This document shows positions 1-64,000 of a DNA stretch of 64,000 nucleotides, piece by piece. Source of the DNA: Bacteroidota bacterium (GTDB lineage: Bacteria; Bacteroidota; Ignavibacteria; Ignavibacteriales; Ignavibacteriaceae); assembly GCA_021824145.1 (NCBI GenBank), contig JAKALM010000002.1, positions 1 to 64,000 of the forward strand, read 5' to 3'. Position 1 is the first letter of the stretch, and the number at the start of each line of letters is the position of its first letter. A program made the translations under genes and the position numbers. The notes below the pieces were generated by a model. That model ran no database searches and had not been told where the DNA came from. It saw only the letters and a list, made by a program, of their open reading frames with translations.

Positions 1-824
1 GGAAGAAGAAAAATATTCGATGCGTAATTTAAAGAAGCAATTCCACCTTGAGGAACAGAGTTAAAAAAATACCTATCAGCAAGCAAATAAATTTGACTTA
101 TTGATTCAATTAAAATTGTGATAATTAACGAATAATTTAAGATGGACAGATTGTTCTTCGACTTTATAAAACTAATTATGTTTAATCTTACTTTTGATTT
201 TATTTTAAATAAAAGAAATATTAATTGAAGAAAACTTCCCGCTATATAGCCATAAGGAATTGTGTAGACGCCGACTTTCCCCGAAAAAATAATAACAATA
301 ATGATTATCGAAATATTCAAAAATAACTGAGAATATGCTGGCAGCTTAAATTCGAATTCGGCTTGCAGATAAGCTGCTAAAACTGAAAATGAAGTATTTA
401 GCGGAATGGTTATTAAAAAAATTCTAAATACTTCAAGTGCCGAATTGAATATAGATATTGATCCCGGTTGGATATATAATTTTATAATAACATTCGATAA
501 AAAAAATAACGCTGCTGATAATACAATGCTCCAAATAGTAAATTGCCAGAAAGTTATGTTGATAAATTTTTTCGAACTTTCCGGCTCATTAATTTTTATA
601 CGGTTATAGTTTGGAATAAAATAATTTTGACTAAGATAGAGTATAATCGAATTGATAGTTAATGGAAGCACCGCTCCAACTAAATAAAGGTCGTATTGTG
701 CATTTAAACCGAAAAAATTTGCAAACACTATTTCACGAATTAATCCTAAACCTTTTCCCACCAAACCTACGGCAGTAATTAAAATTGAAGCTCCCGCAAC
801 CGTAGATGTAAAATTTTTTTTCAT
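1..824 (-). CDS. MurJ/Wzx-like lipid-linked glycan flippase (3' end outside window)
   Basis: This is an integral membrane protein of the MATE/MVF (MOP) superfamily that probably flips a lipid-linked saccharide across the inner membrane. Reading the minus strand from ATG at 824 gives an uninterrupted frame to the window edge, about 274 residues. The start MKKNFTSTVAG is followed by VGKGLGLIREIVFANFFG, the N-terminal motif typical of MurJ-like proteins. Later come many hydrophobic segments and QGGIASLNYAS, which resembles the MurJ family around TM7-8. It starts 5 bases after the UDP-glucuronate decarboxylase stop, so it is the last visible gene of the exopolysaccharide operon. That context favours a Wzx-like role over true lipid II flipping, but sequence alone does not decide. 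No strong Shine-Dalgarno is visible; translational coupling is likely. Confidence 0.8.
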   Translation of the reverse strand, partial: MKKNFTSTVAGASILITAVGLVGKGLGLIREIVFANFFGLNAQYDLYLVGAVLPLTINSIILYLSQNYFIPNYNRIKINEPESSKKFINITFWQFTIWSIVLSAALFFLSNVIIKLYIQPGSISIFNSALEVFRIFLITIPLNTSFSVLAAYLQAEFEFKLPAYSQLFLNISIIIIVIIFSGKVGVYTIPYGYIAGSFLQLIFLLFKIKSKVRLNIISFIKSKNNLSILNYSLIITILIESISQIYLLADRYFFNSVPQGGIASLNYASNIFLL

Positions 825-829
825 TAGAT

Positions 830-1774
830 CTAAGGAGTGATAACTTTCTTAAAATAATCTAAAGTTATTTTCAAACCTTCAGATCTATCAACCTTAGGTG
901 CCCATCCTAAAATCCTTTTTGCTTTCTCGATATTCGGCTGCCGAATTTTGGGATCATCTTCCGGAAGTTCTTTATAGATAATTTTAGTTTTCGCGCCGGT
1001 TAATTTTATTATTTCTTCTGCAAATTGTTTAATAGTTATTTCTGCAGGGTTACCAATATTTACCGGATTGTTTTCATTAGACATTAATAGTTTGAAAATG
1101 CCATCGACCAAGTCCGATACATAACAAAAACTTCTTGTTTGCGAACCATCTCCAAAAACAGTTAAATCTTCTCCTCGAAGTGCTTGCCCGACAAAGGCAG
1201 GTAAAACTCTTCCATCATCAAGCCTCATTCGAGGGCCGTATGTATTAAATATTCTAACAATACGTGTATCAACTCCGTGGTAACGATGGTAAGCCATTGT
1301 CATGGCTTCTGCAAAACGCTTAGCTTCATCATAAACTCCACGCGGGCCAATTGGATTTACATTTCCCCAATAGTCTTCTGTTTGCGGATGAACACTGGGA
1401 TCACCATAAACTTCTGAAGTTGAAGCTAGCAGCATTCTTGCCTTTTTTTCTTTTGCTAAACCCAAAACTTTATGAGTTCCTAATGAACCAACTTTTAAAG
1501 TTTGAATCGGAAGTTTTAAATAATCAATCGGACTTGCAGGAGAAGCAAAATGAAGTACGTAATCAATTCTTCCGGGCAAAAATATATAATTAGTAATATC
1601 ATGTTTCACAAAAGAAAAATTTTCATTCCCCGCTAGATGGGAAATATTATTTATATTGCCAGTGATAAGATTATCGACACAAATAACTTTAAATCCTTCA
1701 GCAATTAATCGATCGCACAAATGTGAACCGAGAAATCCTGCGCCTCCAGTAACAACTGCCGTTGGTTTATACAA
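830..1774 (-). CDS. UDP-glucuronate decarboxylase (UDP-xylose synthase), SDR family
   Basis: This cytoplasmic NAD-dependent enzyme of the extended SDR family probably converts UDP-glucuronate to UDP-xylose for surface polysaccharide. The Rossmann motif [10 protein letters not shown] lies at residues 9-18. The catalytic set is S120-E121 in STSEVYGDP, with Y148 and K152 in the YDEAK motif. FNTYGPRM and [14 protein letters not shown] are conserved in this family. The length of 314 residues fits bacterial UXS enzymes. The start is TTG at 1774 with AAGGAG about ten bases upstream. It lies 11 bases after the chain-length protein gene and directly before the flippase, so it supplies sugar nucleotide within the same operon. 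A related epimerase/dehydratase with another sugar product is possible but less likely. Confidence 0.88.
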
Positions 1775-1785
1775 ATTCTATCTCC

Positions 1786-2925
1786 TTATTTTTCTTTTTT
1801 GAAAATATACATTTTTTTATATTCATAAATGCTCGAGAAACACATCAATAAAAAAACAAAAATTCCTCCAATGATGGACGAGAAGATCGGTCGAGGTGAA
1901 ACAGCACTTAATGGTGGAACTGCTGAATCCAAAACTTGAACTGTTGGAAGATCTTTATTTTCTTGGATTAACTCTTTATAATATTGCTGCTGCAGCAATG
2001 AATAAACTTCATTTTGAATTTTTACTTCACGAAGCAAGTTTGCCAATTTTTTCCCAAGCTCTGGTACATCTTTAAATGTAAGCAGATAATCTTGGTTACC
2101 CATTTCCATTTTGGAATACTGGTCTTTCAATTGCTGCAATTTTTCTTTTAATGCAATTAAGGTTTTGTTATCTTCTTTTAGATTAGATTCTAAAGTTCCA
2201 ATTTCAATTTCAGTTTTTACAATTTCAGCTCTGATATTTGCGGCGGCATCAATTGCAGCATTAACTTGCTGCGGCAATGAAACAGTTTTATTTTTTTCTT
2301 GGAAAAACATTAATTCATTTTCGACAGAGTCTAATCGAGCTTTTGTCTGTGTCAATTGCTGGCCAATAAACTCTCGTGTTTTCTGTGCTTTAGAAATTAA
2401 TTTATCGCGATTAATTTTATCAAGTGCTTCAACAAAACTGTTGGAAAGATCTGCGGCTAAATTTTTTATTGAATCTTTCTGACTTCCAAAAATTGGGAAC
2501 AGAGAAGTTGATACATTTACGCTTAACGAAATTATCCCTTCTTTAGACACTTCAACGTTTAGTTCTTTATCTAATTTCTCAGCAGCTTTAAATTTATTCT
2601 TAATTCCATAAAACGATTCTATATTATTTTTTTCAATTACATAAAGCGCTGCTGATCTGCTTTTCAAAATTTCCATGTAAAGCTGTGAATTGCCAGAAGC
2701 ACCTTCACCAAGTAATAAATTTGAGAAATCTTGACCACCCAACAAACTTTGAACTCCACCTAATCTGTTGTTTTGTTCCGGCGGCAAAACTGTAACTTTA
2801 GCTTGATACGTTAGAGGATAAATAAAAAATAAAATTAGGAAGATAATAACAATTGAAAGAATCGTTATTTGAGAAATTTTCTTTCTGTTAATAATGATAA
2901 TATTTAATATTTCATGATAGCTCAA
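1786..2925 (-). CDS. Wzz/GumC-like polysaccharide chain-length determinant
   Basis: This inner-membrane polysaccharide co-polymerase would set chain length and couple to the outer-membrane export pore. The architecture is typical: a cytoplasmic N-terminus, a TM segment near residues 20-42 (ILSIVIIFLILFFIY), a long periplasmic coiled-coil region (KARLDSVENEL, LKEKLQQLKDQYSKME), a proline-rich PPLSAVSPRP stretch and a C-terminal TM (IIGGIFVFLLMCF). No C-terminal BY-kinase domain is present. The frame is open back to a TTG at 2946 inside the preceding gene. The TTG at 2925, preceded by GAGG and lying just after the upstream stop, is the more likely start. The pore gene ends 4 bases upstream, which indicates coupled translation. 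Confidence 0.85.
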   Translation of the reverse strand: MSYHEILNIIIINRKKISQITILSIVIIFLILFFIYPLTYQAKVTVLPPEQNNRLGGVQSLLGGQDFSNLLLGEGASGNSQLYMEILKSRSAALYVIEKNNIESFYGIKNKFKAAEKLDKELNVEVSKEGIISLSVNVSTSLFPIFGSQKDSIKNLAADLSNSFVEALDKINRDKLISKAQKTREFIGQQLTQTKARLDSVENELMFFQEKNKTVSLPQQVNAAIDAAANIRAEIVKTEIEIGTLESNLKEDNKTLIALKEKLQQLKDQYSKMEMGNQDYLLTFKDVPELGKKLANLLREVKIQNEVYSLLQQQYYKELIQENKDLPTVQVLDSAVPPLSAVSPRPIFSSIIGGIFVFLLMCFSSIYEYKKMYIFKKEK

Positions 2926-2929
2926 TTTT

Positions 2930-4597
2930 CTATTTCCTCGATGCAACTACGACTGCAACAGTGGCAGCTACTATTGCTGCTAATTGTCCTACAACTTGAA
3001 GCGAGGTAGTAAACACATCCCAAAATTTTGGTGCTGGTGGCTCTTCAGGTACCCAAATTGCATCGCCAGGATATAATTGATCAACTTTACTTGCATAAAC
3101 CCACTCGCCAGAGTTTGCTCTTATAACTCGAACATCGCCGGTTTCAGCTCTCCATCCATAACCGCCAGCCATGCGAATGTAATCTTCAACCTTTAAATTT
3201 TTTTGATAAATTATATCTCCAGGATTTATAACTTGCCCAAGCATAATAATATAATTTTTAGCTTCCGGCACATTTATAACATCTCCGTTTTTTAAAACAA
3301 CATCTTCCGATTCATCATTATTAATAAAGAGAGCATTAAAATCGACAACTACTTTACCTTTTCGCTGCCGCGACTTTGCTTTGAAGTAGTCATATTCATC
3401 GTCAGTCATATCTTTTCGCTGCATTTCTTTTAATCGATCATATTCAGGATCATTTTCAACAGTTCCTAAATTCCTAAATAAACTTGCATCAACTAAAGAA
3501 GCATCTTTCAAAAAACCGCCGGCTTCCTCTATAACCTCTTTTAAAGTTGTTTTATCTTCAATAATTTTATAATAGCCAGGATATTTTACCCAGCCTTCTA
3601 CTTTAACAAATCTATCAATATAATATTGAGGAATTTCCCTGACTAATATCATATCCTGCTTATTGAGTAAAATATTTTTTTCTTTTAACTGATTAAATGA
3701 ATAGTAATAACTTTTTTGATTTTTACCTATTGGATCGAATTTAACAACTTCAATTGAATCAGTTTTTGCTTTGCTTAAAAAGCCCCCAGCTAATTTTATA
3801 AAATCACTTACCGTTTCTCCATTTATATATTCATAAATTCCAGGATATTTTACTTCACCTCTAATTGAAACAACCTCATCAACTTTGTCTACAATAACAG
3901 CATCACCTTCTCTAAGCATCGGATTATTATTTTTGTCTCCAAATCTTAAATACTTCAAAAAGTCATATGCTTTTGAAGAGCTATCTCTACCGATAATTTT
4001 AATATTTCTATAATTTGAAGTTTTTGATAAACCGTATGAATTTGAAATCAAATCAATCAATCTTGAATTTCCAGGAAGAGTGTAAGAAGAAGGTTTATTA
4101 ACGTCGCCAAGCAAAGAAACTTTAATTTTTCTAAAGTCAACTAATGAAATAAACACATCAACATTTTTATAATATTTATTAATAAGAGAATCTATTTTTT
4201 CTTTAGAATCAGCTAAAGTTGAATTGCGAAGATCAACGGCGCCAACCTTTGGAATAAACAGAAAGCCTTCCTGGTTAATCATCAGGTTAAAAGATAAATC
4301 TTGGACACCATTTATCGAAATAAATAATTTATCTCCAGGCCCTACTATATATTCTTTGGGATTAACACTGCCATCGGTAGCTTCTACCATATAATTCTGC
4401 GCAATAACAGAATCCATTTTGCCGGCAAATGATCTTTCTTTATAATCCGGAAAATTTTGGGAAAATAATGATTGGCTAAGTAAGACTGATAAGATTATTA
4501 ATAATAAAAAAAATTTTTCCAATTCAGTAAAACGTTTAAAAATATTCCTTAAGAAAATACAATTATGAACTCCTTTATTCAGCCATTTGGCAAGCAT
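2930..4597 (-). CDS. SLBB-domain polysaccharide export protein (Wza/GumB-like)
   Basis: This is a probable outer-membrane or periplasmic polysaccharide export pore. A hydrophobic signal segment (FFLLLIILSVLLSQSLFSQ) ends near residue 47, followed by the poly-export domain with YIVGPGDKLFISINGVQDL. Several SLBB repeats follow, recognisable by lines such as SIRGEVKYPGIYEYINGET, VEGWVKYPGYYKIIEDKTT and MLGQVINPGDIIYQKNLKV. The 555-residue length is long for Wza and reflects repeated SLBB units. A short hydrophobic C-terminal segment (VGQLAAIVAATVAVVVA) could be the membrane-spanning helix. The ATG at 4597 gives an unusually long n-region; an in-frame TTG at 4522 just before the signal segment is an alternative start. 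It precedes the Wzz-like gene. Confidence 0.85.
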   Translation of the reverse strand: MLAKWLNKGVHNCIFLRNIFKRFTELEKFFLLLIILSVLLSQSLFSQNFPDYKERSFAGKMDSVIAQNYMVEATDGSVNPKEYIVGPGDKLFISINGVQDLSFNLMINQEGFLFIPKVGAVDLRNSTLADSKEKIDSLINKYYKNVDVFISLVDFRKIKVSLLGDVNKPSSYTLPGNSRLIDLISNSYGLSKTSNYRNIKIIGRDSSSKAYDFLKYLRFGDKNNNPMLREGDAVIVDKVDEVVSIRGEVKYPGIYEYINGETVSDFIKLAGGFLSKAKTDSIEVVKFDPIGKNQKSYYYSFNQLKEKNILLNKQDMILVREIPQYYIDRFVKVEGWVKYPGYYKIIEDKTTLKEVIEEAGGFLKDASLVDASLFRNLGTVENDPEYDRLKEMQRKDMTDDEYDYFKAKSRQRKGKVVVDFNALFINNDESEDVVLKNGDVINVPEAKNYIIMLGQVINPGDIIYQKNLKVEDYIRMAGGYGWRAETGDVRVIRANSGEWVYASKVDQLYPGDAIWVPEEPPAPKFWDVFTTSLQVVGQLAAIVAATVAVVVASRK

Positions 4598-4641
4598 ATT
4601 TTAATTTCTCTTTGTAAAAATTAGGAAATAATTCATTTAGT

Positions 4642-5505
4642 TCAAACCTTTAGAGTTATTTTCCTTAGAGAAAATATACAAATTATTGCGCTGATTGTTG
4701 GTCCAATTGCTAATAATAACAAAATGTAATATTGATAATTTATTTTAATAAACCTTTGAAATTCAACTAAGCTGGAAAAATTATAAATTAAAATATAAAA
4801 TGCAGCCAATGAAATAATACTGGAAATAATTCCGATAATTATTCCATTCAAGATGATTGGCATTTTAACTGTTGATAACTTAGCGCCAACCAACTTCATC
4901 GTTTCAAGTTCTTCGTATTTCGATTTTGTTATTAGTTTCATTGTACTATAAACAACATAAATTGCAATCAGAAATAATATAGCTGTAATGATGAATATAT
5001 ATTTCTTTATTTTGTTTATCCATGATAGAACTTTATAAATAAATTCTTTTTGAAATACAACTTCATCTACACCATTCATTTTCGAAAGTGAATTTATAAT
5101 TTTATTCATTGAATCGCGCTCAATAAAACTTTCATTTAAAGTTATTAAGAATGATGCTGGAAGCGGATTATAATCAAGAATCGTTCTAAAGTCTTCTCCA
5201 GTTTCTTTTATAAAATTTTGTGCCGCTTGGTTTTTATCTATATATGAAATTTTATTTATATATTTTTTGCCTGATAAACTTGCTTTCAACTCGGCAATAT
5301 CTCCGGTCTTTAATGAATCTTTTAAAAATACATTTATATTTACATTAGTAGTAATTTTTCGCTGAAGTTCATTTGAAAGTTGAATTGTAATAAGTGAAGC
5401 AGCAATTAGAAACACAGCAATGCTTGTTGAAATTAATGAAAGGAAAAAAGAGGATTTTGCCCTGCCAATTAATTTAAATGCTTCTCGCAGCCAAAAATTT
5501 ATCAT
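4642..5505 (-). CDS. ftsX: Cell division protein FtsX
   Basis: FtsX is the permease-like partner of FtsE and regulates cell-wall hydrolases during division. The 287 residues show the FtsX layout: a short cytoplasmic N-terminus, TM1 around residues 22-45 (FLSLISTSIAVFLIAASLITI), a periplasmic loop of about 120 residues with INVFLKDSLKTGDI and SYIDKNQA, and then three C-terminal TM segments (IFIITAILFLIAIYVVYST, IILNGIIIGIISSIISLAA and YILLLLAIGPTISAIIC). The LETMKLVGAK element before TM3 is characteristic. The ATG at 5505 fits. No ftsE is nearby, so the pair is split in this genome as in several Bacteroidota. It lies between lipoprotein genes and the export operon on the same strand. Confidence 0.9.
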   Translation of the reverse strand: MINFWLREAFKLIGRAKSSFFLSLISTSIAVFLIAASLITIQLSNELQRKITTNVNINVFLKDSLKTGDIAELKASLSGKKYINKISYIDKNQAAQNFIKETGEDFRTILDYNPLPASFLITLNESFIERDSMNKIINSLSKMNGVDEVVFQKEFIYKVLSWINKIKKYIFIITAILFLIAIYVVYSTMKLITKSKYEELETMKLVGAKLSTVKMPIILNGIIIGIISSIISLAAFYILIYNFSSLVEFQRFIKINYQYYILLLLAIGPTISAIICIFSLRKITLKV

Positions 5506-5549
5506 TGCTCTAATTTATTTAGTAAAAATTTTGTACAAAATTAAATCAT

Positions 5550-6059
5550 TTAGAAATTAGATTCATCAATCCATCTGGTAATTAACCATTTACTAGTTTG
5601 CGGATTTTTTGTTAAAGTCATATTTACACGGCCATCTAATCTTTCAATATCTGTCGGACTAAAAGTAATTGTTAAATTAAATCCACGAACAATATTAGCA
5701 GAAGAAGAATCAATAGTAGACAATACTATATTATTCCAAATTAAATCAAGGCGCTGCGAGTTTTGAAAAAGACCGTAAGTAGTTTTCATCTCTTCATCTC
5801 TTCCCCACGAAACATCAACACCTTGATCATAATCTCTATAAGTAAAAATAAAATTTTCATCAATTAGATTTCCGTATATAATCGTATCTCTAAAAGTATA
5901 AGCATATTGAAAGTTTTGAAAAACTCCATCGATAGTTTTCTGATCCGAAATGGTTGACGAAGGATTATTTGAACTTTCATCTAAAGAGGGCGCAAAAGGA
6001 TTTTTACAACCTGTAAATAACAAAAGTACAATCAAATATGGAGTTATTTTTTTATTAAT
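5550..6059 (-). CDS. Small lipoprotein, probable NTF2-like fold, apparent ATT start
   Basis: The family is not recognised. The protein has a lipobox ending LLFTGC, then a linker and a domain with NFQYAYTFRDTIIYGNLID and a C-terminal KWLITRWIDE, reminiscent of SnoaL/NTF2-like exported proteins. The only standard start in frame before the lipobox is TTG at 6035, which would leave a ten-residue signal peptide without positive charge. Reading from ATT at 6059 gives MNKKITPYLIVLLLFTGC, a normal lipoprotein signal. GGGAGG lies four bases upstream, and the ATT overlaps the preceding stop as ATTAA. I therefore favour ATT initiation. It resembles the preceding lipoprotein in size and layout and may be a diverged paralogue. 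Function is unknown. Confidence 0.75.
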   Translation of the reverse strand: MNKKITPYLIVLLLFTGCKNPFAPSLDESSNNPSSTISDQKTIDGVFQNFQYAYTFRDTIIYGNLIDENFIFTYRDYDQGVDVSWGRDEEMKTTYGLFQNSQRLDLIWNNIVLSTIDSSSANIVRGFNLTITFSPTDIERLDGRVNMTLTKNPQTSKWLITRWIDESNF

Positions 6060-6630
6060 ATGTCCTCCCTTTTAATTCGCTCCAACTTGGCAAATCGCTA
6101 TTTTTAGTATCCTGCCAAAAATAAATACTCCAGATAGATCTGGAATCTCTAATCATATTAAATCTTAAAGCACCTTGATAGTTTTGTGGAAAATTTGGGT
6201 CTGTAGTTGGCACAGATAAATTATAAGAAGCTGTGTAAATTAAACTATCACCTTGCGGACTTTCTGATGCATTTGATAAAGTAAGAGTTATCGGCAAAGA
6301 TTGAGGAACTTTTGCAATCAAATTATTAAAATATTGTTCTTCATTTTTCTTTCCCCAATCTTCTGATAACGCTGGGAACTGCGAAAGCGCACTGCTTGAA
6401 GGTGAGAATACAAAAACTTTTTGGGAATATGAAGGATCTGATAAACAAGAAAGATAATTTTCTACACTTTTATCTTGTAATGAATTAATAAAATTTGAAA
6501 TTAATATATCCGGAGTAACAGCTTGCTGGTAATTTGATCGAGGTTGATTAGGTGTTTCGGCGCTGCGAGTAGTAAATAAGTCGCATCCATTTATCAAAAG
6601 TAAAAAAATTATAAAAGGCAAAAACTTCAT
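6055..6630 (-). CDS. Lipoprotein of unknown function, probable NTF2-like fold
   Basis: The ATG at 6630 gives MKFLPFIIFLLLINGCDLF, a clean lipoprotein signal with lipobox LINGC; a TTG six bases further upstream is open but unnecessary. After a Ser/Pro/Gln-rich linker come ILISNFINSLQDKSVENYLSCLSD, then a beta-rich region ending WSIYFWQDTKNSDLPSWSELKG. The helix, cone-like beta pattern and closing Trp-x-Ile-x-x-Trp match the neighbouring lipoprotein and suggest an NTF2/SnoaL-like domain, though no family is assigned. The GGGAGG inside the last codons serves as the ribosome-binding site of the next gene. It lies between recR and that second lipoprotein on the same strand. The substrate or partner is unknown. 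Confidence 0.78.
   Translation of the reverse strand: MKFLPFIIFLLLINGCDLFTTRSAETPNQPRSNYQQAVTPDILISNFINSLQDKSVENYLSCLSDPSYSQKVFVFSPSSSALSQFPALSEDWGKKNEEQYFNNLIAKVPQSLPITLTLSNASESPQGDSLIYTASYNLSVPTTDPNFPQNYQGALRFNMIRDSRSIWSIYFWQDTKNSDLPSWSELKGRTY
6064..6069 (-). promoter_or_regulatory. Shine-Dalgarno GGGAGG that decides an ATT start
   Basis: GGGAGG on the minus strand sits four bases before ATT at 6059-6057. No ATG, GTG or TTG follows at a usable distance; the next standard codon in frame is TTG at 6035, with no purine-rich site in front of it. This is the main sequence support for the ATT start of the downstream lipoprotein. Confidence 0.6.
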
Positions 6631-6693
6631 CAGCAATTTGATCTATATTTAGAAAATAAATTGGATCAAAATTAAACTTAAATTTTTTGATCA

Positions 6694-7290
6694 TTACAAT
6701 TCTATTCTACCAACTACAGCCCGTCCTATTGTTGCTTCATCTGCAAATTCTAAATCACCGCCAATGGGCAAACCGCGTGCAATTCTCGAAACTTTAATTC
6801 CTAAAGGTTTTATCAATTTGGCAAGATACAAAGTTGTTGTCTCCCCTTCTGTATCAGGATTTATAGCTAAAATAATTTCTTTGATATCTTCGGTTTCAAA
6901 TCTTTTTAATAACTCCTTTATTTTTAAAGATTCTGCACTAACACCAGAAAGAGGTGAAAGTACACCACCTAAAACATGATATACGCCATTAAACTCATTA
7001 GTTTTTTCAATTGCAATTACATCGCTTACATCTTCAACTACACAAACAATTTTATTATCTCTTTTTTGATTCTTACAAATTTCACAAAATTCTTCTTCTG
7101 ACAAATTAAAACATCTTGAACAAAATTTTAATTTAGTCTTTAATTCTAAAATAGCATTAACAAGATTCTCAACAGACTCTTTGTCACTTTTTAAAAGATG
7201 AAGAGCCAATCTTTGAGCGGTCTTTTTACCAATGCTAGGTAATTTACTCAACTCTTCAATTGCTGAAACTAATGGCTCGGCTATTTGCAA
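6694..7290 (-). CDS. recR: Recombination protein RecR
   Basis: RecR works with RecO (and RecF) to load RecA at single-strand gaps. It has an N-terminal helix-hairpin-helix (SKLPSIGKKTAQRLALHLL), a Cys4 zinc finger with C57, C60, C69 and C72, and a Toprim domain beginning VCVVEDVSD with AINPDTEGETT. It ends in the usual ARGLPIGGDLEFADEATIGRA region. The length of 198 residues is standard. The start is TTG at 7290, one base after the ybaB stop, so the two are co-translated. This ybaB-recR pairing is widely conserved; dnaX, often upstream, is absent here. Confidence 0.97.
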   Translation of the reverse strand: MQIAEPLVSAIEELSKLPSIGKKTAQRLALHLLKSDKESVENLVNAILELKTKLKFCSRCFNLSEEEFCEICKNQKRDNKIVCVVEDVSDVIAIEKTNEFNGVYHVLGGVLSPLSGVSAESLKIKELLKRFETEDIKEIILAINPDTEGETTTLYLAKLIKPLGIKVSRIARGLPIGGDLEFADEATIGRAVVGRIEL

Positions 7291-7291
7291 T

Positions 7292-7618
7292 TTAAAATCC
7301 TGGAATATTAAAACCTGGAGGCAACATACCTTTTGTAACTTTAGACATTTCTTCTTCGGCTAATTTATTTGCAGAATGCAATGCTTTATTTACAGCGGCA
7401 ACAACCAAATCTTCTAATATTTCTTTTTCGTCTTTATTTATGACTTGCGGGTCAATAACTACAGAAACTAATTCTTTATTACCGTTTGCAGTAGCTTTTA
7501 TCATTCCACCGCCAGCTTCTTCGCTAACAGTTAAATCTCCAAGTTTGCTCTGAACCTTTTGCATCTCATCTTGTAATTTTTGAACTTGTTTCAACATTCC
7601 TTGCATTCCGCCTTTCAT
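7292..7618 (-). CDS. YbaB/EbfC family nucleoid-associated protein
   Basis: This small dimeric DNA-binding protein is typically encoded beside recR. The 108 residues comprise a Met/Gly start (MKGGMQGMLKQVQKLQDEM) forming the N-terminal helix, the beta hairpin VSEEAGGGMIKATANGNKEL, SVVIDPQVINKDEKEILEDL, a C-terminal helix and MLPPGFNIPGF. All are typical of the family. The start ATG at 7618 is preceded by GGAGG. It is the first gene of the long minus-strand run and lies divergent to the PurC-like gene; the roughly 140-base gap between them should hold both promoters, but no clear box was recognised. Confidence 0.95.
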   Translation of the reverse strand: MKGGMQGMLKQVQKLQDEMQKVQSKLGDLTVSEEAGGGMIKATANGNKELVSVVIDPQVINKDEKEILEDLVVAAVNKALHSANKLAEEEMSKVTKGMLPPGFNIPGF

Positions 7619-7760
7619 TTATCGCCTCCTGTCTATTTTATTCTACACTTTTAGTTATTTATATTTGATAAATTTTATAGTAAATATAATATAAACGATT
7701 GACTTTTTATATCTAATTTTTATAATTTCTACTACAGAATTAATAAAGGATATATCAGGG

Positions 7761-8465
7761 TTGAATAAAAACAACAACAATAATCATTTCGGAGAAGAAC
7801 TTCATAAAAAAGAATTACTTTTTGATGAAAAAGATTACTTCATTCTTGAATATTTTGATTTTATAAATTCAAATGGAGATAAAAAAGTTAAAATCAAAAA
7901 TTTGGGTGAAAAATTTGCTTTTATCAACTCATTCTTTTTTGATTATTTGAAGGAATATCATATCCCTGCCGCTTTTGTCAGAAATCATGACAAAAATTCT
8001 CTCAAATTTATTAAACATAAAAGATTTCCTTTCGGTATAAAAATTTTAAATATTATTGATAAAAGAACCGCAAAAATTTTTGGACATAAAGAAGGTGAAA
8101 TTCTCAATCTTCCCATTTTTGAATTGCATTATGGCAATGGTAAAGATTCTATGATTGCTGAAAGCCATTTAATTACGTTTGATTTATGTTCAATAGAAGA
8201 GTTAAAAATAATTAACAGAATATGTTCAAAAATTAATGCTGTACTAAAATCTTATTTTGAAAGAAGAGGCTATCTTCTTGCAGAAGCTACGTGCCACTTT
8301 GGTAAAAATGAAGATAAGATTTTTGTTGTTGACGATTTCACTCCACAAAGTTTGAAAATTATTCCTATCAATAAAACTGAAAAATCAATAGATCCTTATA
8401 AATTCTCCACTTCGTCTGAAATCAAGCACTATACAGATCACCTTTTCAATATGATGAGCGCTTAA
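7761..8465 (+). CDS. Divergent PurC (SAICAR synthetase)-like protein, likely catalytically degenerate
   Basis: Residues 16-190 align by eye with PurC from end to end: KKELLFDEK, then GDKKVKIKNLGEKFAFIN (PurC NGEKK..I.GKG..NN), FDYLKEYHIPAAFV, GHKEGEILNLPIFELHYGN, SMIAESH, and a helix matching TEEELEKI..L...VNE.L. The family's catalytic signatures are altered. The N-terminal EGKAKKxY loop is missing, the PLEVVVRNxxAGS motif reads PFGIKILNIIDKR, DFKLEFG reads EATCHFG, and DEISPDT reads DDFTPQS. ATP and CAIR binding therefore look impaired. The start is TTG at 7761. psd follows after 3 bases, and purS-purQ lie 1.4 kb downstream. It could be a regulatory pseudoenzyme or a repurposed enzyme; a true purC is expected elsewhere in the genome. 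Confidence 0.7.
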   Translation: MNKNNNNNHFGEELHKKELLFDEKDYFILEYFDFINSNGDKKVKIKNLGEKFAFINSFFFDYLKEYHIPAAFVRNHDKNSLKFIKHKRFPFGIKILNIIDKRTAKIFGHKEGEILNLPIFELHYGNGKDSMIAESHLITFDLCSIEELKIINRICSKINAVLKSYFERRGYLLAEATCHFGKNEDKIFVVDDFTPQSLKIIPINKTEKSIDPYKFSTSSEIKHYTDHLFNMMSA

Positions 8466-8468
8466 AAA

Positions 8469-9119
8469 ATGCCTACAAAATACGGATATTCTACTCTTGG
8501 AATAATATCAATAAGTGTGTTCATTATTATTGCTTTTAGTTTTTTCGTAAACAATAACTTTGAAAAATTAATTTTAATTGTTCTTCCTATTATATTTCTT
8601 TTATTTTCACTTTATTTTTTTAGAGACCCCGAACGAACCACGCCGCTAGGCGATAAAATAATAGTTTCGCCTGCAGATGGTAAAGTGCTTTTTATTAAAG
8701 ATGTTTATGATAATAAATTTATCAATGGCAAAGCAAAACAAATTTCTATTTTCATGTCTCCTTTAGATGTTCACGTAAACAGAATTCCAATTTCCGGAAA
8801 GATTGAATATCTTAAATATTTTAAAGGCAAATATATTGCAGCTTTTGATGATAAAGCTTCAGAAGAAAATGAGCGTGCCGAATTTGGAATTGAAAGTAAA
8901 TTTGGAAAAATCTTATTTACACAAGTTGCTGGATTTATAGCCAGAAGAATAGTCTATCACATTAAATTGGGTGATACGGTAAAATCTGGCGAAAGATTTG
9001 GAATGATAAAATTTGGCAGCAGGGCTGATATTGTAGTTCCAGATAATTGGCAGCCTAAAGTAAAAAAAAACGAACATGTAAAAGCTGGAGAAACTATCTT
9101 ATTTGAATTGACAAATTGA
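8469..9119 (+). CDS. psd: Phosphatidylserine decarboxylase, short (archaeal-type) proenzyme
   Basis: This enzyme makes phosphatidylethanolamine from phosphatidylserine at the inner membrane. The 216-residue form corresponds to the short PSD-A family. It has one or two N-terminal membrane helices (residues 8-50), SPADGKV at 67-73, SPLDVHVNR around 97-105 and the self-cleavage motif FGSR at 182-185, where S184 would become the pyruvoyl group. Start ATG at 8469, three bases after the PurC-like gene. The stop overlaps the possible TTG start of pssA, so decarboxylase and synthase are translationally coupled. Confidence 0.95.
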   Translation: MPTKYGYSTLGIISISVFIIIAFSFFVNNNFEKLILIVLPIIFLLFSLYFFRDPERTTPLGDKIIVSPADGKVLFIKDVYDNKFINGKAKQISIFMSPLDVHVNRIPISGKIEYLKYFKGKYIAAFDDKASEENERAEFGIESKFGKILFTQVAGFIARRIVYHIKLGDTVKSGERFGMIKFGSRADIVVPDNWQPKVKKNEHVKAGETILFELTN

Positions 9120-9121
9120 AA

Positions 9122-9841
9122 ATGAATCGTTTTAGAGTAACTCCTTCTGTTATCCCAAACCTATTTACCGCAATGAATATGTTCTGCGGATTCCTTTCAA
9201 TTATTAATGCAAGCCAAAGTAAATTTTCTTATGCCGCATGGTTAATTGTAATTGCAGCAATCTTTGATGCTCTAGACGGAATGATGGCAAGATTAACAAA
9301 CTCCAGCAGCGAACTTGGTGTTGAACTTGATTCGTTATCTGATGTCATCAGCTTTGGTGCTGCACCTGCATTTTTAATTTATGAAATACAATTAATTAAT
9401 TATAATTCACTTGGCGTAATTATTAGTTCGTCACTTATGATTGCTGGTGGATTTAGATTAGCAAGATTTAATGTTCAGCTTGTAGGTTTTAGCAAAGAAT
9501 ATTTTAAAGGACTGCCAATTCCATCTTCTGCAATAACGCTAGCAGCTTTCATTCTATCTTTTTACAAACCTGGAATTGGAATTGAAAGCCCTTATTCTTC
9601 TTTTACTATACCTTTGGTTTTAGTTTTATCAGCGTTAATGGTTAGTTCAATAAAATATGATACACTTCCAAAATTTAGCTTAAAAGGAATAAAAGAAAAA
9701 CCTTATCATTTCGGCTTTGTTATCCTTTCTTTAATTATTTTACTTTTGACCTCCGGCAAGGCATTGTTCTTTATCTTTGTTTTCATCATTCTATTTGGTA
9801 TTTTTCGTCATCTTTTTTATTTGTTAGCTAAAAAAATTTGA
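9122..9841 (+). CDS. pssA: CDP-diacylglycerol-serine O-phosphatidyltransferase
   Basis: This membrane enzyme makes phosphatidylserine from CDP-diacylglycerol and serine, the substrate for the preceding decarboxylase. The CDP-alcohol phosphotransferase signature is complete: DALDGMMAR, then eight residues, then G-x3-D-x3-D in ELGVELDSLSD. About seven hydrophobic segments are spread along 239-241 residues. A TTG at 9116 overlapping the psd stop (TTGA) and the ATG at 9122 are both possible; ATG is chosen here. The pair with psd is the usual PE synthesis unit in Bacteroidota. Confidence 0.95.
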   Translation: MNRFRVTPSVIPNLFTAMNMFCGFLSIINASQSKFSYAAWLIVIAAIFDALDGMMARLTNSSSELGVELDSLSDVISFGAAPAFLIYEIQLINYNSLGVIISSSLMIAGGFRLARFNVQLVGFSKEYFKGLPIPSSAITLAAFILSFYKPGIGIESPYSSFTIPLVLVLSALMVSSIKYDTLPKFSLKGIKEKPYHFGFVILSLIILLLTSGKALFFIFVFIILFGIFRHLFYLLAKKI

Positions 9842-9894
9842 CGAAATTTTCTCTCATTACTAAATAATTAGATAAAGAATCTAGGAATTTAAAT

Positions 9895-10146
9895 TTGTTT
9901 AAAGCAAAAGTTATAATAAAGAGGCGCCCTTCTATTTTGGATCCGCAAGGTGTTGCGGTTGAAAAAGGAGCTTTTCATCTTGGACTTACTAATATTAAAG
10001 ATACAAGAATCGGAAAGTTTATTGAGTTTACTGTTGATACATCAGATAAAATTGCCGCAGAAAAGGAAGTTACAGAATATTGCAGTAAATTGTTAGCAAA
10101 TCCAATTATGGAAGATTTTGAATTCACTTTGGAAAGCATGAAATGA
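9895..10146 (+). CDS. purS: Phosphoribosylformylglycinamidine synthase subunit PurS
   Basis: This small subunit bridges PurL and PurQ in FGAM synthase, step four of purine synthesis. The 83 residues show the PurS pattern: FKAKVIIKRRPSILDPQGVAV, then LGLTNIKDTRIGKFIEFTVD, then a helix and a final strand ANPIMEDFEFTLE. The start is TTG at 9895 with AGGA eight bases upstream. The stop overlaps purQ as ATGA, a standard purSQ arrangement. purL is not in this window. Confidence 0.95.
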   Translation: MFKAKVIIKRRPSILDPQGVAVEKGAFHLGLTNIKDTRIGKFIEFTVDTSDKIAAEKEVTEYCSKLLANPIMEDFEFTLESMK

Positions 10147-10838
10147 AACCAAAGTTTGGTGTTGTTGTTTTCCCTGGTTCTAATTGCGACCACGATGCTT
10201 ATTATGCACTAAAAAAAATTATGAATGTTGACGTTAGTTTTTTATGGCATAAAGAAAATGACTTGCAAAATTCTAATGTAATAATTCTTCCTGGTGGATT
10301 TTCTTATGGCGACTACTTGCGTTGCGGTGCTATTGCTAGATTTTCTCCCATTATGAATTCTATTATTAACTTCGCCAACAATGGCGGTTATGTTGTTGGA
10401 ATTTGTAACGGTTTTCAAGTTCTTTTAGAGGCAGGATTACTGCCTGGAGTTATGATTAAAAATGAATCATTAAAATTTGTTTGCAAGGACGTTTATTTAT
10501 CTGTTGAAAATAGAAATTCAATTTTCACTTCCAGCATTACTAGAGAACGCCCAATTAAAATTCCAATTGCACATGGTGAAGGTAATTACTTTGCTGATGA
10601 TGAAACATTAAAAGAGCTATTAGATAATGATCAAATAGCTTTCAAATATTCTTCACTTGACGGCAAGACTGATGATGAATCAAACCCAAATGGTTCAACA
10701 ATGAATATTGCAGGCATAGTAAACAAAAAAGGAAATGTACTTGGATTGATGCCTCACCCAGAAAGAGCTTGCGATCCTATTCTTGGCAGATCTGACGGAA
10801 AAATGTTTTTCGATTCCATCTTAAATAATTTAAATTAA
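10143..10838 (+). CDS. purQ: Phosphoribosylformylglycinamidine synthase glutaminase subunit PurQ
   Basis: This class I glutaminase delivers ammonia to PurL for FGAM formation. Visible features are VVVFPGSNCDHDAYYAL at the N-terminus, ILPGGFSYGDYLRCGAIA, the nucleophile C88 in GICNGFQVL, and the His-Glu pair in LMPHPERA near the C-terminus. At 231 residues it is the small stand-alone form that works with PurS and PurL. It overlaps purS by four bases and is followed after 12 bases by tatA. Confidence 0.97.
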   Translation: MKPKFGVVVFPGSNCDHDAYYALKKIMNVDVSFLWHKENDLQNSNVIILPGGFSYGDYLRCGAIARFSPIMNSIINFANNGGYVVGICNGFQVLLEAGLLPGVMIKNESLKFVCKDVYLSVENRNSIFTSSITRERPIKIPIAHGEGNYFADDETLKELLDNDQIAFKYSSLDGKTDDESNPNGSTMNIAGIVNKKGNVLGLMPHPERACDPILGRSDGKMFFDSILNNLN

Positions 10839-10850
10839 AAAGGTGATCAA

Positions 10851-11048
10851 ATGTTTGACAATATGGGCATGGGCGAACTTTTAATAATATTGTTAGTAGT
10901 TTTAATTCTTTTTGGTTCAAAAAAGATTCCCGATCTTGCACAAGGACTTGGAAAAGGAATCAAAGAATTCAAAAAAGCTATGAGAGATGTTCAAGACGAT
11001 ATAAAAATTTCCGATAATGAAAAGAAAAACGATACTGAGAAGAAATAG
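10851..11048 (+). CDS. tatA: Sec-independent translocase protein TatA/TatE (copy 1)
   Basis: This membrane component of the twin-arginine translocase forms the protein-conducting assembly with TatC. The 65 residues comprise an N-terminal TM ([20 protein letters not shown]), the [20 protein letters not shown] hinge and amphipathic helix, and a charged tail (KISDNEKKNDTEKK). A GGTGA ribosome site lies before ATG at 10851. A second, very similar tatA follows 62 bases later. No tatC or tatB is adjacent. The copy with the longer spacer to its neighbour may be separately transcribed. Confidence 0.95.
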   Translation: MFDNMGMGELLIILLVVLILFGSKKIPDLAQGLGKGIKEFKKAMRDVQDDIKISDNEKKNDTEKK

Positions 11049-11110
11049 ATTTTAATTGATTTTGTTTTGAACATAAAATAAAATATTTATTAATATTTTT
11101 AGGAAATATA

Positions 11111-11305
11111 ATGTTAGAAGATTTAAGTTTTGGCAAATTATTAATTATTCTTCTTGTGGTAATGGTGTTATTCGGTTCTAAAAAAATTCCGGATCTCGCA
11201 CAAGGATTAGGAAAAGGAATCCGTGAATTTAAAAAAGCTTTAAAAGACGAAGAAACTTCACCGGATAACCAAGAGAAAAAAACTGAGAACAAACAAGTTT
11301 CTTAA
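11111..11305 (+). CDS. tatA: Sec-independent translocase protein TatA/TatE (copy 2)
   Basis: The 64 residues are nearly superimposable on copy 1: TM segment [38 protein letters not shown], then an acidic and lysine-rich tail ([17 protein letters not shown]). The two genes share the hinge and amphipathic helix almost residue for residue and differ at the extreme N-terminus and in the tail, which indicates a recent tandem duplication. Copy 2 may have shifted toward a TatE- or TatB-like role, but TatB length and features are absent. Confidence 0.95.
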
Positions 11306-11379
11306 TCAGTTATTCTTCAAATTATTTCGAATCTTAATTTAATACTGCAAATTTTACTAATTAAACTGCGGGATTAACG

Positions 11380-12807
11380 TTGCTGCCGTATAAAAATTAT
11401 TTTCAAAAATTAGATCAATTAAAAAGTGGTAAACTTTCTCTAGTTGAAAATGTAAATTACTTTTTAAATAGAATTCACCAGAATAATCATCTTAATGCTT
11501 TTAACTTTGTATTTGAAGATGATGCTATTAAACAAGCAGAAGAAATTGATGCAAAAATAATTCGTGGTAAATACGGTAAACTTGCAGGAATGGTAATTGC
11601 GATAAAAGATGTCTTATCCATTAAAGATAAACCAAATACTTGCTCTTCAAAAATTTTGAAAGATTTTACTGCACTTTATAACGCAACTGTAATTCAAAAA
11701 TTAATTGATGAAGATGCAATCATCATCGGAAAAACTAACTGTGATGAATTTGCTATGGGTTCTTCAAACGAGAATTCTGCATTTGGTAATGTTTTAAATC
11801 CAATTGATAATGAGAGAGTTCCAGGTGGATCAAGTGGAGGCTCTGCTGCTGCTGTTGCCGCCGAACTTTGTGATACTGCTTTAGGAACTGATACTGGAGG
11901 CTCGATTAGGCAACCAGCATCTTTTTGCGGTGTTTATGGATTAAAACCAACTTATGGAAGAGTTTCGCGTTTCGGTTTAACTGCTTTTGCATCTTCTTTC
12001 GATTCAATTGGCCCTTTTGCAAATAATACTGAAGATACAACTGCAGTTCTGGAAGTAATATCCGGCTGGGATGAGCACGATTCAACTTCTTCTAAAAATA
12101 TCGTCCCAGATTTTTCAAATAATTTATCTTTTAATGGTAAAAAATTAAGACTTGGTTTTGCTAAAGAATATTTTGGCGACGGAATTTCTACAGAAGTAAA
12201 ATCCGAAATTGAAAAAATAATTGAAAAACTTTCTAAACAAGGTTTTGAAATTGAAGAGATTCATCTTCCACATTCTGAATATACAATAGCAACTTACTAT
12301 ATTTTAACCACTGCCGAGGCATCTTCCAATCTTGCAAGATATGATGGCGCAAGATATGGTTTTAGATCTAATGAAGGTTCATCTTTAATCGATATGTATA
12401 AGAATTCCCGCTCAGAAGGATTTGGCAGCGAAGTAAAAAGAAGAATTATGCTTGGCACCTATGTTTTATCTGCTGGCTACTATGACGCATATTATAGGAA
12501 AGCGCAAAAAGTAAGAAGATTGATTAAACAAGATTTTGATGAAACATTTAAAAAAGTTGATATAATCTTAACTCCTACTTCACCAACAACTGCATTTAAA
12601 TTCGGCGAAAAAACTACCGACCCACTTGAAATGTATTTATCTGATATTTATACTACTTCTGCAAACCTTGCCGGAATACCAGGAATTAACATCCCAATCG
12701 CAAAAGATTCGAATGGTCTGCCGATTGGACTACAGCTTATGGCAAATCAATTTGATGAAATGAATTTGCTTAAGATGAGCTATTACATTCAAGAAAATGT
12801 ATTATAA
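11380..12807 (+). CDS. gatA: Asp-tRNA(Asn)/Glu-tRNA(Gln) amidotransferase subunit A
   Basis: This amidase-signature subunit of GatCAB hydrolyses glutamine to amidate Glu-tRNA(Gln) or Asp-tRNA(Asn). The Ser-cisSer-Lys triad is visible: lysine in IAIKDVLSIKD, the Gly/Ser-rich loop VPGGSSGGSAAAVAAELC, and the nucleophile region GTDTGGSIRQPASFCG followed by GLKPTYGRVSRFGL. The C-terminal GLPIGLQLMA motif is present. The 475-residue length is standard. The start TTG at 11380 lacks a strong Shine-Dalgarno, so a nearby alternative is possible. gatB and gatC are not adjacent. Confidence 0.95.
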   Translation: MLPYKNYFQKLDQLKSGKLSLVENVNYFLNRIHQNNHLNAFNFVFEDDAIKQAEEIDAKIIRGKYGKLAGMVIAIKDVLSIKDKPNTCSSKILKDFTALYNATVIQKLIDEDAIIIGKTNCDEFAMGSSNENSAFGNVLNPIDNERVPGGSSGGSAAAVAAELCDTALGTDTGGSIRQPASFCGVYGLKPTYGRVSRFGLTAFASSFDSIGPFANNTEDTTAVLEVISGWDEHDSTSSKNIVPDFSNNLSFNGKKLRLGFAKEYFGDGISTEVKSEIEKIIEKLSKQGFEIEEIHLPHSEYTIATYYILTTAEASSNLARYDGARYGFRSNEGSSLIDMYKNSRSEGFGSEVKRRIMLGTYVLSAGYYDAYYRKAQKVRRLIKQDFDETFKKVDIILTPTSPTTAFKFGEKTTDPLEMYLSDIYTTSANLAGIPGINIPIAKDSNGLPIGLQLMANQFDEMNLLKMSYYIQENVL

Positions 12808-12818
12808 TTTAGTTTGCC

Positions 12819-14813
12819 TTAAACCCTAATTGGCAAAATTACAAATGGAATACCTTGCCTATAAAATTTTCTTTGAACTGCAAAAACTATATAATTATGA
12901 AGCCATTTAGTCATAAATGATTCTTCGGGAAATACTAACTGTCCGCCAAAGAAAACCACATTATGAAACTTGGAAGTAATTTGCGGGACAAGATTATTAA
13001 TTTCATCAACAACGTCTGTACCAACTGAGGTAAATGCCTCAGCATAATAATTATGTTCTTTCATATACTTAACATATCGATTAGCTTCAGTATCAATATG
13101 TTTATCAAGATTTTCAATTTCATCAACACCTTTAAAATTTCCGGCATCAACCGAACCAACTTGAACAAAAACATAATTTTTATATGTACCGCCAAACAAT
13201 CTGAACACACTTAAAAGTGTATGAAGCCCTAAACCATTAAATCCATTCACAAGAATTGCAGCAGTTTTTCCTTTCGGATCGAATTTAGGTTCATCTTTTA
13301 CTTCCTCTTCATTATCACCTTGGATATTATAAATTGATGCTTCAACAGAATCAACAATTGTATCTAATCTTCTGAGAAGATCGGCTGCGATTAAATAATG
13401 TTTCTTTATAATCAATGTTAAAGCTACAAGTCCAGCGGTAATTACTAAAGTAATCCATCCACCTTCACCAAACTTAATTATAAGAACAGAAATTAAAATA
13501 AATGAAGTTAATATTAATCCTACCCCATTCAACAATAATTTCCTTAACCATTTATTTTCGGATTTTCTAACCTGCCACCAATGTTTTACCATACCCAACT
13601 GGGATAAACTAAATGTTATAAAAACATTTATACTATAAAGTACTATTAAAAAATCTACTGAGCCTCTTGAAACTAACATCATTATCAAAGAAGTAATTCC
13701 CATTAAAAGAATTCCATTTTGAGTAACGAGTCGATCGCTAAGCATTGCAAACCTAGTTGGAAACCATCTGTCAAGCGCCATATTAGCTAAAACTCTTGGG
13801 CCATCTAAAAATCCAGTTTGAGCTGCAATAAATAAAAGAATTGCTTCGGAAAGTAAAGTAATAAGAACGAAAAAGAATCCAATATGTCCGCCCCAATTTG
13901 CCGACATATTTGTAAACAAAATAGCATTTAAAGTTTTACCAGGCTGATCTTCAACTTTAAATAATAAATAGGCAATCATTAAACCGATTACTGTAATTGA
14001 AAGTGAAAATGCCATGTAATGCATTGTTCTTTTTGCAGTGGCAACTCTTGGTTCTCTTAAAATTGGAAGTCCATTACTAACTGCTTCTATTCCTGTAAAT
14101 GTACCAGCTCCCATACTATAAGCTCTCATCACTATAAACAAAACTCCAAATAAGCCTAATGTTCCAAATGATTTTGAAAGTTCTTGTCCCGTAGCATTAT
14201 ATACTTCATGAAATTTTATTGCATGAGAAATAATTGCATAACCGATTGCAAACAAATGTGTAAAAACAAAAAGAAGAAATACTGGGACTAAAGGTATAAC
14301 TGCTTCTTTAATTCCTCTTAAATTTAAAAGTAATAAAATTATAACTCCAACAACTGCAAATTCCAATTTATATGAATACCAACTTTGCGGTAAAAAGCTA
14401 AAAATTGCATCAGCACCGCTCGCTATAGAAATTGTAATTGTAAGAACATAGTCGATGAGAAGAGCACATCCTGAAACCATACCAACGTTTGGTGAAAGTA
14501 ATTTACTTGCAACAAGATAGCCGCCACCTCCGGATGGGAAAAGTTCAATAATATGAGAATAACTAGCGGCAATTATAAATATAGTTATTCCTGTACCTAA
14601 AGCAACAAAAATTCCAAGATATGGATGTCCGCCTAATGCTTTGAACGCTTCTGCAGGCCCATAGCAACTTGATGAAAGACCATCAGAACCGAGACCAACC
14701 CAGGCTAAGAAAGCAATTAGTGAAAGCTTATGAAAAATTTTTTGATCATGCGGATCCCGTGCGCCGCCAACAATTATTGTTTTAATTTTCTTGAAGCTTG
14801 AAGAAGTATCCAT
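12819..14813 (-). CDS. APC-superfamily permease, KimA/amino-acid-permease-like, with C-terminal soluble domain
   Basis: This is a 12-TM secondary transporter. The first 480 residues are strongly hydrophobic and open with VGLGSDGLSSSCYGPAEAF, a pattern shared with the KimA potassium/amino acid permease group, followed by a Gly-rich SGGGGYLVASKL unwound helix typical of the APC fold. Residues about 510-664 form a soluble alpha/beta domain (AAILVNGFNGLGLHTLL, YVFVQVGSVDAGNF, HNVVFFGGQLVFP) that may be regulatory. Potassium or amino acid substrates are both possible; KimA relatives are c-di-AMP controlled, but no binding motif can be claimed here. It is convergent with gatA and divergent from sucD. 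Confidence 0.75.
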   Translation of the reverse strand: MDTSSSFKKIKTIIVGGARDPHDQKIFHKLSLIAFLAWVGLGSDGLSSSCYGPAEAFKALGGHPYLGIFVALGTGITIFIIAASYSHIIELFPSGGGGYLVASKLLSPNVGMVSGCALLIDYVLTITISIASGADAIFSFLPQSWYSYKLEFAVVGVIILLLLNLRGIKEAVIPLVPVFLLFVFTHLFAIGYAIISHAIKFHEVYNATGQELSKSFGTLGLFGVLFIVMRAYSMGAGTFTGIEAVSNGLPILREPRVATAKRTMHYMAFSLSITVIGLMIAYLLFKVEDQPGKTLNAILFTNMSANWGGHIGFFFVLITLLSEAILLFIAAQTGFLDGPRVLANMALDRWFPTRFAMLSDRLVTQNGILLMGITSLIMMLVSRGSVDFLIVLYSINVFITFSLSQLGMVKHWWQVRKSENKWLRKLLLNGVGLILTSFILISVLIIKFGEGGWITLVITAGLVALTLIIKKHYLIAADLLRRLDTIVDSVEASIYNIQGDNEEEVKDEPKFDPKGKTAAILVNGFNGLGLHTLLSVFRLFGGTYKNYVFVQVGSVDAGNFKGVDEIENLDKHIDTEANRYVKYMKEHNYYAEAFTSVGTDVVDEINNLVPQITSKFHNVVFFGGQLVFPEESFMTKWLHNYIVFAVQRKFYRQGIPFVILPIRV

Positions 14814-15041
14814 AGACTTGAATAAACTTTAAATATTAATTTTGATTGAAGAAAAAGGAGAAGTAAGTATTTGTGCAGATGTTTAATTCTAAATATCTAT
14901 TTAGTAAATAAATTGGTGTCATTTTTACCTAAATTGTTTTGTACAAAAATAGAGCTAAAAAAATTTAATCCCAAAGTTATTACACTAAACGTGACCAACA
15001 ATAAATAGATAAAAGTATTAAAAATTAAAATTGATTTTTCT

Positions 15042-15049
15042 TATCTTTG
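15042..15049 (+). promoter_or_regulatory. Bacteroidota-type -7 box TATCTTTG upstream of sucD
   Basis: TATCTTTG fits TAnnTTTG, the -7 element of the Bacteroidota primary sigma factor, and ends 37 bases before the sucD start. No TTTG -33 partner is seen at the usual 19-20 base spacing, so this is a half match. Confidence 0.45.
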
Positions 15050-15086
15050 TAAAAAAATTTTTGAAAAATATAAAGGGAAACCTTAG

Positions 15087-16079
15087 ATGAGTATTTTAGT
15101 TAATAAAAAAACCCGACTTGTTGTTCAAGGAATAACCGGCGGAGAAGGTTCTTTTCATACTCAACAGATGATTGAATATGGAACAAAAGTAGTTGCTGGT
15201 GTTACACCAGGAAAAGGTGGAACAGAATTTTTAGGAATTCCAATTTATAATACAGTTGAACAAGCTGTTAAAGAACAAGAAGCAAACACTTCTGTAATAT
15301 TTGTACCGCCGGCATTTGCTAGTGATGCAATTTTAGAAGCAGCAAACGCTGGAATAAAAGTTATAATCTGTATTACGGAAGGCATTCCTGCTGCTGATAT
15401 GGTGAAGGTTTATAATTCTATTAAAAACAAAGGCGTTGTATTGATTGGCCCAAATTGCCCTGGAGTAATTTCACCTGGCAAAGCTAAAATAGGAATTATG
15501 CCTGGCTTCATTCACAAAGAAGGAAAAATTGGGGTGGTTTCCCGCAGTGGTACTTTAACTTACGAGGCTGTTAAACAATTAACTGATATAAAACTTGGCC
15601 AATCAACTTGTGTTGGAATAGGCGGTGATCCAGTAATTGGCTCAAGGTTTGTTGATATCATTAAATTGTTCAATGATGATCCTGAGACCCAAGGAATTGT
15701 TATGATTGGAGAAATTGGCGGTACCGCCGAAGAAGAAGCTGCTGCATTCATAAAGAAATATGTTAACAAACCTGTTGTTGGATTTATCGCCGGAAGAACA
15801 GCACCTCCAGGACGAAGAATGGGGCACGCCGGTGCAATTATTTCTGGCGGCAAAGGAACTGCTGCTGAAAAAATGGAAGCAATGAAAAAAGCAGGAATTA
15901 AAGTAATAGACAGTCCTGCCGAAATTGGCTCAACAATGATAAAAGCAATTGAAGCGCTTAAGAAAAATTCGGCTTCCAAGAAAAAGTCTACAACAAAACC
16001 AGCAAAAAAATCTACAAAATCTTTATTGAAAAAGAATGTTAAGACCAGTGCTAAAAAAGTTGTAAAAAAAAACAGTTAA
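15087..16079 (+). CDS. sucD: Succinyl-CoA ligase alpha subunit with lysine-rich C-terminal tail
   Basis: SucD carries the CoA-binding domain and phosphohistidine of succinyl-CoA synthetase in the TCA cycle. Residues 1-291 are a full Suc[49 protein letters not shown] and the phosphorylated H247 in RRMGHAGAI. Residues 292-330 are extra: about 39 residues dominated by Lys, Ser, Thr and Ala ([17 protein letters not shown]) resembling the basic tails of histone H1-like proteins. The tail ends at an A9 run (16064-16072). With one A fewer, the frame would end TVKKKK at 16092 instead of NS at 16079. sucC is not adjacent, which is unusual; ndk follows 40 bases later. Confidence 0.93.
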
Positions 16080-16119
16080 GAAGAAAAAATAAATTTGAAA
16101 AAAATAACTAGGAGAAAAC

Positions 16120-16551
16120 TTGAGTAATAGAACACTTGCAATTATTAAACCTGATGGCGTTAGAAAAAATTTAATTGGCCAAATCATTACAAAAATTACT
16201 GATGCAGGTTTCAAAATTAAAGCCATAAAAATGTTAAAGCTAACTAAAGATTCAGCAGGCGGTTTTTACGAAGTTCATAAAGAACGTGCATTCTTTAATG
16301 ATTTGATTGAATACATGACTTCAGGGCCATGTGTTCCAATTGCACTTGAAAAAGAAAATGCTGTTGCAGATTTCAGAAAATTAATAGGCGCAACAGACCC
16401 ACTTCAAGCTGAAGAAGGTACAATCAGAAAACTATATGCAGCAAATAAAGCTGAAAATGTAATCCACGGTTCTGATTCTGATGAAAATGCAGCAATTGAA
16501 ATTGCGCATTTTTTTTCAAGAAAAGAATTATTAGAAAATTTTGGTTTATAA
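16120..16551 (+). CDS. ndk: Nucleoside diphosphate kinase
   Basis: Ndk transfers the gamma phosphate between nucleoside triphosphates and diphosphates through a phosphohistidine. Visible are [19 protein letters not shown] at the N-terminus, the Kpn-like loop region [15 protein letters not shown] and catalytic H116 in [12 protein letters not shown]. The length of 143 residues is standard. The start is TTG at 16120 with AGGAG five bases upstream. It lies directly after sucD, a natural pairing because succinyl-CoA ligase makes the nucleoside triphosphate that Ndk equilibrates. A strong terminator follows. Confidence 0.98.
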
Positions 16552-16573
16552 AAATTAATTTCAAAAACTAAAT

Positions 16574-16605
16574 AAGAATGGCCAAGTTGTTTGGTCATTC
16601 TTTTT
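16574..16605 (+). terminator. Rho-independent terminator after ndk
   Basis: A stem of about 12 pairs, AAGAATGGCCAA with TTGGTCATTCTT (one G-U pair), with a GTTGT loop is followed by a T run. It lies 23 bases after the ndk stop and shows that the next gene starts later, at the ATG at 16638, although the reading frame is open through the hairpin. Confidence 0.85.
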
Positions 16606-16637
16606 ATTTTTTAATTCTTTTTTCAACACAATTTATT

Positions 16638-17888
16638 ATGAAAAAAATATTATTTCTTTTATGCGGAATTATGCTGATAGTTATAAATGGCTATTCGCAA
16701 AACCATCAAAAAAAAGAAAAACTTACAATCGGAGCTGATCGATTACTATCTGAATATTTTAATTTGATTAAAGGAAAACGAATTGGATTAGTAACTAACG
16801 AATCTGGAATTTTATCAAATGGTACACCTCTTGTCGATACACTTGCAAATATTCATGATGTAAAATTAGTCGCTCTTTTTGGTCCTGAACATGGAGTTAG
16901 AAGCGATAATCCTGCCGGAAAAAGTGTTGATAATTCAGTTGATTCTAAAACTGGAATAAAAGTTTATTCATTGTACGGCAAAAACAAAAAGCCAACACCA
17001 GAAATGCTTAAGAATGTTGATGTTCTTGTTTATGATATTCAGGATGTTGGTGCGAGATTTTATACTTTCATTTCAACTTTATTTTACGTTGTTCAAGCTG
17101 GAGATGAGAATCATATCCCAATAATTGTATTGGATAGGCCAAATCCAATTAATGGTATTAATGTCGAAGGTCCAATTAGAAAAGAAGATGAAGCCTCATT
17201 CGTTGGAATTGCACCGTTGCCAATAGTAACAGGAATGACAATTGGTGAGCTAGCGAAATTATATGCCGGCGAGCATTATATCGGAAAAAATTTGACTCCT
17301 AACTTAACAATCATCAAGATGAAAAATTGGAAACGGAATTCTTATCTCGATCAATATTCATTACCGTGGATAAACCCATCGCCAAATATTCCAGACTTAG
17401 AAACTGCAATCGTTTATCCTGGAACCTGTTTAATCGAAGGGACAAATGTTTCTGAAGGCAGAGGCACTTTACATCCTTTCTTAACAATTGGAGCACCATT
17501 TATAAACTCTGATTCACTAATAAAAAAATTAGTTGATTTAAAAATTCCTGGCGTAAATTTAAAACCTATTTCTTATATCCCAATTGACATTCCTAAAATG
17601 GCAACAGACCCAAAATACAAAGGACAAAATTGTAACGGAATTTCAATTCATATAATTGATAGAGAGAAGTTTAGGACAGTTGATTTTGGAATAAAGTTAA
17701 TTTGTGCACTCCATTCACTTTATCCAGATAAATTTAAATTTCGAGATGCAGGTTTTGATAGGCTAAGCGGTGATAAATCTGTTAGAGAAAATATTTTAGC
17801 CGGAATTTCGCCTAATAAAATTGAAAGATCTTGGAATAAAGAATTAAAAGATTTTCTAAAAGTAAGAAAAAAATATTTACTATATTAA
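16638..17888 (+). CDS. DUF1343 family protein, NamZ-like exo-N-acetylmuramidase
   Basis: This exported protein belongs to the DUF1343 family, whose characterised member NamZ releases N-acetylmuramic acid from peptidoglycan fragments. The signal peptide is MKKILFLLCGIMLIVINGYS. Family motifs include GKRIGLVTNESGI, ALFGPEHGVRSDNPAG, VYDIQDVGARFYTFISTL, VLDRPNPINGINVEGP and NVSEGRGTLHPFLTIGAP; the acidic residues of EHGVR and EGRGT are likely in the active site. The ATG at 16638 is chosen because an upstream open TTG/ATG at 16578 lies inside a terminator hairpin. About 416 residues matches the family. It probably acts in cell-wall turnover or scavenging in the periplasm. Confidence 0.88.
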   Translation: MKKILFLLCGIMLIVINGYSQNHQKKEKLTIGADRLLSEYFNLIKGKRIGLVTNESGILSNGTPLVDTLANIHDVKLVALFGPEHGVRSDNPAGKSVDNSVDSKTGIKVYSLYGKNKKPTPEMLKNVDVLVYDIQDVGARFYTFISTLFYVVQAGDENHIPIIVLDRPNPINGINVEGPIRKEDEASFVGIAPLPIVTGMTIGELAKLYAGEHYIGKNLTPNLTIIKMKNWKRNSYLDQYSLPWINPSPNIPDLETAIVYPGTCLIEGTNVSEGRGTLHPFLTIGAPFINSDSLIKKLVDLKIPGVNLKPISYIPIDIPKMATDPKYKGQNCNGISIHIIDREKFRTVDFGIKLICALHSLYPDKFKFRDAGFDRLSGDKSVRENILAGISPNKIERSWNKELKDFLKVRKKYLLY

Positions 17889-17921
17889 TCGGTCTTTTAT
17901 TTAGACCAAAAGGAAACTATA

Positions 17922-18968
17922 ATGAAAAAATTTCTGATCATTTTATTTTTAAGTACAATTATTTTCGGATGCGGAAAAAAAACTAGTGATAAACCTTCTG
18001 ATCTTAATGCAAAATTAAAAGTTGATACTACCACAATTAAAACTTCACCGATTGATAACCCTAATCAAAAATTTAATCTTGCATATAAATTTGAAAAAGG
18101 AAAATCATATCAATATAGAATTGCATCTTTTTCTGAAGATAATTTAAATATCAAAGCTGACACAAACGTTACAAAGAAAATTAAGCAAAGCGTCATTTAT
18201 ATTTTTAATGTTGCTCTGCAAAACCAAGATAAAGATGGAGTAATGGAATTTTCTTGTGAAATTAAGTCAATCCTTTTTAATGCTTCAGATGGCGGACAAA
18301 TGATGATGTACAATTCGGGTGATGCAAATGATTCTTCTGATTTAGAAAGATATGCGCAGTACGCTTCTTTAATTAATAATCCGTTTAGTATTCGAGTCGG
18401 AAAAGCTGGTGGAATTTTAGAAATATTTCATATTGATAAAATTGTTAATAAATTTATTGAGCTAAATAAAAAAGCTCCTTCATCTGTAAATCAGGAACAA
18501 AGAGATTATTTAAATAATACAGTTTCTCAAGGTTCATTAAAACCATTAGTAACTCAATTGTTCCGTGAATTGCCTTCAAATACAATTGCAAAAGATTCAT
18601 CTTGGTCATTTACTCAACCTCCTTCTCCTTTTTTAATATTCAAGCTTGTAAATACAAACTTGTTTAAGGTAGGAGGACTTGAAAAATATAATGGCGATAC
18701 AGTTGCAATTCTTGATGCAGGACTAAAAACGATTGTTACTGGAGATACTAAATACGAAGAACGCGGTGCCAAATTTAATTTTACAAAACCGGTTACGTCA
18801 GCAGACGGAGCAATTTATTTTAATGTTACCAAGGGATGTGTTCAAAAATCTAATATTAAAACGCACATTCATATCTATTTTACGATGGAAGCACCATCAC
18901 CAAAAGGGATACAAAAAGGTAATAAAACTGAAGATATAACTAATACGAATATTGTTGAATTGCTATAA
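17922..18968 (+). CDS. Lipoprotein of unknown function (DUF6263-like)
   Basis: Start ATG at 17922 has AAAGGAAAC upstream. MKKFLIILFLSTIIFGCGKK is a lipoprotein signal with lipobox IFGC. The mature part is a single beta-rich domain of about 310 residues with FNLAYKFEKGKSYQYRIASF at its start, QSVIYIFNVALQNQDKDGVMEF, and a later KDSSWSFTQPPSP segment. The layout is like DUF6263-type exported proteins, but the family assignment is only by impression. No catalytic motif is seen. It follows the NamZ-like gene by 33 bases and is probably co-transcribed with it. A 17-bp perfect hairpin follows the stop. Confidence 0.75.
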   Translation: MKKFLIILFLSTIIFGCGKKTSDKPSDLNAKLKVDTTTIKTSPIDNPNQKFNLAYKFEKGKSYQYRIASFSEDNLNIKADTNVTKKIKQSVIYIFNVALQNQDKDGVMEFSCEIKSILFNASDGGQMMMYNSGDANDSSDLERYAQYASLINNPFSIRVGKAGGILEIFHIDKIVNKFIELNKKAPSSVNQEQRDYLNNTVSQGSLKPLVTQLFRELPSNTIAKDSSWSFTQPPSPFLIFKLVNTNLFKVGGLEKYNGDTVAILDAGLKTIVTGDTKYEERGAKFNFTKPVTSADGAIYFNVTKGCVQKSNIKTHIHIYFTMEAPSPKGIQKGNKTEDITNTNIVELL

Positions 18969-18979
18969 TATAATTTATG

Positions 18980-19020
18980 CTCTTAATCTTGTTCAATTTC
19001 ATTTTGAACAAGATTAAGAG
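18980..19020. terminator. Perfect 17-bp inverted repeat between convergent genes
   Basis: CTCTTAATCTTGTTCAA (18980-18996) and its exact reverse complement (19004-19020) flank a 7-base loop TTTCATT. It lies between a plus-strand lipoprotein ending at 18968 and minus-strand ribBA ending at 19033. Its position suggests a bidirectional terminator, but there is no T tract immediately after the stem on either strand. Confidence 0.65.
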
Positions 19021-19032
19021 ATAGGCTAATTT

Positions 19033-20235
19033 TTACTTTAAAATTAGATGGCCGAGTTTATCCCTCTTTGTTTTAAGATATTTTACATTATTTTCGTTAG
19101 GAGGAATTTCGATTGGAATTCTTTCAACAATTTCCAAACCATATCCCTTCAACCCAATTACTTTTTTCGGATTGTTTGTTAGTAATTTTATTTTTCTTAC
19201 ACCTAAATCCAATAAAATTTGAGCACCAATTCCATAGTCGCGCAAATCGGGCTTAAAACCAAGCGCTTCATTTGCTTCAACAGTATCTTTGCCTTCATCT
19301 TGAAGTTTATAAGCTTTGATTTTATTTTGCAGGCCAATGCCTCTTCCCTCTTGCCTCATGTAAACAATAACACCATTTTCTTCTTTCCCAATCATATCAA
19401 GCGAAGCATTTAATTGATCATGACAATCGCAGCGAAGTGAATGAAAAACATCGCCAGTTAAACATTCAGAATGCATTCTAACAAGAATTGGTTTTGAATG
19501 ATCAATTTTTCCTTTAACCATAGCAATATGCTCTTTATGGTCAACAAGGCTTTTATAAATCTTTACTTTAAAATTACCATGCTTTGTAGGAAGTTTTGCT
19601 TCTGCAACTTTTTCAATTAATCTATCTTTCTGAAGCCGATATTTAATTAAATCTTTTACAGTTAAAATTTTTAGTTTAAATTTTTCCGCAATTTTAATTA
19701 AATCTGGCACGCGAGCCATCTCCCCATTATCATGAAGAATTTCGCACAGAACACCTGCTGGCTTCAAATTAGAGAGTTTGCAAATATCTACAACAGCTTC
19801 TGTATGTCCAGCACGCCTCAAAACACCTTCATCAAAAGCACGAAGAGGGAAAATATGCCCTGGTCGCGCAAAGTCTTCAGCTTTACTTTTATCATCAATA
19901 ATTTTTTTTATTGTCAGTGCTCTATCAGCAGCAGAGATACCAGTAGTTGTTCCTTCTTTTGCATCAATTGTAACTGTAAATTGCGTACCATGCAACGCTG
20001 AATTTGAATCGACCATTAATGGAAGTCCAAGTTCATCTAGTCTATTTCCACTAACAGCAGCACAAATCATTCCCCTTCCATATTTGGTCATAAAGTTAAC
20101 AACTTCTGGGGTTACATATTCAGCTGCACAAACAAAATCACCTTCGTTCTCTCTGTCTTCATCGTCTACAATAATTAAAAGCTTTCCATTTTTAATTTCT
20201 TCAATAGCTTCTTCAACTGAACAAAACATTTTCAT
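19033..20235 (-). CDS. ribBA: Bifunctional DHBP synthase / GTP cyclohydrolase II
   Basis: This enzyme supplies both precursors of riboflavin. The N-terminal half (about 1-200) is 3,4-dihydroxy-2-butanone-4-phosphate synthase, with DDEDRENEGDFVCAAEYV and HTEAVVDICKLSNLKPAGVL. The C-terminal half (205-400) is GTP cyclohydrolase II, with VRMHSECLTGDVFHSLRCDC holding the zinc cysteines and RQEGRGIGLQNKIKAYKLQD. The 400-residue length is standard. ATG at 20235 is preceded by AAGGTATG-like sequence. It is the third gene of a tgt-yajC-ribBA run, with 60 bases after yajC and no room for an FMN riboswitch. Confidence 0.97.
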   Translation of the reverse strand: MKMFCSVEEAIEEIKNGKLLIIVDDEDRENEGDFVCAAEYVTPEVVNFMTKYGRGMICAAVSGNRLDELGLPLMVDSNSALHGTQFTVTIDAKEGTTTGISAADRALTIKKIIDDKSKAEDFARPGHIFPLRAFDEGVLRRAGHTEAVVDICKLSNLKPAGVLCEILHDNGEMARVPDLIKIAEKFKLKILTVKDLIKYRLQKDRLIEKVAEAKLPTKHGNFKVKIYKSLVDHKEHIAMVKGKIDHSKPILVRMHSECLTGDVFHSLRCDCHDQLNASLDMIGKEENGVIVYMRQEGRGIGLQNKIKAYKLQDEGKDTVEANEALGFKPDLRDYGIGAQILLDLGVRKIKLLTNNPKKVIGLKGYGLEIVERIPIEIPPNENNVKYLKTKRDKLGHLILK

Positions 20236-20295
20236 ACCTTAATTTTTACTCAATCTGATTTACAACTTATTAAGTTATATAAAAAACAGATTGAT

Positions 20296-20628
20296 TTATT
20301 TAGTTTCTTCTTTCGTTCCAGACGGTAAAATTGTTGCGATAGCAGAACGTTCATATTTAAGCTTAACATTATCGCTAACTTGAACAAGAACCGTCTTCTC
20401 ATCAATATGAACAATTGTACCGTGGAGACCACCACTTGTAATTATCTTATCGCCCTTCTGCATATTTGAAAGCATTTTTTCTCTTTCTTTTGCTCTTTTT
20501 TGCTGCGGTCTGATAATCATGAAATAAAATATTAAGAAGATAGCACCGAACATAATTATTGTGCTAATTAAACTTCCACCGCCGCCGCCGCCATTAGGCG
20601 GAGGTGCCATTGCTAATAAAGATTCCAA
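20296..20628 (-). CDS. yajC: Preprotein translocase accessory subunit YajC
   Basis: YajC is a small membrane partner of SecDF. One TM segment (LISTIIMFGAIFLIFYFMII) is followed by the hallmark RPQQKRAKEREKML and a C-terminal domain with GDKIITSGGLHGTIVHIDE. The N-terminus carries a Pro/Gly run (PPPNGGGGGG) before the TM, typical of Bacteroidota YajC. The start is TTG at 20628, directly abutting the tgt stop, with GGAGG seven bases upstream. tgt-yajC is a classic adjacent pair. secDF is not in this window. Confidence 0.96.
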   Translation of the reverse strand: MESLLAMAPPPNGGGGGGSLISTIIMFGAIFLIFYFMIIRPQQKRAKEREKMLSNMQKGDKIITSGGLHGTIVHIDEKTVLVQVSDNVKLKYERSAIATILPSGTKEETK

Positions 20629-21786
<1,158 letters not shown>

Positions 21787-22010
21787 CTATTCTACGTAAT
21801 CAAATCTAGTTATTATTCAGGCTACAAATTTAACGTTATTTATCTTCAAGAACCAAAAGTTTATGAAAATTGAAATCTGAAAAAATTGATTTATTAATAC
21901 AAAAATGAATAAAAATTTTAAATTCACTAAAAATTCTCAAAAAAATGGATATAATCTTCTTAACAATTGTTATTAAGATTTTTGTGTTATAAATATTTCA
22001 TATTTCTTCT

Positions 22011-22018
22011 TATCTTTG
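22011..22018 (+). promoter_or_regulatory. Bacteroidota-type -7 box TATCTTTG upstream of fabF
   Basis: TATCTTTG is identical to the box before sucD and fits TAnnTTTG. It lies 56 bases before the fabF ATG. A TTTG at 21981-21984 is too far (26 bases) to be a good -33 element. Confidence 0.45.
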
Positions 22019-22074
22019 CCGTTAAATTTTAGCTTTTTATAATATTTTTTTAGAAACAAAGCATAGGATAAAAT

Positions 22075-23334
22075 ATGCCGCAAAACAAAAGAAGAGTTGT
22101 AGTTACCGGAATGGGCGCTTTAACTCCAATTGGATTAACAGTTGATGATTTTTGGAATGGAATGATGGAAAGTAAAAGTGGATGTGCGACAATTACGAGT
22201 TTTGATACTTCAAAATTAGATACAAAATTTGGATGCGAGCTAAAAGGATTTGAAGTTACAAAATACATCGATAAAAAAACTGCACGAAGAATGGATAGGT
22301 ATGCCCAATATGCAATGGCAGCTTCTATTCAAGCTGTTAATGACAGCGAACTAAAACCAGAAAATCTATCTGAAGAAGAAAAATCAAGAATTGGTGTTAT
22401 ATTTGGCAGCGGCATTGGAGGCATAGAAACCTTTTATAATCAATCAGTAATTAATCATACTGAAGGTCCGCAGCGAATATCTCCATTCTTTATTCCAATG
22501 TTAATTCCAGATATTGCAAGCGGTTATATTTCGATTCATTATGGATTTAGAGGGCCAAATTATTGTATAGTTTCAGCTTGCGCAACTGCTAATAATAATA
22601 TGATTGATGGATTTATGCTCATCCAAAATGGAATTGCAGATATTATAATTACTGGTGGAAGCGAGGCTTCAATAAATGAAATTAGTCTTGGTGGTTTTAA
22701 CGCATCGAAAGCATTATCCACAAGAAACGATTCTCCCGAAACTGCAAGCCGTCCATTCGATTCAACTCGTGATGGTTTTGTGATGGGTGAAGGCGGCGGC
22801 GCATTAGTTCTTGAAGAATTAGAGCATGCAAAAAATAGAGGTGCAAAAATTTACGCTGAAGTAATTGGTATGGGACTCTCTGCAGATGCTTATCATATTA
22901 CTGCCCCACATCCTGAAGGAACTGGTGCATTGTTAGCAATGGAAATGGCAATTAAAAATGCTGGCATAAAAAAAGAACAAGTTGATTATATTAATATGCA
23001 CGGTACTTCAACTCAACTTGGTGATATTGCCGAGACAAAAGCAATTAAAAAAGTTTTTGGCGATCATGCTTACAAGATGAATATTTCTTCTACAAAAAGC
23101 ATGACTGGACATTTGCTTGGAGCTGCCGGTGCTGTTGAAGCTATTGCATCTATTCTTGCAATCAAAAATAATATGGTACCTCCAACTATCAACTTTGTAA
23201 ATCCAGATCCGGAATGCGATTTGAATTATACTTTTAACAAGCCACAAGCCAGAGAAGTTAATATTGCAATGAGTAATGCATTTGGATTCGGCGGGCATAA
23301 CACCTCGGTTATTTTTCAAAAATATACTGACTAG
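22075..23334 (+). CDS. fabF: Beta-ketoacyl-ACP synthase II
   Basis: FabF condenses malonyl-ACP with acyl-ACP in fatty acid elongation. The Cys-His-His triad is visible: C169 in VSACATANNN, the first His in MHGTSTQLGD and the second in KSMTGHLLGAAGA. The C-terminal NAFGFGGHN motif is intact. The 419-residue length is standard. ATG at 22075. Unlike most genomes there is no acpP immediately upstream and no rnc downstream, so the gene is transcribed on its own between a -7 box and a terminator. Confidence 0.95.
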   Translation: MPQNKRRVVVTGMGALTPIGLTVDDFWNGMMESKSGCATITSFDTSKLDTKFGCELKGFEVTKYIDKKTARRMDRYAQYAMAASIQAVNDSELKPENLSEEEKSRIGVIFGSGIGGIETFYNQSVINHTEGPQRISPFFIPMLIPDIASGYISIHYGFRGPNYCIVSACATANNNMIDGFMLIQNGIADIIITGGSEASINEISLGGFNASKALSTRNDSPETASRPFDSTRDGFVMGEGGGALVLEELEHAKNRGAKIYAEVIGMGLSADAYHITAPHPEGTGALLAMEMAIKNAGIKKEQVDYINMHGTSTQLGDIAETKAIKKVFGDHAYKMNISSTKSMTGHLLGAAGAVEAIASILAIKNNMVPPTINFVNPDPECDLNYTFNKPQAREVNIAMSNAFGFGGHNTSVIFQKYTD

Positions 23335-23357
23335 TTAAAAATTTCTTCTTGATTAAT

Positions 23358-23391
23358 TGCTTGCTGAAAATTTTCTGCAAGCATTTTTTTT
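23358..23391 (+). terminator. Rho-independent terminator after fabF
   Basis: TGCTTGC pairs with GCAAGCA around an inner self-complementary GAAAATTTTC, followed by eight T. It starts 24 bases after the fabF stop. Confidence 0.85.
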
Positions 23392-23573
23392 ATCAACACA
23401 TATTCTTTTCTACAAAATAAAATAATTCTTTAATAATTAAAGAAAGTATTTCTAAACTGCTTTTATAATATTTTATATTTTAATTTAATAATGTGAATTA
23501 AAATTTTTGATTACAATTATTCCTTTTCTTAAGTTATAACAAAACTAAAAACAATAATTTTTAAAGGCAGGCA

Positions 23574-23903
23574 ATGGATAGATCATTAGTTACTACAGCA
23601 TTCTCGATTGATGGTTATAAAATTGTTAAAAATTTAGGAATCGTAAGAGGAATTACAGTTCGCTCCAGAAACATTTTTGGAACAATCGGTGGAACTCTGC
23701 AAACTATATTCGGCGGAAATATTACACTTTTTACTGAGCTTTGTGAAAAGACACGCGAAGAATCTTTTGAGCTGATGGTGCAGCATGCTGATGCAATGGG
23801 CGCAAATGCAGTTATTGGGGCACGATACGATACAACTGATGTGCTACAAGGTGTAAGCGAAGTACTTTGTTATGGCACTGCAGTAATTGTAGAAAAAATT
23901 TAA
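23574..23903 (+). CDS. YbjQ/UPF0145 family protein
   Basis: This 109-residue protein belongs to the YbjQ (UPF0145, putative heavy-metal-binding) family, which forms pentameric beta-alpha rings. Features include KIVKNLGIVRGITVRSRNI, the FGTIGGTLQTIFGGNITLFT loop, then MVQHADAMGANAVIGARYD and the C-terminal strand CYGTAVIVEKI. No Cys/His metal cluster is obvious, so the heavy-metal label of the family should not be taken as function. ATG at 23574 has GGCAGGC upstream. It stands alone between fabF and the cupin gene; the copper genes begin about 500 bases further on. Confidence 0.9.
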   Translation: MDRSLVTTAFSIDGYKIVKNLGIVRGITVRSRNIFGTIGGTLQTIFGGNITLFTELCEKTREESFELMVQHADAMGANAVIGARYDTTDVLQGVSEVLCYGTAVIVEKI

Positions 23904-23960
23904 GAATTAATTCTTATTTCAAAAGTAATTTTCATCTGTTATAAAAAATACTTTAATTAA

Positions 23961-23966
23961 GAGGAG
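23961..23966 (+). promoter_or_regulatory. Shine-Dalgarno GAGGAG that decides an ATC start
   Basis: GAGGAG lies five bases before ATC at 23972. The frame is closed by TAA at 23954, and no ATG, GTG or TTG occurs between that stop and the ATG at 24077, which is deep inside the conserved cupin. This is the main support for ATC initiation. Confidence 0.55.
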
Positions 23967-23971
23967 TTTAT

Positions 23972-24319
23972 ATCAAACCAATAAGTACTGAGAATTCAGA
24001 ACATTATGTTTGGGGAAACTATTGTGAAGGTTGGCATTTTCTTAAAAACGATGAGTTAAGCATAATTCGAGAAAAAATGCCTTCAGGAACTTTTGAGATA
24101 AAACATTACCATAATAAATCCAGACAATTTTTTTACATTCTAAATGGCGAAGCTTCTATGGAAACAACCGAAGGTATTTTCATACTGAGGGAAAACGAAG
24201 GAATTGAAATCCCACCAATGATGCCTCATAAAATTTTAAATAATTCAGATGCCGATCTGAACTTCATTGTTGTTTCAGTGCCTAAAAGTCATGGAGATAG
24301 AGTTGTGCTAGAAATATAA
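23972..24319 (+). CDS. Single-domain cupin protein, apparent ATC start
   Basis: This is a cupin-fold protein of about 115 residues. From ATC at 23972 it reads MKPISTENSEHYVWGNYCEG, which matches the usual N-terminus of this cupin group (xxIxxENAEHYxWGxxCxGWHL). Next come MPSGTFEIKHYHNKSRQFFY with the HxH metal-ligand pair, then FILRENEGIEIPPMMPHKI with the third His. The first standard start is ATG at 24077, which would remove one third of the domain; a well-placed GAGGAG supports ATC instead. Cupins of this type bind a metal and may act as small isomerases or sensors; the substrate is unknown. It is separated by about 90 bases from YbjQ and 60 from the copper regulator. Confidence 0.8.
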   Translation: MKPISTENSEHYVWGNYCEGWHFLKNDELSIIREKMPSGTFEIKHYHNKSRQFFYILNGEASMETTEGIFILRENEGIEIPPMMPHKILNNSDADLNFIVVSVPKSHGDRVVLEI

Positions 24320-24378
24320 TATAATTATTAGGATAATTATTAGCTTATATTTAATTAAAAATAAAAATTTTTATAACC

Positions 24379-24990
24379 TTGAATAAACATTTTAAAGAAT
24401 CGGAAATTAATTCTAAAACAACAACTCTTTTAATCAAAAATATGGTTTGTAACCGATGCATAAAAGTTGTTGGCGAGGAATTTAAAAAGTTAGGGCTTGA
24501 TGTAAGGAGTATAACATTAGGAGAAGTAATTATAGATGGTGAAAAAGATAAATTACCCCTTAATAAAATAAAAATGATTCTTGAAGAAAATGGTTTTGAA
24601 CTAATAGAAAATAAATCGGCAAAAATAATTGAAAAAATAAAACTTACAATTTTAGAATTAATTCGTCATGATAATTTGGGACAGTTTGCAAATGAAAATT
24701 TCTCTGAAATAATTGTTGAAAAACTTGGACTAGATTACCATTATCTAAGTTCACTTTTCTCTTCAGTAGAAAATATTACAATAGAACAATTTGTAATACT
24801 TCAGAAAATTGAAAGAGTAAAAGAATTACTAAAATATAATGAGTTAACTTTAAGCGAAATAGCTTACAAACTTAGCTATAGCAGTGTCCAACATCTCTCT
24901 AATCAATTCAGAAAAGTTACAGGAATGACAGCAAGCCAATTTAAAAATATGACTTCAAACACTAGAAAACCTCTCGATAAACTAAAATAA
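24379..24990 (+). CDS. Copper-type regulator: HMA domain fused to AraC helix-turn-helix
   Basis: The protein is 203 residues. Residues 13-75 form a heavy-metal-associated domain with TTLLIKNMVCNRCIKVVGE, where C24 and C27 form the CxxC metal site. Residues 85-195 are an AraC-family DNA-binding domain with two helix-turn-helix units (LTLSEIAYKLSYSSVQHLSN, QFRKVTGMTASQFKNM). It probably senses Cu(I) through the HMA domain and controls the copZ-copA genes that follow 125 bases downstream. TTG at 24379 is the likely start, with no clear Shine-Dalgarno. The fusion of sensor and HTH in one chain is different from CueR or CsoR regulation. Confidence 0.85.
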   Translation: MNKHFKESEINSKTTTLLIKNMVCNRCIKVVGEEFKKLGLDVRSITLGEVIIDGEKDKLPLNKIKMILEENGFELIENKSAKIIEKIKLTILELIRHDNLGQFANENFSEIIVEKLGLDYHYLSSLFSSVENITIEQFVILQKIERVKELLKYNELTLSEIAYKLSYSSVQHLSNQFRKVTGMTASQFKNMTSNTRKPLDKLK

Positions 24991-25067
24991 TTACACATTC
25001 TAAATCTTTATTAAAATCATATAATATTTTTTTAAAATTTTATAACACATTACTTTTTCATAATCAT

Positions 25068-25075
25068 TATTTTTG
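25068..25075 (+). promoter_or_regulatory. Possible -7 box TATTTTTG upstream of the copper chaperone gene
   Basis: TATTTTTG fits TAnnTTTG and lies 40 bases before the chaperone start. No -33 element at the expected spacing was seen. Confidence 0.35.
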
Positions 25076-25115
25076 TTTCGAAAGTAAGATTCAATAATCA
25101 TTTAAAGGATGAAAT

Positions 25116-25319
25116 ATGAAAACTCAAGAATTAAAAATTGATGGAATGACTTGTCATCACTGTGTAATGGCAGTGAAAAAAGAACTAAGCAAACTAGAAA
25201 ATGTTAAAATTGAGGACGTAAAAATAGGAAGTGCAATTTTACAATATGACGAAAATAAAGTAAGTGAAAAAGAATTATCAGATGCTATTGAAGAGGCTGG
25301 ATACAAAGTAGTTCAATAA
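25116..25319 (+). CDS. CopZ-like copper chaperone (HMA domain)
   Basis: This 67-residue single HMA domain would carry Cu(I) in the cytoplasm and hand it to the adjacent ATPase. The CxxC site is C13 and C16 in DGMTCHHCVMAV, followed by KKELSKLENVKIEDVKIGSA and a closing AIEEAGYKVV, the ferredoxin-like fold pattern. ATG at 25116 is preceded by AAAGGATG. Its CxxC has two His (CHHC). It lies between the HMA-AraC regulator and copA on the same strand. Confidence 0.92.
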   Translation: MKTQELKIDGMTCHHCVMAVKKELSKLENVKIEDVKIGSAILQYDENKVSEKELSDAIEEAGYKVVQ

Positions 25320-25354
25320 TTCTTTAATTATTTTTTGTTTGTTTGGGTTTAGAA

Positions 25355-27637
25355 ATGGAATATAAAAAAATAAATACTTTCACATTACCAGTTGAAGGAA
25401 TGACTTGTGCTAGTTGTGTAGCAAGAGTTGAAAAAGCTTTGAAGAAAGTTGAAGGTGTTGACAATGTTAATGTGAATTTTGCAACTGAGAATGTTACTTT
25501 ATCATTTGATAGTAGCAAAGTTGATCTAACTAGACTTGCCGAAATTGTTGAAGATGCGGGTTATAAATTAATTACTCTGTCAAAAGAAGAAAAAGAAGAA
25601 ACGGATGAAACAACAATTGATTTTAAGCAGACAGAAAATTTAGAACAGAAAAAAACTTACAAAGAGTTAAAACATGAATTTGTTTTTGCAGCTGTAATCA
25701 CAATTCCAATTATGGTTTTTAGTATGGCTAGCATGACAACTTGGTTTCACAAGTATGTTGCTGTTAATATTGACTATGTTAACCGCTTAGTTTTTCTTGC
25801 AACAACTCTAGTAATGTTCATTTCGGGAAAAAGATTTTTTAGCATTTCTTGGAGGCTCCTTAAACATTTTTCTGCTGATATGAATACTTTAGTTGCCGTT
25901 GGTACTGGAACGGCTTATGTGTATAGTACAACTGTAGTATTATTTCCCAAAATTCTTTCTATTAACTCAACTCATAACAATATTTATTTTGATTCTGCTG
26001 CTGCAATTATAGCTTTAATTCTAATGGGAAGGTTGTTAGAAGCACGAGCAAAAGAAAAAACTTCTAATGCAATTAAGAAGCTTATTGGCCTACAACCAAA
26101 GACTGCAAGAGTCATTAGAAATGGCGCTGAAAAAGATGTTCCGATAAATGAAGTTGTAAAAGATGATATAATAATAATTCGGCCTGGAGAAAAAATTCCA
26201 GTTGATGGAATAATTTTAAAAGGATTTTCTTCTATAGATGAATCGACGATTACAGGAGAAAGTATAACTGTTGATAAAAAAATAAATGATAAAGTTATTG
26301 GCAGTACAATTAATAAAAACGGAAGCATTGAAGTAAAAGCTACAGCTATTGGCAAGGATACTATCATTTCACAAATAATAAAAATGGTTGAACAAGCACA
26401 AGGATCTAAAGCGCCAATACAAAGTTTAGCTGATAAAATTGCCTCTATATTTGTACCAATAGTAATTAGTATTGCATTATTTACTTTTTTAATATGGTAT
26501 TTTATTTTAGGCGTTTCTTTTACTTTTGCGATGATTAACTTCATAGCAGTTCTTGTAATAGCATGTCCGTGTTCCCTTGGCTTAGCTACTCCGACTGCGA
26601 TAATGGTTGGAACTGGTGTTGGGGCTTCACATGGAATTTTAATCAAGAATGCAGAAAGTTTAGAACTCGCTCATAAAATTGATACAGTTGTATTAGATAA
26701 GACTGGAACAATAACTAAAGGCAAACCTGTTGTTACTGATGTAATTCCTTTAAATGGAAATACAAATCATTCAAATGATTTTGATGATGATGAATTAATT
26801 CGCTTAACTGCATCATTAGAGAACAAATCTGAACATCCATTAGGAAAAGCTATTGTAGATTATGCAAAACATAAAAATATTTTATTGTCTAATGTGGATA
26901 AATTTAATTCAAATACAGGATTTGGTATAACTGGAATAGTAAACGGCTATAATATTATCGTTGGTAATGAATCAATGATGATAGAAAATTCAATTAATAC
27001 AAAAGCATCTACAAATTATATACTTAAATTATCGCAGCAAGGGAAAACGCCTGTTTATGTTTCATTAAATGGTGAACTAGCTGGAATAATAGCTATCGCC
27101 GATATAATTCAAACAACTTCTAAAGATGCAATATCTAAATTAAAGAAAATGAATATTGAAGTTGTTATGATAACTGGAGACAATGAAAGAACGGCTAAAT
27201 TTATTGCTGCCGAAGTTGGTATTGATAAAGTTATCTCTAACGTATTACCTCAAGATAAAGCAAAGAATATAAAAAAATTGCAAGAATCTGGTAAAATAGT
27301 TGCAATGGTTGGCGATGGAATTAACGATTCACCGGCTTTAGCACAAGCTAATGTTGGTATTGCAATAGGAACTGGAACAGATATAGCAATAGAGGCTTCT
27401 GATATTACTCTAGTAAAGGGCGATTTATTGGGCGTTGTTAATGCAATTCAATTATCTAATAAAACTTTAAGAACAATTAAACAGAATTTATTCTGGGCAT
27501 TCATATATAATTTAATTGGTATTCCTGTTGCAGCATTTGGATTATTAAATCCAATTTATGCAGCTGCCGCAATGTCATTTAGTTCAGTAAGTGTTGTTTC
27601 AAATTCACTTATTCTTAGAAAAGTGAAATTTGATTAG
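25355..27637 (+). CDS. copA: Copper-exporting P1B-type ATPase
   Basis: This inner-membrane Cu(I) efflux pump has about 760 residues. One N-terminal HMA domain (C18 and C21 in GMTCASCVARVEKAL) precedes eight TM segments. The metal-binding CPC is C404-P405-C406 in IACPCSLGLATPTA. The actuator TGES motif, phosphorylated D448 in DKTGTITKG, SEHPLGKAI (HP locus) and GDGINDSPAL hinge are all present. The last two TM segments carry YN in YNLIGIPV and MSFSSVSVVSNS, which mark the Cu(I) subgroup. An open TTG lies 12 bases upstream, but ATG at 25355 is preferred. Together with the CopZ-like protein and the HMA-AraC regulator it forms a copper-resistance unit. Confidence 0.96.
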   Translation: MEYKKINTFTLPVEGMTCASCVARVEKALKKVEGVDNVNVNFATENVTLSFDSSKVDLTRLAEIVEDAGYKLITLSKEEKEETDETTIDFKQTENLEQKKTYKELKHEFVFAAVITIPIMVFSMASMTTWFHKYVAVNIDYVNRLVFLATTLVMFISGKRFFSISWRLLKHFSADMNTLVAVGTGTAYVYSTTVVLFPKILSINSTHNNIYFDSAAAIIALILMGRLLEARAKEKTSNAIKKLIGLQPKTARVIRNGAEKDVPINEVVKDDIIIIRPGEKIPVDGIILKGFSSIDESTITGESITVDKKINDKVIGSTINKNGSIEVKATAIGKDTIISQIIKMVEQAQGSKAPIQSLADKIASIFVPIVISIALFTFLIWYFILGVSFTFAMINFIAVLVIACPCSLGLATPTAIMVGTGVGASHGILIKNAESLELAHKIDTVVLDKTGTITKGKPVVTDVIPLNGNTNHSNDFDDDELIRLTASLENKSEHPLGKAIVDYAKHKNILLSNVDKFNSNTGFGITGIVNGYNIIVGNESMMIENSINTKASTNYILKLSQQGKTPVYVSLNGELAGIIAIADIIQTTSKDAISKLKKMNIEVVMITGDNERTAKFIAAEVGIDKVISNVLPQDKAKNIKKLQESGKIVAMVGDGINDSPALAQANVGIAIGTGTDIAIEASDITLVKGDLLGVVNAIQLSNKTLRTIKQNLFWAFIYNLIGIPVAAFGLLNPIYAAAAMSFSSVSVVSNSLILRKVKFD

Positions 27638-27946
27638 CATAATTTTTTAGAATTAAATTTTATTATTACTTAAAATCTCGCTTTTATATTTACAAAAGAT
27701 TGATTGTATCGCTCAATAAATTATATGGGTAATTATTGTAGATAGCATGGCTGCCTTGTATTATTTATAAAAAAGTTTTATGTTAAAATTAAACATAATT
27801 GATTTCCTTCAGTAAGTTTCACACTCCCGTCCTAACTGATTTAAAATAGTATTTTTGAATGCTGAACTAGTTTTAAAATCAACAGCTAATTTGTTGTCAA
27901 CTTCTAATATTATTATGAATTTAATTAATAGCTGATCTAACATTTT
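27638..27946. other. Intergenic region with no recognised element
   Basis: This stretch of 309 bases separates copA from the PAS-SpoIIE phosphatase gene, both on the plus strand. It is AT-rich, with scattered stops in all frames, and no tRNA-like sequence, strong hairpin with T tract or clear promoter box was recognised. A promoter for the phosphatase gene must lie here. Confidence 0.6.
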
Positions 27947-29890
27947 TTGAAAAAAGATTGGAAACTATGTTTGATGAAGATGAAATTTATTCATGGTAGA
28001 AATAATTCTAATTTGAATTTTTTAGAAAGTGATAAAACATTAAATTCATTATTAAATTTTCTTACAGAAGGAATAATTGTTGTAGATAAAAATGGGAAAT
28101 TTCTAGTTTTTAACCTTTCTGCTAAAAAAATACTTGGAATTGGATCTCAAAATGTTAGTCCAGCAAAATGGTCTGAGGTGTATGGTTGTTTTAAACCAGA
28201 TACTTTTAATATTTATCCTTCTGAAGATCTTCCTTTATCATTAGCTTTAAAAGGGATGACAATTATAAATGAAATTATTTATATAAAAAATCAGATTCAA
28301 TCTAGCGGAAGATATATTTCAGTATCAGCTTGTCCTATAAAAAATAAAAATGGAATAATCAATGGCGGTATTGTAATATTAACTGATATAACTGATAAAA
28401 AGGAAGCTGAAACTGACTTAAATAATAACAGTGAAAGATTTAAAACATTATTTAAAGGTTATCCGATTCCATCTTATGTATGGCAAAAAAAAGATGACGA
28501 TTTCATTTTTGTAGATTTTAACATTTCTGCAGAATATTTCTCAAAAAATAATATTCAAAAATATTTAGGTGTAAAACTTCACGAAATGTACAGCGATACT
28601 CCCTATTTAAATGAAATTCAAGCCGACTTTCAAAAATGTTTTAATGAAAAAAGTAATTTTAAAAAAGAGAGTACATATAAATTTCTTCACACCGGTGAAA
28701 TAAATGAACTATTATTCAATTATGTATTTATCCACCCAGATTTAATATTAATACACGCAGAAGATGTTACTGAACGTAAAAAGAATATTGATAAATTAAA
28801 AATGCTTTCTAATGCAATTGAACAAACAGCCGATAGCGTAGTGATAACAAATACTGATGGTAATATCGAATATGTTAATTCAGCTTTTGAAGAAACGACA
28901 GGATATAAAAAAAATGAAATTATCGGACTTACACCACGAATCCTTAAATCAGGGAAACATGATAAAAAATTTTACGAGAAGTTGTGGAATGAAATATTAA
29001 ATGGTAATACATATAAAGGTGTAATATTCAATAAGAAAAAAAATGGAGAAAATTATATAAGTGATCAAACCATAACTCCGATTAAAGATGAATTTGGACA
29101 TATTACAAATTATGTATCAGTATTAAAAGATATTACAGAATTGAGAAAACAACAAGAGCAAGAATTTCAATTACAAATTGCCCATGAATTACAGCAAAGA
29201 TTTTTTAAAAATGATTTTACTGTACCAGGTTTTGATATTGCTGGAGGAACTTATTCAGCCGTAAAAACTTGTGGCGATTATTTTGATTTCGTCTCTTTGA
29301 ATGATGGAAGCATTGGAATTATAATTGCAGATGTTTGTGGACATGGCTTAGGGGCTGCATTGATTATGACAGAGACACGTGCTTTTCTTAAAATTATAAC
29401 AAAAACTGAACAAGATCCTGGTACAATTCTAACTTTGCTAAATAAAGAATTGTATTCAGACTTGGATGAAAATCATTTTGTAACATTAATATTCGGACGA
29501 CTTGATCCCATCAATAATTTATTCAACTATTCTAATGCTGGTCATCTTCCTATTTATTTATTAAATAAATATGGCGAATTAAAAACAGAAATGGGAAGCA
29601 ATGGAATTCCTCTTGGAGTTGTTGACAATTATAAATATTCTACAAGTAAAAAGATAAAATTAATTTCAAAAGATATTTTAGTATTTCTTACGGATGGAAT
29701 AATTGAAACAAAGACAGAAGATGAAATTGAATTGAGTTCAGATGGATTTCTTAAAATTTTAAAAGAATATCATGATGCTAGTTCAAAACAAATTATAGAA
29801 AATATCTATAAATACACTCGCTATTATTCAAAAGGCGAGGTTCAAGAAGATGATATTACATCAATAGTTTGTAAAGTTATAAAAGATTAA
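27947..29890 (+). CDS. Multi-PAS sensor with SpoIIE/PP2C serine phosphatase output
   Basis: This cytoplasmic signalling protein has 647 residues. Three PAS regions occupy about 25-140 (EGIIVVDKNGKFLVFN, then SACPIKNKNGIINGG), 155-275 and 285-400 (DSVVITNTDGNIEYVNSAFEETTGY, with ITNYVSVLKDIT). A short helix with HELQQRF leads into a PP2C/SpoIIE domain (425-645) with KTCGDYFDF, IADVCGHGLGAALIM and C-terminal EVQEDDITSIV; the acidic residues would bind Mn2+. No TM segment is present. This is RsbU-like partner switching, probably acting on an anti-sigma antagonist, but no such gene is adjacent. TTG at 27947 is the listed start; ATG at 27974 or 27980 is also possible. Confidence 0.88.
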   Translation: MKKDWKLCLMKMKFIHGRNNSNLNFLESDKTLNSLLNFLTEGIIVVDKNGKFLVFNLSAKKILGIGSQNVSPAKWSEVYGCFKPDTFNIYPSEDLPLSLALKGMTIINEIIYIKNQIQSSGRYISVSACPIKNKNGIINGGIVILTDITDKKEAETDLNNNSERFKTLFKGYPIPSYVWQKKDDDFIFVDFNISAEYFSKNNIQKYLGVKLHEMYSDTPYLNEIQADFQKCFNEKSNFKKESTYKFLHTGEINELLFNYVFIHPDLILIHAEDVTERKKNIDKLKMLSNAIEQTADSVVITNTDGNIEYVNSAFEETTGYKKNEIIGLTPRILKSGKHDKKFYEKLWNEILNGNTYKGVIFNKKKNGENYISDQTITPIKDEFGHITNYVSVLKDITELRKQQEQEFQLQIAHELQQRFFKNDFTVPGFDIAGGTYSAVKTCGDYFDFVSLNDGSIGIIIADVCGHGLGAALIMTETRAFLKIITKTEQDPGTILTLLNKELYSDLDENHFVTLIFGRLDPINNLFNYSNAGHLPIYLLNKYGELKTEMGSNGIPLGVVDNYKYSTSKKIKLISKDILVFLTDGIIETKTEDEIELSSDGFLKILKEYHDASSKQIIENIYKYTRYYSKGEVQEDDITSIVCKVIKD

Positions 29891-29919
29891 GACTTATATT
29901 TAACACAATTCTATAAATT

Positions 29920-29954
29920 TTATAAAATAAAAAACCCCCATCAAAATGGGGGTT
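29920..29954. terminator. Bidirectional hairpin terminator
   Basis: AACCCCCAT (29933-29941) and ATGGGGGTT (29946-29954) form a nine-pair stem with a CAAA loop. On the minus strand it is followed by TTTTTTATTTTA, making a strong terminator for the TPR gene. On the plus strand the T tract is weaker but present a few bases further. Confidence 0.85.
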
Positions 29955-29978
29955 CTAAAATTTTTCTAATTAAAAATA

Positions 29979-30749
29979 TTATTTCATTGCATCAAGAACA
30001 GTTTGTGCAACTTTCGCATAAACTGGATCTGTTTTTGCTTTTAGCATACACTCTTTTGCTTTTTTCATATCATTCTTTTTGCTATAAGCAACTCCCATAT
30101 AATAGTAAGGTCCACCTTCACCAATTGTTTTTCTATATTTCAATGCATTTTCTGCGGCTTCAATTGTTCTGTCATATTGATTAGTTAAAAAATAATCTCT
30201 TGCCAAATTAAGATAAGCTATATCAGAATTATTGTAACTTACAGCTTTCTTTAAGTATTCGATTGCTTTCTTATAATTTTTACTTTTTTCAGCAGCAGAA
30301 GCTAAAGCATTATAAGAAAGTGATAAATTAAATTTAACTGCTGCAATTTTTGCCGAGTCATCTTTAACAATTTCTAAAACCTTTTCAAAACTATTAGCAG
30401 CATCCTGATATTTACCCAAATTGTAGTAAACACTTCCTAAATCATTATACGAAGCATCAAATTGTGGATTTGCTTTAATTGCTTCATTATATGCTTGTAT
30501 GGATTTTTCATGATTACCTAACTTTTCTTGTGCAACGCCTATTTGATAGTAAATTCTATAATCTTTATTGTCAGCTTTCAATGCATTTTCAAAATCGGTT
30601 ACCGCACCTTTATAATCACCTTTTTGAATTTTATCTAAGCCATCATTAAATGGTTTCACCGCTGCAGAGTCCATAGTTTGTGAGTAAGCAATGTGTGTAA
30701 AAAACAAGATTATTAAAACGTTGAACAATAAATGTGTTCTTTTTTTCAT
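29979..30749 (-). CDS. Exported TPR-repeat protein
   Basis: The ATG at 30749 is chosen because GGAG sits just upstream; it gives MKKRTHLLFNVLIILFFTHIAYSQ, a signal peptide. An in-frame ATG 12 bases earlier contains the ribosome site itself. The mature part of about 230 residues is built of tetratricopeptide repeats: GDYKGAVTDFENALKADNKD, GNHEKSIQAYNEAIKANPQF, GKYQDAANSFEKVLEI, NYKKAIEYLKKAVSYNN and NQYDRTIEAAENALKY. No catalytic domain is visible, so it is most likely a periplasmic scaffold. It is a single-gene unit ending in a strong hairpin terminator. Confidence 0.88.
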   Translation of the reverse strand: MKKRTHLLFNVLIILFFTHIAYSQTMDSAAVKPFNDGLDKIQKGDYKGAVTDFENALKADNKDYRIYYQIGVAQEKLGNHEKSIQAYNEAIKANPQFDASYNDLGSVYYNLGKYQDAANSFEKVLEIVKDDSAKIAAVKFNLSLSYNALASAAEKSKNYKKAIEYLKKAVSYNNSDIAYLNLARDYFLTNQYDRTIEAAENALKYRKTIGEGGPYYYMGVAYSKKNDMKKAKECMLKAKTDPVYAKVAQTVLDAMK

Positions 30750-31074
30750 GTATATCTCCATTTTAAATTGAAAAAAAATAGCGATTATAATTTTTTATCA
30801 TCAATCGCAAATTATTTTAGTTTGAAACTTATATTTAGCCGCAATTAAATTAATTACCACAATTTGGTTTTACAAAATATTAGACTTTATTAAAAAATAC
30901 AATGTTTCTTTTTATCAATTGTGAAATTATTAACAATCATTTTCGACTTTTTACCTAGCAAATTTATGTTATAACTAACTATAAAATTTCCCTTCCACAG
31001 GTTATTTTTATTATTTATTTTAAACAAGAAGCCTTTCTGCATTTCGCATTTTTTGAAATATATTGGAGAGTTAA
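30750..31074. other. Divergent intergenic region
   Basis: This region lies between the minus-strand TPR gene and a plus-strand membrane-protein gene, and it must contain both promoters. It is AT-rich with several A and T runs. I could not identify a TAnnTTTG box with good spacing, a repeat or an RNA gene. Confidence 0.55.
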
Positions 31075-31524
31075 ATGGTACGCAATTTAGCTGGTATTTT
31101 AATTGGATATATTGCTATGGTTATTTTTATGTTTATCACTTTTACAATTCTTTATAAACTTCTTGGAACCGAAGGTTCATTCGATCCCGGTACTTTTCAT
31201 GTTTCTAATAATTGGATTGTATTTAGTATTATTTTAAGCTTTTTAGCAGCTATTGATGGAGGCTGGGTTTGCATGTTAATTTCAAAAAATAAAAATGCTG
31301 TGTTATTTTTAGCCGGATTAGTTTTAGTCATCGGACTAATTTCTTCTTTCACAAAAATGAATGAATCCAGTGTTATAAAAGACAAACCGAGAATTGGGAA
31401 AGTTACAAATACCATAGCAATGCAAAATGCTGTTCAACCAAATTTTGTACTAATTTTAAATCCTATTCTAGGAGCAATTGGAATTTTTTCAGGTTCAAAG
31501 CTAAAAAAAGAACAGAAGACTTAG
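31075..31524 (+). CDS. Small integral membrane protein of unknown function
   Basis: The protein has 149 residues and no recognised family. Hydrophobic segments are near 5-27 (LAGILIGYIAMVIFMFITF), 48-68 (IVFSIILSFLAAIDGGWVC), 75-93 (AVLFLAGLVLVIGLISSF) and 123-140 (NFVLILNPILGAIGIFSG), so three to four TM helices. The conserved-looking DGGWVC within TM2 is unusual. GGAG lies six bases before the ATG at 31075. It is followed by trmO after 31 bases and may share its transcript. Confidence 0.7.
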   Translation: MVRNLAGILIGYIAMVIFMFITFTILYKLLGTEGSFDPGTFHVSNNWIVFSIILSFLAAIDGGWVCMLISKNKNAVLFLAGLVLVIGLISSFTKMNESSVIKDKPRIGKVTNTIAMQNAVQPNFVLILNPILGAIGIFSGSKLKKEQKT

Positions 31525-31555
31525 ATTACTAATTTAAAATTTTTTTTATAACCGA

Positions 31556-31984
31556 ATGAATCCAGAATTAAAATTTATAGGCTATATCGAGACGCCTTAT
31601 AAAAAAATTGAAGACTGTCCTAAAAATATTCAATTTGATGGGCCTGAATGTAAAATTATTTTAGATAAGCAATTTGAAAATGGTTTACTTGGCCTTATCA
31701 ATGGTCAAGAAATTTTGGTACTTTATTGGTTAGAAAATTCAGATAGAAGTTTACTTCAACAAACCTCCAAAAGTAATGGGAAATTTATTGGCGTTTTTTC
31801 AATAAGAACTCCAAATAGGCCAAATCCAATTGGTGCAGCAGTAATCAAAATAAAAAAAATTGATAATTCAATAATTTTTGTAAATGGGCTTGATTGCTTA
31901 GATGGCACACCTCTAATCGATATCAAACCAGCTATCTTAAATGAACGTATTGATCCAAATTCGCCTAATCAGTTTTTTAAATAA
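31556..31984 (+). CDS. trmO: tRNA m6t6A37 methyltransferase TrmO/TsaA family, short form
   Basis: TrmO methylates N6-threonylcarbamoyladenosine at position 37 of certain tRNAs using SAM. The 142 residues contain the beta-barrel SAM domain motifs FIGYIETPYKKIEDCPKN, ENGLLGLINGQEILVLYWL, VFSIRTPNRPNPIGAAVIKI and LDCLDGTPLIDIKPA. The C-terminal domain found in the 235-residue Escherichia coli enzyme is absent, as in many archaeal and some bacterial members. ATG at 31556. Family membership is clear; the exact tRNA target is inferred. Confidence 0.9.
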   Translation: MNPELKFIGYIETPYKKIEDCPKNIQFDGPECKIILDKQFENGLLGLINGQEILVLYWLENSDRSLLQQTSKSNGKFIGVFSIRTPNRPNPIGAAVIKIKKIDNSIIFVNGLDCLDGTPLIDIKPAILNERIDPNSPNQFFK

Positions 31985-32049
31985 AATTTTTTTTGATATA
32001 ACAAATAACTACAGGCCAAGTTGGACATGATCTTCAATAATTTTGAATT

Positions 32050-32598
32050 TTATAGATTAAAAACTTGTTTAAAAGTGAATTTTAAATCGTCATTAACTGG
32101 AATTAATAGAAGCGAAGGTCTTTTAATATGAAACTCTGTTAAACTAATATCAAACCCACCTGTAACAATAAGCTGACTGTTTGTCCAATTTGAAACCGCA
32201 TTTATATAAACATCTTTAGTGATACCATGAAAAGTAAGTTTACCCCAAATCTGAAGGCTATCACTTTTCTGAGTTACAGAAGAACTAATAAATCTAGCGT
32301 CTGGATAATTAATTGCTTCAACAACTTCCATCGCATGAGAATCACGATTTGAATTTCCACTGTCAAATGAAGTAACATCAACTTGAACAGCTACACCCTT
32401 CACCAGCTTATTTTTTTCATCAACATCAGTTATGCAATAAGCATCTTTGCTAGTAGATTCTATTTCATGTAAAGGATGGGTAAGTTTATAAGTAATAAAA
32501 GATTCATTCTTAATTGCTTGAAGCTGCTTTACTTGAGAAAAAATAAATGAACTTGCCGCTAAAATTATAATTAATACTAAACTAGATTTCTTCAACAT
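32050..32598 (-). CDS. YceI-family periplasmic lipid-binding protein
   Basis: This exported lipocalin-like beta-barrel belongs to the YceI family, whose members bind polyisoprenoids. The ATG at 32598 follows GGAGGAATTT, so the in-frame codon 12 bases upstream is rejected. The signal peptide is MLKKSSLVLIIILAASSFIFS. Family features include ITYKLTHPLHEIESTSKD at the start, QVDVTSFDSGNSNRDSH, YPDARFISSS and KLTFHGITKDVYI, with a closing FDISLTEFHIKRPSLL. It lies 14 bases after a cytochrome b561-like gene, an arrangement that recalls yceJ-yceI of Escherichia coli. Confidence 0.9.
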   Translation of the reverse strand: MLKKSSLVLIIILAASSFIFSQVKQLQAIKNESFITYKLTHPLHEIESTSKDAYCITDVDEKNKLVKGVAVQVDVTSFDSGNSNRDSHAMEVVEAINYPDARFISSSVTQKSDSLQIWGKLTFHGITKDVYINAVSNWTNSQLIVTGGFDISLTEFHIKRPSLLLIPVNDDLKFTFKQVFNL

Positions 32599-32611
32599 AA
32601 ATTCCTCCAAA

Positions 32612-33322
32612 CTAAATTGTAATTACAATTAATGAAGTTGCGAAAACAGCAGTTGTTAAATAACCTGAGATCTGATGAAAGTGTGCTTGGTCCATATTAA
32701 ATATCCTTTTATGTCTGATAGTAGAACCAAGAATTGGGGTTATAATCATTCCAAGAACATGAATCCATGCCAAAGTTTTATGAATGGCAACTGTTCCACC
32801 TTCATCTCTTCTTATTAGTGGCGGCGGAGATAAAATTGCAAGAAGCCCTGTTAATGAATAAGAAATTATTGTAGCAGCTATTATATTTTGATGAACGTCT
32901 CCAAGATATCTTTTTCCATCAATAACCTGCTGGCCAAAGTAATCTGCTGTAAGCATCAAAGCTAAGGTTGTAAAACCACCTATTTGATGTGCAGTTAACA
33001 TCGTCCTGCGAATTTTTAATTCTTGAATTCTTTCTTGAGGCGAAAGCTTACCAACTAATCCAATTTCTCGAAAGAGCCCTTTTTCACCCCATAAAAAGTT
33101 TTCTCCAAAACTAATGTCTGCTGGAAGCAACTTTGGCTTTTGCATTGGAGGTAAGGCAAGGCTTGTTGTGTTTGTATCAGAAGCAAAACTATTAATTTTT
33201 GAAACATCTGCATACAAATTTACATTACTTCCTATTCCAGATGGAAGTTCAATCTCTTGCGCAAAGTTAAAATGACTAAAGAACACTATCAGAACCACCA
33301 ATAAAAGGGAAAATTTTTTCAT
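32612..33322 (-). CDS. Exported His-rich membrane protein, cytochrome b561-like
   Basis: The ATG at 33322 gives MKKFSLLLVVLIVFFSHFNFAQ, a signal peptide; upstream in-frame codons exist to 33409 but would bury it. A soluble stretch of about 90 residues precedes four TM segments. Histidines are placed as in bis-haem cytochromes: TAHQIGGFTTLALML, VHQNIIAATIISYSLT, AIHKTLAWIHVLGMII and HFHQISGYLTTAVF. I infer b-type haem binding and quinol-linked redox activity. The adjacent YceI gene supports this, because yceI is often paired with a b561 gene. No standard b561 signature can be quoted, so the call is moderate. Confidence 0.6.
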   Translation of the reverse strand: MKKFSLLLVVLIVFFSHFNFAQEIELPSGIGSNVNLYADVSKINSFASDTNTTSLALPPMQKPKLLPADISFGENFLWGEKGLFREIGLVGKLSPQERIQELKIRRTMLTAHQIGGFTTLALMLTADYFGQQVIDGKRYLGDVHQNIIAATIISYSLTGLLAILSPPPLIRRDEGGTVAIHKTLAWIHVLGMIITPILGSTIRHKRIFNMDQAHFHQISGYLTTAVFATSLIVITI

Positions 33323-33627
33323 AAGTTTGATTCTAGAATAAGAAATTTGCAAAGCTATAGCTGGGCTATGGGTTGAATAAGTTAATCTTTTTTTTGGAAG
33401 ATCGTTCATCTTACCTCTTATGATTTAAAAATAAAATGGCAACACTTTTAAAAAATTGTAAAAAGTTCATTCGGCTTTTGATCGGAATAAACTTTTAACA
33501 AGATTCTATAGATGTTGCCTTCAAAATTGTTTTTAGAAACTTAAAAATATTCTTTTGTAAATCCAATCTCTCAAGTTTAGTTGATGATTATAAACACAAT
33601 TCAAGAATGTAGAATTGATAATAAGTC
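33323..33627. other. Intergenic region upstream of groESL
   Basis: These bases lie between the divergent b561-like gene and the groESL promoter. An open frame continues upstream from 33322 to 33409 but no ribosome site supports its use. Nothing else was recognised. Confidence 0.5.
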
Positions 33628-33656
33628 TTGACAAATTTTTATCTCGGTGTTATATT
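33628..33656 (+). promoter_or_regulatory. Sigma70-type promoter of groESL
   Basis: TTGACA (33628-33633) and TATATT (33651-33656) are spaced by exactly 17 bases. This is the only canonical sigma70-type promoter clearly seen in the window; other visible boxes are of the Bacteroidota TAnnTTTG type. Its -10 overlaps the CIRCE operator by two bases. Confidence 0.85.
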
Positions 33657-33681
33657 AGCACTCGCTTTTTGAGAGTGCTAA
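33655..33681 (+). promoter_or_regulatory. CIRCE operator (HrcA binding site)
   Basis: TTAGCACTC, nine bases, GAGTGCTAA is a perfect match to the CIRCE inverted repeat. It overlaps the end of the -10 box and the transcription start, so HrcA bound there would block groESL transcription until heat stress. hrcA itself is not in the window. Confidence 0.97.
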
Positions 33682-33720
33682 TAATTATCCATAAGTATAA
33701 AATAAATTGGAGGTTAACAT

Positions 33721-34017
33721 ATGGCAAAAATTAATTTAAAACCACTGGCAGATAGAGTAATCATTAAGCCAAGTGAAGCAGAAGAAAAAACCAAAGGTGG
33801 AATTATCCTACCAGATACCGCCAAGGAAAAACCAATTGAAGGAACAGTTGTAGCAGTTGGTCCAGGCAAAACTTCTGACGATGGAAAGCTTGTAAAACTT
33901 GAAGTTAAAGTTGGTGATAAGGTATTGTATGGAAAATACAGCGGTACAGAAGTTACAGTTGAAGGTGATGAATATTTAATTATGAGAGAAAGCGATATTT
34001 TCGCAATAATTGGTTAA
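33721..34017 (+). CDS. groES: Co-chaperonin GroES
   Basis: GroES is the heptameric lid of GroEL. The 98 residues carry [19 protein letters not shown] at the start, the mobile loop [26 protein letters not shown], and [18 protein letters not shown] at 33721 has GGAGG seven bases upstream. It sits 40 bases after the CIRCE operator and 37 before groEL in the standard order. Confidence 0.99.
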
Positions 34018-34036
34018 TAAAGAATTTGAAAATTAA

Positions 34037-35689
<1,653 letters not shown>

Positions 35690-35737
35690 AGAGTTCAAGT
35701 TTAAGTTCATAAAATTGGATTTAAATTATCTAACCTT

Positions 35738-35765
35738 AAGGCGGAAGTTATTTCCGCCTTTTTTT
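35738..35765 (+). terminator. Rho-independent terminator after groEL
   Basis: AAGGCGGAA pairs with TTCCGCCTT around a GTTAT loop and is followed at once by a run of seven T. Confidence 0.93.
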
Positions 35766-35883
35766 ATCTTTTCAACAATCATTTTCTTAAAATCAAATTT
35801 TATATTCTTTATAATAGAAATTGCTATATTTAACATTAATTGTTGAACTAATTTTTAAATCTCAAAATTTTGGGAGAGAGTAA

Positions 35884-38800
35884 TTGACTTCTGAAGAACT
35901 TGATGCACTTCTAAAAGAAGCTTATGAACATTTAAGCCAAGGCCGTTACAGAATGGCTTTGACAGCTGCAAAGCAAGTTTACGACGAACGTCAATATGAT
36001 TATAATGCGGCTACTTGCTTTGCCTGGGCATTACTTGAAAATGGTTTTCCTTCTCAAGCCTTAGAAATGGCTAATCTTGCAGTTCAAATTAGTGGTGATG
36101 AAGTAAATTCTAGATTGTACCGAGGATTTCTTTTAATGAGGATGAGCATTTTTGAAGGCGCTATTTCTGATCTTAATTGGGCAATAAAAAAGAAACCAGA
36201 TTTGCTTGCTTGGGCACATTTAAATAAAGCACGAGCTTTAGGAGGATTAGGAAGATTTTTTGAAGGACTTGAAGAAATTGAGAAGGCAATTGAAATAGAT
36301 AATGGAAAAACTCCAAAGCTTTTAAAAGTTAGAGATTGGTTTAGAAAAACTCTTGGATATGATGAAAAGTTTTTCAATGGAATTTTTTCAAAGAAAAAAT
36401 CCATAATGAATGAGGCTGAAATATCTTTTAAAGAAAAAGAATATTGGTTTTCACTTTGGGCAGCTAGAGAAACCTTAAACTCCCCTTCTTTAAAGCAAGA
36501 GCACACAGCCGCCCATATCCTTGAGCTCGAATCTCTGTATTCAATGTTTCAAATGAAAAATGCTTTTATGATTGCCGAATCATTAAAAGAAGAATTATCT
36601 GACGATCTAAATTTTCAAAATATTTATCAAAAAATTGCAAAGTATTTTAAAAATGAAGAACTGTCTTCAATTGAAGATTTTGTAACAACCGAAACCAAAA
36701 GGACAGATTTTGAAATTTATGAGAATAAGTTTTATCACATTTACCAGATTAAAACTTATGATCTTATAGAAAATTTACGTTCCGAAAAAAGAACATTTTT
36801 ACTACAATTCAATGAAGATACAGTTAGATACATAGGTGTTGAAGTTATTCTTGATAATCCATTTTTCAAAAATAAAAGAATGGATGTTGACGGTACAGCA
36901 GTTTGGTTTTTAAATAATACTGAAGTTGGACGCCATCATTTTTTAATTGCAATGGAAAAAGATTGGAAGATGGTAGAATTTGTTCAGAGTTGGGGAACTG
37001 ATAATCCTGGCTTTTGGAAAGAAGGACAAGGAAGAGTTGATATTTATCTTGAAAATAATCTTGTTTGCTCGCGATGGTTTTTAGTTGGTCAATCCGAAAT
37101 ATTTAATTTTGAGGAAACTGTTATCCCATCGGAAGATTCAAACTCATTAGAAAAACCTGCAACTGACCAACCAAATAAATTAAACGAGTCAAATTTAAAG
37201 CCTCAAGAAACTAAATCTCTTGAAGAACTATTGCTGGAGTTGGATAGTTTTATCGGACTTCAAAATGTAAAACAATCTATGCGAGATTTTGTTGACTATT
37301 TGAAATTCATAAATGAAAGAAAAAAACTAGGATTAAAAACTCAAGATAACTTTGCAATCCATTCGGTCTTTTTAGGAAATCCGGGGACTGGCAAAACTAC
37401 AATAGCTAGACTACTTGGAAAAATTTTCAAAGCAATGGGAATACTTAAAAATGGTCATGTAATCGAAGTTGACCGCGCAGGATTGGTTGGACAATATATT
37501 GGTGAAACAGCACAAAAAACTAATAAGGTAATTGATGAAGCCATCGGTGGTCTTCTTTTTATTGACGAAGCTTATACTTTGAAAAAAGAAGGCAATCAAC
37601 AAGATTTTGGACAAGAAGCAATTGATATTTTGCTAAAAAGAATGGAAGACAGTAAAGGCGATTTTGTTGTAATTGCAGCTGGATATCCAGAAGAGATGAA
37701 TGCATTTATTAATTCCAATCCGGGATTAAAATCGCGCTTTAATCATTTTTTTAAATTCGACGATTACACTCCAGACGAATTGGTCGATATTTTTAAGCTT
37801 ACTTCAAGTAAAGAAGAATATAATATTAAAGACGAAGCTTTGGAACTTCTCAAAAAGCAATTTATAAATCTTTATAGAAAAAGAGATAAAACTTTTGGAA
37901 ACGCCAGACTAGTAAGAAATTATTTCAATGAAATTAAAATTCATATTAGTAAAAGATATTTAAAACTTTCAGAATCTGAGCGAACTAAAGAATCCATGGT
38001 AACAATCTACCCAGAAGATATTATTTCTTTATTTGAAAGTTCTGAAAATAAAATTGTGAAAATTGGAATTGACGAAGATGCTTTAGCAAAAGTCTTGAAA
38101 AAATTAAACGATTTGATTGGTCTTGAATCCGTAAAAAAAGAAATTAGTGAAACAGTTAAACTTGCCAGATTTTATTCTGAACAAGGCGAAAATCTTCAGA
38201 ATAAATTTTCTTCTCATATGATATTTCTTGGAAACCCTGGAACTGGAAAAACTACAGTTGCACGGCTTTACAGCGAACTGTTTTCAGCATTGGGAATTTT
38301 ACCCAAAGGCCATCTTGTTGAAGTTGATCGGCAAGGATTAATAGCTAGTTTTGTAGGGCAAACTGCCGAGAAGACTAAAGCTGCAATTGATAAAGCCATT
38401 GGCGGAACAATGTTCATTGATGAAGCATATACATTAATTAAATCAGTTGAAGGCAGCGGGTCAGATTTTGGTAAAGAAGCTTTAGATACACTTTTAAAAA
38501 GAATGGAAGATGATAGAGGTAAATTTATTGTTATCGCTGCCGGCTATACAGAAGAAATGAATAACTTCATTAATTCAAACCCAGGTTTACAATCAAGATT
38601 TACAAAAAGAATTTATTTTGAAGATTATACTCCAGATGAACTTTTAAAGATTACCGAGAAACTTCTTGAAAGCAAAAGTTTTGTTTTAGATGAAGAAGCA
38701 CGAGATCCATTAAAAAAACATTACAATACAATTTTCAGAAACCGCGATAAATCATTTGGGAATGCAAGAATTGTTAGAGATATAGTCGAAAATGCATTAA

Positions 38801-39762
38801 AAAATCAATTACTACGAGTTGCAGATATTCCAGCAGAAGAAAGACACGAAGAAGTTTTAAAGTATATATTACTTGAAGATATTAGTGCTTTGGTCGAACC
38901 TCAAAAAGAAAAAGAAATAATTAAAGTTGAAGGTGACCCGGAACTTTTAGAAAAATATATAAAAGAATTAAAAGCATTATCTGGACTTGAATCAGTTAAA
39001 AAATCTATTGATAAACTAATCAGTAGTTTGAAAGTTGCTAAACTTCGTAAACAACGCGGGCTAAATGTTATACCAAAAAATTTAAATTCAGTTTTTATGG
39101 GAAATCCTGGGACCGGTAAAACAACTGTTGCCAGACTTATTAGTAAAATATACAAGGAAATGGGAATTTTAGAAAAAGGTCATTTAATTGAAGTTGATCG
39201 ATCAAGCTTGGTTGCAGGTTATCAAGGACAAACTGCTACTAAAACAAATGACATAATTGATAAATCTCTCGGTGGCACTTTATTCATTGACGAAGCTTAT
39301 ACTCTTGCACGAGGAAGTCATGATTTTGGTCAGGAAGCAATCGATACACTTCTAAAAAGAATGGAAGATGATCAAGGGAAATTTGTTGTTATAGTTGCCG
39401 GTTATTCAGAAGAAATGAAAGAATTTTTAGATTCAAATCCTGGTGTTCAATCACGGTTTCCCAATATATTTTACTTTGAAGATTATGAACCACGTCAAAT
39501 GCTTGAAATTGCAAATGATATTAGTGAAAAAAACGGATATAATATTGATGAAGGCGCTTGGCAGCTTCTTCTTGAAATTTTCACAAAACTTTATGCTAAA
39601 AGAGATAAAAATTTTGGCAATGCCAGAACAGTAAAAAACATTTTATATAAAGCGATAAGCAATCAAGAAGAAAGAATATTATCTATCTATGAGCCCGACG
39701 TTACTGATTTAACAACCATTACTTATGAAGATGTAAACAAAATTGAATTAACTGAATATTAG
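35884..39762 (+). CDS. Giant protein with N-terminal TPR region and three tandem CbbX-type AAA+ domains
   Basis: The protein has 1292 residues in one frame. Residues 1-150 look like TPR helices (EAYEHLSQGRYRMALTAAKQ). Residues about 275-415 form a beta-rich domain with WFLNNTEVGRHHFLIAMEKD, followed by a Ser/Glu/Lys-rich linker. Three AAA+ modules of the CbbX/SpoVK/EccA family follow. Walker A (GNPGTGKT) lies at 498-505, 783-790 and 1073-1080, and Walker B (FIDEAY) near 559-564, 844-849 and 1134-1139. All three are intact, and each has a QSRF or KSRF element and an EDYxPDEL-type sensor region. The start is TTG at 35884 with GGGAG upstream. It follows groEL but after a terminator. No Rubisco or ESX gene is near, so activase or secretion roles are not supported; it is probably an unfoldase or remodelling machine. 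Confidence 0.9.
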   Translation: MTSEELDALLKEAYEHLSQGRYRMALTAAKQVYDERQYDYNAATCFAWALLENGFPSQALEMANLAVQISGDEVNSRLYRGFLLMRMSIFEGAISDLNWAIKKKPDLLAWAHLNKARALGGLGRFFEGLEEIEKAIEIDNGKTPKLLKVRDWFRKTLGYDEKFFNGIFSKKKSIMNEAEISFKEKEYWFSLWAARETLNSPSLKQEHTAAHILELESLYSMFQMKNAFMIAESLKEELSDDLNFQNIYQKIAKYFKNEELSSIEDFVTTETKRTDFEIYENKFYHIYQIKTYDLIENLRSEKRTFLLQFNEDTVRYIGVEVILDNPFFKNKRMDVDGTAVWFLNNTEVGRHHFLIAMEKDWKMVEFVQSWGTDNPGFWKEGQGRVDIYLENNLVCSRWFLVGQSEIFNFEETVIPSEDSNSLEKPATDQPNKLNESNLKPQETKSLEELLLELDSFIGLQNVKQSMRDFVDYLKFINERKKLGLKTQDNFAIHSVFLGNPGTGKTTIARLLGKIFKAMGILKNGHVIEVDRAGLVGQYIGETAQKTNKVIDEAIGGLLFIDEAYTLKKEGNQQDFGQEAIDILLKRMEDSKGDFVVIAAGYPEEMNAFINSNPGLKSRFNHFFKFDDYTPDELVDIFKLTSSKEEYNIKDEALELLKKQFINLYRKRDKTFGNARLVRNYFNEIKIHISKRYLKLSESERTKESMVTIYPEDIISLFESSENKIVKIGIDEDALAKVLKKLNDLIGLESVKKEISETVKLARFYSEQGENLQNKFSSHMIFLGNPGTGKTTVARLYSELFSALGILPKGHLVEVDRQGLIASFVGQTAEKTKAAIDKAIGGTMFIDEAYTLIKSVEGSGSDFGKEALDTLLKRMEDDRGKFIVIAAGYTEEMNNFINSNPGLQSRFTKRIYFEDYTPDELLKITEKLLESKSFVLDEEARDPLKKHYNTIFRNRDKSFGNARIVRDIVENALKNQLLRVADIPAEERHEEVLKYILLEDISALVEPQKEKEIIKVEGDPELLEKYIKELKALSGLESVKKSIDKLISSLKVAKLRKQRGLNVIPKNLNSVFMGNPGTGKTTVARLISKIYKEMGILEKGHLIEVDRSSLVAGYQGQTATKTNDIIDKSLGGTLFIDEAYTLARGSHDFGQEAIDTLLKRMEDDQGKFVVIVAGYSEEMKEFLDSNPGVQSRFPNIFYFEDYEPRQMLEIANDISEKNGYNIDEGAWQLLLEIFTKLYAKRDKNFGNARTVKNILYKAISNQEERILSIYEPDVTDLTTITYEDVNKIELTEY

Positions 39763-39810
39763 GGTTTATTTCGAAAAAATCTTTTCTCATTTCTTTGTTT
39801 TACAATTTAT

Positions 39811-39839
39811 AAAAAAAACCTCCCGAATAAATCGGGAGG
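39811..39839 (-). terminator. Strong terminator for the minus-strand operon
   Basis: CCTCCCGA (39819-39826) and TCGGGAGG (39832-39839) form an eight-pair stem. On the minus strand the stem is followed by eight T, so it would end transcripts from the kelch/kinase operon. On the plus strand the same hairpin has no T tract. Confidence 0.85.
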
Positions 39840-39843
39840 CTAT

Positions 39844-39866
39844 CCTCTTTAAAATTATTAAAGAGG
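39844..39866. other. Second perfect hairpin next to the terminator
   Basis: CCTCTTTAA and TTAAAGAGG form a nine-pair stem with an AATTA loop four bases beyond the terminator stem. Its GAGG and CCTC segments could also pair with those of the neighbouring hairpin, giving alternative folds. Confidence 0.6.
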
Positions 39867-40107
39867 TCATCGGCTTTGCTTGAGGAAAATCATCAAACCA
39901 AATTTATTTTTTTCATAAAACCAATTCTTCTATCAACAAGACTAAAAAAAACATGCCAAAGAAAATGCCAGGAATTTCTTATTGAATATTTTGATTTTAA
40001 TAAAATTTAGAGATTAAATAATAATTTGATTTCATGTTAATGCGAATAATCTGCACTTTATGAAAATTATTCAGAATTGGTTGAAGTGGACCTAAATAAC
40101 TATAGAA

Positions 40108-40929
40108 TTAAAATTTAATTTTAAAGTTCAATTGTGCTTGGTTTGTATTAAAAGGTTGAAAACTGGAAATGCTTAATTGATTTTTCCCAGTGAAAAATAG
40201 AAGATCAATTTGGCTGTATAACCAAACTGCCGCCAAAGAAATTAAAGAAATATTTTTCATTTTATAAGAACTATTATATTCATTATATCTTTGTTGAATT
40301 AAAGTGGGATCAATTTCATCAAGATATAATCTTTCTTTTTTATTGCTGTTAATGATAAAGTAAATTGATGATCCTAAAGTTAAAGCACATAATGAAGTTA
40401 GAATTGTACCTTTCAGGCCTTCGCCTAAGTAAAGATGCCCCCATCCTGGAAAGATTACTGACCTAATTGCTGCTTGTTTTAAATCTGCACTTGGTTCTTC
40501 GATATGAATTAATTTTGGAATATACACAGTATCAGTTTTTGTTTTGATTATTTGCTTTTCACTTTCCAATATTTGAAAATAATCATTTTTTACTTGATCA
40601 AAAAAAGAAATTATTTTTGGTGAAGTTGAAATAGAATCAAACGAAAAAGCTGTATCAATTTTTAAAATATTAAGAAAGCTTTCTTTCGCTCCCATTTCGT
40701 CTTGTAAAGAATATTGTGCTATGCCTTTTAATTTATAAATTTCTATAAGATTTTCATCTGTAATCTTTCCTTTATGCTCCAACAATTCATTTGCATTAAT
40801 TATTACTTGGTTATATTGAAATGATTCAAGTTGATTTTTTAGGCTGGTAATAGAATTCTGATTTTCCTGTGCAAATATCATTAAAGGAAACAACAAAAAT
40901 AAAAGTAATAATATTTTAAATTTGGTCAT
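40108..40929 (-). CDS. Exported/membrane protein with DUF5683-like C-terminal domain
   Basis: The ATG at 40929, one base after the kelch gene stop, gives MTKFKILLLLFLLFPLMIFAQ, a signal peptide. The region to about residue 130 is helical, with TPR-like features (LIEIYKLKGIAQYSLQDEMGAKESF). The C-terminal half has RSVIFPGWGHLYLGEGLKGT followed by two hydrophobic helices, the PGWGxxYxG pattern of DUF5683-type proteins. The function is unknown. It is the last gene of the operon that encodes the lipoprotein, sigma54 activator, Ser/Thr kinase and kelch protein, so it probably belongs to the same surface or envelope process. Confidence 0.78.
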   Translation of the reverse strand: MTKFKILLLLFLLFPLMIFAQENQNSITSLKNQLESFQYNQVIINANELLEHKGKITDENLIEIYKLKGIAQYSLQDEMGAKESFLNILKIDTAFSFDSISTSPKIISFFDQVKNDYFQILESEKQIIKTKTDTVYIPKLIHIEEPSADLKQAAIRSVIFPGWGHLYLGEGLKGTILTSLCALTLGSSIYFIINSNKKERLYLDEIDPTLIQQRYNEYNSSYKMKNISLISLAAVWLYSQIDLLFFTGKNQLSISSFQPFNTNQAQLNFKIKF

Positions 40930-40930
40930 A

Positions 40931-42160
40931 TTATTTAAGCAGCACCATCTTCTTAGAACTTGTAAAATAATCTGAAGAAAGTGTGTATATATAAACTCCA
41001 CTTGCTAAAGTATTTCCGTTATTGTCTTTTCCATTCCAAGTGTACTTATACTCGCCAGGAGAAAAAGTATTTGTTACTATATTTCTCACATGCGTTCCCA
41101 ATATATTATAAACATCCAATGAAACTTTTGCAGTTTTACTAATTTTAAAGGCAATTTGTGTTGAAGGATTAAATGGATTAGGATAATTATCTTCCAATTC
41201 AAAATTTTGTGGATTAGAGTAATTATTATTTGTAATTCCAGTAACCAAACTTAATTTTTCCACACTAGTTACCGGCAAACCATCTTGGTCAAGCCCTCCA
41301 AAAACATAAATTGATCCATTAAAACTAACAACCTCAGGATCTTTCCTAGCGAAATTTAACGAAGGTCCATTTTCAATTTCAAGTTCACTTTTCTTTAAAT
41401 CTATTTCTGCAACAGATGAAAGTGCATGATGAAGTTCATCATATCCGCCAATAATATAAATTACACTATCGCTTCCCAAAACAGCTACACCACCAGCTCT
41501 AGGTCTTTCCAATTCTAATGGCAGTTGTGAAAAGGTTTTTGTTACAGTATTAAAAACATAAATAGAATTTAGAAGTACACTTTCCGCCCCACCAAAAATA
41601 TAAATATCATTACCAACAACTACAGACATTTGTTGTGCAGGATTTTGAAATTTAAATCCTCCATTATCATCATAAGTTACTTTATTGGAATCAAAATTAT
41701 ATTCAAAAAGATATTTTGATGTCATACCAGAATATAATCCTCCAAAAACATAAAGTTTACCATTAACTACATGGCCGGTAGCATATGAACGGAAAAAGTT
41801 GGAATCAACACTTTCAACGTAAGGTGGGGTTTTTAAATTCCATATTTCTAAGGAACCAGAATTAAGATTATTTCCTCCAAAATAAATAATGCTGTCTGAA
41901 TAATTGTCGGCTACAAAATTCGCTCTAGGATAGTTCATCTTTCCTGCAATCGACCAGTTGTTAGATTGAATATCATATTCTTGAATGAGGTTTAGATTTG
42001 TATTTAATTTTGATGAAAAACCTCCTAAGACATAAATTGCTGATCCTTTAACAACAGCTTGGCCTCCTGATACTGAATTAGGCATATCACCTACTACAGA
42101 CCAAGTTTGAGCATATAATTCAATTGAAATTATAGTTATTAGTAAAATAAAATATTTCAT
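40931..42160 (-). CDS. Kelch-repeat protein with type IX secretion sorting domain
   Basis: A signal peptide (MKYFILLITIISIELYAQ) leads into six or so kelch repeats forming a beta-propeller: AVVKGSAIYVLGGFSSK, SDSIIYFGGNNLNS, VNGKLYVFGGLYSG, VVGNDIYIFGGAES, GSDSVIYIIGGYDEL and FNGSIYVFGGLDQDG. The C-terminal 80 residues are a type A sorting domain, with NYPNPFNPSTQIAFKI and a GVYIYTL pattern ending in KKMVLLK. It should cross the outer membrane through T9SS and be anchored or released at the surface. No T9SS machinery gene is in the window. The propeller may bind glycan or protein; the ligand is unknown. Confidence 0.92.
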   Translation of the reverse strand: MKYFILLITIISIELYAQTWSVVGDMPNSVSGGQAVVKGSAIYVLGGFSSKLNTNLNLIQEYDIQSNNWSIAGKMNYPRANFVADNYSDSIIYFGGNNLNSGSLEIWNLKTPPYVESVDSNFFRSYATGHVVNGKLYVFGGLYSGMTSKYLFEYNFDSNKVTYDDNGGFKFQNPAQQMSVVVGNDIYIFGGAESVLLNSIYVFNTVTKTFSQLPLELERPRAGGVAVLGSDSVIYIIGGYDELHHALSSVAEIDLKKSELEIENGPSLNFARKDPEVVSFNGSIYVFGGLDQDGLPVTSVEKLSLVTGITNNNYSNPQNFELEDNYPNPFNPSTQIAFKISKTAKVSLDVYNILGTHVRNIVTNTFSPGEYKYTWNGKDNNGNTLASGVYIYTLSSDYFTSSKKMVLLK

Positions 42161-42217
42161 TATTTATAATTTACTGATTTTTCTGTTTGCCTAATAAACA
42201 AGTATAATGCCATTATC

Positions 42218-43780
42218 TCATTGAGTAAATTGTTTAAAATTTAGTTTATAAGTAAAGGTTTTGCCGGCAGTTATTGTGATTTCTTTTCTTATAGGCGAAT
42301 AATTTTCGTTTTTTATTATCAATGTATAATTACCAGGGCTCAACATTATTGAATCCATCGGAGTTGTTCCAATTAATTTGTCATTAATATAAATATTTCC
42401 ATAGGGATTAACGTAACATTTTAAATATCCGATAAAATTATTAAAGTTTAGTTTTACTACTTTGTTTTCTCCAGAAGCTATTTTTATTTTTTCAAAAACA
42501 GGAGATGGATATTTTGCGTTTGTAAATTTTAAAGAATGAATCCCTGGTTTTAGTATATAATTCCAAATTGGAGTTATGCCAACTTCGTTAGAATCAATTG
42601 CAACTCTTGCCCAAGGATAAGAATCAATAGTTACACTTCCAGATATTATGTTTGATGAATTTTCGTTTTTAACTTTAGTTTCTAAATTTTCTAACTTTTT
42701 ATTACTACTAATTTCATTTTTAGGATCAACATTTTCATTTACTTTTTGAGAATTTTCTACAGTTGGTATTTTTTGTAAAGAATTTTTTTCCGACGTCTGC
42801 AATATGCTAACCGGTTGTTTGGTATTTTCAATTTGTTTATTACTAAATAATTTGGGAAAGGTAAAAAAAACTACAGCCGTGGCGATGATTAAACCTAATG
42901 ATGATATAATTAAAACATTCTTCATTCTCTTTTTTAAAGGAGAATTCAAAATGATAATTTGATCATCATCTAAAACACCTAATAATTTTAATGCTTCTGC
43001 TGAGGATTTTATTCGTTTATCCAAATTTATCTGCAGCATATTTTTAATTATCAACTGGATTTCTTCAGGAAGATGATCCAATTTCGCTTTACATTTATCT
43101 ACATCGAAATTTAGAATATTATTAATCGTTTCACCAACATCAGCTCCCAAGACTGGATTTTCTTTTGTGTAAAGCTCATAGCTTACCAAACCTGCCGAAA
43201 ATAAATCTGTTTGTTGAGATCTTTCTCCGCGAATTTGCTCTGGCGCCATATAGCTTGGCGTACCAACAATTGACGAACTATTTGTTAAATGGTTTTCATT
43301 CAAAACCAATGCAAGTCCAAAGTCTGCAATTTTTAATAATAGCTTCGAATTGACTAAAATATTTTCCGGTTTAATATCTCTGTGAATTATTTGATTTTGA
43401 TGTGCAGCATTTAATCCTTTTAGGAGTTGAATTATAAGATATTTTTTATCCTGATTTGATAAATTATTGTTGTTAATTATTTCTCTTAAATTCTGGCTTT
43501 CAAAATATTCAAATGAAATGTAAAAGAAATTTTTATAGGTACCGAAATCTAAAACTTTAATCAAATTAGGATGATCTAGCTGCGCAAGAATTTTTGCTTC
43601 TCTTTTAAATCTTTCTAAAATGGTTTTATCTGAAAGTCCTTCTGTATTTAGAGTTTTTAAAAGTATTTTTTTGCCCAAATAAATATGATTTGCTATATAT
43701 ACACTTGTCTCACCATCTTTTTTCAGGCAATTTATAATCTCAAATTTATCAAACAATATTTCGGCAGATATTTGGTTCAT
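42218..43780 (-). CDS. Membrane Ser/Thr protein kinase with two PEGA domains
   Basis: Residues 12-265 are a Hanks-type kinase: K42 in ILLKTLNTEG, catalytic HRDIKPENILV at 133-143, DFG at 153-155 and GTPSYMAPEQIRGE in the activation segment. A TM helix (IISSLGLIIATAVVFFTF) near 290-310 is followed by a charged linker and two PEGA domains (about 383-450 and 452-518), seen in SYPWARVAIDSNEVGITPI and VNPYGNIYINDKLIGTTPM. PEGA domains should lie outside the cytoplasm and bind surface layers or glycans. It is encoded 13 bases after the sigma54 activator, so the kinase may phosphorylate that protein. No canonical PASTA repeats are present. Confidence 0.92.
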   Translation of the reverse strand: MNQISAEILFDKFEIINCLKKDGETSVYIANHIYLGKKILLKTLNTEGLSDKTILERFKREAKILAQLDHPNLIKVLDFGTYKNFFYISFEYFESQNLREIINNNNLSNQDKKYLIIQLLKGLNAAHQNQIIHRDIKPENILVNSKLLLKIADFGLALVLNENHLTNSSSIVGTPSYMAPEQIRGERSQQTDLFSAGLVSYELYTKENPVLGADVGETINNILNFDVDKCKAKLDHLPEEIQLIIKNMLQINLDKRIKSSAEALKLLGVLDDDQIIILNSPLKKRMKNVLIISSLGLIIATAVVFFTFPKLFSNKQIENTKQPVSILQTSEKNSLQKIPTVENSQKVNENVDPKNEISSNKKLENLETKVKNENSSNIISGSVTIDSYPWARVAIDSNEVGITPIWNYILKPGIHSLKFTNAKYPSPVFEKIKIASGENKVVKLNFNNFIGYLKCYVNPYGNIYINDKLIGTTPMDSIMLSPGNYTLIIKNENYSPIRKEITITAGKTFTYKLNFKQFTQ

Positions 43781-43793
43781 CTAGTAAAATAAA

Positions 43794-45278
43794 TCAAATG
43801 TTTTCACCAAGTTCTTTAATTTTTAATTGAATCCATCTTACTGAAACTCCTAAAGATTTAGCAGCAAGAGTTCTATTACCTTCGTATTCTTGCAAACGTT
43901 TTTTTAAAAGCATTATTTCAAAATCTTTAAGTGTTCCTTTAATAGCAATTTCATCTGTTTCTTCTTCAATTACAATATGATCTGGAACTATTTTATTATC
44001 ATCACATAAAATAAGTGCTCGCTGAACAACATTCTCTAGTTGGCGAACATTTCCAGGCCAGTTGAAGTCTTCCAATATTTTAAGCGCTTTAGGATCTATA
44101 TGGATTTTTTTATTAGAAAATTTTTTAATAAAATGATCCACCAATAAGGCGATGTCTCCTTTTCTTTCTCGTAATGGAGGCACCTTAATCGGAAATACAT
44201 TTAGCCTATAAAAAAGATCTTCTCTAAATTTACCTTCTTTTGATAATTGTTTTAAATCTTTATTGGTTGCGGCAATTACTCTTGCATCAACTTTGATAAC
44301 TTGAGTATCGCCTAATCTAATAATTTCTTTATTTTGAAGAACACGCAGCAGCTTTGCTTGTAGAGCGATTGAAATATCGGCAATTTCGTCAAGGAAAAAA
44401 GTTCCATTATTAGCAACTTCAAATAGACCTTTCTTATCAGAATTTGCACCTGTAAAAGCTCCTTTTTTATATCCAAACAATTCACTTTCTAAAAGTGTAT
44501 CCGGAATAGATCCGCAAAACTGAGCCAGATATGGTTTATCTTTCCTAGTACTTAAAGTATGAATAGCCTTTGCAATAAGCTCTTTTCCGGTTCCGCTTTC
44601 TCCAAGAAGTAAAACTGTTGCATCAGTTGCTGCAACTTTGTGAATCAATTCTGCCATCTTTTGCATTGCAGAACTCTTTCCAATTATTTCTGGAATTGTT
44701 TTACTTATCTGCAACTGATTTTTCAATATTATATTTTCTGCTTGAAGCTCCTGCATTTTAATAATTTTGTCTAATGCAAGAGAAACAAGATTGGAAAAGA
44801 AATCAAGGAATACAAGATTTCCTTCATTAAAATCTTTCCTATTGTTTAAGCTATCTACCAATATAACTCCCCAAATTTTTTCTCCATGCTTAATCGGTAC
44901 GCCTAAAATAGATTTGATATTATGAATCTGGATACTTTTAAATTGCGAAACATTCGGATCACTTTGAACATCGTGATATAAGCATGGTTCTCTTTTATCA
45001 ATAACCTTTTGTAAAACACCAGATGAAAAAACTGAAAGATCATCAATATTTTCCTGTTGAATATTTCTTGCCGCAATAATGTTGAACTTATTTTCTTCCG
45101 AATCATATTTTACAAATAATCCGCGCTCTGCATTAATAACTTTAATTACCAAATCCAATGTTTCCTGTATAAGTGAATCTTCTAATATAACAGAATTTAA
45201 TGCCTGGCTAATTTGATAAAGTGTATTAAACTGCTCTTTGGAAATTAGTTTTATTTTTTCAGTATTATAATCAATCAT
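43794..45278 (-). CDS. GAF-domain sigma54-dependent transcriptional activator
   Basis: This bacterial enhancer-binding protein has 494 residues: a GAF domain (about 20-175), a linker coiled coil, an AAA+ central domain and a Fis-type HTH. In the central domain Walker A is GESGTGKE (226-233), the sigma54-contacting GAFTGA loop lies at 273-278 and Walker B (FFLDEIAD) at 294-301. The C-terminus is NRTLAAKSLGVSVRWIQLKI. There is no receiver domain; the input is the GAF domain or possibly phosphorylation by the adjacent Ser/Thr kinase. No clear sigma54 promoter (TGGCAC-N5-TTGC) was found in the window. It is the second gene of the operon. Confidence 0.95.
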   Translation of the reverse strand: MIDYNTEKIKLISKEQFNTLYQISQALNSVILEDSLIQETLDLVIKVINAERGLFVKYDSEENKFNIIAARNIQQENIDDLSVFSSGVLQKVIDKREPCLYHDVQSDPNVSQFKSIQIHNIKSILGVPIKHGEKIWGVILVDSLNNRKDFNEGNLVFLDFFSNLVSLALDKIIKMQELQAENIILKNQLQISKTIPEIIGKSSAMQKMAELIHKVAATDATVLLLGESGTGKELIAKAIHTLSTRKDKPYLAQFCGSIPDTLLESELFGYKKGAFTGANSDKKGLFEVANNGTFFLDEIADISIALQAKLLRVLQNKEIIRLGDTQVIKVDARVIAATNKDLKQLSKEGKFREDLFYRLNVFPIKVPPLRERKGDIALLVDHFIKKFSNKKIHIDPKALKILEDFNWPGNVRQLENVVQRALILCDDNKIVPDHIVIEEETDEIAIKGTLKDFEIMLLKKRLQEYEGNRTLAAKSLGVSVRWIQLKIKELGENI

Positions 45279-45291
45279 ATAATTTTATTTT

Positions 45292-46263
45292 TTATTTCAC
45301 ATTAAAAGTGGCTGGGAGAGACCTGCATCTGTTTTGAAATTGATCTATTACCCAAAGTACCCAATAATAATTTTTTGTGCTTAGAGGAGTGGTCAATTGG
45401 TACGATACAGAATCTGAAGAAATATTTTCTCCTCTAAATACTAACTGCGAATTTGCAAAATCGTTTGTGTAAACTTCTATCATATAGGTAAAGGGATATC
45501 CAGTTTTATATCTTTGCCACATAAATAAAGGAGTTGCTGAAACTGTTGTATCATTAGCTGGATAAAGAACCGAAACACCATTTTTAATTACTCTGGTTAC
45601 ATTACTGCTCCCAACATTATATTCATTTTGAAAATGATCTTTTGCAACAATATTAAAATCTAAGCCAATAGTTTGCTCAATATCAGTAATATTTAAATCC
45701 TGAGTAGAAAGTACTGTTTCATAAAACTTACTTGCTGCATTGAAATCTAATGCTTTTTTAAGATTAAGCTGAGAATTTTCTACAAAAACTGTATCAATAT
45801 CATTATCCTTATCGGAAACTTTTGAATTTACATAAAGCTGATATGATTGCCCCGGCGGTGTAAATTGATTTGTAACAACTGTATAAATTGAAATACTATC
45901 AAGCGTAGGAATTTGAAATAAATAGATGAATGAATCTAAAGTTTTTGAACTGCCCCAGGCAATATTAATCGTATCTGCTCTAAATCCATTTTTTTGAAAA
46001 ATAAGTTTACCATTAACAGGCAAAATATTTCCTATTGAAAAATTTCCATTATTATCTGTATTTACTATAATGTTTGACGGACCCCAATAAACCGAAACAC
46101 CAGAAATCCCATCATGCGGAATGCTATATGTTTGAACTTTTCCAGTGATAGTCACAAAAGCATAATTCGGATTATTTGGATCTAATGGATTATTTTTTGG
46201 TGCATTGCACGACATAAAGTAAAATGAAATAGTAAATAAATTTAGACTCACTATCCATTTCAT
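45292..46263 (-). CDS. Lipoprotein with carboxypeptidase-regulatory-like and Ig-like domains
   Basis: The ATG at 46263 gives MKWIVSLNLFTISFYFMSC, a lipoprotein signal; an in-frame TTG at 46290 is also open. The mature part begins NAPKNNPLDPNNPNYAFV, a Bacteroidota-type linker, followed by a beta-sandwich (VTITGKVQTYSIPHDGISGV, then FSIGNILPVNGKLIFQKNG) like carboxypeptidase-regulatory domains. Fibronectin-type-III-like strands and LYPANDTTVSATPLFMWQRY come at the end. No catalytic residue set is seen. It is the first gene of the kinase/sigma54/kelch operon and may be an envelope sensor or substrate-binding surface protein. Confidence 0.75.
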   Translation of the reverse strand: MKWIVSLNLFTISFYFMSCNAPKNNPLDPNNPNYAFVTITGKVQTYSIPHDGISGVSVYWGPSNIIVNTDNNGNFSIGNILPVNGKLIFQKNGFRADTINIAWGSSKTLDSFIYLFQIPTLDSISIYTVVTNQFTPPGQSYQLYVNSKVSDKDNDIDTVFVENSQLNLKKALDFNAASKFYETVLSTQDLNITDIEQTIGLDFNIVAKDHFQNEYNVGSSNVTRVIKNGVSVLYPANDTTVSATPLFMWQRYKTGYPFTYMIEVYTNDFANSQLVFRGENISSDSVSYQLTTPLSTKNYYWVLWVIDQFQNRCRSLPATFNVK

Positions 46264-46506
46264 AAAAATATTAAATCCCGTTTTCTTCAAGCAAATTCCA
46301 TGAAATTATAGTATCAATTATATAAAACATATTGATGTTTACTTGTTGCAAAAAGCACTTTTATAATGAGTTGAATTAATATCAAAACAGTTGTTTGATT
46401 TTAACTTAGTTAAAAAGATTGTTATTTTGTAGTCAAGTGAATCTAAGTAAATTGTTTTAAAAATTTCTTATTAAAATATTATTCTTACCAACTAAAAGGA
46501 ATAATT

Positions 46507-46941
46507 ATGGTTAATTTTATTCAAGAAACAATTGATGAAGCGAAAAAGGGATTAAGTGAAGGCGGTATTCCGATTGGTTCAATCTTAGTAAAAGACAATA
46601 AAATTATTGGAAGAGGCCATAATAAAAGAGTTCAGGAAAATAATCCAATTGTTCATGCAGAAATTGATTGTTTAATTAATGCCGGAAGAATTGGAACTTA
46701 TAAAAACACAGTTCTTTATTCTACCTTAATGCCTTGTTACTTATGCGCTGGCGCCATTGTACAATTTGGGATAAAAAAAGTAATTGTTGGAGAATCAAAA
46801 ACTTTTTCCGGTGCTTTAGAGTTTATGAAATCTCATGGTGTTGAAGTAATTGATCTAAATAACCAAGAATGTATTGAAATGATGGAAAAATTTATTGATA
46901 CTAATCCGAATCTTTGGAATGAAGATATTGGCGAATTATAA
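46507..46941 (+). CDS. Cytosine/nucleoside deaminase of the yeast Fcy1 type
   Basis: This Zn-dependent deaminase has 144 residues. The zinc site is visible: H50 and catalytic E52 in VHAEIDC, C77 and C80 in MPCYLCAGAIVQFGI. It matches yeast cytosine deaminase (Fcy1) more than TadA, in the GRIGTYKNTVLYSTL stretch and in the C-terminus ending NLWNEDIGEL, which recalls the WFEDIGE end of Fcy1. Cytosine to uracil conversion for pyrimidine salvage is therefore the best guess; guanine or other nucleobase deamination is possible. ATG at 46507 has GGAAT upstream. It is convergent with the next gene, separated by 3 bases. Confidence 0.82.
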   Translation: MVNFIQETIDEAKKGLSEGGIPIGSILVKDNKIIGRGHNKRVQENNPIVHAEIDCLINAGRIGTYKNTVLYSTLMPCYLCAGAIVQFGIKKVIVGESKTFSGALEFMKSHGVEVIDLNNQECIEMMEKFIDTNPNLWNEDIGEL

Positions 46942-46944
46942 TTT

Positions 46945-47496
46945 CTAATCATCAATTTCAAGTTTGCATAAATCAAACCACGTATAAGGTTGTGGTGTTG
47001 ATGAAAGAGTTCCAAATAAAACTACTTTTAAGCTGTCCCCTTTATTTGCTGAAATTGTATCATATGCAATATATTGTTCCCATCTTTTACTTTTAATTGA
47101 AATTGTCTTTCTTAGTGAAATAGAATCATTTTGAATATAATATAATTCTGCCTGTGCAATTAGATTTGTTACCTTACTCCAAACTGAAAATTTATAAACA
47201 TGACTTCCTGGAATTGCTGCAACTTTTGTACTAGCAAAGGCACCATCTTCTCTAGACTTTAAAAAGATAGAAAAAAATCCTCCATCCTGTGGCGCAACCA
47301 TTTGGATTTTCAATAGCGGCGCTTCAGGGCAACTCCATTCTTTTAGTGTGGGAATACCGAATTCTTCAAAGGAAGGATTAGCTATCAATTGCGTTTTCTG
47401 TCTCACCAGCTGCGGCTGAGGAGGAAGTTCATTACAAGAAACAATCTGAAAGAAAAAAATAGATATTATTAGCATGAGAAAATTTTTTGATTTCAT
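46945..47496 (-). CDS. Lipoprotein with carbohydrate-binding-like fold
   Basis: MKSKNFLMLIISIFFFQIVSC is a lipoprotein signal with lipobox IVSC. The mature 160 residues read as one jelly-roll domain: LIANPSFEEFGIPTLKEWSC, GGFFSIFLKSREDGAF, VYKFSVWSKV, IYAFD-like YIAYDTISANKGDSLKVVLF and PQPYTWFDLCKLEI, resembling CBM or galactose-binding-like modules. No catalytic residues are seen. The stop lies 3 bases from the convergent deaminase gene. The 200 bases upstream, before the phosphatase gene, hold no recognised element. Confidence 0.7.
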   Translation of the reverse strand: MKSKNFLMLIISIFFFQIVSCNELPPQPQLVRQKTQLIANPSFEEFGIPTLKEWSCPEAPLLKIQMVAPQDGGFFSIFLKSREDGAFASTKVAAIPGSHVYKFSVWSKVTNLIAQAELYYIQNDSISLRKTISIKSKRWEQYIAYDTISANKGDSLKVVLFGTLSSTPQPYTWFDLCKLEIDD

Positions 47497-47702
47497 TTCT
47501 CATCACCATGTTATTGATTTAAAATCAATTACTATATCTTAATTTTATCTGAACTGAATATATTTGAGAACTTAGACTTACAATTTCATTAATGATATAA
47601 AGGTTTTCTTCACCTATTTAAATATAAAGTATAAAAAATTATTAAGTAATTCTATAATCTTTATATATAATTTTAGAATTATCAAATTAAACAAAAAATT
47701 TA

Positions 47703-48392
47703 TTACTCAAGATCTTCAAATTTTGTTTTCACTGATATTATATCAATAATTTTGTTCTTATCAACAACTACAGAGCTTAATTTATTTCCGGTGTAAATTG
47801 ATGTATCAATATAAACTACATTGTTTTGCTCATGAAAAAATACTTCTTCTCTCCTTGTATGACCGACAACTTGCAATTTCCCGATATTAAGCAATTCCTC
47901 TCTCGTCCACAAAATTCCATGTTCATTATATAAGTCGTTAACTAAAATATTATCGAAGACTGATAAATTATTCTGAAAATTTTTAGGAAGTTTATTTTTA
48001 TAATATTTGGATACACCGGCGTGCGAAATAAAACAGTCATCCTCATCAATATAAATAGGCGCGCTCAATATTATTTTTAAGTGCTGTTCTATTTTATCAA
48101 GTTTATTTTCGTATGAAGCTAGAGTTTTTTCATAACCGTTGTAAAGCCAAGTTTGCCCCATTTCACTGTTTGGCTGATTAATAAAGTAATAGAACATATA
48201 GTCGTGATTACCTGGCGTAAAATTAATTTTTTCGTTTTTTATAAATTCGATTACTTCAAAAGAGAAATTTCCTCTGTCAACTAAATCTCCTACACTGTAA
48301 ATTTTAATTTGCGGATATTTGTCTTTTACAATTCCGACCAGTTCTTTTAATGTAAAATAACATCCGTGTATGTCTCCAATAACAGCAATCAT
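47703..48392 (-). CDS. PP1/ApaH-like Ser/Thr metallophosphoesterase
   Basis: The 229 residues carry the calcineurin-like phosphoesterase signature: VIGDIHGCYFTL, VGDLVDRGNFSFEVIEF, GNHDYMFYY, FISHAGVSKY and VGHTRREEVF. These supply the Asp, His and Asn metal ligands and the catalytic His. It resembles bacterial PrpA-like phosphatases and short ApaH-like enzymes. It lies about 4 kb from the operon with the Ser/Thr kinase, on the same strand, so it may oppose that kinase, though separate transcription is likely. A diadenosine tetraphosphatase role cannot be excluded. Confidence 0.88.
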   Translation of the reverse strand: MIAVIGDIHGCYFTLKELVGIVKDKYPQIKIYSVGDLVDRGNFSFEVIEFIKNEKINFTPGNHDYMFYYFINQPNSEMGQTWLYNGYEKTLASYENKLDKIEQHLKIILSAPIYIDEDDCFISHAGVSKYYKNKLPKNFQNNLSVFDNILVNDLYNEHGILWTREELLNIGKLQVVGHTRREEVFFHEQNNVVYIDTSIYTGNKLSSVVVDKNKIIDIISVKTKFEDLE

Positions 48393-48510
48393 AAAGTATA
48401 AAAGAATTAATAGATAGAATTTTTTACAATTATTTTATAACGATATAAAATTTTCTATAAAATAATTTTTTAAAAATTAAGTTGAGGAATAAGGTTTTTT
48501 TAAAAAGCGA

Positions 48511-49866
48511 TTAAAGATAATTATTCTCTTTAGCATATTTAAGAAGCTCGTCTCTAAAATTTGGATGAGCAATTTCAATCAAAGCCTTCACTCTTTCTCT
48601 TATAGTTTTTCCAAAAAGCTGTGCATGTCCGTATTCGGTAACAACATAATGAACATCGCCTCTAGTGGTAATAACTCCGGCACCAGGTTTTAGAAAAGGA
48701 ACAATTCTTGATATTTTAAAATCTTTAGTTGTAGATGGCAGTGCAATAATTGGTTTGCCGCCTTCAGAATGTGCCGCACCTCTGATAAAATCCAGTTGGC
48801 CGCCAAAGCCGCTGTATAATTTTGGCCCGATTGAATCTGAACAAACCTGCCCAGTTAGATCTATTTCTATTGCTGAATTTATTGCAACCATTTTATTATT
48901 CTTTGCAATTACAAATGGGTCATTAACATATTCCTGGCGATGGAACTCAATCATCGGATTGTTATTAATAAAATTATAAAGCTTTTTGGTACCCAGAACA
49001 AATCCGGCAACTATTTTTCCTGGGTGTAGAGTTTTCATTTCATTAGTAATTATTCCCTTTTCAACCAAATCAATTGCACCGTCCGAAAACATTTCAGAAT
49101 GAATTCCGAGTGCTTTTCTATCGGCAAGATATTTCAAAACAAAATCCGGAATAGCTCCAATCCCCATCTGCAGCGTTGAGCCGTCCTCTATAAGTTCTGC
49201 AATATTGTACGCTAATTTTTTATTTATCTCTGTAATTTCTGGCGAGGCATCTCTTTCGCCTTGTGGAAGTTCAGCAATTTCTTCATTTACTTCCACAATA
49301 TATTTTATTTTGTTAATATGAATAAAGCTGTCGCCTAAAGTTCTTGGCATATTCTTATTGACTTGTGCAATTATAACCTTTGCTTTTTCAGCTCCGGTTT
49401 TAGTTAATCCGACTTCAACGCCAAAACTGCAGAAGCCATGTTCATCTGGCGGGGAAACATGAATTAATGCTACATCAAGATTTATATAACCTTTAGCAAA
49501 GAGCAGCGGAGTTTCATAAAGGAATATTGGAGTAAAGTCTGCTCTTCCTTGCCGCACTGCATCCCTGCTGTTGCCGCCGATAAAAAATGCATTGTGCCTA
49601 AAATGTCCTTCCATTTCGGGGTTCATGTAAGCTACATTGCCAACAGCTAAAGCATGCATTATTTCTACATCTTTTAGTTCATCTTTCCTTTTTACTAACG
49701 CATTTATTAGCACTGTTGGAAATGCACAGTTAGAGTGCGCTAATATTTTATCTCCGGATTTAATTACCTTAACAGCTTCTTCCGCCGATACAATTTTTTG
49801 ATTGTACGATTGGAGTATATTGAAAGGAATTGAATTTTTAGATTTTATTTCTTCTGTTGCTACCAT
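48511..49866 (-). CDS. Acetyl-CoA hydrolase/CoA-transferase family (4-hydroxybutyrate CoA-transferase type)
   Basis: This 451-residue family I CoA-transferase moves CoA between acetyl-CoA and acids such as 4-hydroxybutyrate, butyrate or succinate, or hydrolyses acetyl-CoA. Motifs include AVGNVAYMNPEMEGHFRHNA, HSEMFSDGAIDLVEKG, GFGGQLDFIRGAAHSEGGKP and GDVHYVVTEYGHAQLFGKTI; the catalytic Glu should be in VTEYG or the AIEIDLTGQ region. Substrate specificity cannot be read from sequence. ATG at 49866. It is followed on the same strand by alanine dehydrogenase 110 bases upstream, suggesting amino acid or acid fermentation. Confidence 0.9.
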   Translation of the reverse strand: MVATEEIKSKNSIPFNILQSYNQKIVSAEEAVKVIKSGDKILAHSNCAFPTVLINALVKRKDELKDVEIMHALAVGNVAYMNPEMEGHFRHNAFFIGGNSRDAVRQGRADFTPIFLYETPLLFAKGYINLDVALIHVSPPDEHGFCSFGVEVGLTKTGAEKAKVIIAQVNKNMPRTLGDSFIHINKIKYIVEVNEEIAELPQGERDASPEITEINKKLAYNIAELIEDGSTLQMGIGAIPDFVLKYLADRKALGIHSEMFSDGAIDLVEKGIITNEMKTLHPGKIVAGFVLGTKKLYNFINNNPMIEFHRQEYVNDPFVIAKNNKMVAINSAIEIDLTGQVCSDSIGPKLYSGFGGQLDFIRGAAHSEGGKPIIALPSTTKDFKISRIVPFLKPGAGVITTRGDVHYVVTEYGHAQLFGKTIRERVKALIEIAHPNFRDELLKYAKENNYL

Positions 49867-49974
49867 ATTTCATCATTCATTGTTATCGTATTAACGTATG
49901 ATTCTTTAATCGATACTTTTACTATTTCTAAAACCAAATGAATTTTTTGATTCAATCGGTTTATAATAATCTTT

Positions 49975-51096
49975 TTAATTTGTTGAAAATATTCTGAGCT
50001 TTCTGTATTCTAGATTAAAAATATTTGCAATAGCTTCATTTGAACAAGAGCCTTGATAAGTACAAACTCCTTTCGACAAGCCGTCATCTCCAAGCAATGC
50101 GTTTGCTAATCCGTTATCGGCAATATTTTGAATATACCCGAGTGAAGCATTATTCAATCCGTAGCTTGCTGTTTTGGAAACCAGCGCAGGCATGTTTGGA
50201 ACACAATAATGAATTACGTTATGTGTACTATAAATAGGATCTGAAATTGTTGTTACATGGCTTGTCTCTATGCAGCCGCCTTGATCAATCGAGACATCAA
50301 TAATCACCGATCCATTTTTCATATTCTTTACCATTTCTTCGGTAACAAGATGAGGAGTTTTTTCACCTTTAATTAAAACTGCTCCGATTAAAACATCTGC
50401 AAATTTAACTCCACGGGAAATTGTATAAGGATTTGCCATTACTGTTGTAATTTTTTGACGGAATGCTGAGTCAATTCTTCTAAGTCTATTTAAATCTTTA
50501 TCAATTACAATAACCTGAGCTCCTCTGCCAAGTGCAGCTCGTGCTGCTGTTGTTCCAACTACACCGGCGCCTAAAATTACAACTGCTGCTGGCGCAACTC
50601 CCGTAATACCACCGAGTAAAATTCCTCTTCCGCCTTTTACATAACTTTCCAGGTATCTTTCGGCAATTTGAATTGAAAGCTGACCGGCAATTTCACTCAT
50701 TGAATGAAGCACAGGCAATCCGGTTTCATTTTCAATAAGCTCATAACCAATTGCAGTTACATTTTTCTGAAGCAGTTTTTCAATTGTTGTTTTAGTGCTT
50801 ACTGCAAGATGCAGAAATGAAAAAAGAATTTGATTTTCCTGAAGAAGTTCTGTCTCATCATCTGTAAGAGGAGAAACTTTTGCAATTAATTCTGCTCTGC
50901 GGTAAACTTCTTCCTGGCTGTAAACAATTACCGCCCCGGTTTGCGAATAATCTTCATCGCTTAAATTACTGCCTTCTCCAGCACCGCTTTGAATATAGAC
51001 TGTATGCCCAGCTCTAATCAAAGCATCCACTCCGGCAGGCGCAAGTGCTACGCGTTTTTCTTCAAATATGTTTTCTTTTGGAATGCCTATTCTCAT
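49975..51096 (-). CDS. ald: Alanine dehydrogenase
   Basis: Ald interconverts L-alanine and pyruvate plus ammonia with NAD. Features: RIGIPKENIFEEKRVALAPA at the start with the substrate-binding Arg and Lys, LFSFLHLA, the nucleotide-binding VVILGAGVVGTTAARAALG, RGVKFADVLIGAVLIKG, DQGGCIETS and TSYGLNNAS-like TASYGLNNASLGYI with the catalytic His earlier (FSFLH). The 373-residue length is standard. ATG at 51096. It is part of the minus-strand metabolic run with the CoA-transferase and hydroxyacid dehydrogenase. Confidence 0.96.
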   Translation of the reverse strand: MRIGIPKENIFEEKRVALAPAGVDALIRAGHTVYIQSGAGEGSNLSDEDYSQTGAVIVYSQEEVYRRAELIAKVSPLTDDETELLQENQILFSFLHLAVSTKTTIEKLLQKNVTAIGYELIENETGLPVLHSMSEIAGQLSIQIAERYLESYVKGGRGILLGGITGVAPAAVVILGAGVVGTTAARAALGRGAQVIVIDKDLNRLRRIDSAFRQKITTVMANPYTISRGVKFADVLIGAVLIKGEKTPHLVTEEMVKNMKNGSVIIDVSIDQGGCIETSHVTTISDPIYSTHNVIHYCVPNMPALVSKTASYGLNNASLGYIQNIADNGLANALLGDDGLSKGVCTYQGSCSNEAIANIFNLEYRKLRIFSTN

Positions 51097-51167
51097 ATCA
51101 ATTATTTAGATTTTGTTTATATCAAACCTACTTATTAAGTGTTTAACTTTCAATATTTTTATATTTA

Positions 51168-52121
51168 TTAAACTGGAGTAATCGCTTTCTTTCCGGACAG
51201 CACAGCAGCAACATTCTTAGCAGCAAGCAGCGCCATGTTTGTTCTTGCTTCTTCTGTTGCACTGCCAATATGCGGAAGGATAACAACATTTTTCAATTTA
51301 TAAAATTCTTCATTTAAATTCGGCTCATTTTCAAAAACATCCAATCCGGCGCAGCGTATATTTTTCTTTTTAAGAAGTTTTATCAATTCTTTTTCATCAA
51401 TAATTTCACCGCGGGCAGTGTTTATTAGGATTGAATTTTTTTTTATCAAACTTAATTTATCTTTATTCAACAAATGGAAAGTTTCAGAATTTAGCGGCAG
51501 ATGAATTGAAACAATATCCGAAACACTCAGCAATTTTTCAATTGAGACTTTTTTTGCATTTGTTTCGGCTTCGAGAGAATTATTTCTTGATCTGTTAAAA
51601 TAAATGATCTTCATTCCGAAAGATTTAGCTCGTACAGCAACAGCCGCTCCGATTCTGCCAGCACCTAAAATTCCGAGAGTTTTATTTTTCAATTCCATTC
51701 CAAGAAGAAGCTGAGGCGCCCAACCGGTAAATTTTTTTTGCATTAATAATTTTTCGGCTTCTACAATTCTTCTAGCACAAGCAAGCACTAGCGCAATTGC
51801 TAAATCAGCAGTTGAATCAGTAAGGACATCCGGAGTGTTAGTAACAATTATATTTTTTTTCTTTGCATAGGCAACGTCAATATTGTTAAAGCCAACGGCG
51901 TAATTAGCAATCACCTTGCAATTCTTCATTTGATCTAAAACTTCTTTATCAAACTTATCGGTAAGAAGTGAAATTACAGCATCAGAATTTTTAATATTTT
52001 TAATAAGTTCACTATTTGATATTGCTGTATCTTTTCGGTAGACAGAAACTTGATACCCATAACTATTTAAATAATCAATAGCCGGCTGAGGAATACTCCT
52101 TGTAATAAATACTTTTTGCAT
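51168..52121 (-). CDS. D-2-hydroxyacid dehydrogenase (glyoxylate/hydroxypyruvate reductase type)
   Basis: This NAD(P)-dependent enzyme has 317 residues. It shows the family's order of motifs: VIANYAVGFNNIDVAYAKKK, the Rossmann loop LGILGAGRIGAAVAVRAKSF, IDEKELIKLLKKKNIRCAGL after NTARGE with the catalytic Arg, NVILPHIGSATEEARTNMA with the catalytic His, and an acidic FENEP. GyaR-like glyoxylate or hydroxypyruvate reduction is the most probable activity; phosphoglycerate dehydrogenase is less likely because no ACT domain is present. ATG at 52121, near the SpmAB gene. Confidence 0.92.
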   Translation of the reverse strand: MQKVFITRSIPQPAIDYLNSYGYQVSVYRKDTAISNSELIKNIKNSDAVISLLTDKFDKEVLDQMKNCKVIANYAVGFNNIDVAYAKKKNIIVTNTPDVLTDSTADLAIALVLACARRIVEAEKLLMQKKFTGWAPQLLLGMELKNKTLGILGAGRIGAAVAVRAKSFGMKIIYFNRSRNNSLEAETNAKKVSIEKLLSVSDIVSIHLPLNSETFHLLNKDKLSLIKKNSILINTARGEIIDEKELIKLLKKKNIRCAGLDVFENEPNLNEEFYKLKNVVILPHIGSATEEARTNMALLAAKNVAAVLSGKKAITPV

Positions 52122-52229
52122 AGTTAAAATATTTGTGGAAAAATTATTATTAAATTGGTTTATAAATTTTCTGAAAAATTACCCTTTTCAAAATTCTAAA
52201 TAAATCAAGAATGAAACTTGTAATAGAAA

Positions 52230-53864
52230 TTAAAATCCGAATAACAATCGTACAATAAATACTGCGCCAAGAACTCCAGCAATATCAGCAATTAAACCAG
52301 CAGGAAGTGAATGTCTAATATTTTTAATATTCACCGCGCCAAAGTAAACCGCCAATACATAAAATGTAGTTTCGGAGCTTCCGTACAAAGTTGAAACTAA
52401 AATTCCTATCGGTGAATCTGGTCCATGAACAGAAATAATTTCTGCCATTACTCCAAGTGAGCCGCTTCCGGATAACGGACGCATTAACGCCATCGGCATT
52501 GCTTCAGCAGGCATTCCAATTAAATTAGTAATTGGATGTAAGATATAAATTAACCAGTTCATAGCTCCGCCGGCTCTAAAAATTCCTATTGCAACAAGCA
52601 TTGCAACAAGGTAAGGAATTATTCTTACTGCAATGTTAAAACCTTCTTTGGCGCCTTCGACAAACTTTTCATAAACTTTTACTTTTTTAATTGCACCATA
52701 TCCGATAAAAATTACAATTAATAGCGGGATTGCAATTGTTGAAAATATTTGGATTACACTTTTGAATAATTCTGGAGTAACGAATCCGAATAAAGAAGAA
52801 AATATTTTACCAGCTCCGGTATTTACAAATATCAGAACGGCGGCGATGATAGCAAGAATAAAAGCAAATGCCCTTAAATTTGATTTCATCCATTCTGAAA
52901 ATTGTCCTTTTTTAATAGGAAATTTTTCAAGTGTTTTAGCAGCGGTTATTCCGGCAACAGTAGCACAGAAAGAGCCGAACAAAGAAGTACCGATTATAAT
53001 TGCCGGTTCGCTGCTTCCGGCTGCGGCACGTATTGCTATTGCCGTTGCAGGAATTAATGTCATCCCCGCAGTATTTATAGCTAGGAAAGTACACATTGCA
53101 TTTGTAGCTGTGCCTTTATTAGGATTTAAAGTATCCAATTCTTCCATTGCCTTCAATCCAAATGGAGTAGCGGCGTTGCTTAACCCAAGCATGTTAGCGG
53201 AAATATTCATTATCATCGAGCCCATTGCAGGATGATCAACAGGCACTTCCGGAAATAATCTTTTTGTTAACGGAGTTAACCATCTTGCAATTATTTTAAT
53301 AAGTCCGGCTTCATCGGCAACTTTCATTACTCCAAGCCACATTGCCATTATGCCAATTAAACCCAAGGCTATTGTAACTGCTGTTCCGGCATATTCCAAA
53401 ACTGCATTTGTAACTTCTCTAATTTTTAGGAAGGAAACATCTTCAAGAACAATATGAGCACTTGCTGTGGTTGGAGTAATTAAGCTGTCAATTTTTACTT
53501 TACCGTTGATATCATCTTTCTCACCAACTGCAGCAGCGATATCTCTCCAAATTTTTGGATCGGTTTTACTAACTATAAAACTAATTGAATTTTTTGAAGC
53601 ATCAGAATGAATAGCAACTTTTGCAGCTTCTTTTATATCTGAAGAAATATTTTCTTTATAAAATTTATTAAAATCAGAAAGATTAACATTTAAAGTTGCT
53701 TGATAATTTTTTTCTTGCCCTTTAATAAATGGTTCTTGAAAATTTATGATTACCGGAAGCGGTTCATTATTTCTATATTTATTTTGGCTCTGATCAACAA
53801 GATCAGTTGTAATTGCGGCGCCAATCCCCAAAAACAAAAGTGCAAGCCAGACGTAATTCAGCAT
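52230..53864 (-). CDS. Fused SpmA-SpmB nucleoside-recognition-domain membrane protein
   Basis: The protein has 544 residues. After a first TM helix (VWLALLFLGIGAAIT) there is a soluble insert (about 22-155) not found in ordinary SpmA. The SpmA-type core resumes with ALGLIGIMAMWLGVMKVADE, MNISANMLGLSNAATPFGLKAM and TMCTFLAINTAGMT-like segments. The C-terminal half is SpmB: IFVNTGAGKIF, IFIGYGAIKKVKVYEKFVEGA and RPLSGSGSLGVMAEI, then SSETTFYVLAVYFGAV. Both halves carry the nucleoside-recognition gate domain. Export of small molecules or peptidoglycan parts is suggested for the family but not established. ATG at 53864. Confidence 0.9.
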   Translation of the reverse strand: MLNYVWLALLFLGIGAAITTDLVDQSQNKYRNNEPLPVIINFQEPFIKGQEKNYQATLNVNLSDFNKFYKENISSDIKEAAKVAIHSDASKNSISFIVSKTDPKIWRDIAAAVGEKDDINGKVKIDSLITPTTASAHIVLEDVSFLKIREVTNAVLEYAGTAVTIALGLIGIMAMWLGVMKVADEAGLIKIIARWLTPLTKRLFPEVPVDHPAMGSMIMNISANMLGLSNAATPFGLKAMEELDTLNPNKGTATNAMCTFLAINTAGMTLIPATAIAIRAAAGSSEPAIIIGTSLFGSFCATVAGITAAKTLEKFPIKKGQFSEWMKSNLRAFAFILAIIAAVLIFVNTGAGKIFSSLFGFVTPELFKSVIQIFSTIAIPLLIVIFIGYGAIKKVKVYEKFVEGAKEGFNIAVRIIPYLVAMLVAIGIFRAGGAMNWLIYILHPITNLIGMPAEAMPMALMRPLSGSGSLGVMAEIISVHGPDSPIGILVSTLYGSSETTFYVLAVYFGAVNIKNIRHSLPAGLIADIAGVLGAVFIVRLLFGF

Positions 53865-53879
53865 TAAGCAACTCCGTTG

Positions 53880-54965
53880 TTAAATATTTTTTACCACCTT
53901 AAATTTTTTATAAAAAGGAAATGAATGATTTCCTTTTTTATTTGATACAATAATTCTAATTACATGTTCCCCTTCTGTAATATAACCAGGATCTTGCCCC
54001 AGCATAGTTCGATTAAAGTTTAAAATTCCAGTTGAAGGATCAAAAGAATTATCAGAAACAATAACCGAATCAAATTCAACTTTGATAGATGTTTGATCAA
54101 TTCCGTTTGAATCTTTTATTTGAAATGATAAGTTTAAGCTGTCAGAATTAAAAACTGAATCTGCAGTTAAAGATGAAATTGTTGGAACTCCGGCACTAAA
54201 ATATCTGCAGATCCCTCTGAAAATTCCCCAAGCCTCAATCTTATTAAATTCTTCAAGCACTAATCTTTGTGCTTCAAAATGTTGAGTATTAAATCCGCAT
54301 TCAACTAAGACTGCGGGTAATTTAGTTAATCTTAAAACTGAAAATCCCATTCCAGGATAAATCCAATAATCCGAATAAGTGCCATCAAAAGAACCTGGTC
54401 CTCCGGAATTTCTCATAGCATAAGCAATATCTCTTTGAATATATTTTGCTAAATCATGATTGCAAGGTTCATATTCATAATTTGTATCAAGCGCATGATA
54501 ATAAGTGGAAGTATAATCCGTAAAATAATCATCAGATTTCCCCGGCGCATTATGATGAATACTGATAAAGACATCAGCACCGCTATTATTAGCCATAACC
54601 GATCGTTCCTTTAAAGCAACTGGCGAATCTGAAGTGCGAGATAGAAAAACAATTGCACCTGCTTCTTGAAGATAATCTCTTAATGCTAATGCAACACGTA
54701 AATTTAAATCTGCTTCAACGGCAATTCCTTTATAACCTTTATTGTTTCTATCAGTTCCGCCATGCCCCGGATCAAGAAAAAATTTTTTTCCGTAAATGCA
54801 CTTTGAATATTGATTATAAAAATTAATTTTAGCTTCGGGATTTTTTAATTCGATAGGAACTTCATAATAAACTTCTTTACTTGAAGAACACCCTATTAAA
54901 GTTAAGCCAGCAATGAGTAATGCAAATATATTTTTCAGATTATCCCCCAATTTCTTCAACAGCAT
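53880..54965 (-). CDS. N-acetylmuramoyl-L-alanine amidase (Amidase_3), lipoprotein
   Basis: This zinc amidase cleaves the MurNAc-L-Ala bond of peptidoglycan. The ATG at 54965 has GAGG six bases upstream and gives a lipoprotein signal with lipobox LIGC (MLLKKLGDNLKNIFALLIAG, then LTLIGC). The catalytic domain shows FLDPGHGGTDRNNKGYKG with the first zinc His, VEADLNLRVALALRDYLQEA with Glu, DVFISIHHNAPG with the second His, and AVLVECGFNTQ with the catalytic Glu. A C-terminal Ig-like stretch (about 265-360) follows. It overlaps the upstream PNPOx-like gene. It is anchored in the outer or inner membrane by lipid and acts in the periplasm. Confidence 0.92.
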   Translation of the reverse strand: MLLKKLGDNLKNIFALLIAGLTLIGCSSSKEVYYEVPIELKNPEAKINFYNQYSKCIYGKKFFLDPGHGGTDRNNKGYKGIAVEADLNLRVALALRDYLQEAGAIVFLSRTSDSPVALKERSVMANNSGADVFISIHHNAPGKSDDYFTDYTSTYYHALDTNYEYEPCNHDLAKYIQRDIAYAMRNSGGPGSFDGTYSDYWIYPGMGFSVLRLTKLPAVLVECGFNTQHFEAQRLVLEEFNKIEAWGIFRGICRYFSAGVPTISSLTADSVFNSDSLNLSFQIKDSNGIDQTSIKVEFDSVIVSDNSFDPSTGILNFNRTMLGQDPGYITEGEHVIRIIVSNKKGNHSFPFYKKFKVVKNI

Positions 54966-55398
54966 GAATTTCCTCAGTATCAATAATTACAATTTTTTTC
55001 AAGATTGATAAATCAAATACTCCATCCAAGTTTTTTTTGTATTTAAGCAAGTAATGTTGCTTAACTTCTTCTATTATTTTTTGGTCATCTACTATTTTCA
55101 TTTTTCCCAAAATATTAATTGTTAAAAATCCATATGTCGGAGTGAAGTTTTTTGATTTTTTAACTTTTTCATTTTTAACAATTGTAAAGGAAACATTAGA
55201 GTCAAAATGTAAATTTTGAAAAAGTTCGTTTTCATCATCAAAAAATATATAGATATTTTTATTTAGATAAAGATAAGGAGTTACAAATTGCGTGAGTTTA
55301 TCATTATTAAGTATCAATGCAACAATTCCAGATGAACTTGCATTTAATTCTTTTTCAATTATTTCAATATCTCTAATCTGTTTAATTATTTTTTTCAT
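54940..55398 (-). CDS. Pyridoxamine 5'-phosphate oxidase-like (split-barrel flavin) protein
   Basis: The 152 residues look like an FMN-binding split barrel: IVALILNNDKLTQFVTPYLY, NIYIFFDDENELFQNLHFDS, VSFTIVKNEKVKKSKNFTP and TINILGKMKIVDD, with a final short tail. No strong cofactor motif is readable, so haem- or F420-linked relatives are also possible. ATG at 55398. The 3' end overlaps the amidase start region by about 25 bases, so the two are probably translated together. Function is unknown. Confidence 0.6.
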   Translation of the reverse strand: MKKIIKQIRDIEIIEKELNASSSGIVALILNNDKLTQFVTPYLYLNKNIYIFFDDENELFQNLHFDSNVSFTIVKNEKVKKSKNFTPTYGFLTINILGKMKIVDDQKIIEEVKQHYLLKYKKNLDGVFDLSILKKIVIIDTEEIHAVEEIGG

Positions 55399-55514
55399 AT
55401 CATTTAACTTTTAAATTTTCATTTAAATTTATAAAAATAATTGGAAAAGTTTCACCCTATTTAGATCATTTTTTATTTTTTAAAATAATTACTAGTTTTT
55501 AGTACTATTTGAAA

Positions 55515-58500
55515 TTAAGAGACAATACATTTTTTAAATTTATTTGAAAATGAACATTGCCAACAATGATTAAAGTCTTTTTCATATTTTTTACCGCGAA
55601 TTGAAATTACCATCTTTTCCAAATCTGTTTTTACTTCAATTAATTTTTTTTCTGTTATTTCCTCAACATAAATTTTTTTCGGAGATTTTATAAAAATCAA
55701 TCTAATCTCTATATTTTTTATCGCAGCAAATAATTTGCTCACAATATATGAATAAAAACGTAATTGCACAGCATAGTTTTCAATCTTACTTTTGAATTCA
55801 TTTTCTTTAATAGAATCAGTTTTATAATCTACAATGATAATTTTATCATTTTCAAAAATTAATTTATCAATTATTCCATACAGGTAGTAATCATTTTCTT
55901 TTATATAAATTTCAAATTCATTTTTATATTTTTTAAACTTTTTCAGATTTTCATATTCTTTAGAATTATAAAAAATCAATAAGTCATTTTTAATTTCTTC
56001 AGCTAATTCGTTAATAACTTTTTCACTTTCATCAAATTCGAATTCGGACATTAAAATTTCATTTATATTCTTATTTACTTCTTCAAATTTTAATTCAGCT
56101 TGCAAAATTTTGTGAATTACAGTCCCTTTTACATTTGAATAATTTCTTTGAGAGTTTTCGTTTGCACTTTCTTGTTCATCAATTAAAGAATCTTCTTGCT
56201 CATTAAATTCATATGTCAATAAATTGCTATTTTCTCTTTGCCAATTTTTGAATTGGTTGTACAAACGAACAAATCCTATATCATAAGTAAGATGATATTT
56301 CAATGGACATTGCTTAAATACTGAAAGCTTTGTTGCTGATACAATTTCACTTGAAGGAATTTCAACTATCTTATCAACGAACAAATTTTTAATTTTTATT
56401 ATTTCGTCGTTATTAACATTAAACAAATTTGATTTTTCAATGACCTTCACTATGGGAATTTTAACTTCCAAATCTTTTGTATAATAGTTATAATCATCTT
56501 TTACTCTGCTTAAAAATTCTAATTCAGATTGAATTTTAAAACTGTCATTGTCAAAATTAATTCCAAATCCTTTTTGAAATAATCCAATAAAGGTATCATC
56601 CTTATATTGTTTATCTTTTTCAATTGAAGCTGAAATAAAAAGATAATTTTTTGCTCGTGTAATTCCTACATATAGTAAACGCTTTATTTCTGCAAGTTCT
56701 TTTTTCTGAATTAACAAATTGTTTATTCCAATTATGGGAGCCGCTTTATAATCGGAAGAATAATTATTTTCAATCGGCACTTTTGTCAATATTCCAAAAT
56801 TTTTGTTTACAGAAATTGATTTGGACTTCACACTGCCTTTTATCGAAGTCTCTTCACATTTATATAGAAACACTACTGGAAACTCTAAGCCTTTAGCTTG
56901 GTGTAAAGTCATTATTTTTATTGAATTCGATTCTTGAGAAACTAAAGCTTGCGATTCATCCTCGGTCTTTTCAATTGAGTCTCGTAAAAAATTTATATAA
57001 TCATATAAAGTTTTAAAGCCGATTGATAAATAATTCAAAGTTAGTTTAATTAACTTTTCAATATTAGCAAGCTCTTGAGTTCCATTTGCTTTCGAAGCGA
57101 TTACAGATATGAAATTTGATTCGTTAAATATTTTTCTTAGTAAATAAGTTGCATTAAAGTTTTTAGAAAGGAATAGATTTTCATTTAGTGTTTGAACAAT
57201 TTTTTTTGTTTTATCGTTTTTAAGACTATATTCTTTTAAATTCTCCCACAAATTTTTATTACTCAAAGATGAAATTTCAAAAATAATTGAATCTGAAAGT
57301 GAGAAAAAAGGAGATCTTAATATTCCAACTAACGCAGTATCATTATTTACATCTGCAAGAAACGAAAAATAATTGTATATATCATAAATGGATTGTCTTT
57401 GATAAAATCCTTTCCCACCAACAATTAAAAATGGTACATTATATTTTACAAAAACTTTTTCTAGCTCTGAAAAAGATTTTCTTCTTCTACAAAGTATTGC
57501 AATATCATTCCATGAAGTCTCTTTATCATTTAAAACTAAATTTAGAATTCTATTTGCTACCATTTCAGCTTCCGGATATAAGATTTCTTCACCAGTTTTA
57601 TTTTTTGTTTTATCATCAATCTGTAGCAGGAATTCAATTTTTCCTTGATAATCATCGTCTCTTGCGCAAACTAAATTTGAATGACCAACTTCGTTGAACA
57701 TTAGATTTGGATGGTCAAATAAATTTTTAAATAGAACATTTGTGAACAAACAAATATTCGGAGCCATTCTAAAGCTATCGGGAAGAGTTAGCAAAGATTC
57801 CGAACCGGACACCATTGTAATTTCATTTTTTGTTTGATTGAATACTTCAAGCTCAGCATCTCGAAACATATAAATGCTTTGCTTTTCATCTCCCACAACA
57901 AAGAGATTTCCTTTTTTTAAATAATCTAAAATTGGCAAGAATATATTGTATTGAAGTTCATTTGTATCTTGATATTCATCAATCATTATATATTTATATT
58001 TATCAGAAATATCATTCCGAACATTTTCAATTTCTAATATTTTTTTTGTGTAAAGCAGAATATCTTCATAATCAAGAAAACCATTATCAGATTTCTTTTT
58101 ATCATATTTCTCCAAAATTTTTTCAAAAAATATTACTGCTATTTTTCCGAACTTTGCTAATTCGTATTCTATTTTTTCGTGATTTTTTTCAATTGTTAAT
58201 AATTTTAAATCCTTAAAAAAATTTTCTACAACTTTTACTTCATAAGATAATTTATCCCGTAATTCATCTGACAAATAACCTTGTTTCTTTATCTCTCCAT
58301 CATTCTTAATTATATTTTCATTAATAGAATCAAGCAGTGCTTTTTGATTTTCTATATCTTTTTCATCAGCAAACTTTGCCATATCCAAACTAACTAAAAT
58401 GGCAGATTCATTTTCTGGTTTTAAAGACAATATTGAATTATTTATTTTTTTTAGTGAGGAGATAAAAAGAGAATAATTATCATCAATTATTTTTTTATAA

Positions 58501-59126
58501 TAATCTAAAAATGTATTGTAAAAGATTTTTGCGATCTCAATTTCAGGTTTGGAATAAATATTTTTAGCTACACTTAAAACGTTTTTTCTATCTTTAATTA
58601 ATAATTTCATTTCCTCAGCAAATTTATTCTTCGAAGCAAAGAGCCTAATCATGTATTTCAGATTTTCTGATTCTTTAGGATCTTTAATCGAAGACTTTAT
58701 GACTTCATCTACAGATAGCTCAATTAATTCATTTGAAGTCTGCTCATCAATTGCAGAAAAATTTGCATCTAATTCTGCTTCAACAGGGTGATCGCGAAGT
58801 ATGTCTATGCAAAATGAATGAATTGTAGAAATATTCGCTGATACTAATTGACGTCGAATAATTTCAAGATGATTGATTTCATTTTTATCTTTGCTTTCAG
58901 ATATTCTATCTTCAATTAAAAGTGCAATTTTATTATACAGTTCGCTTGCAGCTTTATCCGTAAAAGTTATAGCAGCAATATTTCTGAGTGGAATCTTTTC
59001 TTCGGTTACAATTTTTAAATATCTTTTAGACAGCACAAATGTTTTTCCAGAACCAGCATTTGCAGTAAGTGAAATATGCTTTTTATATTCAAGAGCTTTG
59101 GATTGATATTCAGTAAGATTATCCAT
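55515..59126 (-). CDS. UvrD/AddA-like helicase with C-terminal Fe-S PD-(D/E)XK nuclease
   Basis: This is a 1203-residue superfamily 1A helicase-nuclease for double-strand break processing. The helicase motifs are complete: Walker A NAGSGKTF around 23-30, IMIDEYQDTNELQYNIF, FVVGDEKQSIYMFRDAELEV, IMTLHQAKGLEFPVVFLY and RLLYVGITRAKNYLF. The C-terminal domain has KGTVIHKILQAE, IDKLIFENDKIIIVDYKTDS and QLRFYSYIV, the RecB/AddB nuclease fold. One Cys in FKQCPLKYHL and three more in CWQCSFSNKFKKC at the end make a four-Cys iron-sulphur cluster. A partner AddB gene is not adjacent. The start ATG at 59126 follows the kinase gene by 24 bases. Confidence 0.9.
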   Translation of the reverse strand: MDNLTEYQSKALEYKKHISLTANAGSGKTFVLSKRYLKIVTEEKIPLRNIAAITFTDKAASELYNKIALLIEDRISESKDKNEINHLEIIRRQLVSANISTIHSFCIDILRDHPVEAELDANFSAIDEQTSNELIELSVDEVIKSSIKDPKESENLKYMIRLFASKNKFAEEMKLLIKDRKNVLSVAKNIYSKPEIEIAKIFYNTFLDYYKKIIDDNYSLFISSLKKINNSILSLKPENESAILVSLDMAKFADEKDIENQKALLDSINENIIKNDGEIKKQGYLSDELRDKLSYEVKVVENFFKDLKLLTIEKNHEKIEYELAKFGKIAVIFFEKILEKYDKKKSDNGFLDYEDILLYTKKILEIENVRNDISDKYKYIMIDEYQDTNELQYNIFLPILDYLKKGNLFVVGDEKQSIYMFRDAELEVFNQTKNEITMVSGSESLLTLPDSFRMAPNICLFTNVLFKNLFDHPNLMFNEVGHSNLVCARDDDYQGKIEFLLQIDDKTKNKTGEEILYPEAEMVANRILNLVLNDKETSWNDIAILCRRRKSFSELEKVFVKYNVPFLIVGGKGFYQRQSIYDIYNYFSFLADVNNDTALVGILRSPFFSLSDSIIFEISSLSNKNLWENLKEYSLKNDKTKKIVQTLNENLFLSKNFNATYLLRKIFNESNFISVIASKANGTQELANIEKLIKLTLNYLSIGFKTLYDYINFLRDSIEKTEDESQALVSQESNSIKIMTLHQAKGLEFPVVFLYKCEETSIKGSVKSKSISVNKNFGILTKVPIENNYSSDYKAAPIIGINNLLIQKKELAEIKRLLYVGITRAKNYLFISASIEKDKQYKDDTFIGLFQKGFGINFDNDSFKIQSELEFLSRVKDDYNYYTKDLEVKIPIVKVIEKSNLFNVNNDEIIKIKNLFVDKIVEIPSSEIVSATKLSVFKQCPLKYHLTYDIGFVRLYNQFKNWQRENSNLLTYEFNEQEDSLIDEQESANENSQRNYSNVKGTVIHKILQAELKFEEVNKNINEILMSEFEFDESEKVINELAEEIKNDLLIFYNSKEYENLKKFKKYKNEFEIYIKENDYYLYGIIDKLIFENDKIIIVDYKTDSIKENEFKSKIENYAVQLRFYSYIVSKLFAAIKNIEIRLIFIKSPKKIYVEEITEKKLIEVKTDLEKMVISIRGKKYEKDFNHCWQCSFSNKFKKCIVS

Positions 59127-59150
59127 TCAGAGGCACCTTTGATACTAAGT

Positions 59151-62100
59151 TTATTTATTCAATTTTGGTAAAGTTATTTTAAATGTAGCGCCGTTATTTT
59201 CTTTACTTAATAAAATTATATTTCCATTAATCCCTTCGATAAATCTCTTAGCTAATTTCAATCCAAGCCCCATACCTTTATTTTTGGTTGTAAAATTTAA
59301 CTCAAATATTTTTTCTTGAATTTCAGAAGGAATCCCTTTTCCATTATCGCTTACAATTAAAATAAATTTATCGTTTTCTTGTTCCAGTTTAATTACTATT
59401 TTATTTGCTGAAGCTTGAATAGAATTCCGGATTAAATTAATTAATAATCTTCTAAACTGGCTTTTATCAGCTTCAATAATTGCTGCATCCAATTTTGTAA
59501 TTGTTTCAATTTTAATTTGTTCCTCGACAAAAAGATTAATAGTGTCTTTAATTATTGGAATTAAATCAACTTCTTCAATTTTATAATTTGGCATTCTTGC
59601 AAAACGAGAAAATTCAGATGCAATCAAACTTAAATTTTCAATTTGACTTAAAATTGTGTTCGACACTTTTTCAAATATCGAATCAAAATTTTTATTCTTA
59701 TCTCGATAAGAAACAATTAACTGTTGAACAGCTAATTTCATTGGTGTCAGAGGATTTTTAATTTCGTGAGCAACCTGTTTTGCCATTTCTTTCCAAGCAT
59801 TTTCTCTTTCTAATTCAGCAAGCTCAGTTTGATTTTTTTGTAATTCTTTTGTCATAAAATTAAATCCAGATAACAACTCTTTCATTTCGCCTTTTACATT
59901 TGTATTTAGTTCAACATTTAAATCTCCGTGTGCAATCGATGCAGTTGCTTTTGTTAATCTTCTTATTGGGAGTGAAATTCTATTCGCTAAAAATGTACTT
60001 AACAAAATCATTACTAATGTTGCAAACGAATAAATTCCGAACATAAAAACATCGATATCCATTACAGAGTAAGTTAATCTTACTTTATTAAAGGCGTCGT
60101 TTACACCCATTATTAGCGGACGACCATCAATTGTAACTTTTTTATAAAAAGAATCGTAATAAAAATTTTCTATTTTTTCCTGTGTTAGAAACTCTCTATA
60201 ACTTAAATAATTTAATTGATAATATGCTTCGGGATTTAGTTTGTCTGAAAACAATCCAACTTTATAATATTGATCTTTTGAATTAAAGATTTTTGTTGAA
60301 CCTTCATATACGGTAAAAGTAATTCCAAGGTCATTACCAGCATTGTTGAATGCTTCTATATAATCATGTGATGGAATTTCAACAATTTCTTCGTTTATAA
60401 TATTTTCCACATAATTTAGCCTCTCGCTCAATTCATTTTGAATTGCACTCTCAGTCCTTTGCCTAATAATCTGCCGATTATAAATAGCAAGAACAATAAC
60501 TGGAATAATAGAAATAAATAGAAACGCAATTAGAAGTTGGGCTCTAAAACTATATTTGTAATTTTTAAATTTAAGAATTAAAATAGTTAAGAGTAAAAAT
60601 ATTATAAAGATACTGTGAATTAAAAAAATCTTAAAAAAATTAAATAAGTTCCACGAAAGTCTTTTTTCTTTTGTAAGCACAGCTGTTATCTGATGGGTAT
60701 TTCCCGATTTAGTTTTTAGAATGTAAGCATAAAAGAATTCGTCATTTAATTTTATTTCTTGCCAAACCTCATTGTCGGGCGAGAATTGAGCATTTAAAAT
60801 TGGGCTGATTTGAATTCTTGATGGATAAATATCACCATAAACATGAGTTAATTTTGAATCAGAGAATTCAAAAATTTTAAGCTGATTAACATCAATTACA
60901 GAATTTATAATATTTTTATTTGATTCTAAAAAATCCGGAATATTGTTTGAGCCAAGATTCTGCAGATCAAAACCTACCGAGGCAGTGATATAACCAACTT
61001 TAATTTCTCGATCGAAAAGAGGAATAATGCCTATAAAAATTTTTTTTGTTGAATCGCCTGGAATAGCTTTCTCAATTATTTTAATTCCTTCGCTTGAATA
61101 ATTTTTGAAATCATTTATTAGTGTTTCACCTAAGTTTATCCCGGAATTAAATCCACCTAGTCGGTTTTGATATCTATCCCAAATTGTAAGAGAAGAATTT
61201 AACGATTCTCTCTGCAATGAGCTATTTGCCCAGAGTTTAAAAGCGTCGGCATCAAAGTTCGAATTACGATCATAAAAATCAGAAATAATATTTTGGTCTC
61301 TGGCTGAATTAGTAAGAGTTTCTTCTAATAAAAATCTTAGCAGATTATCATTCGGTCTATTAATTTCAACAGCAGTAGTTTTAAGTGAAGCTTTTTCAAG
61401 TTCAAGATTAAAATAATTCAGAAGAGTAATTGATATTACTGATGCAGCAAGAGTTAGATAAACAAAATTAAATTCATTATGAATTTTCCCAAATACAATT
61501 TCATATGAAACCAAAAAAATGATGCTAATAAAAATAAAACTCAGCAGCGGAGTAATTAGAGGTTCGTTCTGTAGATAGATAAACAGTATTCCAAGAATAA
61601 TATAGCTTACATATATTGTTAAAAAAATTAATTTCTGTTTCGCTCTATCTACATTTTTTACAAATGAAATAAGGATCAAAATAAAAGCCGCCATCAAAAT
61701 TACTAAAGCCGTTCCCATCATTAAAAGATTTAAATTCATAATTATGGATGGAAGATTAGGAATTAAATTCGGCTCTTTGAAATACCTTAAAGTTGAATCA
61801 AATATTATGCTTCTCACAGCAGAGCTTAAAGCTCTAAGTGTTAATAAAAAGATAAAAGTTATCGGAAAATAAAAAATGATCAGCCACTTTTTATTTACGA
61901 ATTTGGTTAAATGTTCATCTTTTAAATAATCAACAAGATATTTTAAAACATTGATGGCTATAATTAATGCAAAAAGAACTGTAATAAAAAATTCAATTGG
62001 CGATTTAACAATTCCATCACCAAAAGTTGATGAAAAATATGCTGGATCAACTAATTTGCCTTGAATAATATTTGATGGGAATCCAATTTTATAAATTAGC

Positions 62101-62990
62101 AACCGCATGCCAAAACAATAGAGGGCTAAAATCAAAATTTTAATTAATCTGTATTTTAATTCAATAAATTCTTTTCTAAAACCAATAGCCAAAAATAATG
62201 CTGCAATTATTATTAATATTGATTGAATTTGCCCCGTAAGTTGATAAAATGAATCTGCTGTTAAATTTAGTGTTGGTTTGAAAAAAGTAACATTCCCAAT
62301 TTTATCATTTTGTTTATTTAATAAATCAAAAGAATATTTTCTGCCATCTCTAGTTTCCTCTGAAAAAGGTGAATAATTCAGATTTATTTGCGTTTTAAAT
62401 TTATTTGAAAGTTCTTTTGAAAAATTGATTTGCTCAAAATATGGATTTTTAATTGTATAATGTTTTTCAATCGGCAAGCTTATTACAAAATAAAAGAGGT
62501 CATTATCTGATAAAATTGTATCTGTAACTGTCAAATAAGTTGTTAAGTAACCATCATAAAAGTGTATATGGCCTGAAGGAAATGAAAGTGGAAGAATATC
62601 ATTTTGTGGAATAGCAATTTTAGAATTCCATGCAATTAGTCTTCCATTAGGTGCTAGAATTTCAACCGAGTAATCGTCAAAATCTGAATTGTTCACAGCT
62701 CTAATTAAAGCACCATAAGAATTGTTTCGCGGATTCAACACTTTCCGAAGTCTATTCTTTAAATCAATATTTTTTTCTAAAATTTTATTTTCTTTTTCAT
62801 TAAGAATAGAATTTATTGAAGATTGAATTAATAGAATTTTATCGGAAAGAATTTTATTCCAATTATTCTCTAAATGTTGAACAAAATAAGGAGAGGCAAT
62901 ACCAATTAAAATAATCAGAAGTAAAATAAAAAAGACGACAGCAAAATATTTTCTATCGCCTTTAATCTTATTAAAAAATCTCCCAAACAT
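59151..62990 (-). CDS. Very large multi-TM sensor histidine kinase (NtrY-like)
   Basis: The 1279 residues place a first TM helix at 17-36, an extracytoplasmic sensor region to about 240, about nine TM helices between 250 and 540, a second extracytoplasmic region (about 560-805), further TM helices flanking a third loop, then HAMP (RLTKATASIAHGDLNVELN), a coiled coil, a HisKA domain with H1075 in QVAHEIKNPLTPMKLAV, and a HATPase with NLIRNSIQASA, DNGKGIPSEI and GMGLGLKLAKRFIEG. It is like NtrY but much longer. No response regulator is adjacent. The ATG at 62990 overlaps the preceding gene stop by one base. Confidence 0.9.
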   Translation of the reverse strand: MFGRFFNKIKGDRKYFAVVFFILLLIILIGIASPYFVQHLENNWNKILSDKILLIQSSINSILNEKENKILEKNIDLKNRLRKVLNPRNNSYGALIRAVNNSDFDDYSVEILAPNGRLIAWNSKIAIPQNDILPLSFPSGHIHFYDGYLTTYLTVTDTILSDNDLFYFVISLPIEKHYTIKNPYFEQINFSKELSNKFKTQINLNYSPFSEETRDGRKYSFDLLNKQNDKIGNVTFFKPTLNLTADSFYQLTGQIQSILIIIAALFLAIGFRKEFIELKYRLIKILILALYCFGMRLLIYKIGFPSNIIQGKLVDPAYFSSTFGDGIVKSPIEFFITVLFALIIAINVLKYLVDYLKDEHLTKFVNKKWLIIFYFPITFIFLLTLRALSSAVRSIIFDSTLRYFKEPNLIPNLPSIIMNLNLLMMGTALVILMAAFILILISFVKNVDRAKQKLIFLTIYVSYIILGILFIYLQNEPLITPLLSFIFISIIFLVSYEIVFGKIHNEFNFVYLTLAASVISITLLNYFNLELEKASLKTTAVEINRPNDNLLRFLLEETLTNSARDQNIISDFYDRNSNFDADAFKLWANSSLQRESLNSSLTIWDRYQNRLGGFNSGINLGETLINDFKNYSSEGIKIIEKAIPGDSTKKIFIGIIPLFDREIKVGYITASVGFDLQNLGSNNIPDFLESNKNIINSVIDVNQLKIFEFSDSKLTHVYGDIYPSRIQISPILNAQFSPDNEVWQEIKLNDEFFYAYILKTKSGNTHQITAVLTKEKRLSWNLFNFFKIFLIHSIFIIFLLLTILILKFKNYKYSFRAQLLIAFLFISIIPVIVLAIYNRQIIRQRTESAIQNELSERLNYVENIINEEIVEIPSHDYIEAFNNAGNDLGITFTVYEGSTKIFNSKDQYYKVGLFSDKLNPEAYYQLNYLSYREFLTQEKIENFYYDSFYKKVTIDGRPLIMGVNDAFNKVRLTYSVMDIDVFMFGIYSFATLVMILLSTFLANRISLPIRRLTKATASIAHGDLNVELNTNVKGEMKELLSGFNFMTKELQKNQTELAELERENAWKEMAKQVAHEIKNPLTPMKLAVQQLIVSYRDKNKNFDSIFEKVSNTILSQIENLSLIASEFSRFARMPNYKIEEVDLIPIIKDTINLFVEEQIKIETITKLDAAIIEADKSQFRRLLINLIRNSIQASANKIVIKLEQENDKFILIVSDNGKGIPSEIQEKIFELNFTTKNKGMGLGLKLAKRFIEGINGNIILLSKENNGATFKITLPKLNK

Positions 62991-63445
62991 TAATTAATAG
63001 TAATTTGAGTTATTTTCCATTTTTTGCCTGTATTCTTTAAAGAGACATAAACTTGTGCTTGGTCTCGTTTTCCTTTATAAATGTAATCATAGATGCCGGT
63101 AGAATACATTCCCGATTCATCTTCTTGTATATTGGATAAATTGAAAGAAACAGATTGATAATTTTTAAAATATTCATCTAGAACATAATATGCCTGGTTT
63201 GAACTGTAATAACCATTAACACCATTTGATAAACTTAAATAAATCTGTGAATCAAAATATTTTGAATAATTAGAAACATTTCTTTTTAAAACACCACTTT
63301 CTATTTTATGAAATACTAAAATAGCGTTTTCCTTAATACTATTTTTTTCTTGAATATTTTCCGTCCATCTTTCTTGTGCAAGATTTGAAAAGCATAACAG
63401 AACAAAAATAATTGAAACTGAAATAATTAAAATATTTCTATTCAT
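62990..63445 (-). CDS. Exported DUF4783-like protein
   Basis: MNRNILIISVSIIFVLLCFSNLAQ is a signal peptide. The 125-residue mature protein resembles DUF4783 (an NTF2-like fold common in Bacteroidota): KYFDSQIYLSLSNGVNGYYS, then SNQAYYVLDEYFKNYQSVSF and a C-terminal KRDQAQVYVSLKNTGKKWKI. No catalytic site is seen. It overlaps the sensor kinase start by one base, so the pair is co-translated; the small exported protein may report envelope state to the kinase, but this is inference. Confidence 0.8.
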   Translation of the reverse strand: MNRNILIISVSIIFVLLCFSNLAQERWTENIQEKNSIKENAILVFHKIESGVLKRNVSNYSKYFDSQIYLSLSNGVNGYYSSNQAYYVLDEYFKNYQSVSFNLSNIQEDESGMYSTGIYDYIYKGKRDQAQVYVSLKNTGKKWKITQITIN

Positions 63446-63529
63446 TGCCGCAAAGTTAAATTGATTAATGAGTTAATTCGTTATTTTAAAAATCATCAAA
63501 TCAAAAATTATATGTTAATATATAACATC

Positions 63530-64000
63530 TTAATGTCTATTTAAAGAATTGCTATTTAAAGAATTTCGTACCAATGGAACAACTTTAGTTTTAAGTTCTA
63601 CATTACCTTTTACTGTTTGGAAAGCCCAATCAAAAACTATTCTAGTAGAAGTTATATTTTTAATCCTAATTTTAGCGTAATGATTATCCCAAGTCCAAAT
63701 AACATAAGTATGGCCAACACTTGCTACCTCATCTTTAGTTGGAGACCAGCCAGAAGTTGGGGCGTAAGGAATATCATAAATATCATTTGTTGGTCCCATA
63801 TCCTGAATATCGCTGTCATTCCAAACATCAACATAAAAACTGCCATTGTAATTTTCAAAAAAGAAATCGGAAGAAATATCGTTATACGGAACAACTGAAA
63901 AAGTTGTAAATGAAAACCCGGAAGTGCTTGGATATTTTCGATAATCAAAAATTGATACATTAAATCCTTCGGGTCTTGGCGTAGCGCTTACATTATCATA
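63530..64000 (-). CDS. Exported or surface protein, 5' part outside window
   Basis: The minus strand is open from the window edge at 64000 to a stop at 63530, 156 residues of the C-terminal end. The visible sequence is beta-rich with aromatic residues (GFSFTTFSVVPYNDISSDF, FYVDVWNDSDIQDMGP, VASVGHTYVIWTWDNHYAKI) and ends in an Asn/Ser-rich tail (RNSLNSNSLNRH). The pattern resembles extracellular modules that follow a longer domain, but no family is recognised. No NPFNP-type sorting domain is present at this end. The start lies beyond the window. Confidence 0.65.
   Translation of the reverse strand, partial: YDNVSATPRPEGFNVSIFDYRKYPSTSGFSFTTFSVVPYNDISSDFFFENYNGSFYVDVWNDSDIQDMGPTNDIYDIPYAPTSGWSPTKDEVASVGHTYVIWTWDNHYAKIRIKNITSTRIVFDWAFQTVKGNVELKTKVVPLVRNSLNSNSLNRH

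Follow-up and report, generated by a model that had tools for sequence, protein, structure and literature searches.

The locus studied here raises the question of what a gene of the SAICAR synthetase (PurC) family does directly in front of a phospholipid gene when its product has lost the residues of catalysis. The gene, which we call PCL (PurC-like pseudoenzyme gene), occupies 7761..8465 (+) of the window, i.e. of the whole stretch of 64,000 nucleotides from a Bacteroidota bacterium that was analysed; it starts with TTG and encodes 234 amino acids. Its preservation beside membrane-lipid genes suggests recruitment to a new, non-catalytic role.

Homology to PurC and the state of the active site

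An earlier note on this DNA, made from the letters alone, had described the gene as intact and its product as following PurC along its length, and both statements hold: the open reading frame of 234 codons contains no internal stop, and PF01259 (SAICAR_synt) matches residues 22-207 of 234 with E 3.9e-21. The score of 76.3 bits exceeds the Pfam gathering score of 20, which makes the protein a member of the family, and solved PurC structures match it as well (best 3u54, E 2.9e-17). The PurC equivalog model gives 46.3 bits, below its cut-off of 189.9; by this score and by its core residues the protein falls outside SAICAR synthetase (EC 6.3.2.6). An AlphaFold model of the window protein and six relatives (L033-L038; seven near sequences) was poor, with a pLDDT of 37.6. 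Upstream of the gene, at 7699..7726 (+), a sigma-70-like promoter match (TTGACT-16-TATAAT) agrees with the consensus at 11 of 12 positions; such matches are no more numerous in the upstream region than in its shuffles. Two copies in other genomes, L095 (G014) and L097 (G020), are strongly diverged, with no SAICAR_synt match in the former and E 0.033 in the latter when judged by the Pfam cut-off, and were recognised as PCL by position and by similarity to the window protein.

The E. coli PurC sequence served as reference for the residue comparison, and human residue numbers were carried over to E. coli positions via the shared motifs. For the contact residues of the ATP/Mg and CAIR sites we relied on PMC3261824 and PMC9376930, the latter being the source of the human numbering. 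Nine core substrate and Mg residues of E. coli PurC were followed (K11, E90, R94, S100, D175, K177, E179, D191 and R199), of which the window PCL keeps one, D191; the others are substituted (K11->L, E90->G, R94->L, S100->R, D175->E, K177->T, E179->H, R199->K).

These losses fall into the motifs that the earlier note had pointed out. VVRNxxAGS has indeed given way to ILNIIDKR (residues 95-102, 8043..8066 (+), replacing VRN..AGS), with R94 and S100 lost and N95 kept, and DFKLEFG to EATCHFG (residues 175-181, 8283..8303 (+)), with the loss of D175, K177 and E179. The change to DDFTPQS (residues 191-197, 8331..8351 (+)) from DEFSPDG, or DEISPDT as the note gave it, is likewise real, with D196 lost and R199, just after it, replaced by K, although D191 and the T/S-P remain. 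The EGKAKKxY loop was said to be missing; it is lost as a motif, but residues 11-15 (7791..7805 (+)) align with the G10-K11-A12 loop of PurC, which has thus been substituted (G10->E, K11->L) and not deleted. To call every catalytic signature changed was slightly too strong, given that N95, K13, the D129-equivalent, F180-G181 and, within the DEISP motif, T/S-P are retained in addition to D191.

Among the 22 canonical, 27 intermediate and 49 f1/f3 PCL rows of the residue alignment (f1 and f3 being two of the sampled families), 8-9 of the nine core residues are kept in all canonical rows, 1-6 in all intermediate rows and 0-2 in all rows of f1/f3. K11 and K177 are both absent from 27/27 intermediate PCL rows, from which it follows that catalysis probably failed early in the history of PCL. 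In f1/f3, K11 persists in 2/49 rows, K177 in 4/49, and R94 and S100 in 1/49 each. That PCL is still an active SAICAR synthetase, as the PF01259 homology might suggest when taken by itself, is virtually inconceivable with one of nine core residues left in the window protein and an equivalog score so far below the cut-off.

A different matter is whether PCL has become a new enzyme, with the PurC fold turned to another substrate and its active site rebuilt. The polar residues D100, K101 and R102, which replace AGS in 73-82% of the f1/f3 rows, and the frequent D192 and K199 could be read in this way, and the PCL of f4, f22 and f23 still has many of the ATP/CAIR residues but W in place of K177, which binds aspartate, as though a change of the amine substrate had come first. 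Nevertheless we consider a new enzyme unlikely, because E179 (ADP/Mg) and E90 (Mg) are found in 0/49 rows of f1/f3, with variable replacements, and because the strongest new constraint lies on the face of a presumed helix and not in the old pocket (see below).

The operon and the origin of the gene

In the window, psd (phosphatidylserine decarboxylase; 8469..9119 (+)) follows 3 bases after PCL, positions 8466-8468 separating the PCL stop from its ATG. It is succeeded by pssA (phosphatidylserine synthase; 9116..9841 (+); named from the earlier note and gene order) and by purS (9895..10146 (+)) and purQ (10143..10838 (+)), both named from that note. The start of purS lies about 1.43 kb downstream of PCL, and the spacings given earlier, 3 bases to psd and 1.4 kb to purS, are therefore correct. 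The left neighbour in the conserved block is a divergent gene (7292..7618 (-)) that we presume to be ybaB-like; in other genomes, too, the opposite side of PCL usually carries a divergent ybaB and recR. Two tandem tatA-like ORFs (10851-11048 and 11111-11305) are found after purQ, and relatives have one to three tandem copies.

The arrangement is constant. PCL immediately precedes psd, in the same orientation, in 39/39 near-group PCL genomes (38 loci and the window), and a check of the neighbours across relatives, as the earlier note had proposed, found psd immediately after PCL in 77/77 PCL loci, the window being included by its coordinates. With psd starts taken from the longest ORF, PCL overlaps psd by up to 11 bases or ends up to 20 bases before it in 76/77 loci; in the remaining one the distance is 98 bases. 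At one locus (L167 in G148) the psd after PCL is split into two ORFs (116 and 149 aa), possibly owing to a frameshift or an assembly error. At another (L091 in G023) the psd block is without purS and purQ, and the PurL match of this genome, which scores below the PurL-II cut-off and falls in an open frame of 1005 aa, suggests that PurSQL was replaced by a large PurL.

Canonical short PurC occupies the same position in other families. In f8, f12 and f15, which belong to the same class as the window, it is encoded directly before psd, the gap being -4 to 23 bp at the 12 of 13 loci where it was measured (all but L193), and PF01259 found no other PurC in the eight genomes searched from these families. 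Outside the class, all four f32 loci (one cut by a contig end) show the block purC-psd-pssA-purS-purQ...tatA-gatA with a short PurC that keeps the core residues and is among the 22 canonical rows. A partly degraded gene precedes psd in f4, f10, f13, f14, f18, f20, f22, f23 and f24. PCL was found in 11 sampled families altogether, mostly with a long PurC elsewhere in the genome; of the 24 genomes of partly degraded families searched with PF01259, four were without a long PurC, namely G178, G382 and G159, which are 67-84% complete, and G262, which is 92% complete and has a fragment of a long PurC only. A partial long PurC was found in G370.

A tree of 82 proteins, for which 45 of the 77 PCL rows were used (f1 was thinned by hand to 13, and G398 was left out because of a residue in its copy that could not be resolved), places all 45 PCL rows in one clade (100/99) inside the short-type PurC, and separates the short type with PCL from the long type (100/100). 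Origin of PCL as a local duplicate was considered and rejected, since an intact short PurC occupies the same operon position in f8, f12, f15 and f32. The shared position and the place of the PCL clade within the short type lead us to infer that PCL is the displaced ancestral purC, and no fresh duplicate of the PurC of the genome. They also affect the earlier argument from the neighbours: that PCL is maintained stands on other grounds (see below), but psd, pssA, purS and purQ already adjoined the active enzyme, so that their vicinity is weaker evidence of maintenance than it looks.

The earlier note had asked for a second, normal purC in the genome, and there is one: a long-type PurC of 298 aa (G000:C35:158271-159011) with all nine core residues. 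Among 15 aligned long PurCs from nine families, 14 keep all nine, and the remaining one has T at S100. The long-type PurC is thus the probable active replacement for the displaced short purC. One genome has, beside an intact long-type purC, a second one with a single in-frame TGA (L050, G012:C51:14872-15609); this assembly is 4% contaminated.

The number of displacements is less easily read. In a tree of Psd and PssA (93 rows; 27 loci were left out by hand as thinned close relatives, and four for want of both genes) the PCL families are not united, with eight changes and the canonical f12 among them, and the group without PCL needs at least six changes. A single displacement is hard to reconcile with this result, unless the tree is wrong or purC was regained; repeated displacement with convergence, or a regain of purC in f12, would accommodate it. 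We nevertheless prefer a single origin as the reading of these sequences, because it is supported by the PCL gene tree and by the shared R153 and R168.

Selection, losses and the purine pathway

Estimates of dN/dS for PCL were obtained with a simple Nei-Gojobori script and are rough, several dS values being above 1: they range from 0.043 to 0.087 in six of ten pairs, reach 0.162 in one nearly identical pair, and are saturated in three. Those of psd, pssA, purQ, recR and gatA are of the same order. PCL is under purifying selection. In the near group, i.e. the own genome and its relatives, the variant is conserved in 39/59 genomes (f1 34/37, f3 5/5, f2 0/17). With its catalytic residues lost, a second and complete PurC in the genome, purifying selection and this distribution, PCL deserves the description as a maintained PurC-like pseudoenzyme that it had been given: it has the homology of an enzyme family without the catalytic residues, and it is conserved under selection. 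A PurC-type gene was found with PF01259 in 58/59 near-group genomes, mostly as one long PurC beside PCL. Across the class, the PCL profile matches 141/391 genomes, a count in which canonical short PurCs and some weak matches of the long type are included.

The gene has also been lost cleanly. In 17/17 f2 genomes, and in G018, ybaB and the psd-pssA block are present without PCL between them, and psd occurs without PCL in these and in 14 other PCL-less genomes inspected. Such clean losses, the strong divergence of the copies in certain f1 genera and the closeness of the PCL stop to the psd start would be expected if PCL had no function as a protein and were a decaying remnant, or served only as a leader for translational coupling to psd. 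We regard this as most improbable: dN/dS is 0.04-0.09 in most usable pairs, R168 and R169 are fixed in 76/76 rows across 11 families, and the near-group matches listed have no internal stop, although one TAA each lies within the span matched in G020 and in G249 when the profile match is longer.

Genus g23 separates PCL from the purine pathway. In its two genomes (G034, locus L075, and G398, locus L210; 96 and 93% complete) PCL is the sole PF01259 match, neither PurE nor PurL was found, and purS and purQ are absent from the operon; PurH is still present. Between the two, dN/dS is 0.075 for PCL compared with 0.154 for psd. Chance loss from the drafts is possible for any one gene, but unlikely for the same three in both genomes. 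Since PCL is selected where PurC, PurE and PurL were not found, it does not serve de novo purine synthesis. The pathway itself has probably been lost in g23, whose genomes measure 3.1-3.4 Mb.

The same genomes bear on two further explanations. PCL might be a non-catalytic, prozyme-like partner subunit of the long PurC or of another purine enzyme, which would agree with the co-occurrence of the long PurC in most PCL genomes; purifying selection in g23, and the presence of the long PurC without PCL in 17/17 f2 genomes, make this very improbable. Alternatively, PCL might be a ligand sensor, still able to bind a nucleotide or an intermediate of purine synthesis though not to convert it, through which psd/pssA or purS/purQ are tuned. 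The operon holds genes of both pathways, and basic residues occur at old contacts in f1/f3 (R199->K in 40/49, R215->K in 31/49). Given the near-complete loss of R94, S100 and K11 in the same families and the selection on PCL in g23, we find a sensor quite unlikely.

The newly fixed face of a presumed helix and the proposed role

The strongest new constraint is found in residues 145-169 (8193..8267 (+)), which we take to form a helix on the strength of the family fold and a weak prediction (pLDDT 38), and which carry a newly fixed face (R153, K157, A160, S164, E167 and R168; also R169). R168 is present in 76/76 PCL rows and in 0/22 canonical ones, and R169 in 76/76 against 18/22; position 153 is R in 69/76 and K in 7/76 PCL rows, and K in 4/22 and R in 0/22 canonical rows. 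The five largest drops in entropy among 224 positions, PCL compared with the enzymes, are at 153, 160, 168, 164 and 157, followed in gained constraint by Tyr66 and Pro69. If the segment is helical, these five positions lie at angles of 340-60 degrees, within an arc of 80 degrees. The enzymes vary at all five (entropy 2.0-2.9 bits), which is what an exposed surface would lead one to expect. Seven of the ten positions with the highest gained constraint fall in residues 153-169 (p = 4e-7, for a segment chosen after inspection); that four of the new residues gather on a single face is of modest significance (p = 0.038) and concerns residues picked once the data had been seen. Family-balanced subsampling, in which the five positions were among the top eight in 200/200 subsamples, is a fairer statement of the gained constraint than these p values. 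R168 is already fixed in the intermediate PCL rows, from which K11 and K177 are gone, so that the loss of catalysis and the gain of the new face would both have come early.

A pocket that is lost while a face with the small A160 and S164 between the basic R153, K157 and R168 becomes fixed most likely means that this face binds something. Of the two fates proposed earlier, a regulator or an enzyme with a new substrate, the gain of the helix face and the loss of the ATP/Mg and CAIR residues favour binding or regulation. We envisage that SAICAR synthesis passed to a long-type PurC, and that the old short purC kept its place in front of psd-pssA and, its catalysis lost, was retained for a non-catalytic protein that would bind a partner through the newly fixed face (R153, K157, A160, S164, R168). 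The partner would most plausibly be Psd, PssA or the membrane where both act, and PCL, produced along with Psd, would serve as adaptor or regulator. These are the best candidates because PCL remains with psd-pssA where purS-purQ have gone (g23 and G023). However, adjacency to psd was inherited from the active enzyme and is hence weak evidence for a role in lipid synthesis; psd persists without PCL in many genomes, and Psd therefore does not need PCL in general. When PCL-bearing and PCL-less genomes were compared over the columns of Psd, PssA, PurS and PurQ, none separated them clearly (best difference about 0.5, uncorrected for phylogeny).

On balance we lean, if only slightly, to the view that PCL is a displaced ancestral short PurC that now acts without catalysis in docking or regulation, its most plausible link being to the adjacent genes of phosphatidylethanolamine synthesis. 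The bolder proposal, that a class-wide family of dead PurC with a gained docking face is a dedicated accessory protein of phosphatidylethanolamine synthesis, of which different lineages preserve stages from the active type to the nearly unrecognisable, we put forward only tentatively.

PCL offers a bacterial example of an enzyme that was made redundant by a replacement gene and was kept rather than lost. The active type, the half-eroded, the fully eroded and the lost stage are found at the same chromosomal position in different families, and the sequences reveal some of the order in which the events took place. There is also a warning for annotation: PCL passes the Pfam threshold and may receive the label purC, and G034 is an example of a genome to which purine synthesis would then be wrongly ascribed.

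Among known proteins, PCL resembles the short bacterial PurC (PF01259; E. coli PurC, 3u54, 3nua) over residues 22-207, with N95, N159 and F180-G181 kept, and this enzyme is its positional ortholog in the operons of f8, f12, f15 and f32; in contrast to it, the window PCL has only 1/9 core residues, and R153, S164, E167 and R168 are new. The long-type SAICAR synthetase (about 300 aa) belongs to the same Pfam family, but forms the separate clade described above, has the core residues and lies at a different locus. The AdoMetDC prozyme (PMC5201418) and the deoxyhypusine synthase paralog (PMC3663545) are reported to be, like PCL, inactive paralogs kept by selection; they activate their own active paralog, whereas PCL persists where no PurC was found. 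In some archaea, a second, divergent or truncated purC-like gene occurs beside a normal one, as is the case for PCL, but this is reported for a few species, and the portion of PMC3261824 consulted describes no conserved dead family. The open-access literature searched yielded no description of a conserved PurC-derived pseudoenzyme. The PurC enzyme, and pseudoenzymes as a kind, are thus already known, whereas a conserved family of PurC-derived pseudoenzymes appears to be new.

Follow-up and report, generated by a model that had tools for sequence, protein, structure and literature searches.

A conserved three-module AAA+ protein of the SpoVK-CbbX-EccA clade in Ignavibacteriales and its possible assembly into stacked rings

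The usual division of AAA+ chaperones is into machines with one ring and machines with two. Members of the SpoVK-CbbX-EccA clade are dedicated chaperones with variable N-terminal recruiters, and features of the clade are a GY at sensor 1 and an Asn four residues upstream of the first Arg finger (PMC10659427). CbbX (PDB 3syk/3zuh) has one AAA+ module per chain and neither a TPR nor a beta domain. EccA also has one module, preceded by a TPR region and a beta element (PMC10659427). Two-module proteins of other AAA clades, p97, Pex1/6, Rix7 and ClpB, form double rings in which same-module rings are stacked and one ring may be inactive; in Pex1/6, NBD1 has weak Walker motifs and mostly lacks Arg fingers, and NBD2 is intact (PMC5447069). 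We analysed a 64,000-nucleotide stretch of an Ignavibacteriaceae genome (the window; assembly GCA_021824145.1, contig JAKALM010000002.1) that encodes a 1292-residue protein with three modules behind TPR and beta domains (TPR-beta-AAA3). No published description of a three-module member of the clade was found in the open-licence literature. The protein is real, conserved and, as far as that search reached, undescribed.

The TPR-beta-AAA3 gene is an ORF at 35884..39762 on the plus strand. It begins with TTG behind a Shine-Dalgarno-like GGGAGAG read from the sequence (35872..35878, +), and this start is shared by most orthologues, which have a similar N-terminus too. A TPR-type helical region (residues 1-264; 35884..36675, +) was recognised from an AF2 model, TPR profiles and Foldseek, and a beta domain (residues 268-412; 36685..37119, +) from the AF2 model and profile searches. 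AlphaFold modelled the N-terminal 444 residues with confidence (pLDDT 88, mostly above 90 in the TPR region), placing helices at 3-264 and then the beta domain at 276-402, and TPR profiles matched 52 of the 53 family members; the TPR and beta-rich N-terminus of the preliminary description is thereby confirmed. The best 50 Foldseek matches of the N-terminal model were to TPR superhelices or TPR proteins only, with none for the beta domain, and profile searches with this domain against Pfam and the PDB gave no credible match.

Three AAA+ modules follow on the same strand. Module 1 spans residues 445-715 (37216..38028, +; Walker A 498, Walker B 559, Arg finger 618, sensor-2 Arg 675), module 2 residues 733-1002 (38080..38889, +; Walker A 783, Walker B 844, Arg finger 905, sensor-2 Arg 962) and module 3 residues 1021-1286 (38944..39741, +; Walker A 1073, Walker B 1134, Arg finger 1191, sensor-2 Arg 1248). 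Pfam matched AAA (PF00004, E 1.8e-54) and AAA_lid_6 (PF17866, E 2.3e-46) in three stretches each, and every module carries GNPGTGKTT, FIDEAYTL, an NPG..SRF finger and a GNAR sensor 2. Profiles and motifs thus bear out the earlier reading of three full modules with intact Walker A, Walker B and Arg finger, and sensor 2 is intact as well. Catalytic and pore-loop residues are conserved, the pore aromatics being Y or F in LVGQYIG-type motifs. The modules are 49-51% identical to one another, and each is 38-41% identical to R. sphaeroides CbbX, CbbX being the nearest solved structure by sequence and fold. AlphaFold left the arrangement of the three-module part unfixed (pTM 0.39), so that the structure prediction proposed earlier gave a confident answer for the N-terminal 444 residues and not for the order of the modules in space. 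Foldseek matches over two modules (Rix7, Drg1, p97, ClpA) aligned with a large rmsd, and their TM-scores on the query were just 0.2-0.33.

The clade features recur in each module. Sensor 1 reads AAGY, AAGY and VAGY in modules 1-3, and the Asn before the first Arg finger stands in NPG..SR in all three, six residues upstream by plain count against the four of the published description, whose numbering may differ. The sensor-2 Arg, or second finger, is present three times in GNAR, as is the AAA core with its AAA_lid_6. On these motifs the protein is assigned to the SpoVK-CbbX-EccA clade, of which it was the sole member found in the window's genome. It shares its pore-loop motif, Arg finger and lid family with CbbX, its TPR and beta element before the AAA+ part with EccA, and its clade-level motifs and an above-threshold chain score with SpoVK. 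That score is misleading: the whole chain reached 806 against an NCBIfam SpoVK cut-off of 423, but the single modules scored 286, 279 and 266 bits and none passed, so a SpoVK label would be an artefact of adding, and SpoVK identity was rejected. Summing over three modules took the whole protein past three equivalog cut-offs together, those of SpoVK, EccA and CbbX (the summing effect being shown for SpoVK). Scores summed over repeats can mislabel a protein as a sporulation or type VII secretion factor, and automatic naming could be wrong. The RuBisCO activase role of CbbX was likewise rejected: no match to the RuBisCO large subunit (PF00016) was found in the window's genome, against matches in 5 of 14 controls, which extends genome-wide the earlier remark that no Rubisco gene is near. 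As to EccA, its N-domain profile (EccA1, PF21545) matched one of 53 family members, weakly (E 0.0036), and no type VII secretion gene was seen among the neighbouring genes examined.

Homologues (E <= 1e-20) were present in 53 of 59 genomes drawn from the window's own genome, genus, family and order, most with the same layout in 1250-1370 aa; a Melioribacter relative is 48% identical to the window protein, which places the host in Ignavibacteriales. The search for homologues and their neighbours called for in the preliminary description therefore found the layout order-wide. A scan of genome contigs by short peptide patterns yielded four loci only. In a phylum sample of 296 genomes, the beta domain occurred in 25 of 28 genomes of Ignavibacteriales and in six outside the order, as beta2-AAA2 proteins (four), a beta2-AAA1 protein (one) and a secreted-looking beta2 protein (one). 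TPR-beta-AAA3 itself was seen nowhere outside Ignavibacteriales among these 296 genomes, and a second sample of 118 genomes held no three-module chain outside the order. The beta2-AAA2 and beta2-AAA1 proteins of other Bacteroidota (L128-L132) have the same beta domain family and AAA clade, but they carry two beta domains, one or two AAA modules and no TPR. With three-module chains seen in these samples only within the order and beta2 cousins outside it, TPR-beta-AAA3 is a variant, at the level of the order, on a theme found more widely in Bacteroidota.

Two-module chains of the clade occur in several phyla, those other than Bacteroidota having been sampled through plasmid and phage records only. 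Among them are beta-helix AAA2 proteins on plasmids of Streptomyces (T7SS locus L141) and Ligilactobacillus (L140), which resemble the window protein in having tandem modules behind a recruiting domain, but have two modules and N-terminal parts that do not match its beta domain. Tandem copies of the same beta domain were also found in proteins that begin with a signal-peptide-like segment and lack an AAA module (L133:6526-7362, L134:37-873 and L127:6113-8098); it is thus a domain of more general occurrence, without a Pfam family.

The history of the modules was read from a tree of 95 modules, in which grouping followed position (SH-aLRT 97-99) for modules 1, 2 and 3, both in the main type and in a second three-module protein of the order, paralogue B. 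Because grouping is by position in both paralogues, the triplication is judged from the tree to be old and to predate their split. Module 2 grouped with the second module of beta2-AAA2 and the sole module of beta2-AAA1, so that the last module of these cousins clusters with module 2 of the window protein. Internal duplication had been proposed from long segments shared by the modules. The duplication is supported, and the phylogeny suggested for dating it makes it old, with modules clustering by position across the order; the shared segments are mostly catalytic motifs and do not mark recent copying.

Loss of ATPase sites was scored in 51 distinct three-module chains (153 modules), taking the Walker A lysine and T/S plus the Walker B DE as the ATP site and scoring the Arg finger separately. 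Site and finger were both kept in 138 modules and both lost in 15, and no module was discordant (Fisher p 4.5e-21, a value that overstates the support because the sequences are related and the 153 modules are not independent). The state of a module was unassociated with that of the next or previous one (p = 1). Losses fell on module 3 twelve times, module 2 twice and module 1 once; one chain has two lost modules, and losses confined to one other module affect module 2 in L054 and module 1 in L096. The preliminary description would have been refuted by close relatives with a module lacking ATPase residues. Across the order, 12 of the 51 chains have a module 3 without its ATPase, through at least three and most simply six changes on the tree; all motifs are intact in the same-genus chains examined. 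Of the 15 dead modules, 13 keep the pore aromatic, as would be expected if a passive ring went on lining a channel. In module 1 the Arg finger and the aromatic pore loop hardly vary, and in module 2 both are strongly conserved.

These losses bear on how the chains might assemble. In an in-plane ring of the dynein or midasin type the finger serves a different module, so a module that lost its own ATPase would still have to supply a finger to another; in a stack of equal modules it would not. By this indirect test, finger status followed the module's own ATP site and in no case that of a neighbour, and whole-module decay with the others intact, as in type II-like stacked rings, was seen in 15 of 15 losses. 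The pattern suggests, from sequence comparison, contacts between the same modules of different chains and hence three stacked rings, over an in-plane 3+3 pseudo-hexamer; the first ring of Pex1/6 is a published precedent (PMC5447069). Co-loss within a module could partly be general decay of a relaxed module, and the stacking argument rests on the neighbouring sites staying intact. Stacking is pointed to as well by the apparent outright deletion of module 2 in L066 and L135 and by the 3, 4 or 5 motif-bearing modules of the zinc-ribbon cousins described below; chains with 4 or 5 such modules would not fit evenly into one six-fold ring.

On balance, the TPR-beta-AAA3 protein is probably a chaperone of the SpoVK-CbbX-EccA clade, a cytosolic AAA+ remodeller with three ring-forming modules per chain, stacked. 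Six chains would most likely assemble with equal modules meeting, both the stacking and the number six being inferred, to give a module 1 ring, a module 2 ring and a module 3 ring, like p97, Pex1/6 and ClpB with one tier more. The TPR arm and beta domain at the entry side would recruit a dedicated client, a segment of which the aromatic pore loops of each ring may pull, and the client would be remodelled or disassembled and not degraded. The principle proposed is that of the double rings, extended to three modules in a different AAA clade. A more specific and tentative proposal, to which we give a little less than an even chance, is a natural triple-ring machine: a stack of three homo-hexameric rings in which each particle has up to 18 ATPase sites and the last ring was repeatedly retired to a passive state. 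If true, this would add a third type to the AAA+ proteins with one ring and those with two; a conserved three-module member with a stacked-ring pattern of decay would extend that scheme. The natural series of chains with 1, 2, 3 and up to 6 modules, with live and dead rings, offers material for testing why rings stack. The analysis also marks a gene conserved across Ignavibacteriales with a candidate chaperone role.

Other assemblies were weighed against stacked rings. The preliminary description had offered a pseudo-hexamer of two subunits beside a stacked remodeller. Two chains in one ring (1-2-3-1'-2'-3'), with the finger of the next, different module completing each site as within dynein, would suit three modules that divide six evenly and three distinct, position-specific module types maintained across the order. 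Such a ring predicts that a lost module keeps its finger or that its neighbour decays, neither of which was seen, and it sits poorly with chains from which module 2 appears deleted and with relatives of 1, 2, 4, 5 or 6 modules. We consider it unlikely, and of the two assemblies the stacked one is favoured. An open spiral, a filament or a monomeric scaffold, with the TPR-beta part as adaptor and the AAA modules as nucleotide-controlled switches in place of a threading ring, is improbable to a similar degree. The unfixed module arrangement in the predicted model leaves room for it, and the loss of ATPase in some modules implies that hydrolysis at every site is not needed, but the conserved Arg fingers and pore aromatics make most sense at ring interfaces and pores.

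Two further alternatives to a stacked remodeller of its own client come from neighbouring genes. The gene lies behind groES (Cpn10; 33721..34017, +) and groEL (Cpn60; 34055..35689, +), with a CIRCE operator upstream of groES (33655..33681, +), and about 16 of 28 same-family genomes have groEL just upstream on the same strand, separated from the gene by no more than one ORF. A stress chaperone tied to GroESL and belonging to the HrcA/CIRCE heat-shock regulon is nevertheless very unlikely. An intrinsic terminator (35738..35760, +) separates groEL from the gene, as predicted terminators do in 15 of 15 groEL-adjacent loci; groEL adjoined the gene at none of the loci examined in the order's other two families, and no CIRCE directly precedes the gene in the window, the operator before groES being the neighbour's and not its own control. 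A co-operon with groESL was rejected on the conserved terminators. The position after groESL behind a terminator, noted earlier, stands as a family-level neighbourhood and not an operon. A dedicated assembly factor for an ABC exporter is also quite improbable. In 17 relatives from two families the gene is followed at once by an ABC ATPase (ABC_tran) and an ABC_tran_2 (PF16949) permease. The gap is 0-129 bp, in most cases no more than 60 bp, and no terminator intervenes; this pair is the recurring operon-like partner of the gene, and the permease is at this spot in 17 of the 26 genomes encoding it. However, the window's genome (assembly 95% complete) has the AAA gene and gave no match to such a permease; the permease is absent from 33 of the 59 genomes and the AAA gene present in almost all of them, and three genomes (G013, G022, G025) have the permease without the AAA gene. 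An obligate exporter factor is weakened by these absences. Since the window's genome has no permease match, the exporter cannot be the sole client; for relatives with the downstream pair one may reasonably guess at an export or envelope client.

A promoter-like TTAAAA-17-TATAAT lies before the gene (35787..35815, +); it is a consensus match only, and such sites are no commoner in the region than in shuffles. On its other side the gene adjoins an opposite-strand block (40108-46290, -), conserved mainly within the genus, of a DUF5683-like protein, a Kelch protein with a secretion tail, a Ser/Thr kinase with PEGA, a GAF-sigma54 activator and a carboxypeptidase-regulatory-like protein. In one same-family chain (L135:6201-8495) module 3 is dead and both module 2 and the TPR region have been lost; its locus still has groESL upstream and the ABC pair downstream.

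The order also holds paralogues with other neighbours. Paralogue B lies 3-4 bp behind a set of SiaC, DUF6272 and 85-aa genes (L034, L056, L057, L059), with a large cluster of signalling proteins upstream of the set, which suggests a Sia-type signalling link. A zinc-ribbon paralogue (L065:156-5189; also L060-L064) has a degenerate first AAA module and 3, 4 or 5 complete ones, 4-6 in total and up to six in 1677 aa; its tree placement suggests recent block duplication of module pairs. It is in an operon with a Ser/Thr kinase, a zinc-ribbon-FHA protein and a PP2C phosphatase. From the neighbours of the paralogues and the main type, the clade in Ignavibacteriales is repeatedly tied to phospho-signalling or export genes. 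With 4-6 modules in the same order and two-module chains in several phyla, the earlier premise of one AAA+ module per chain, sometimes two, was too narrow. Multi-module members of this AAA clade are carried by unverified human-gut phage records too (L139:2002-4785 and L142:1936-4746). One of these phage proteins has a zinc-ribbon-like start, and the other a beta-rich-looking region whose end resembles, by eye, the beta domain of the window protein.
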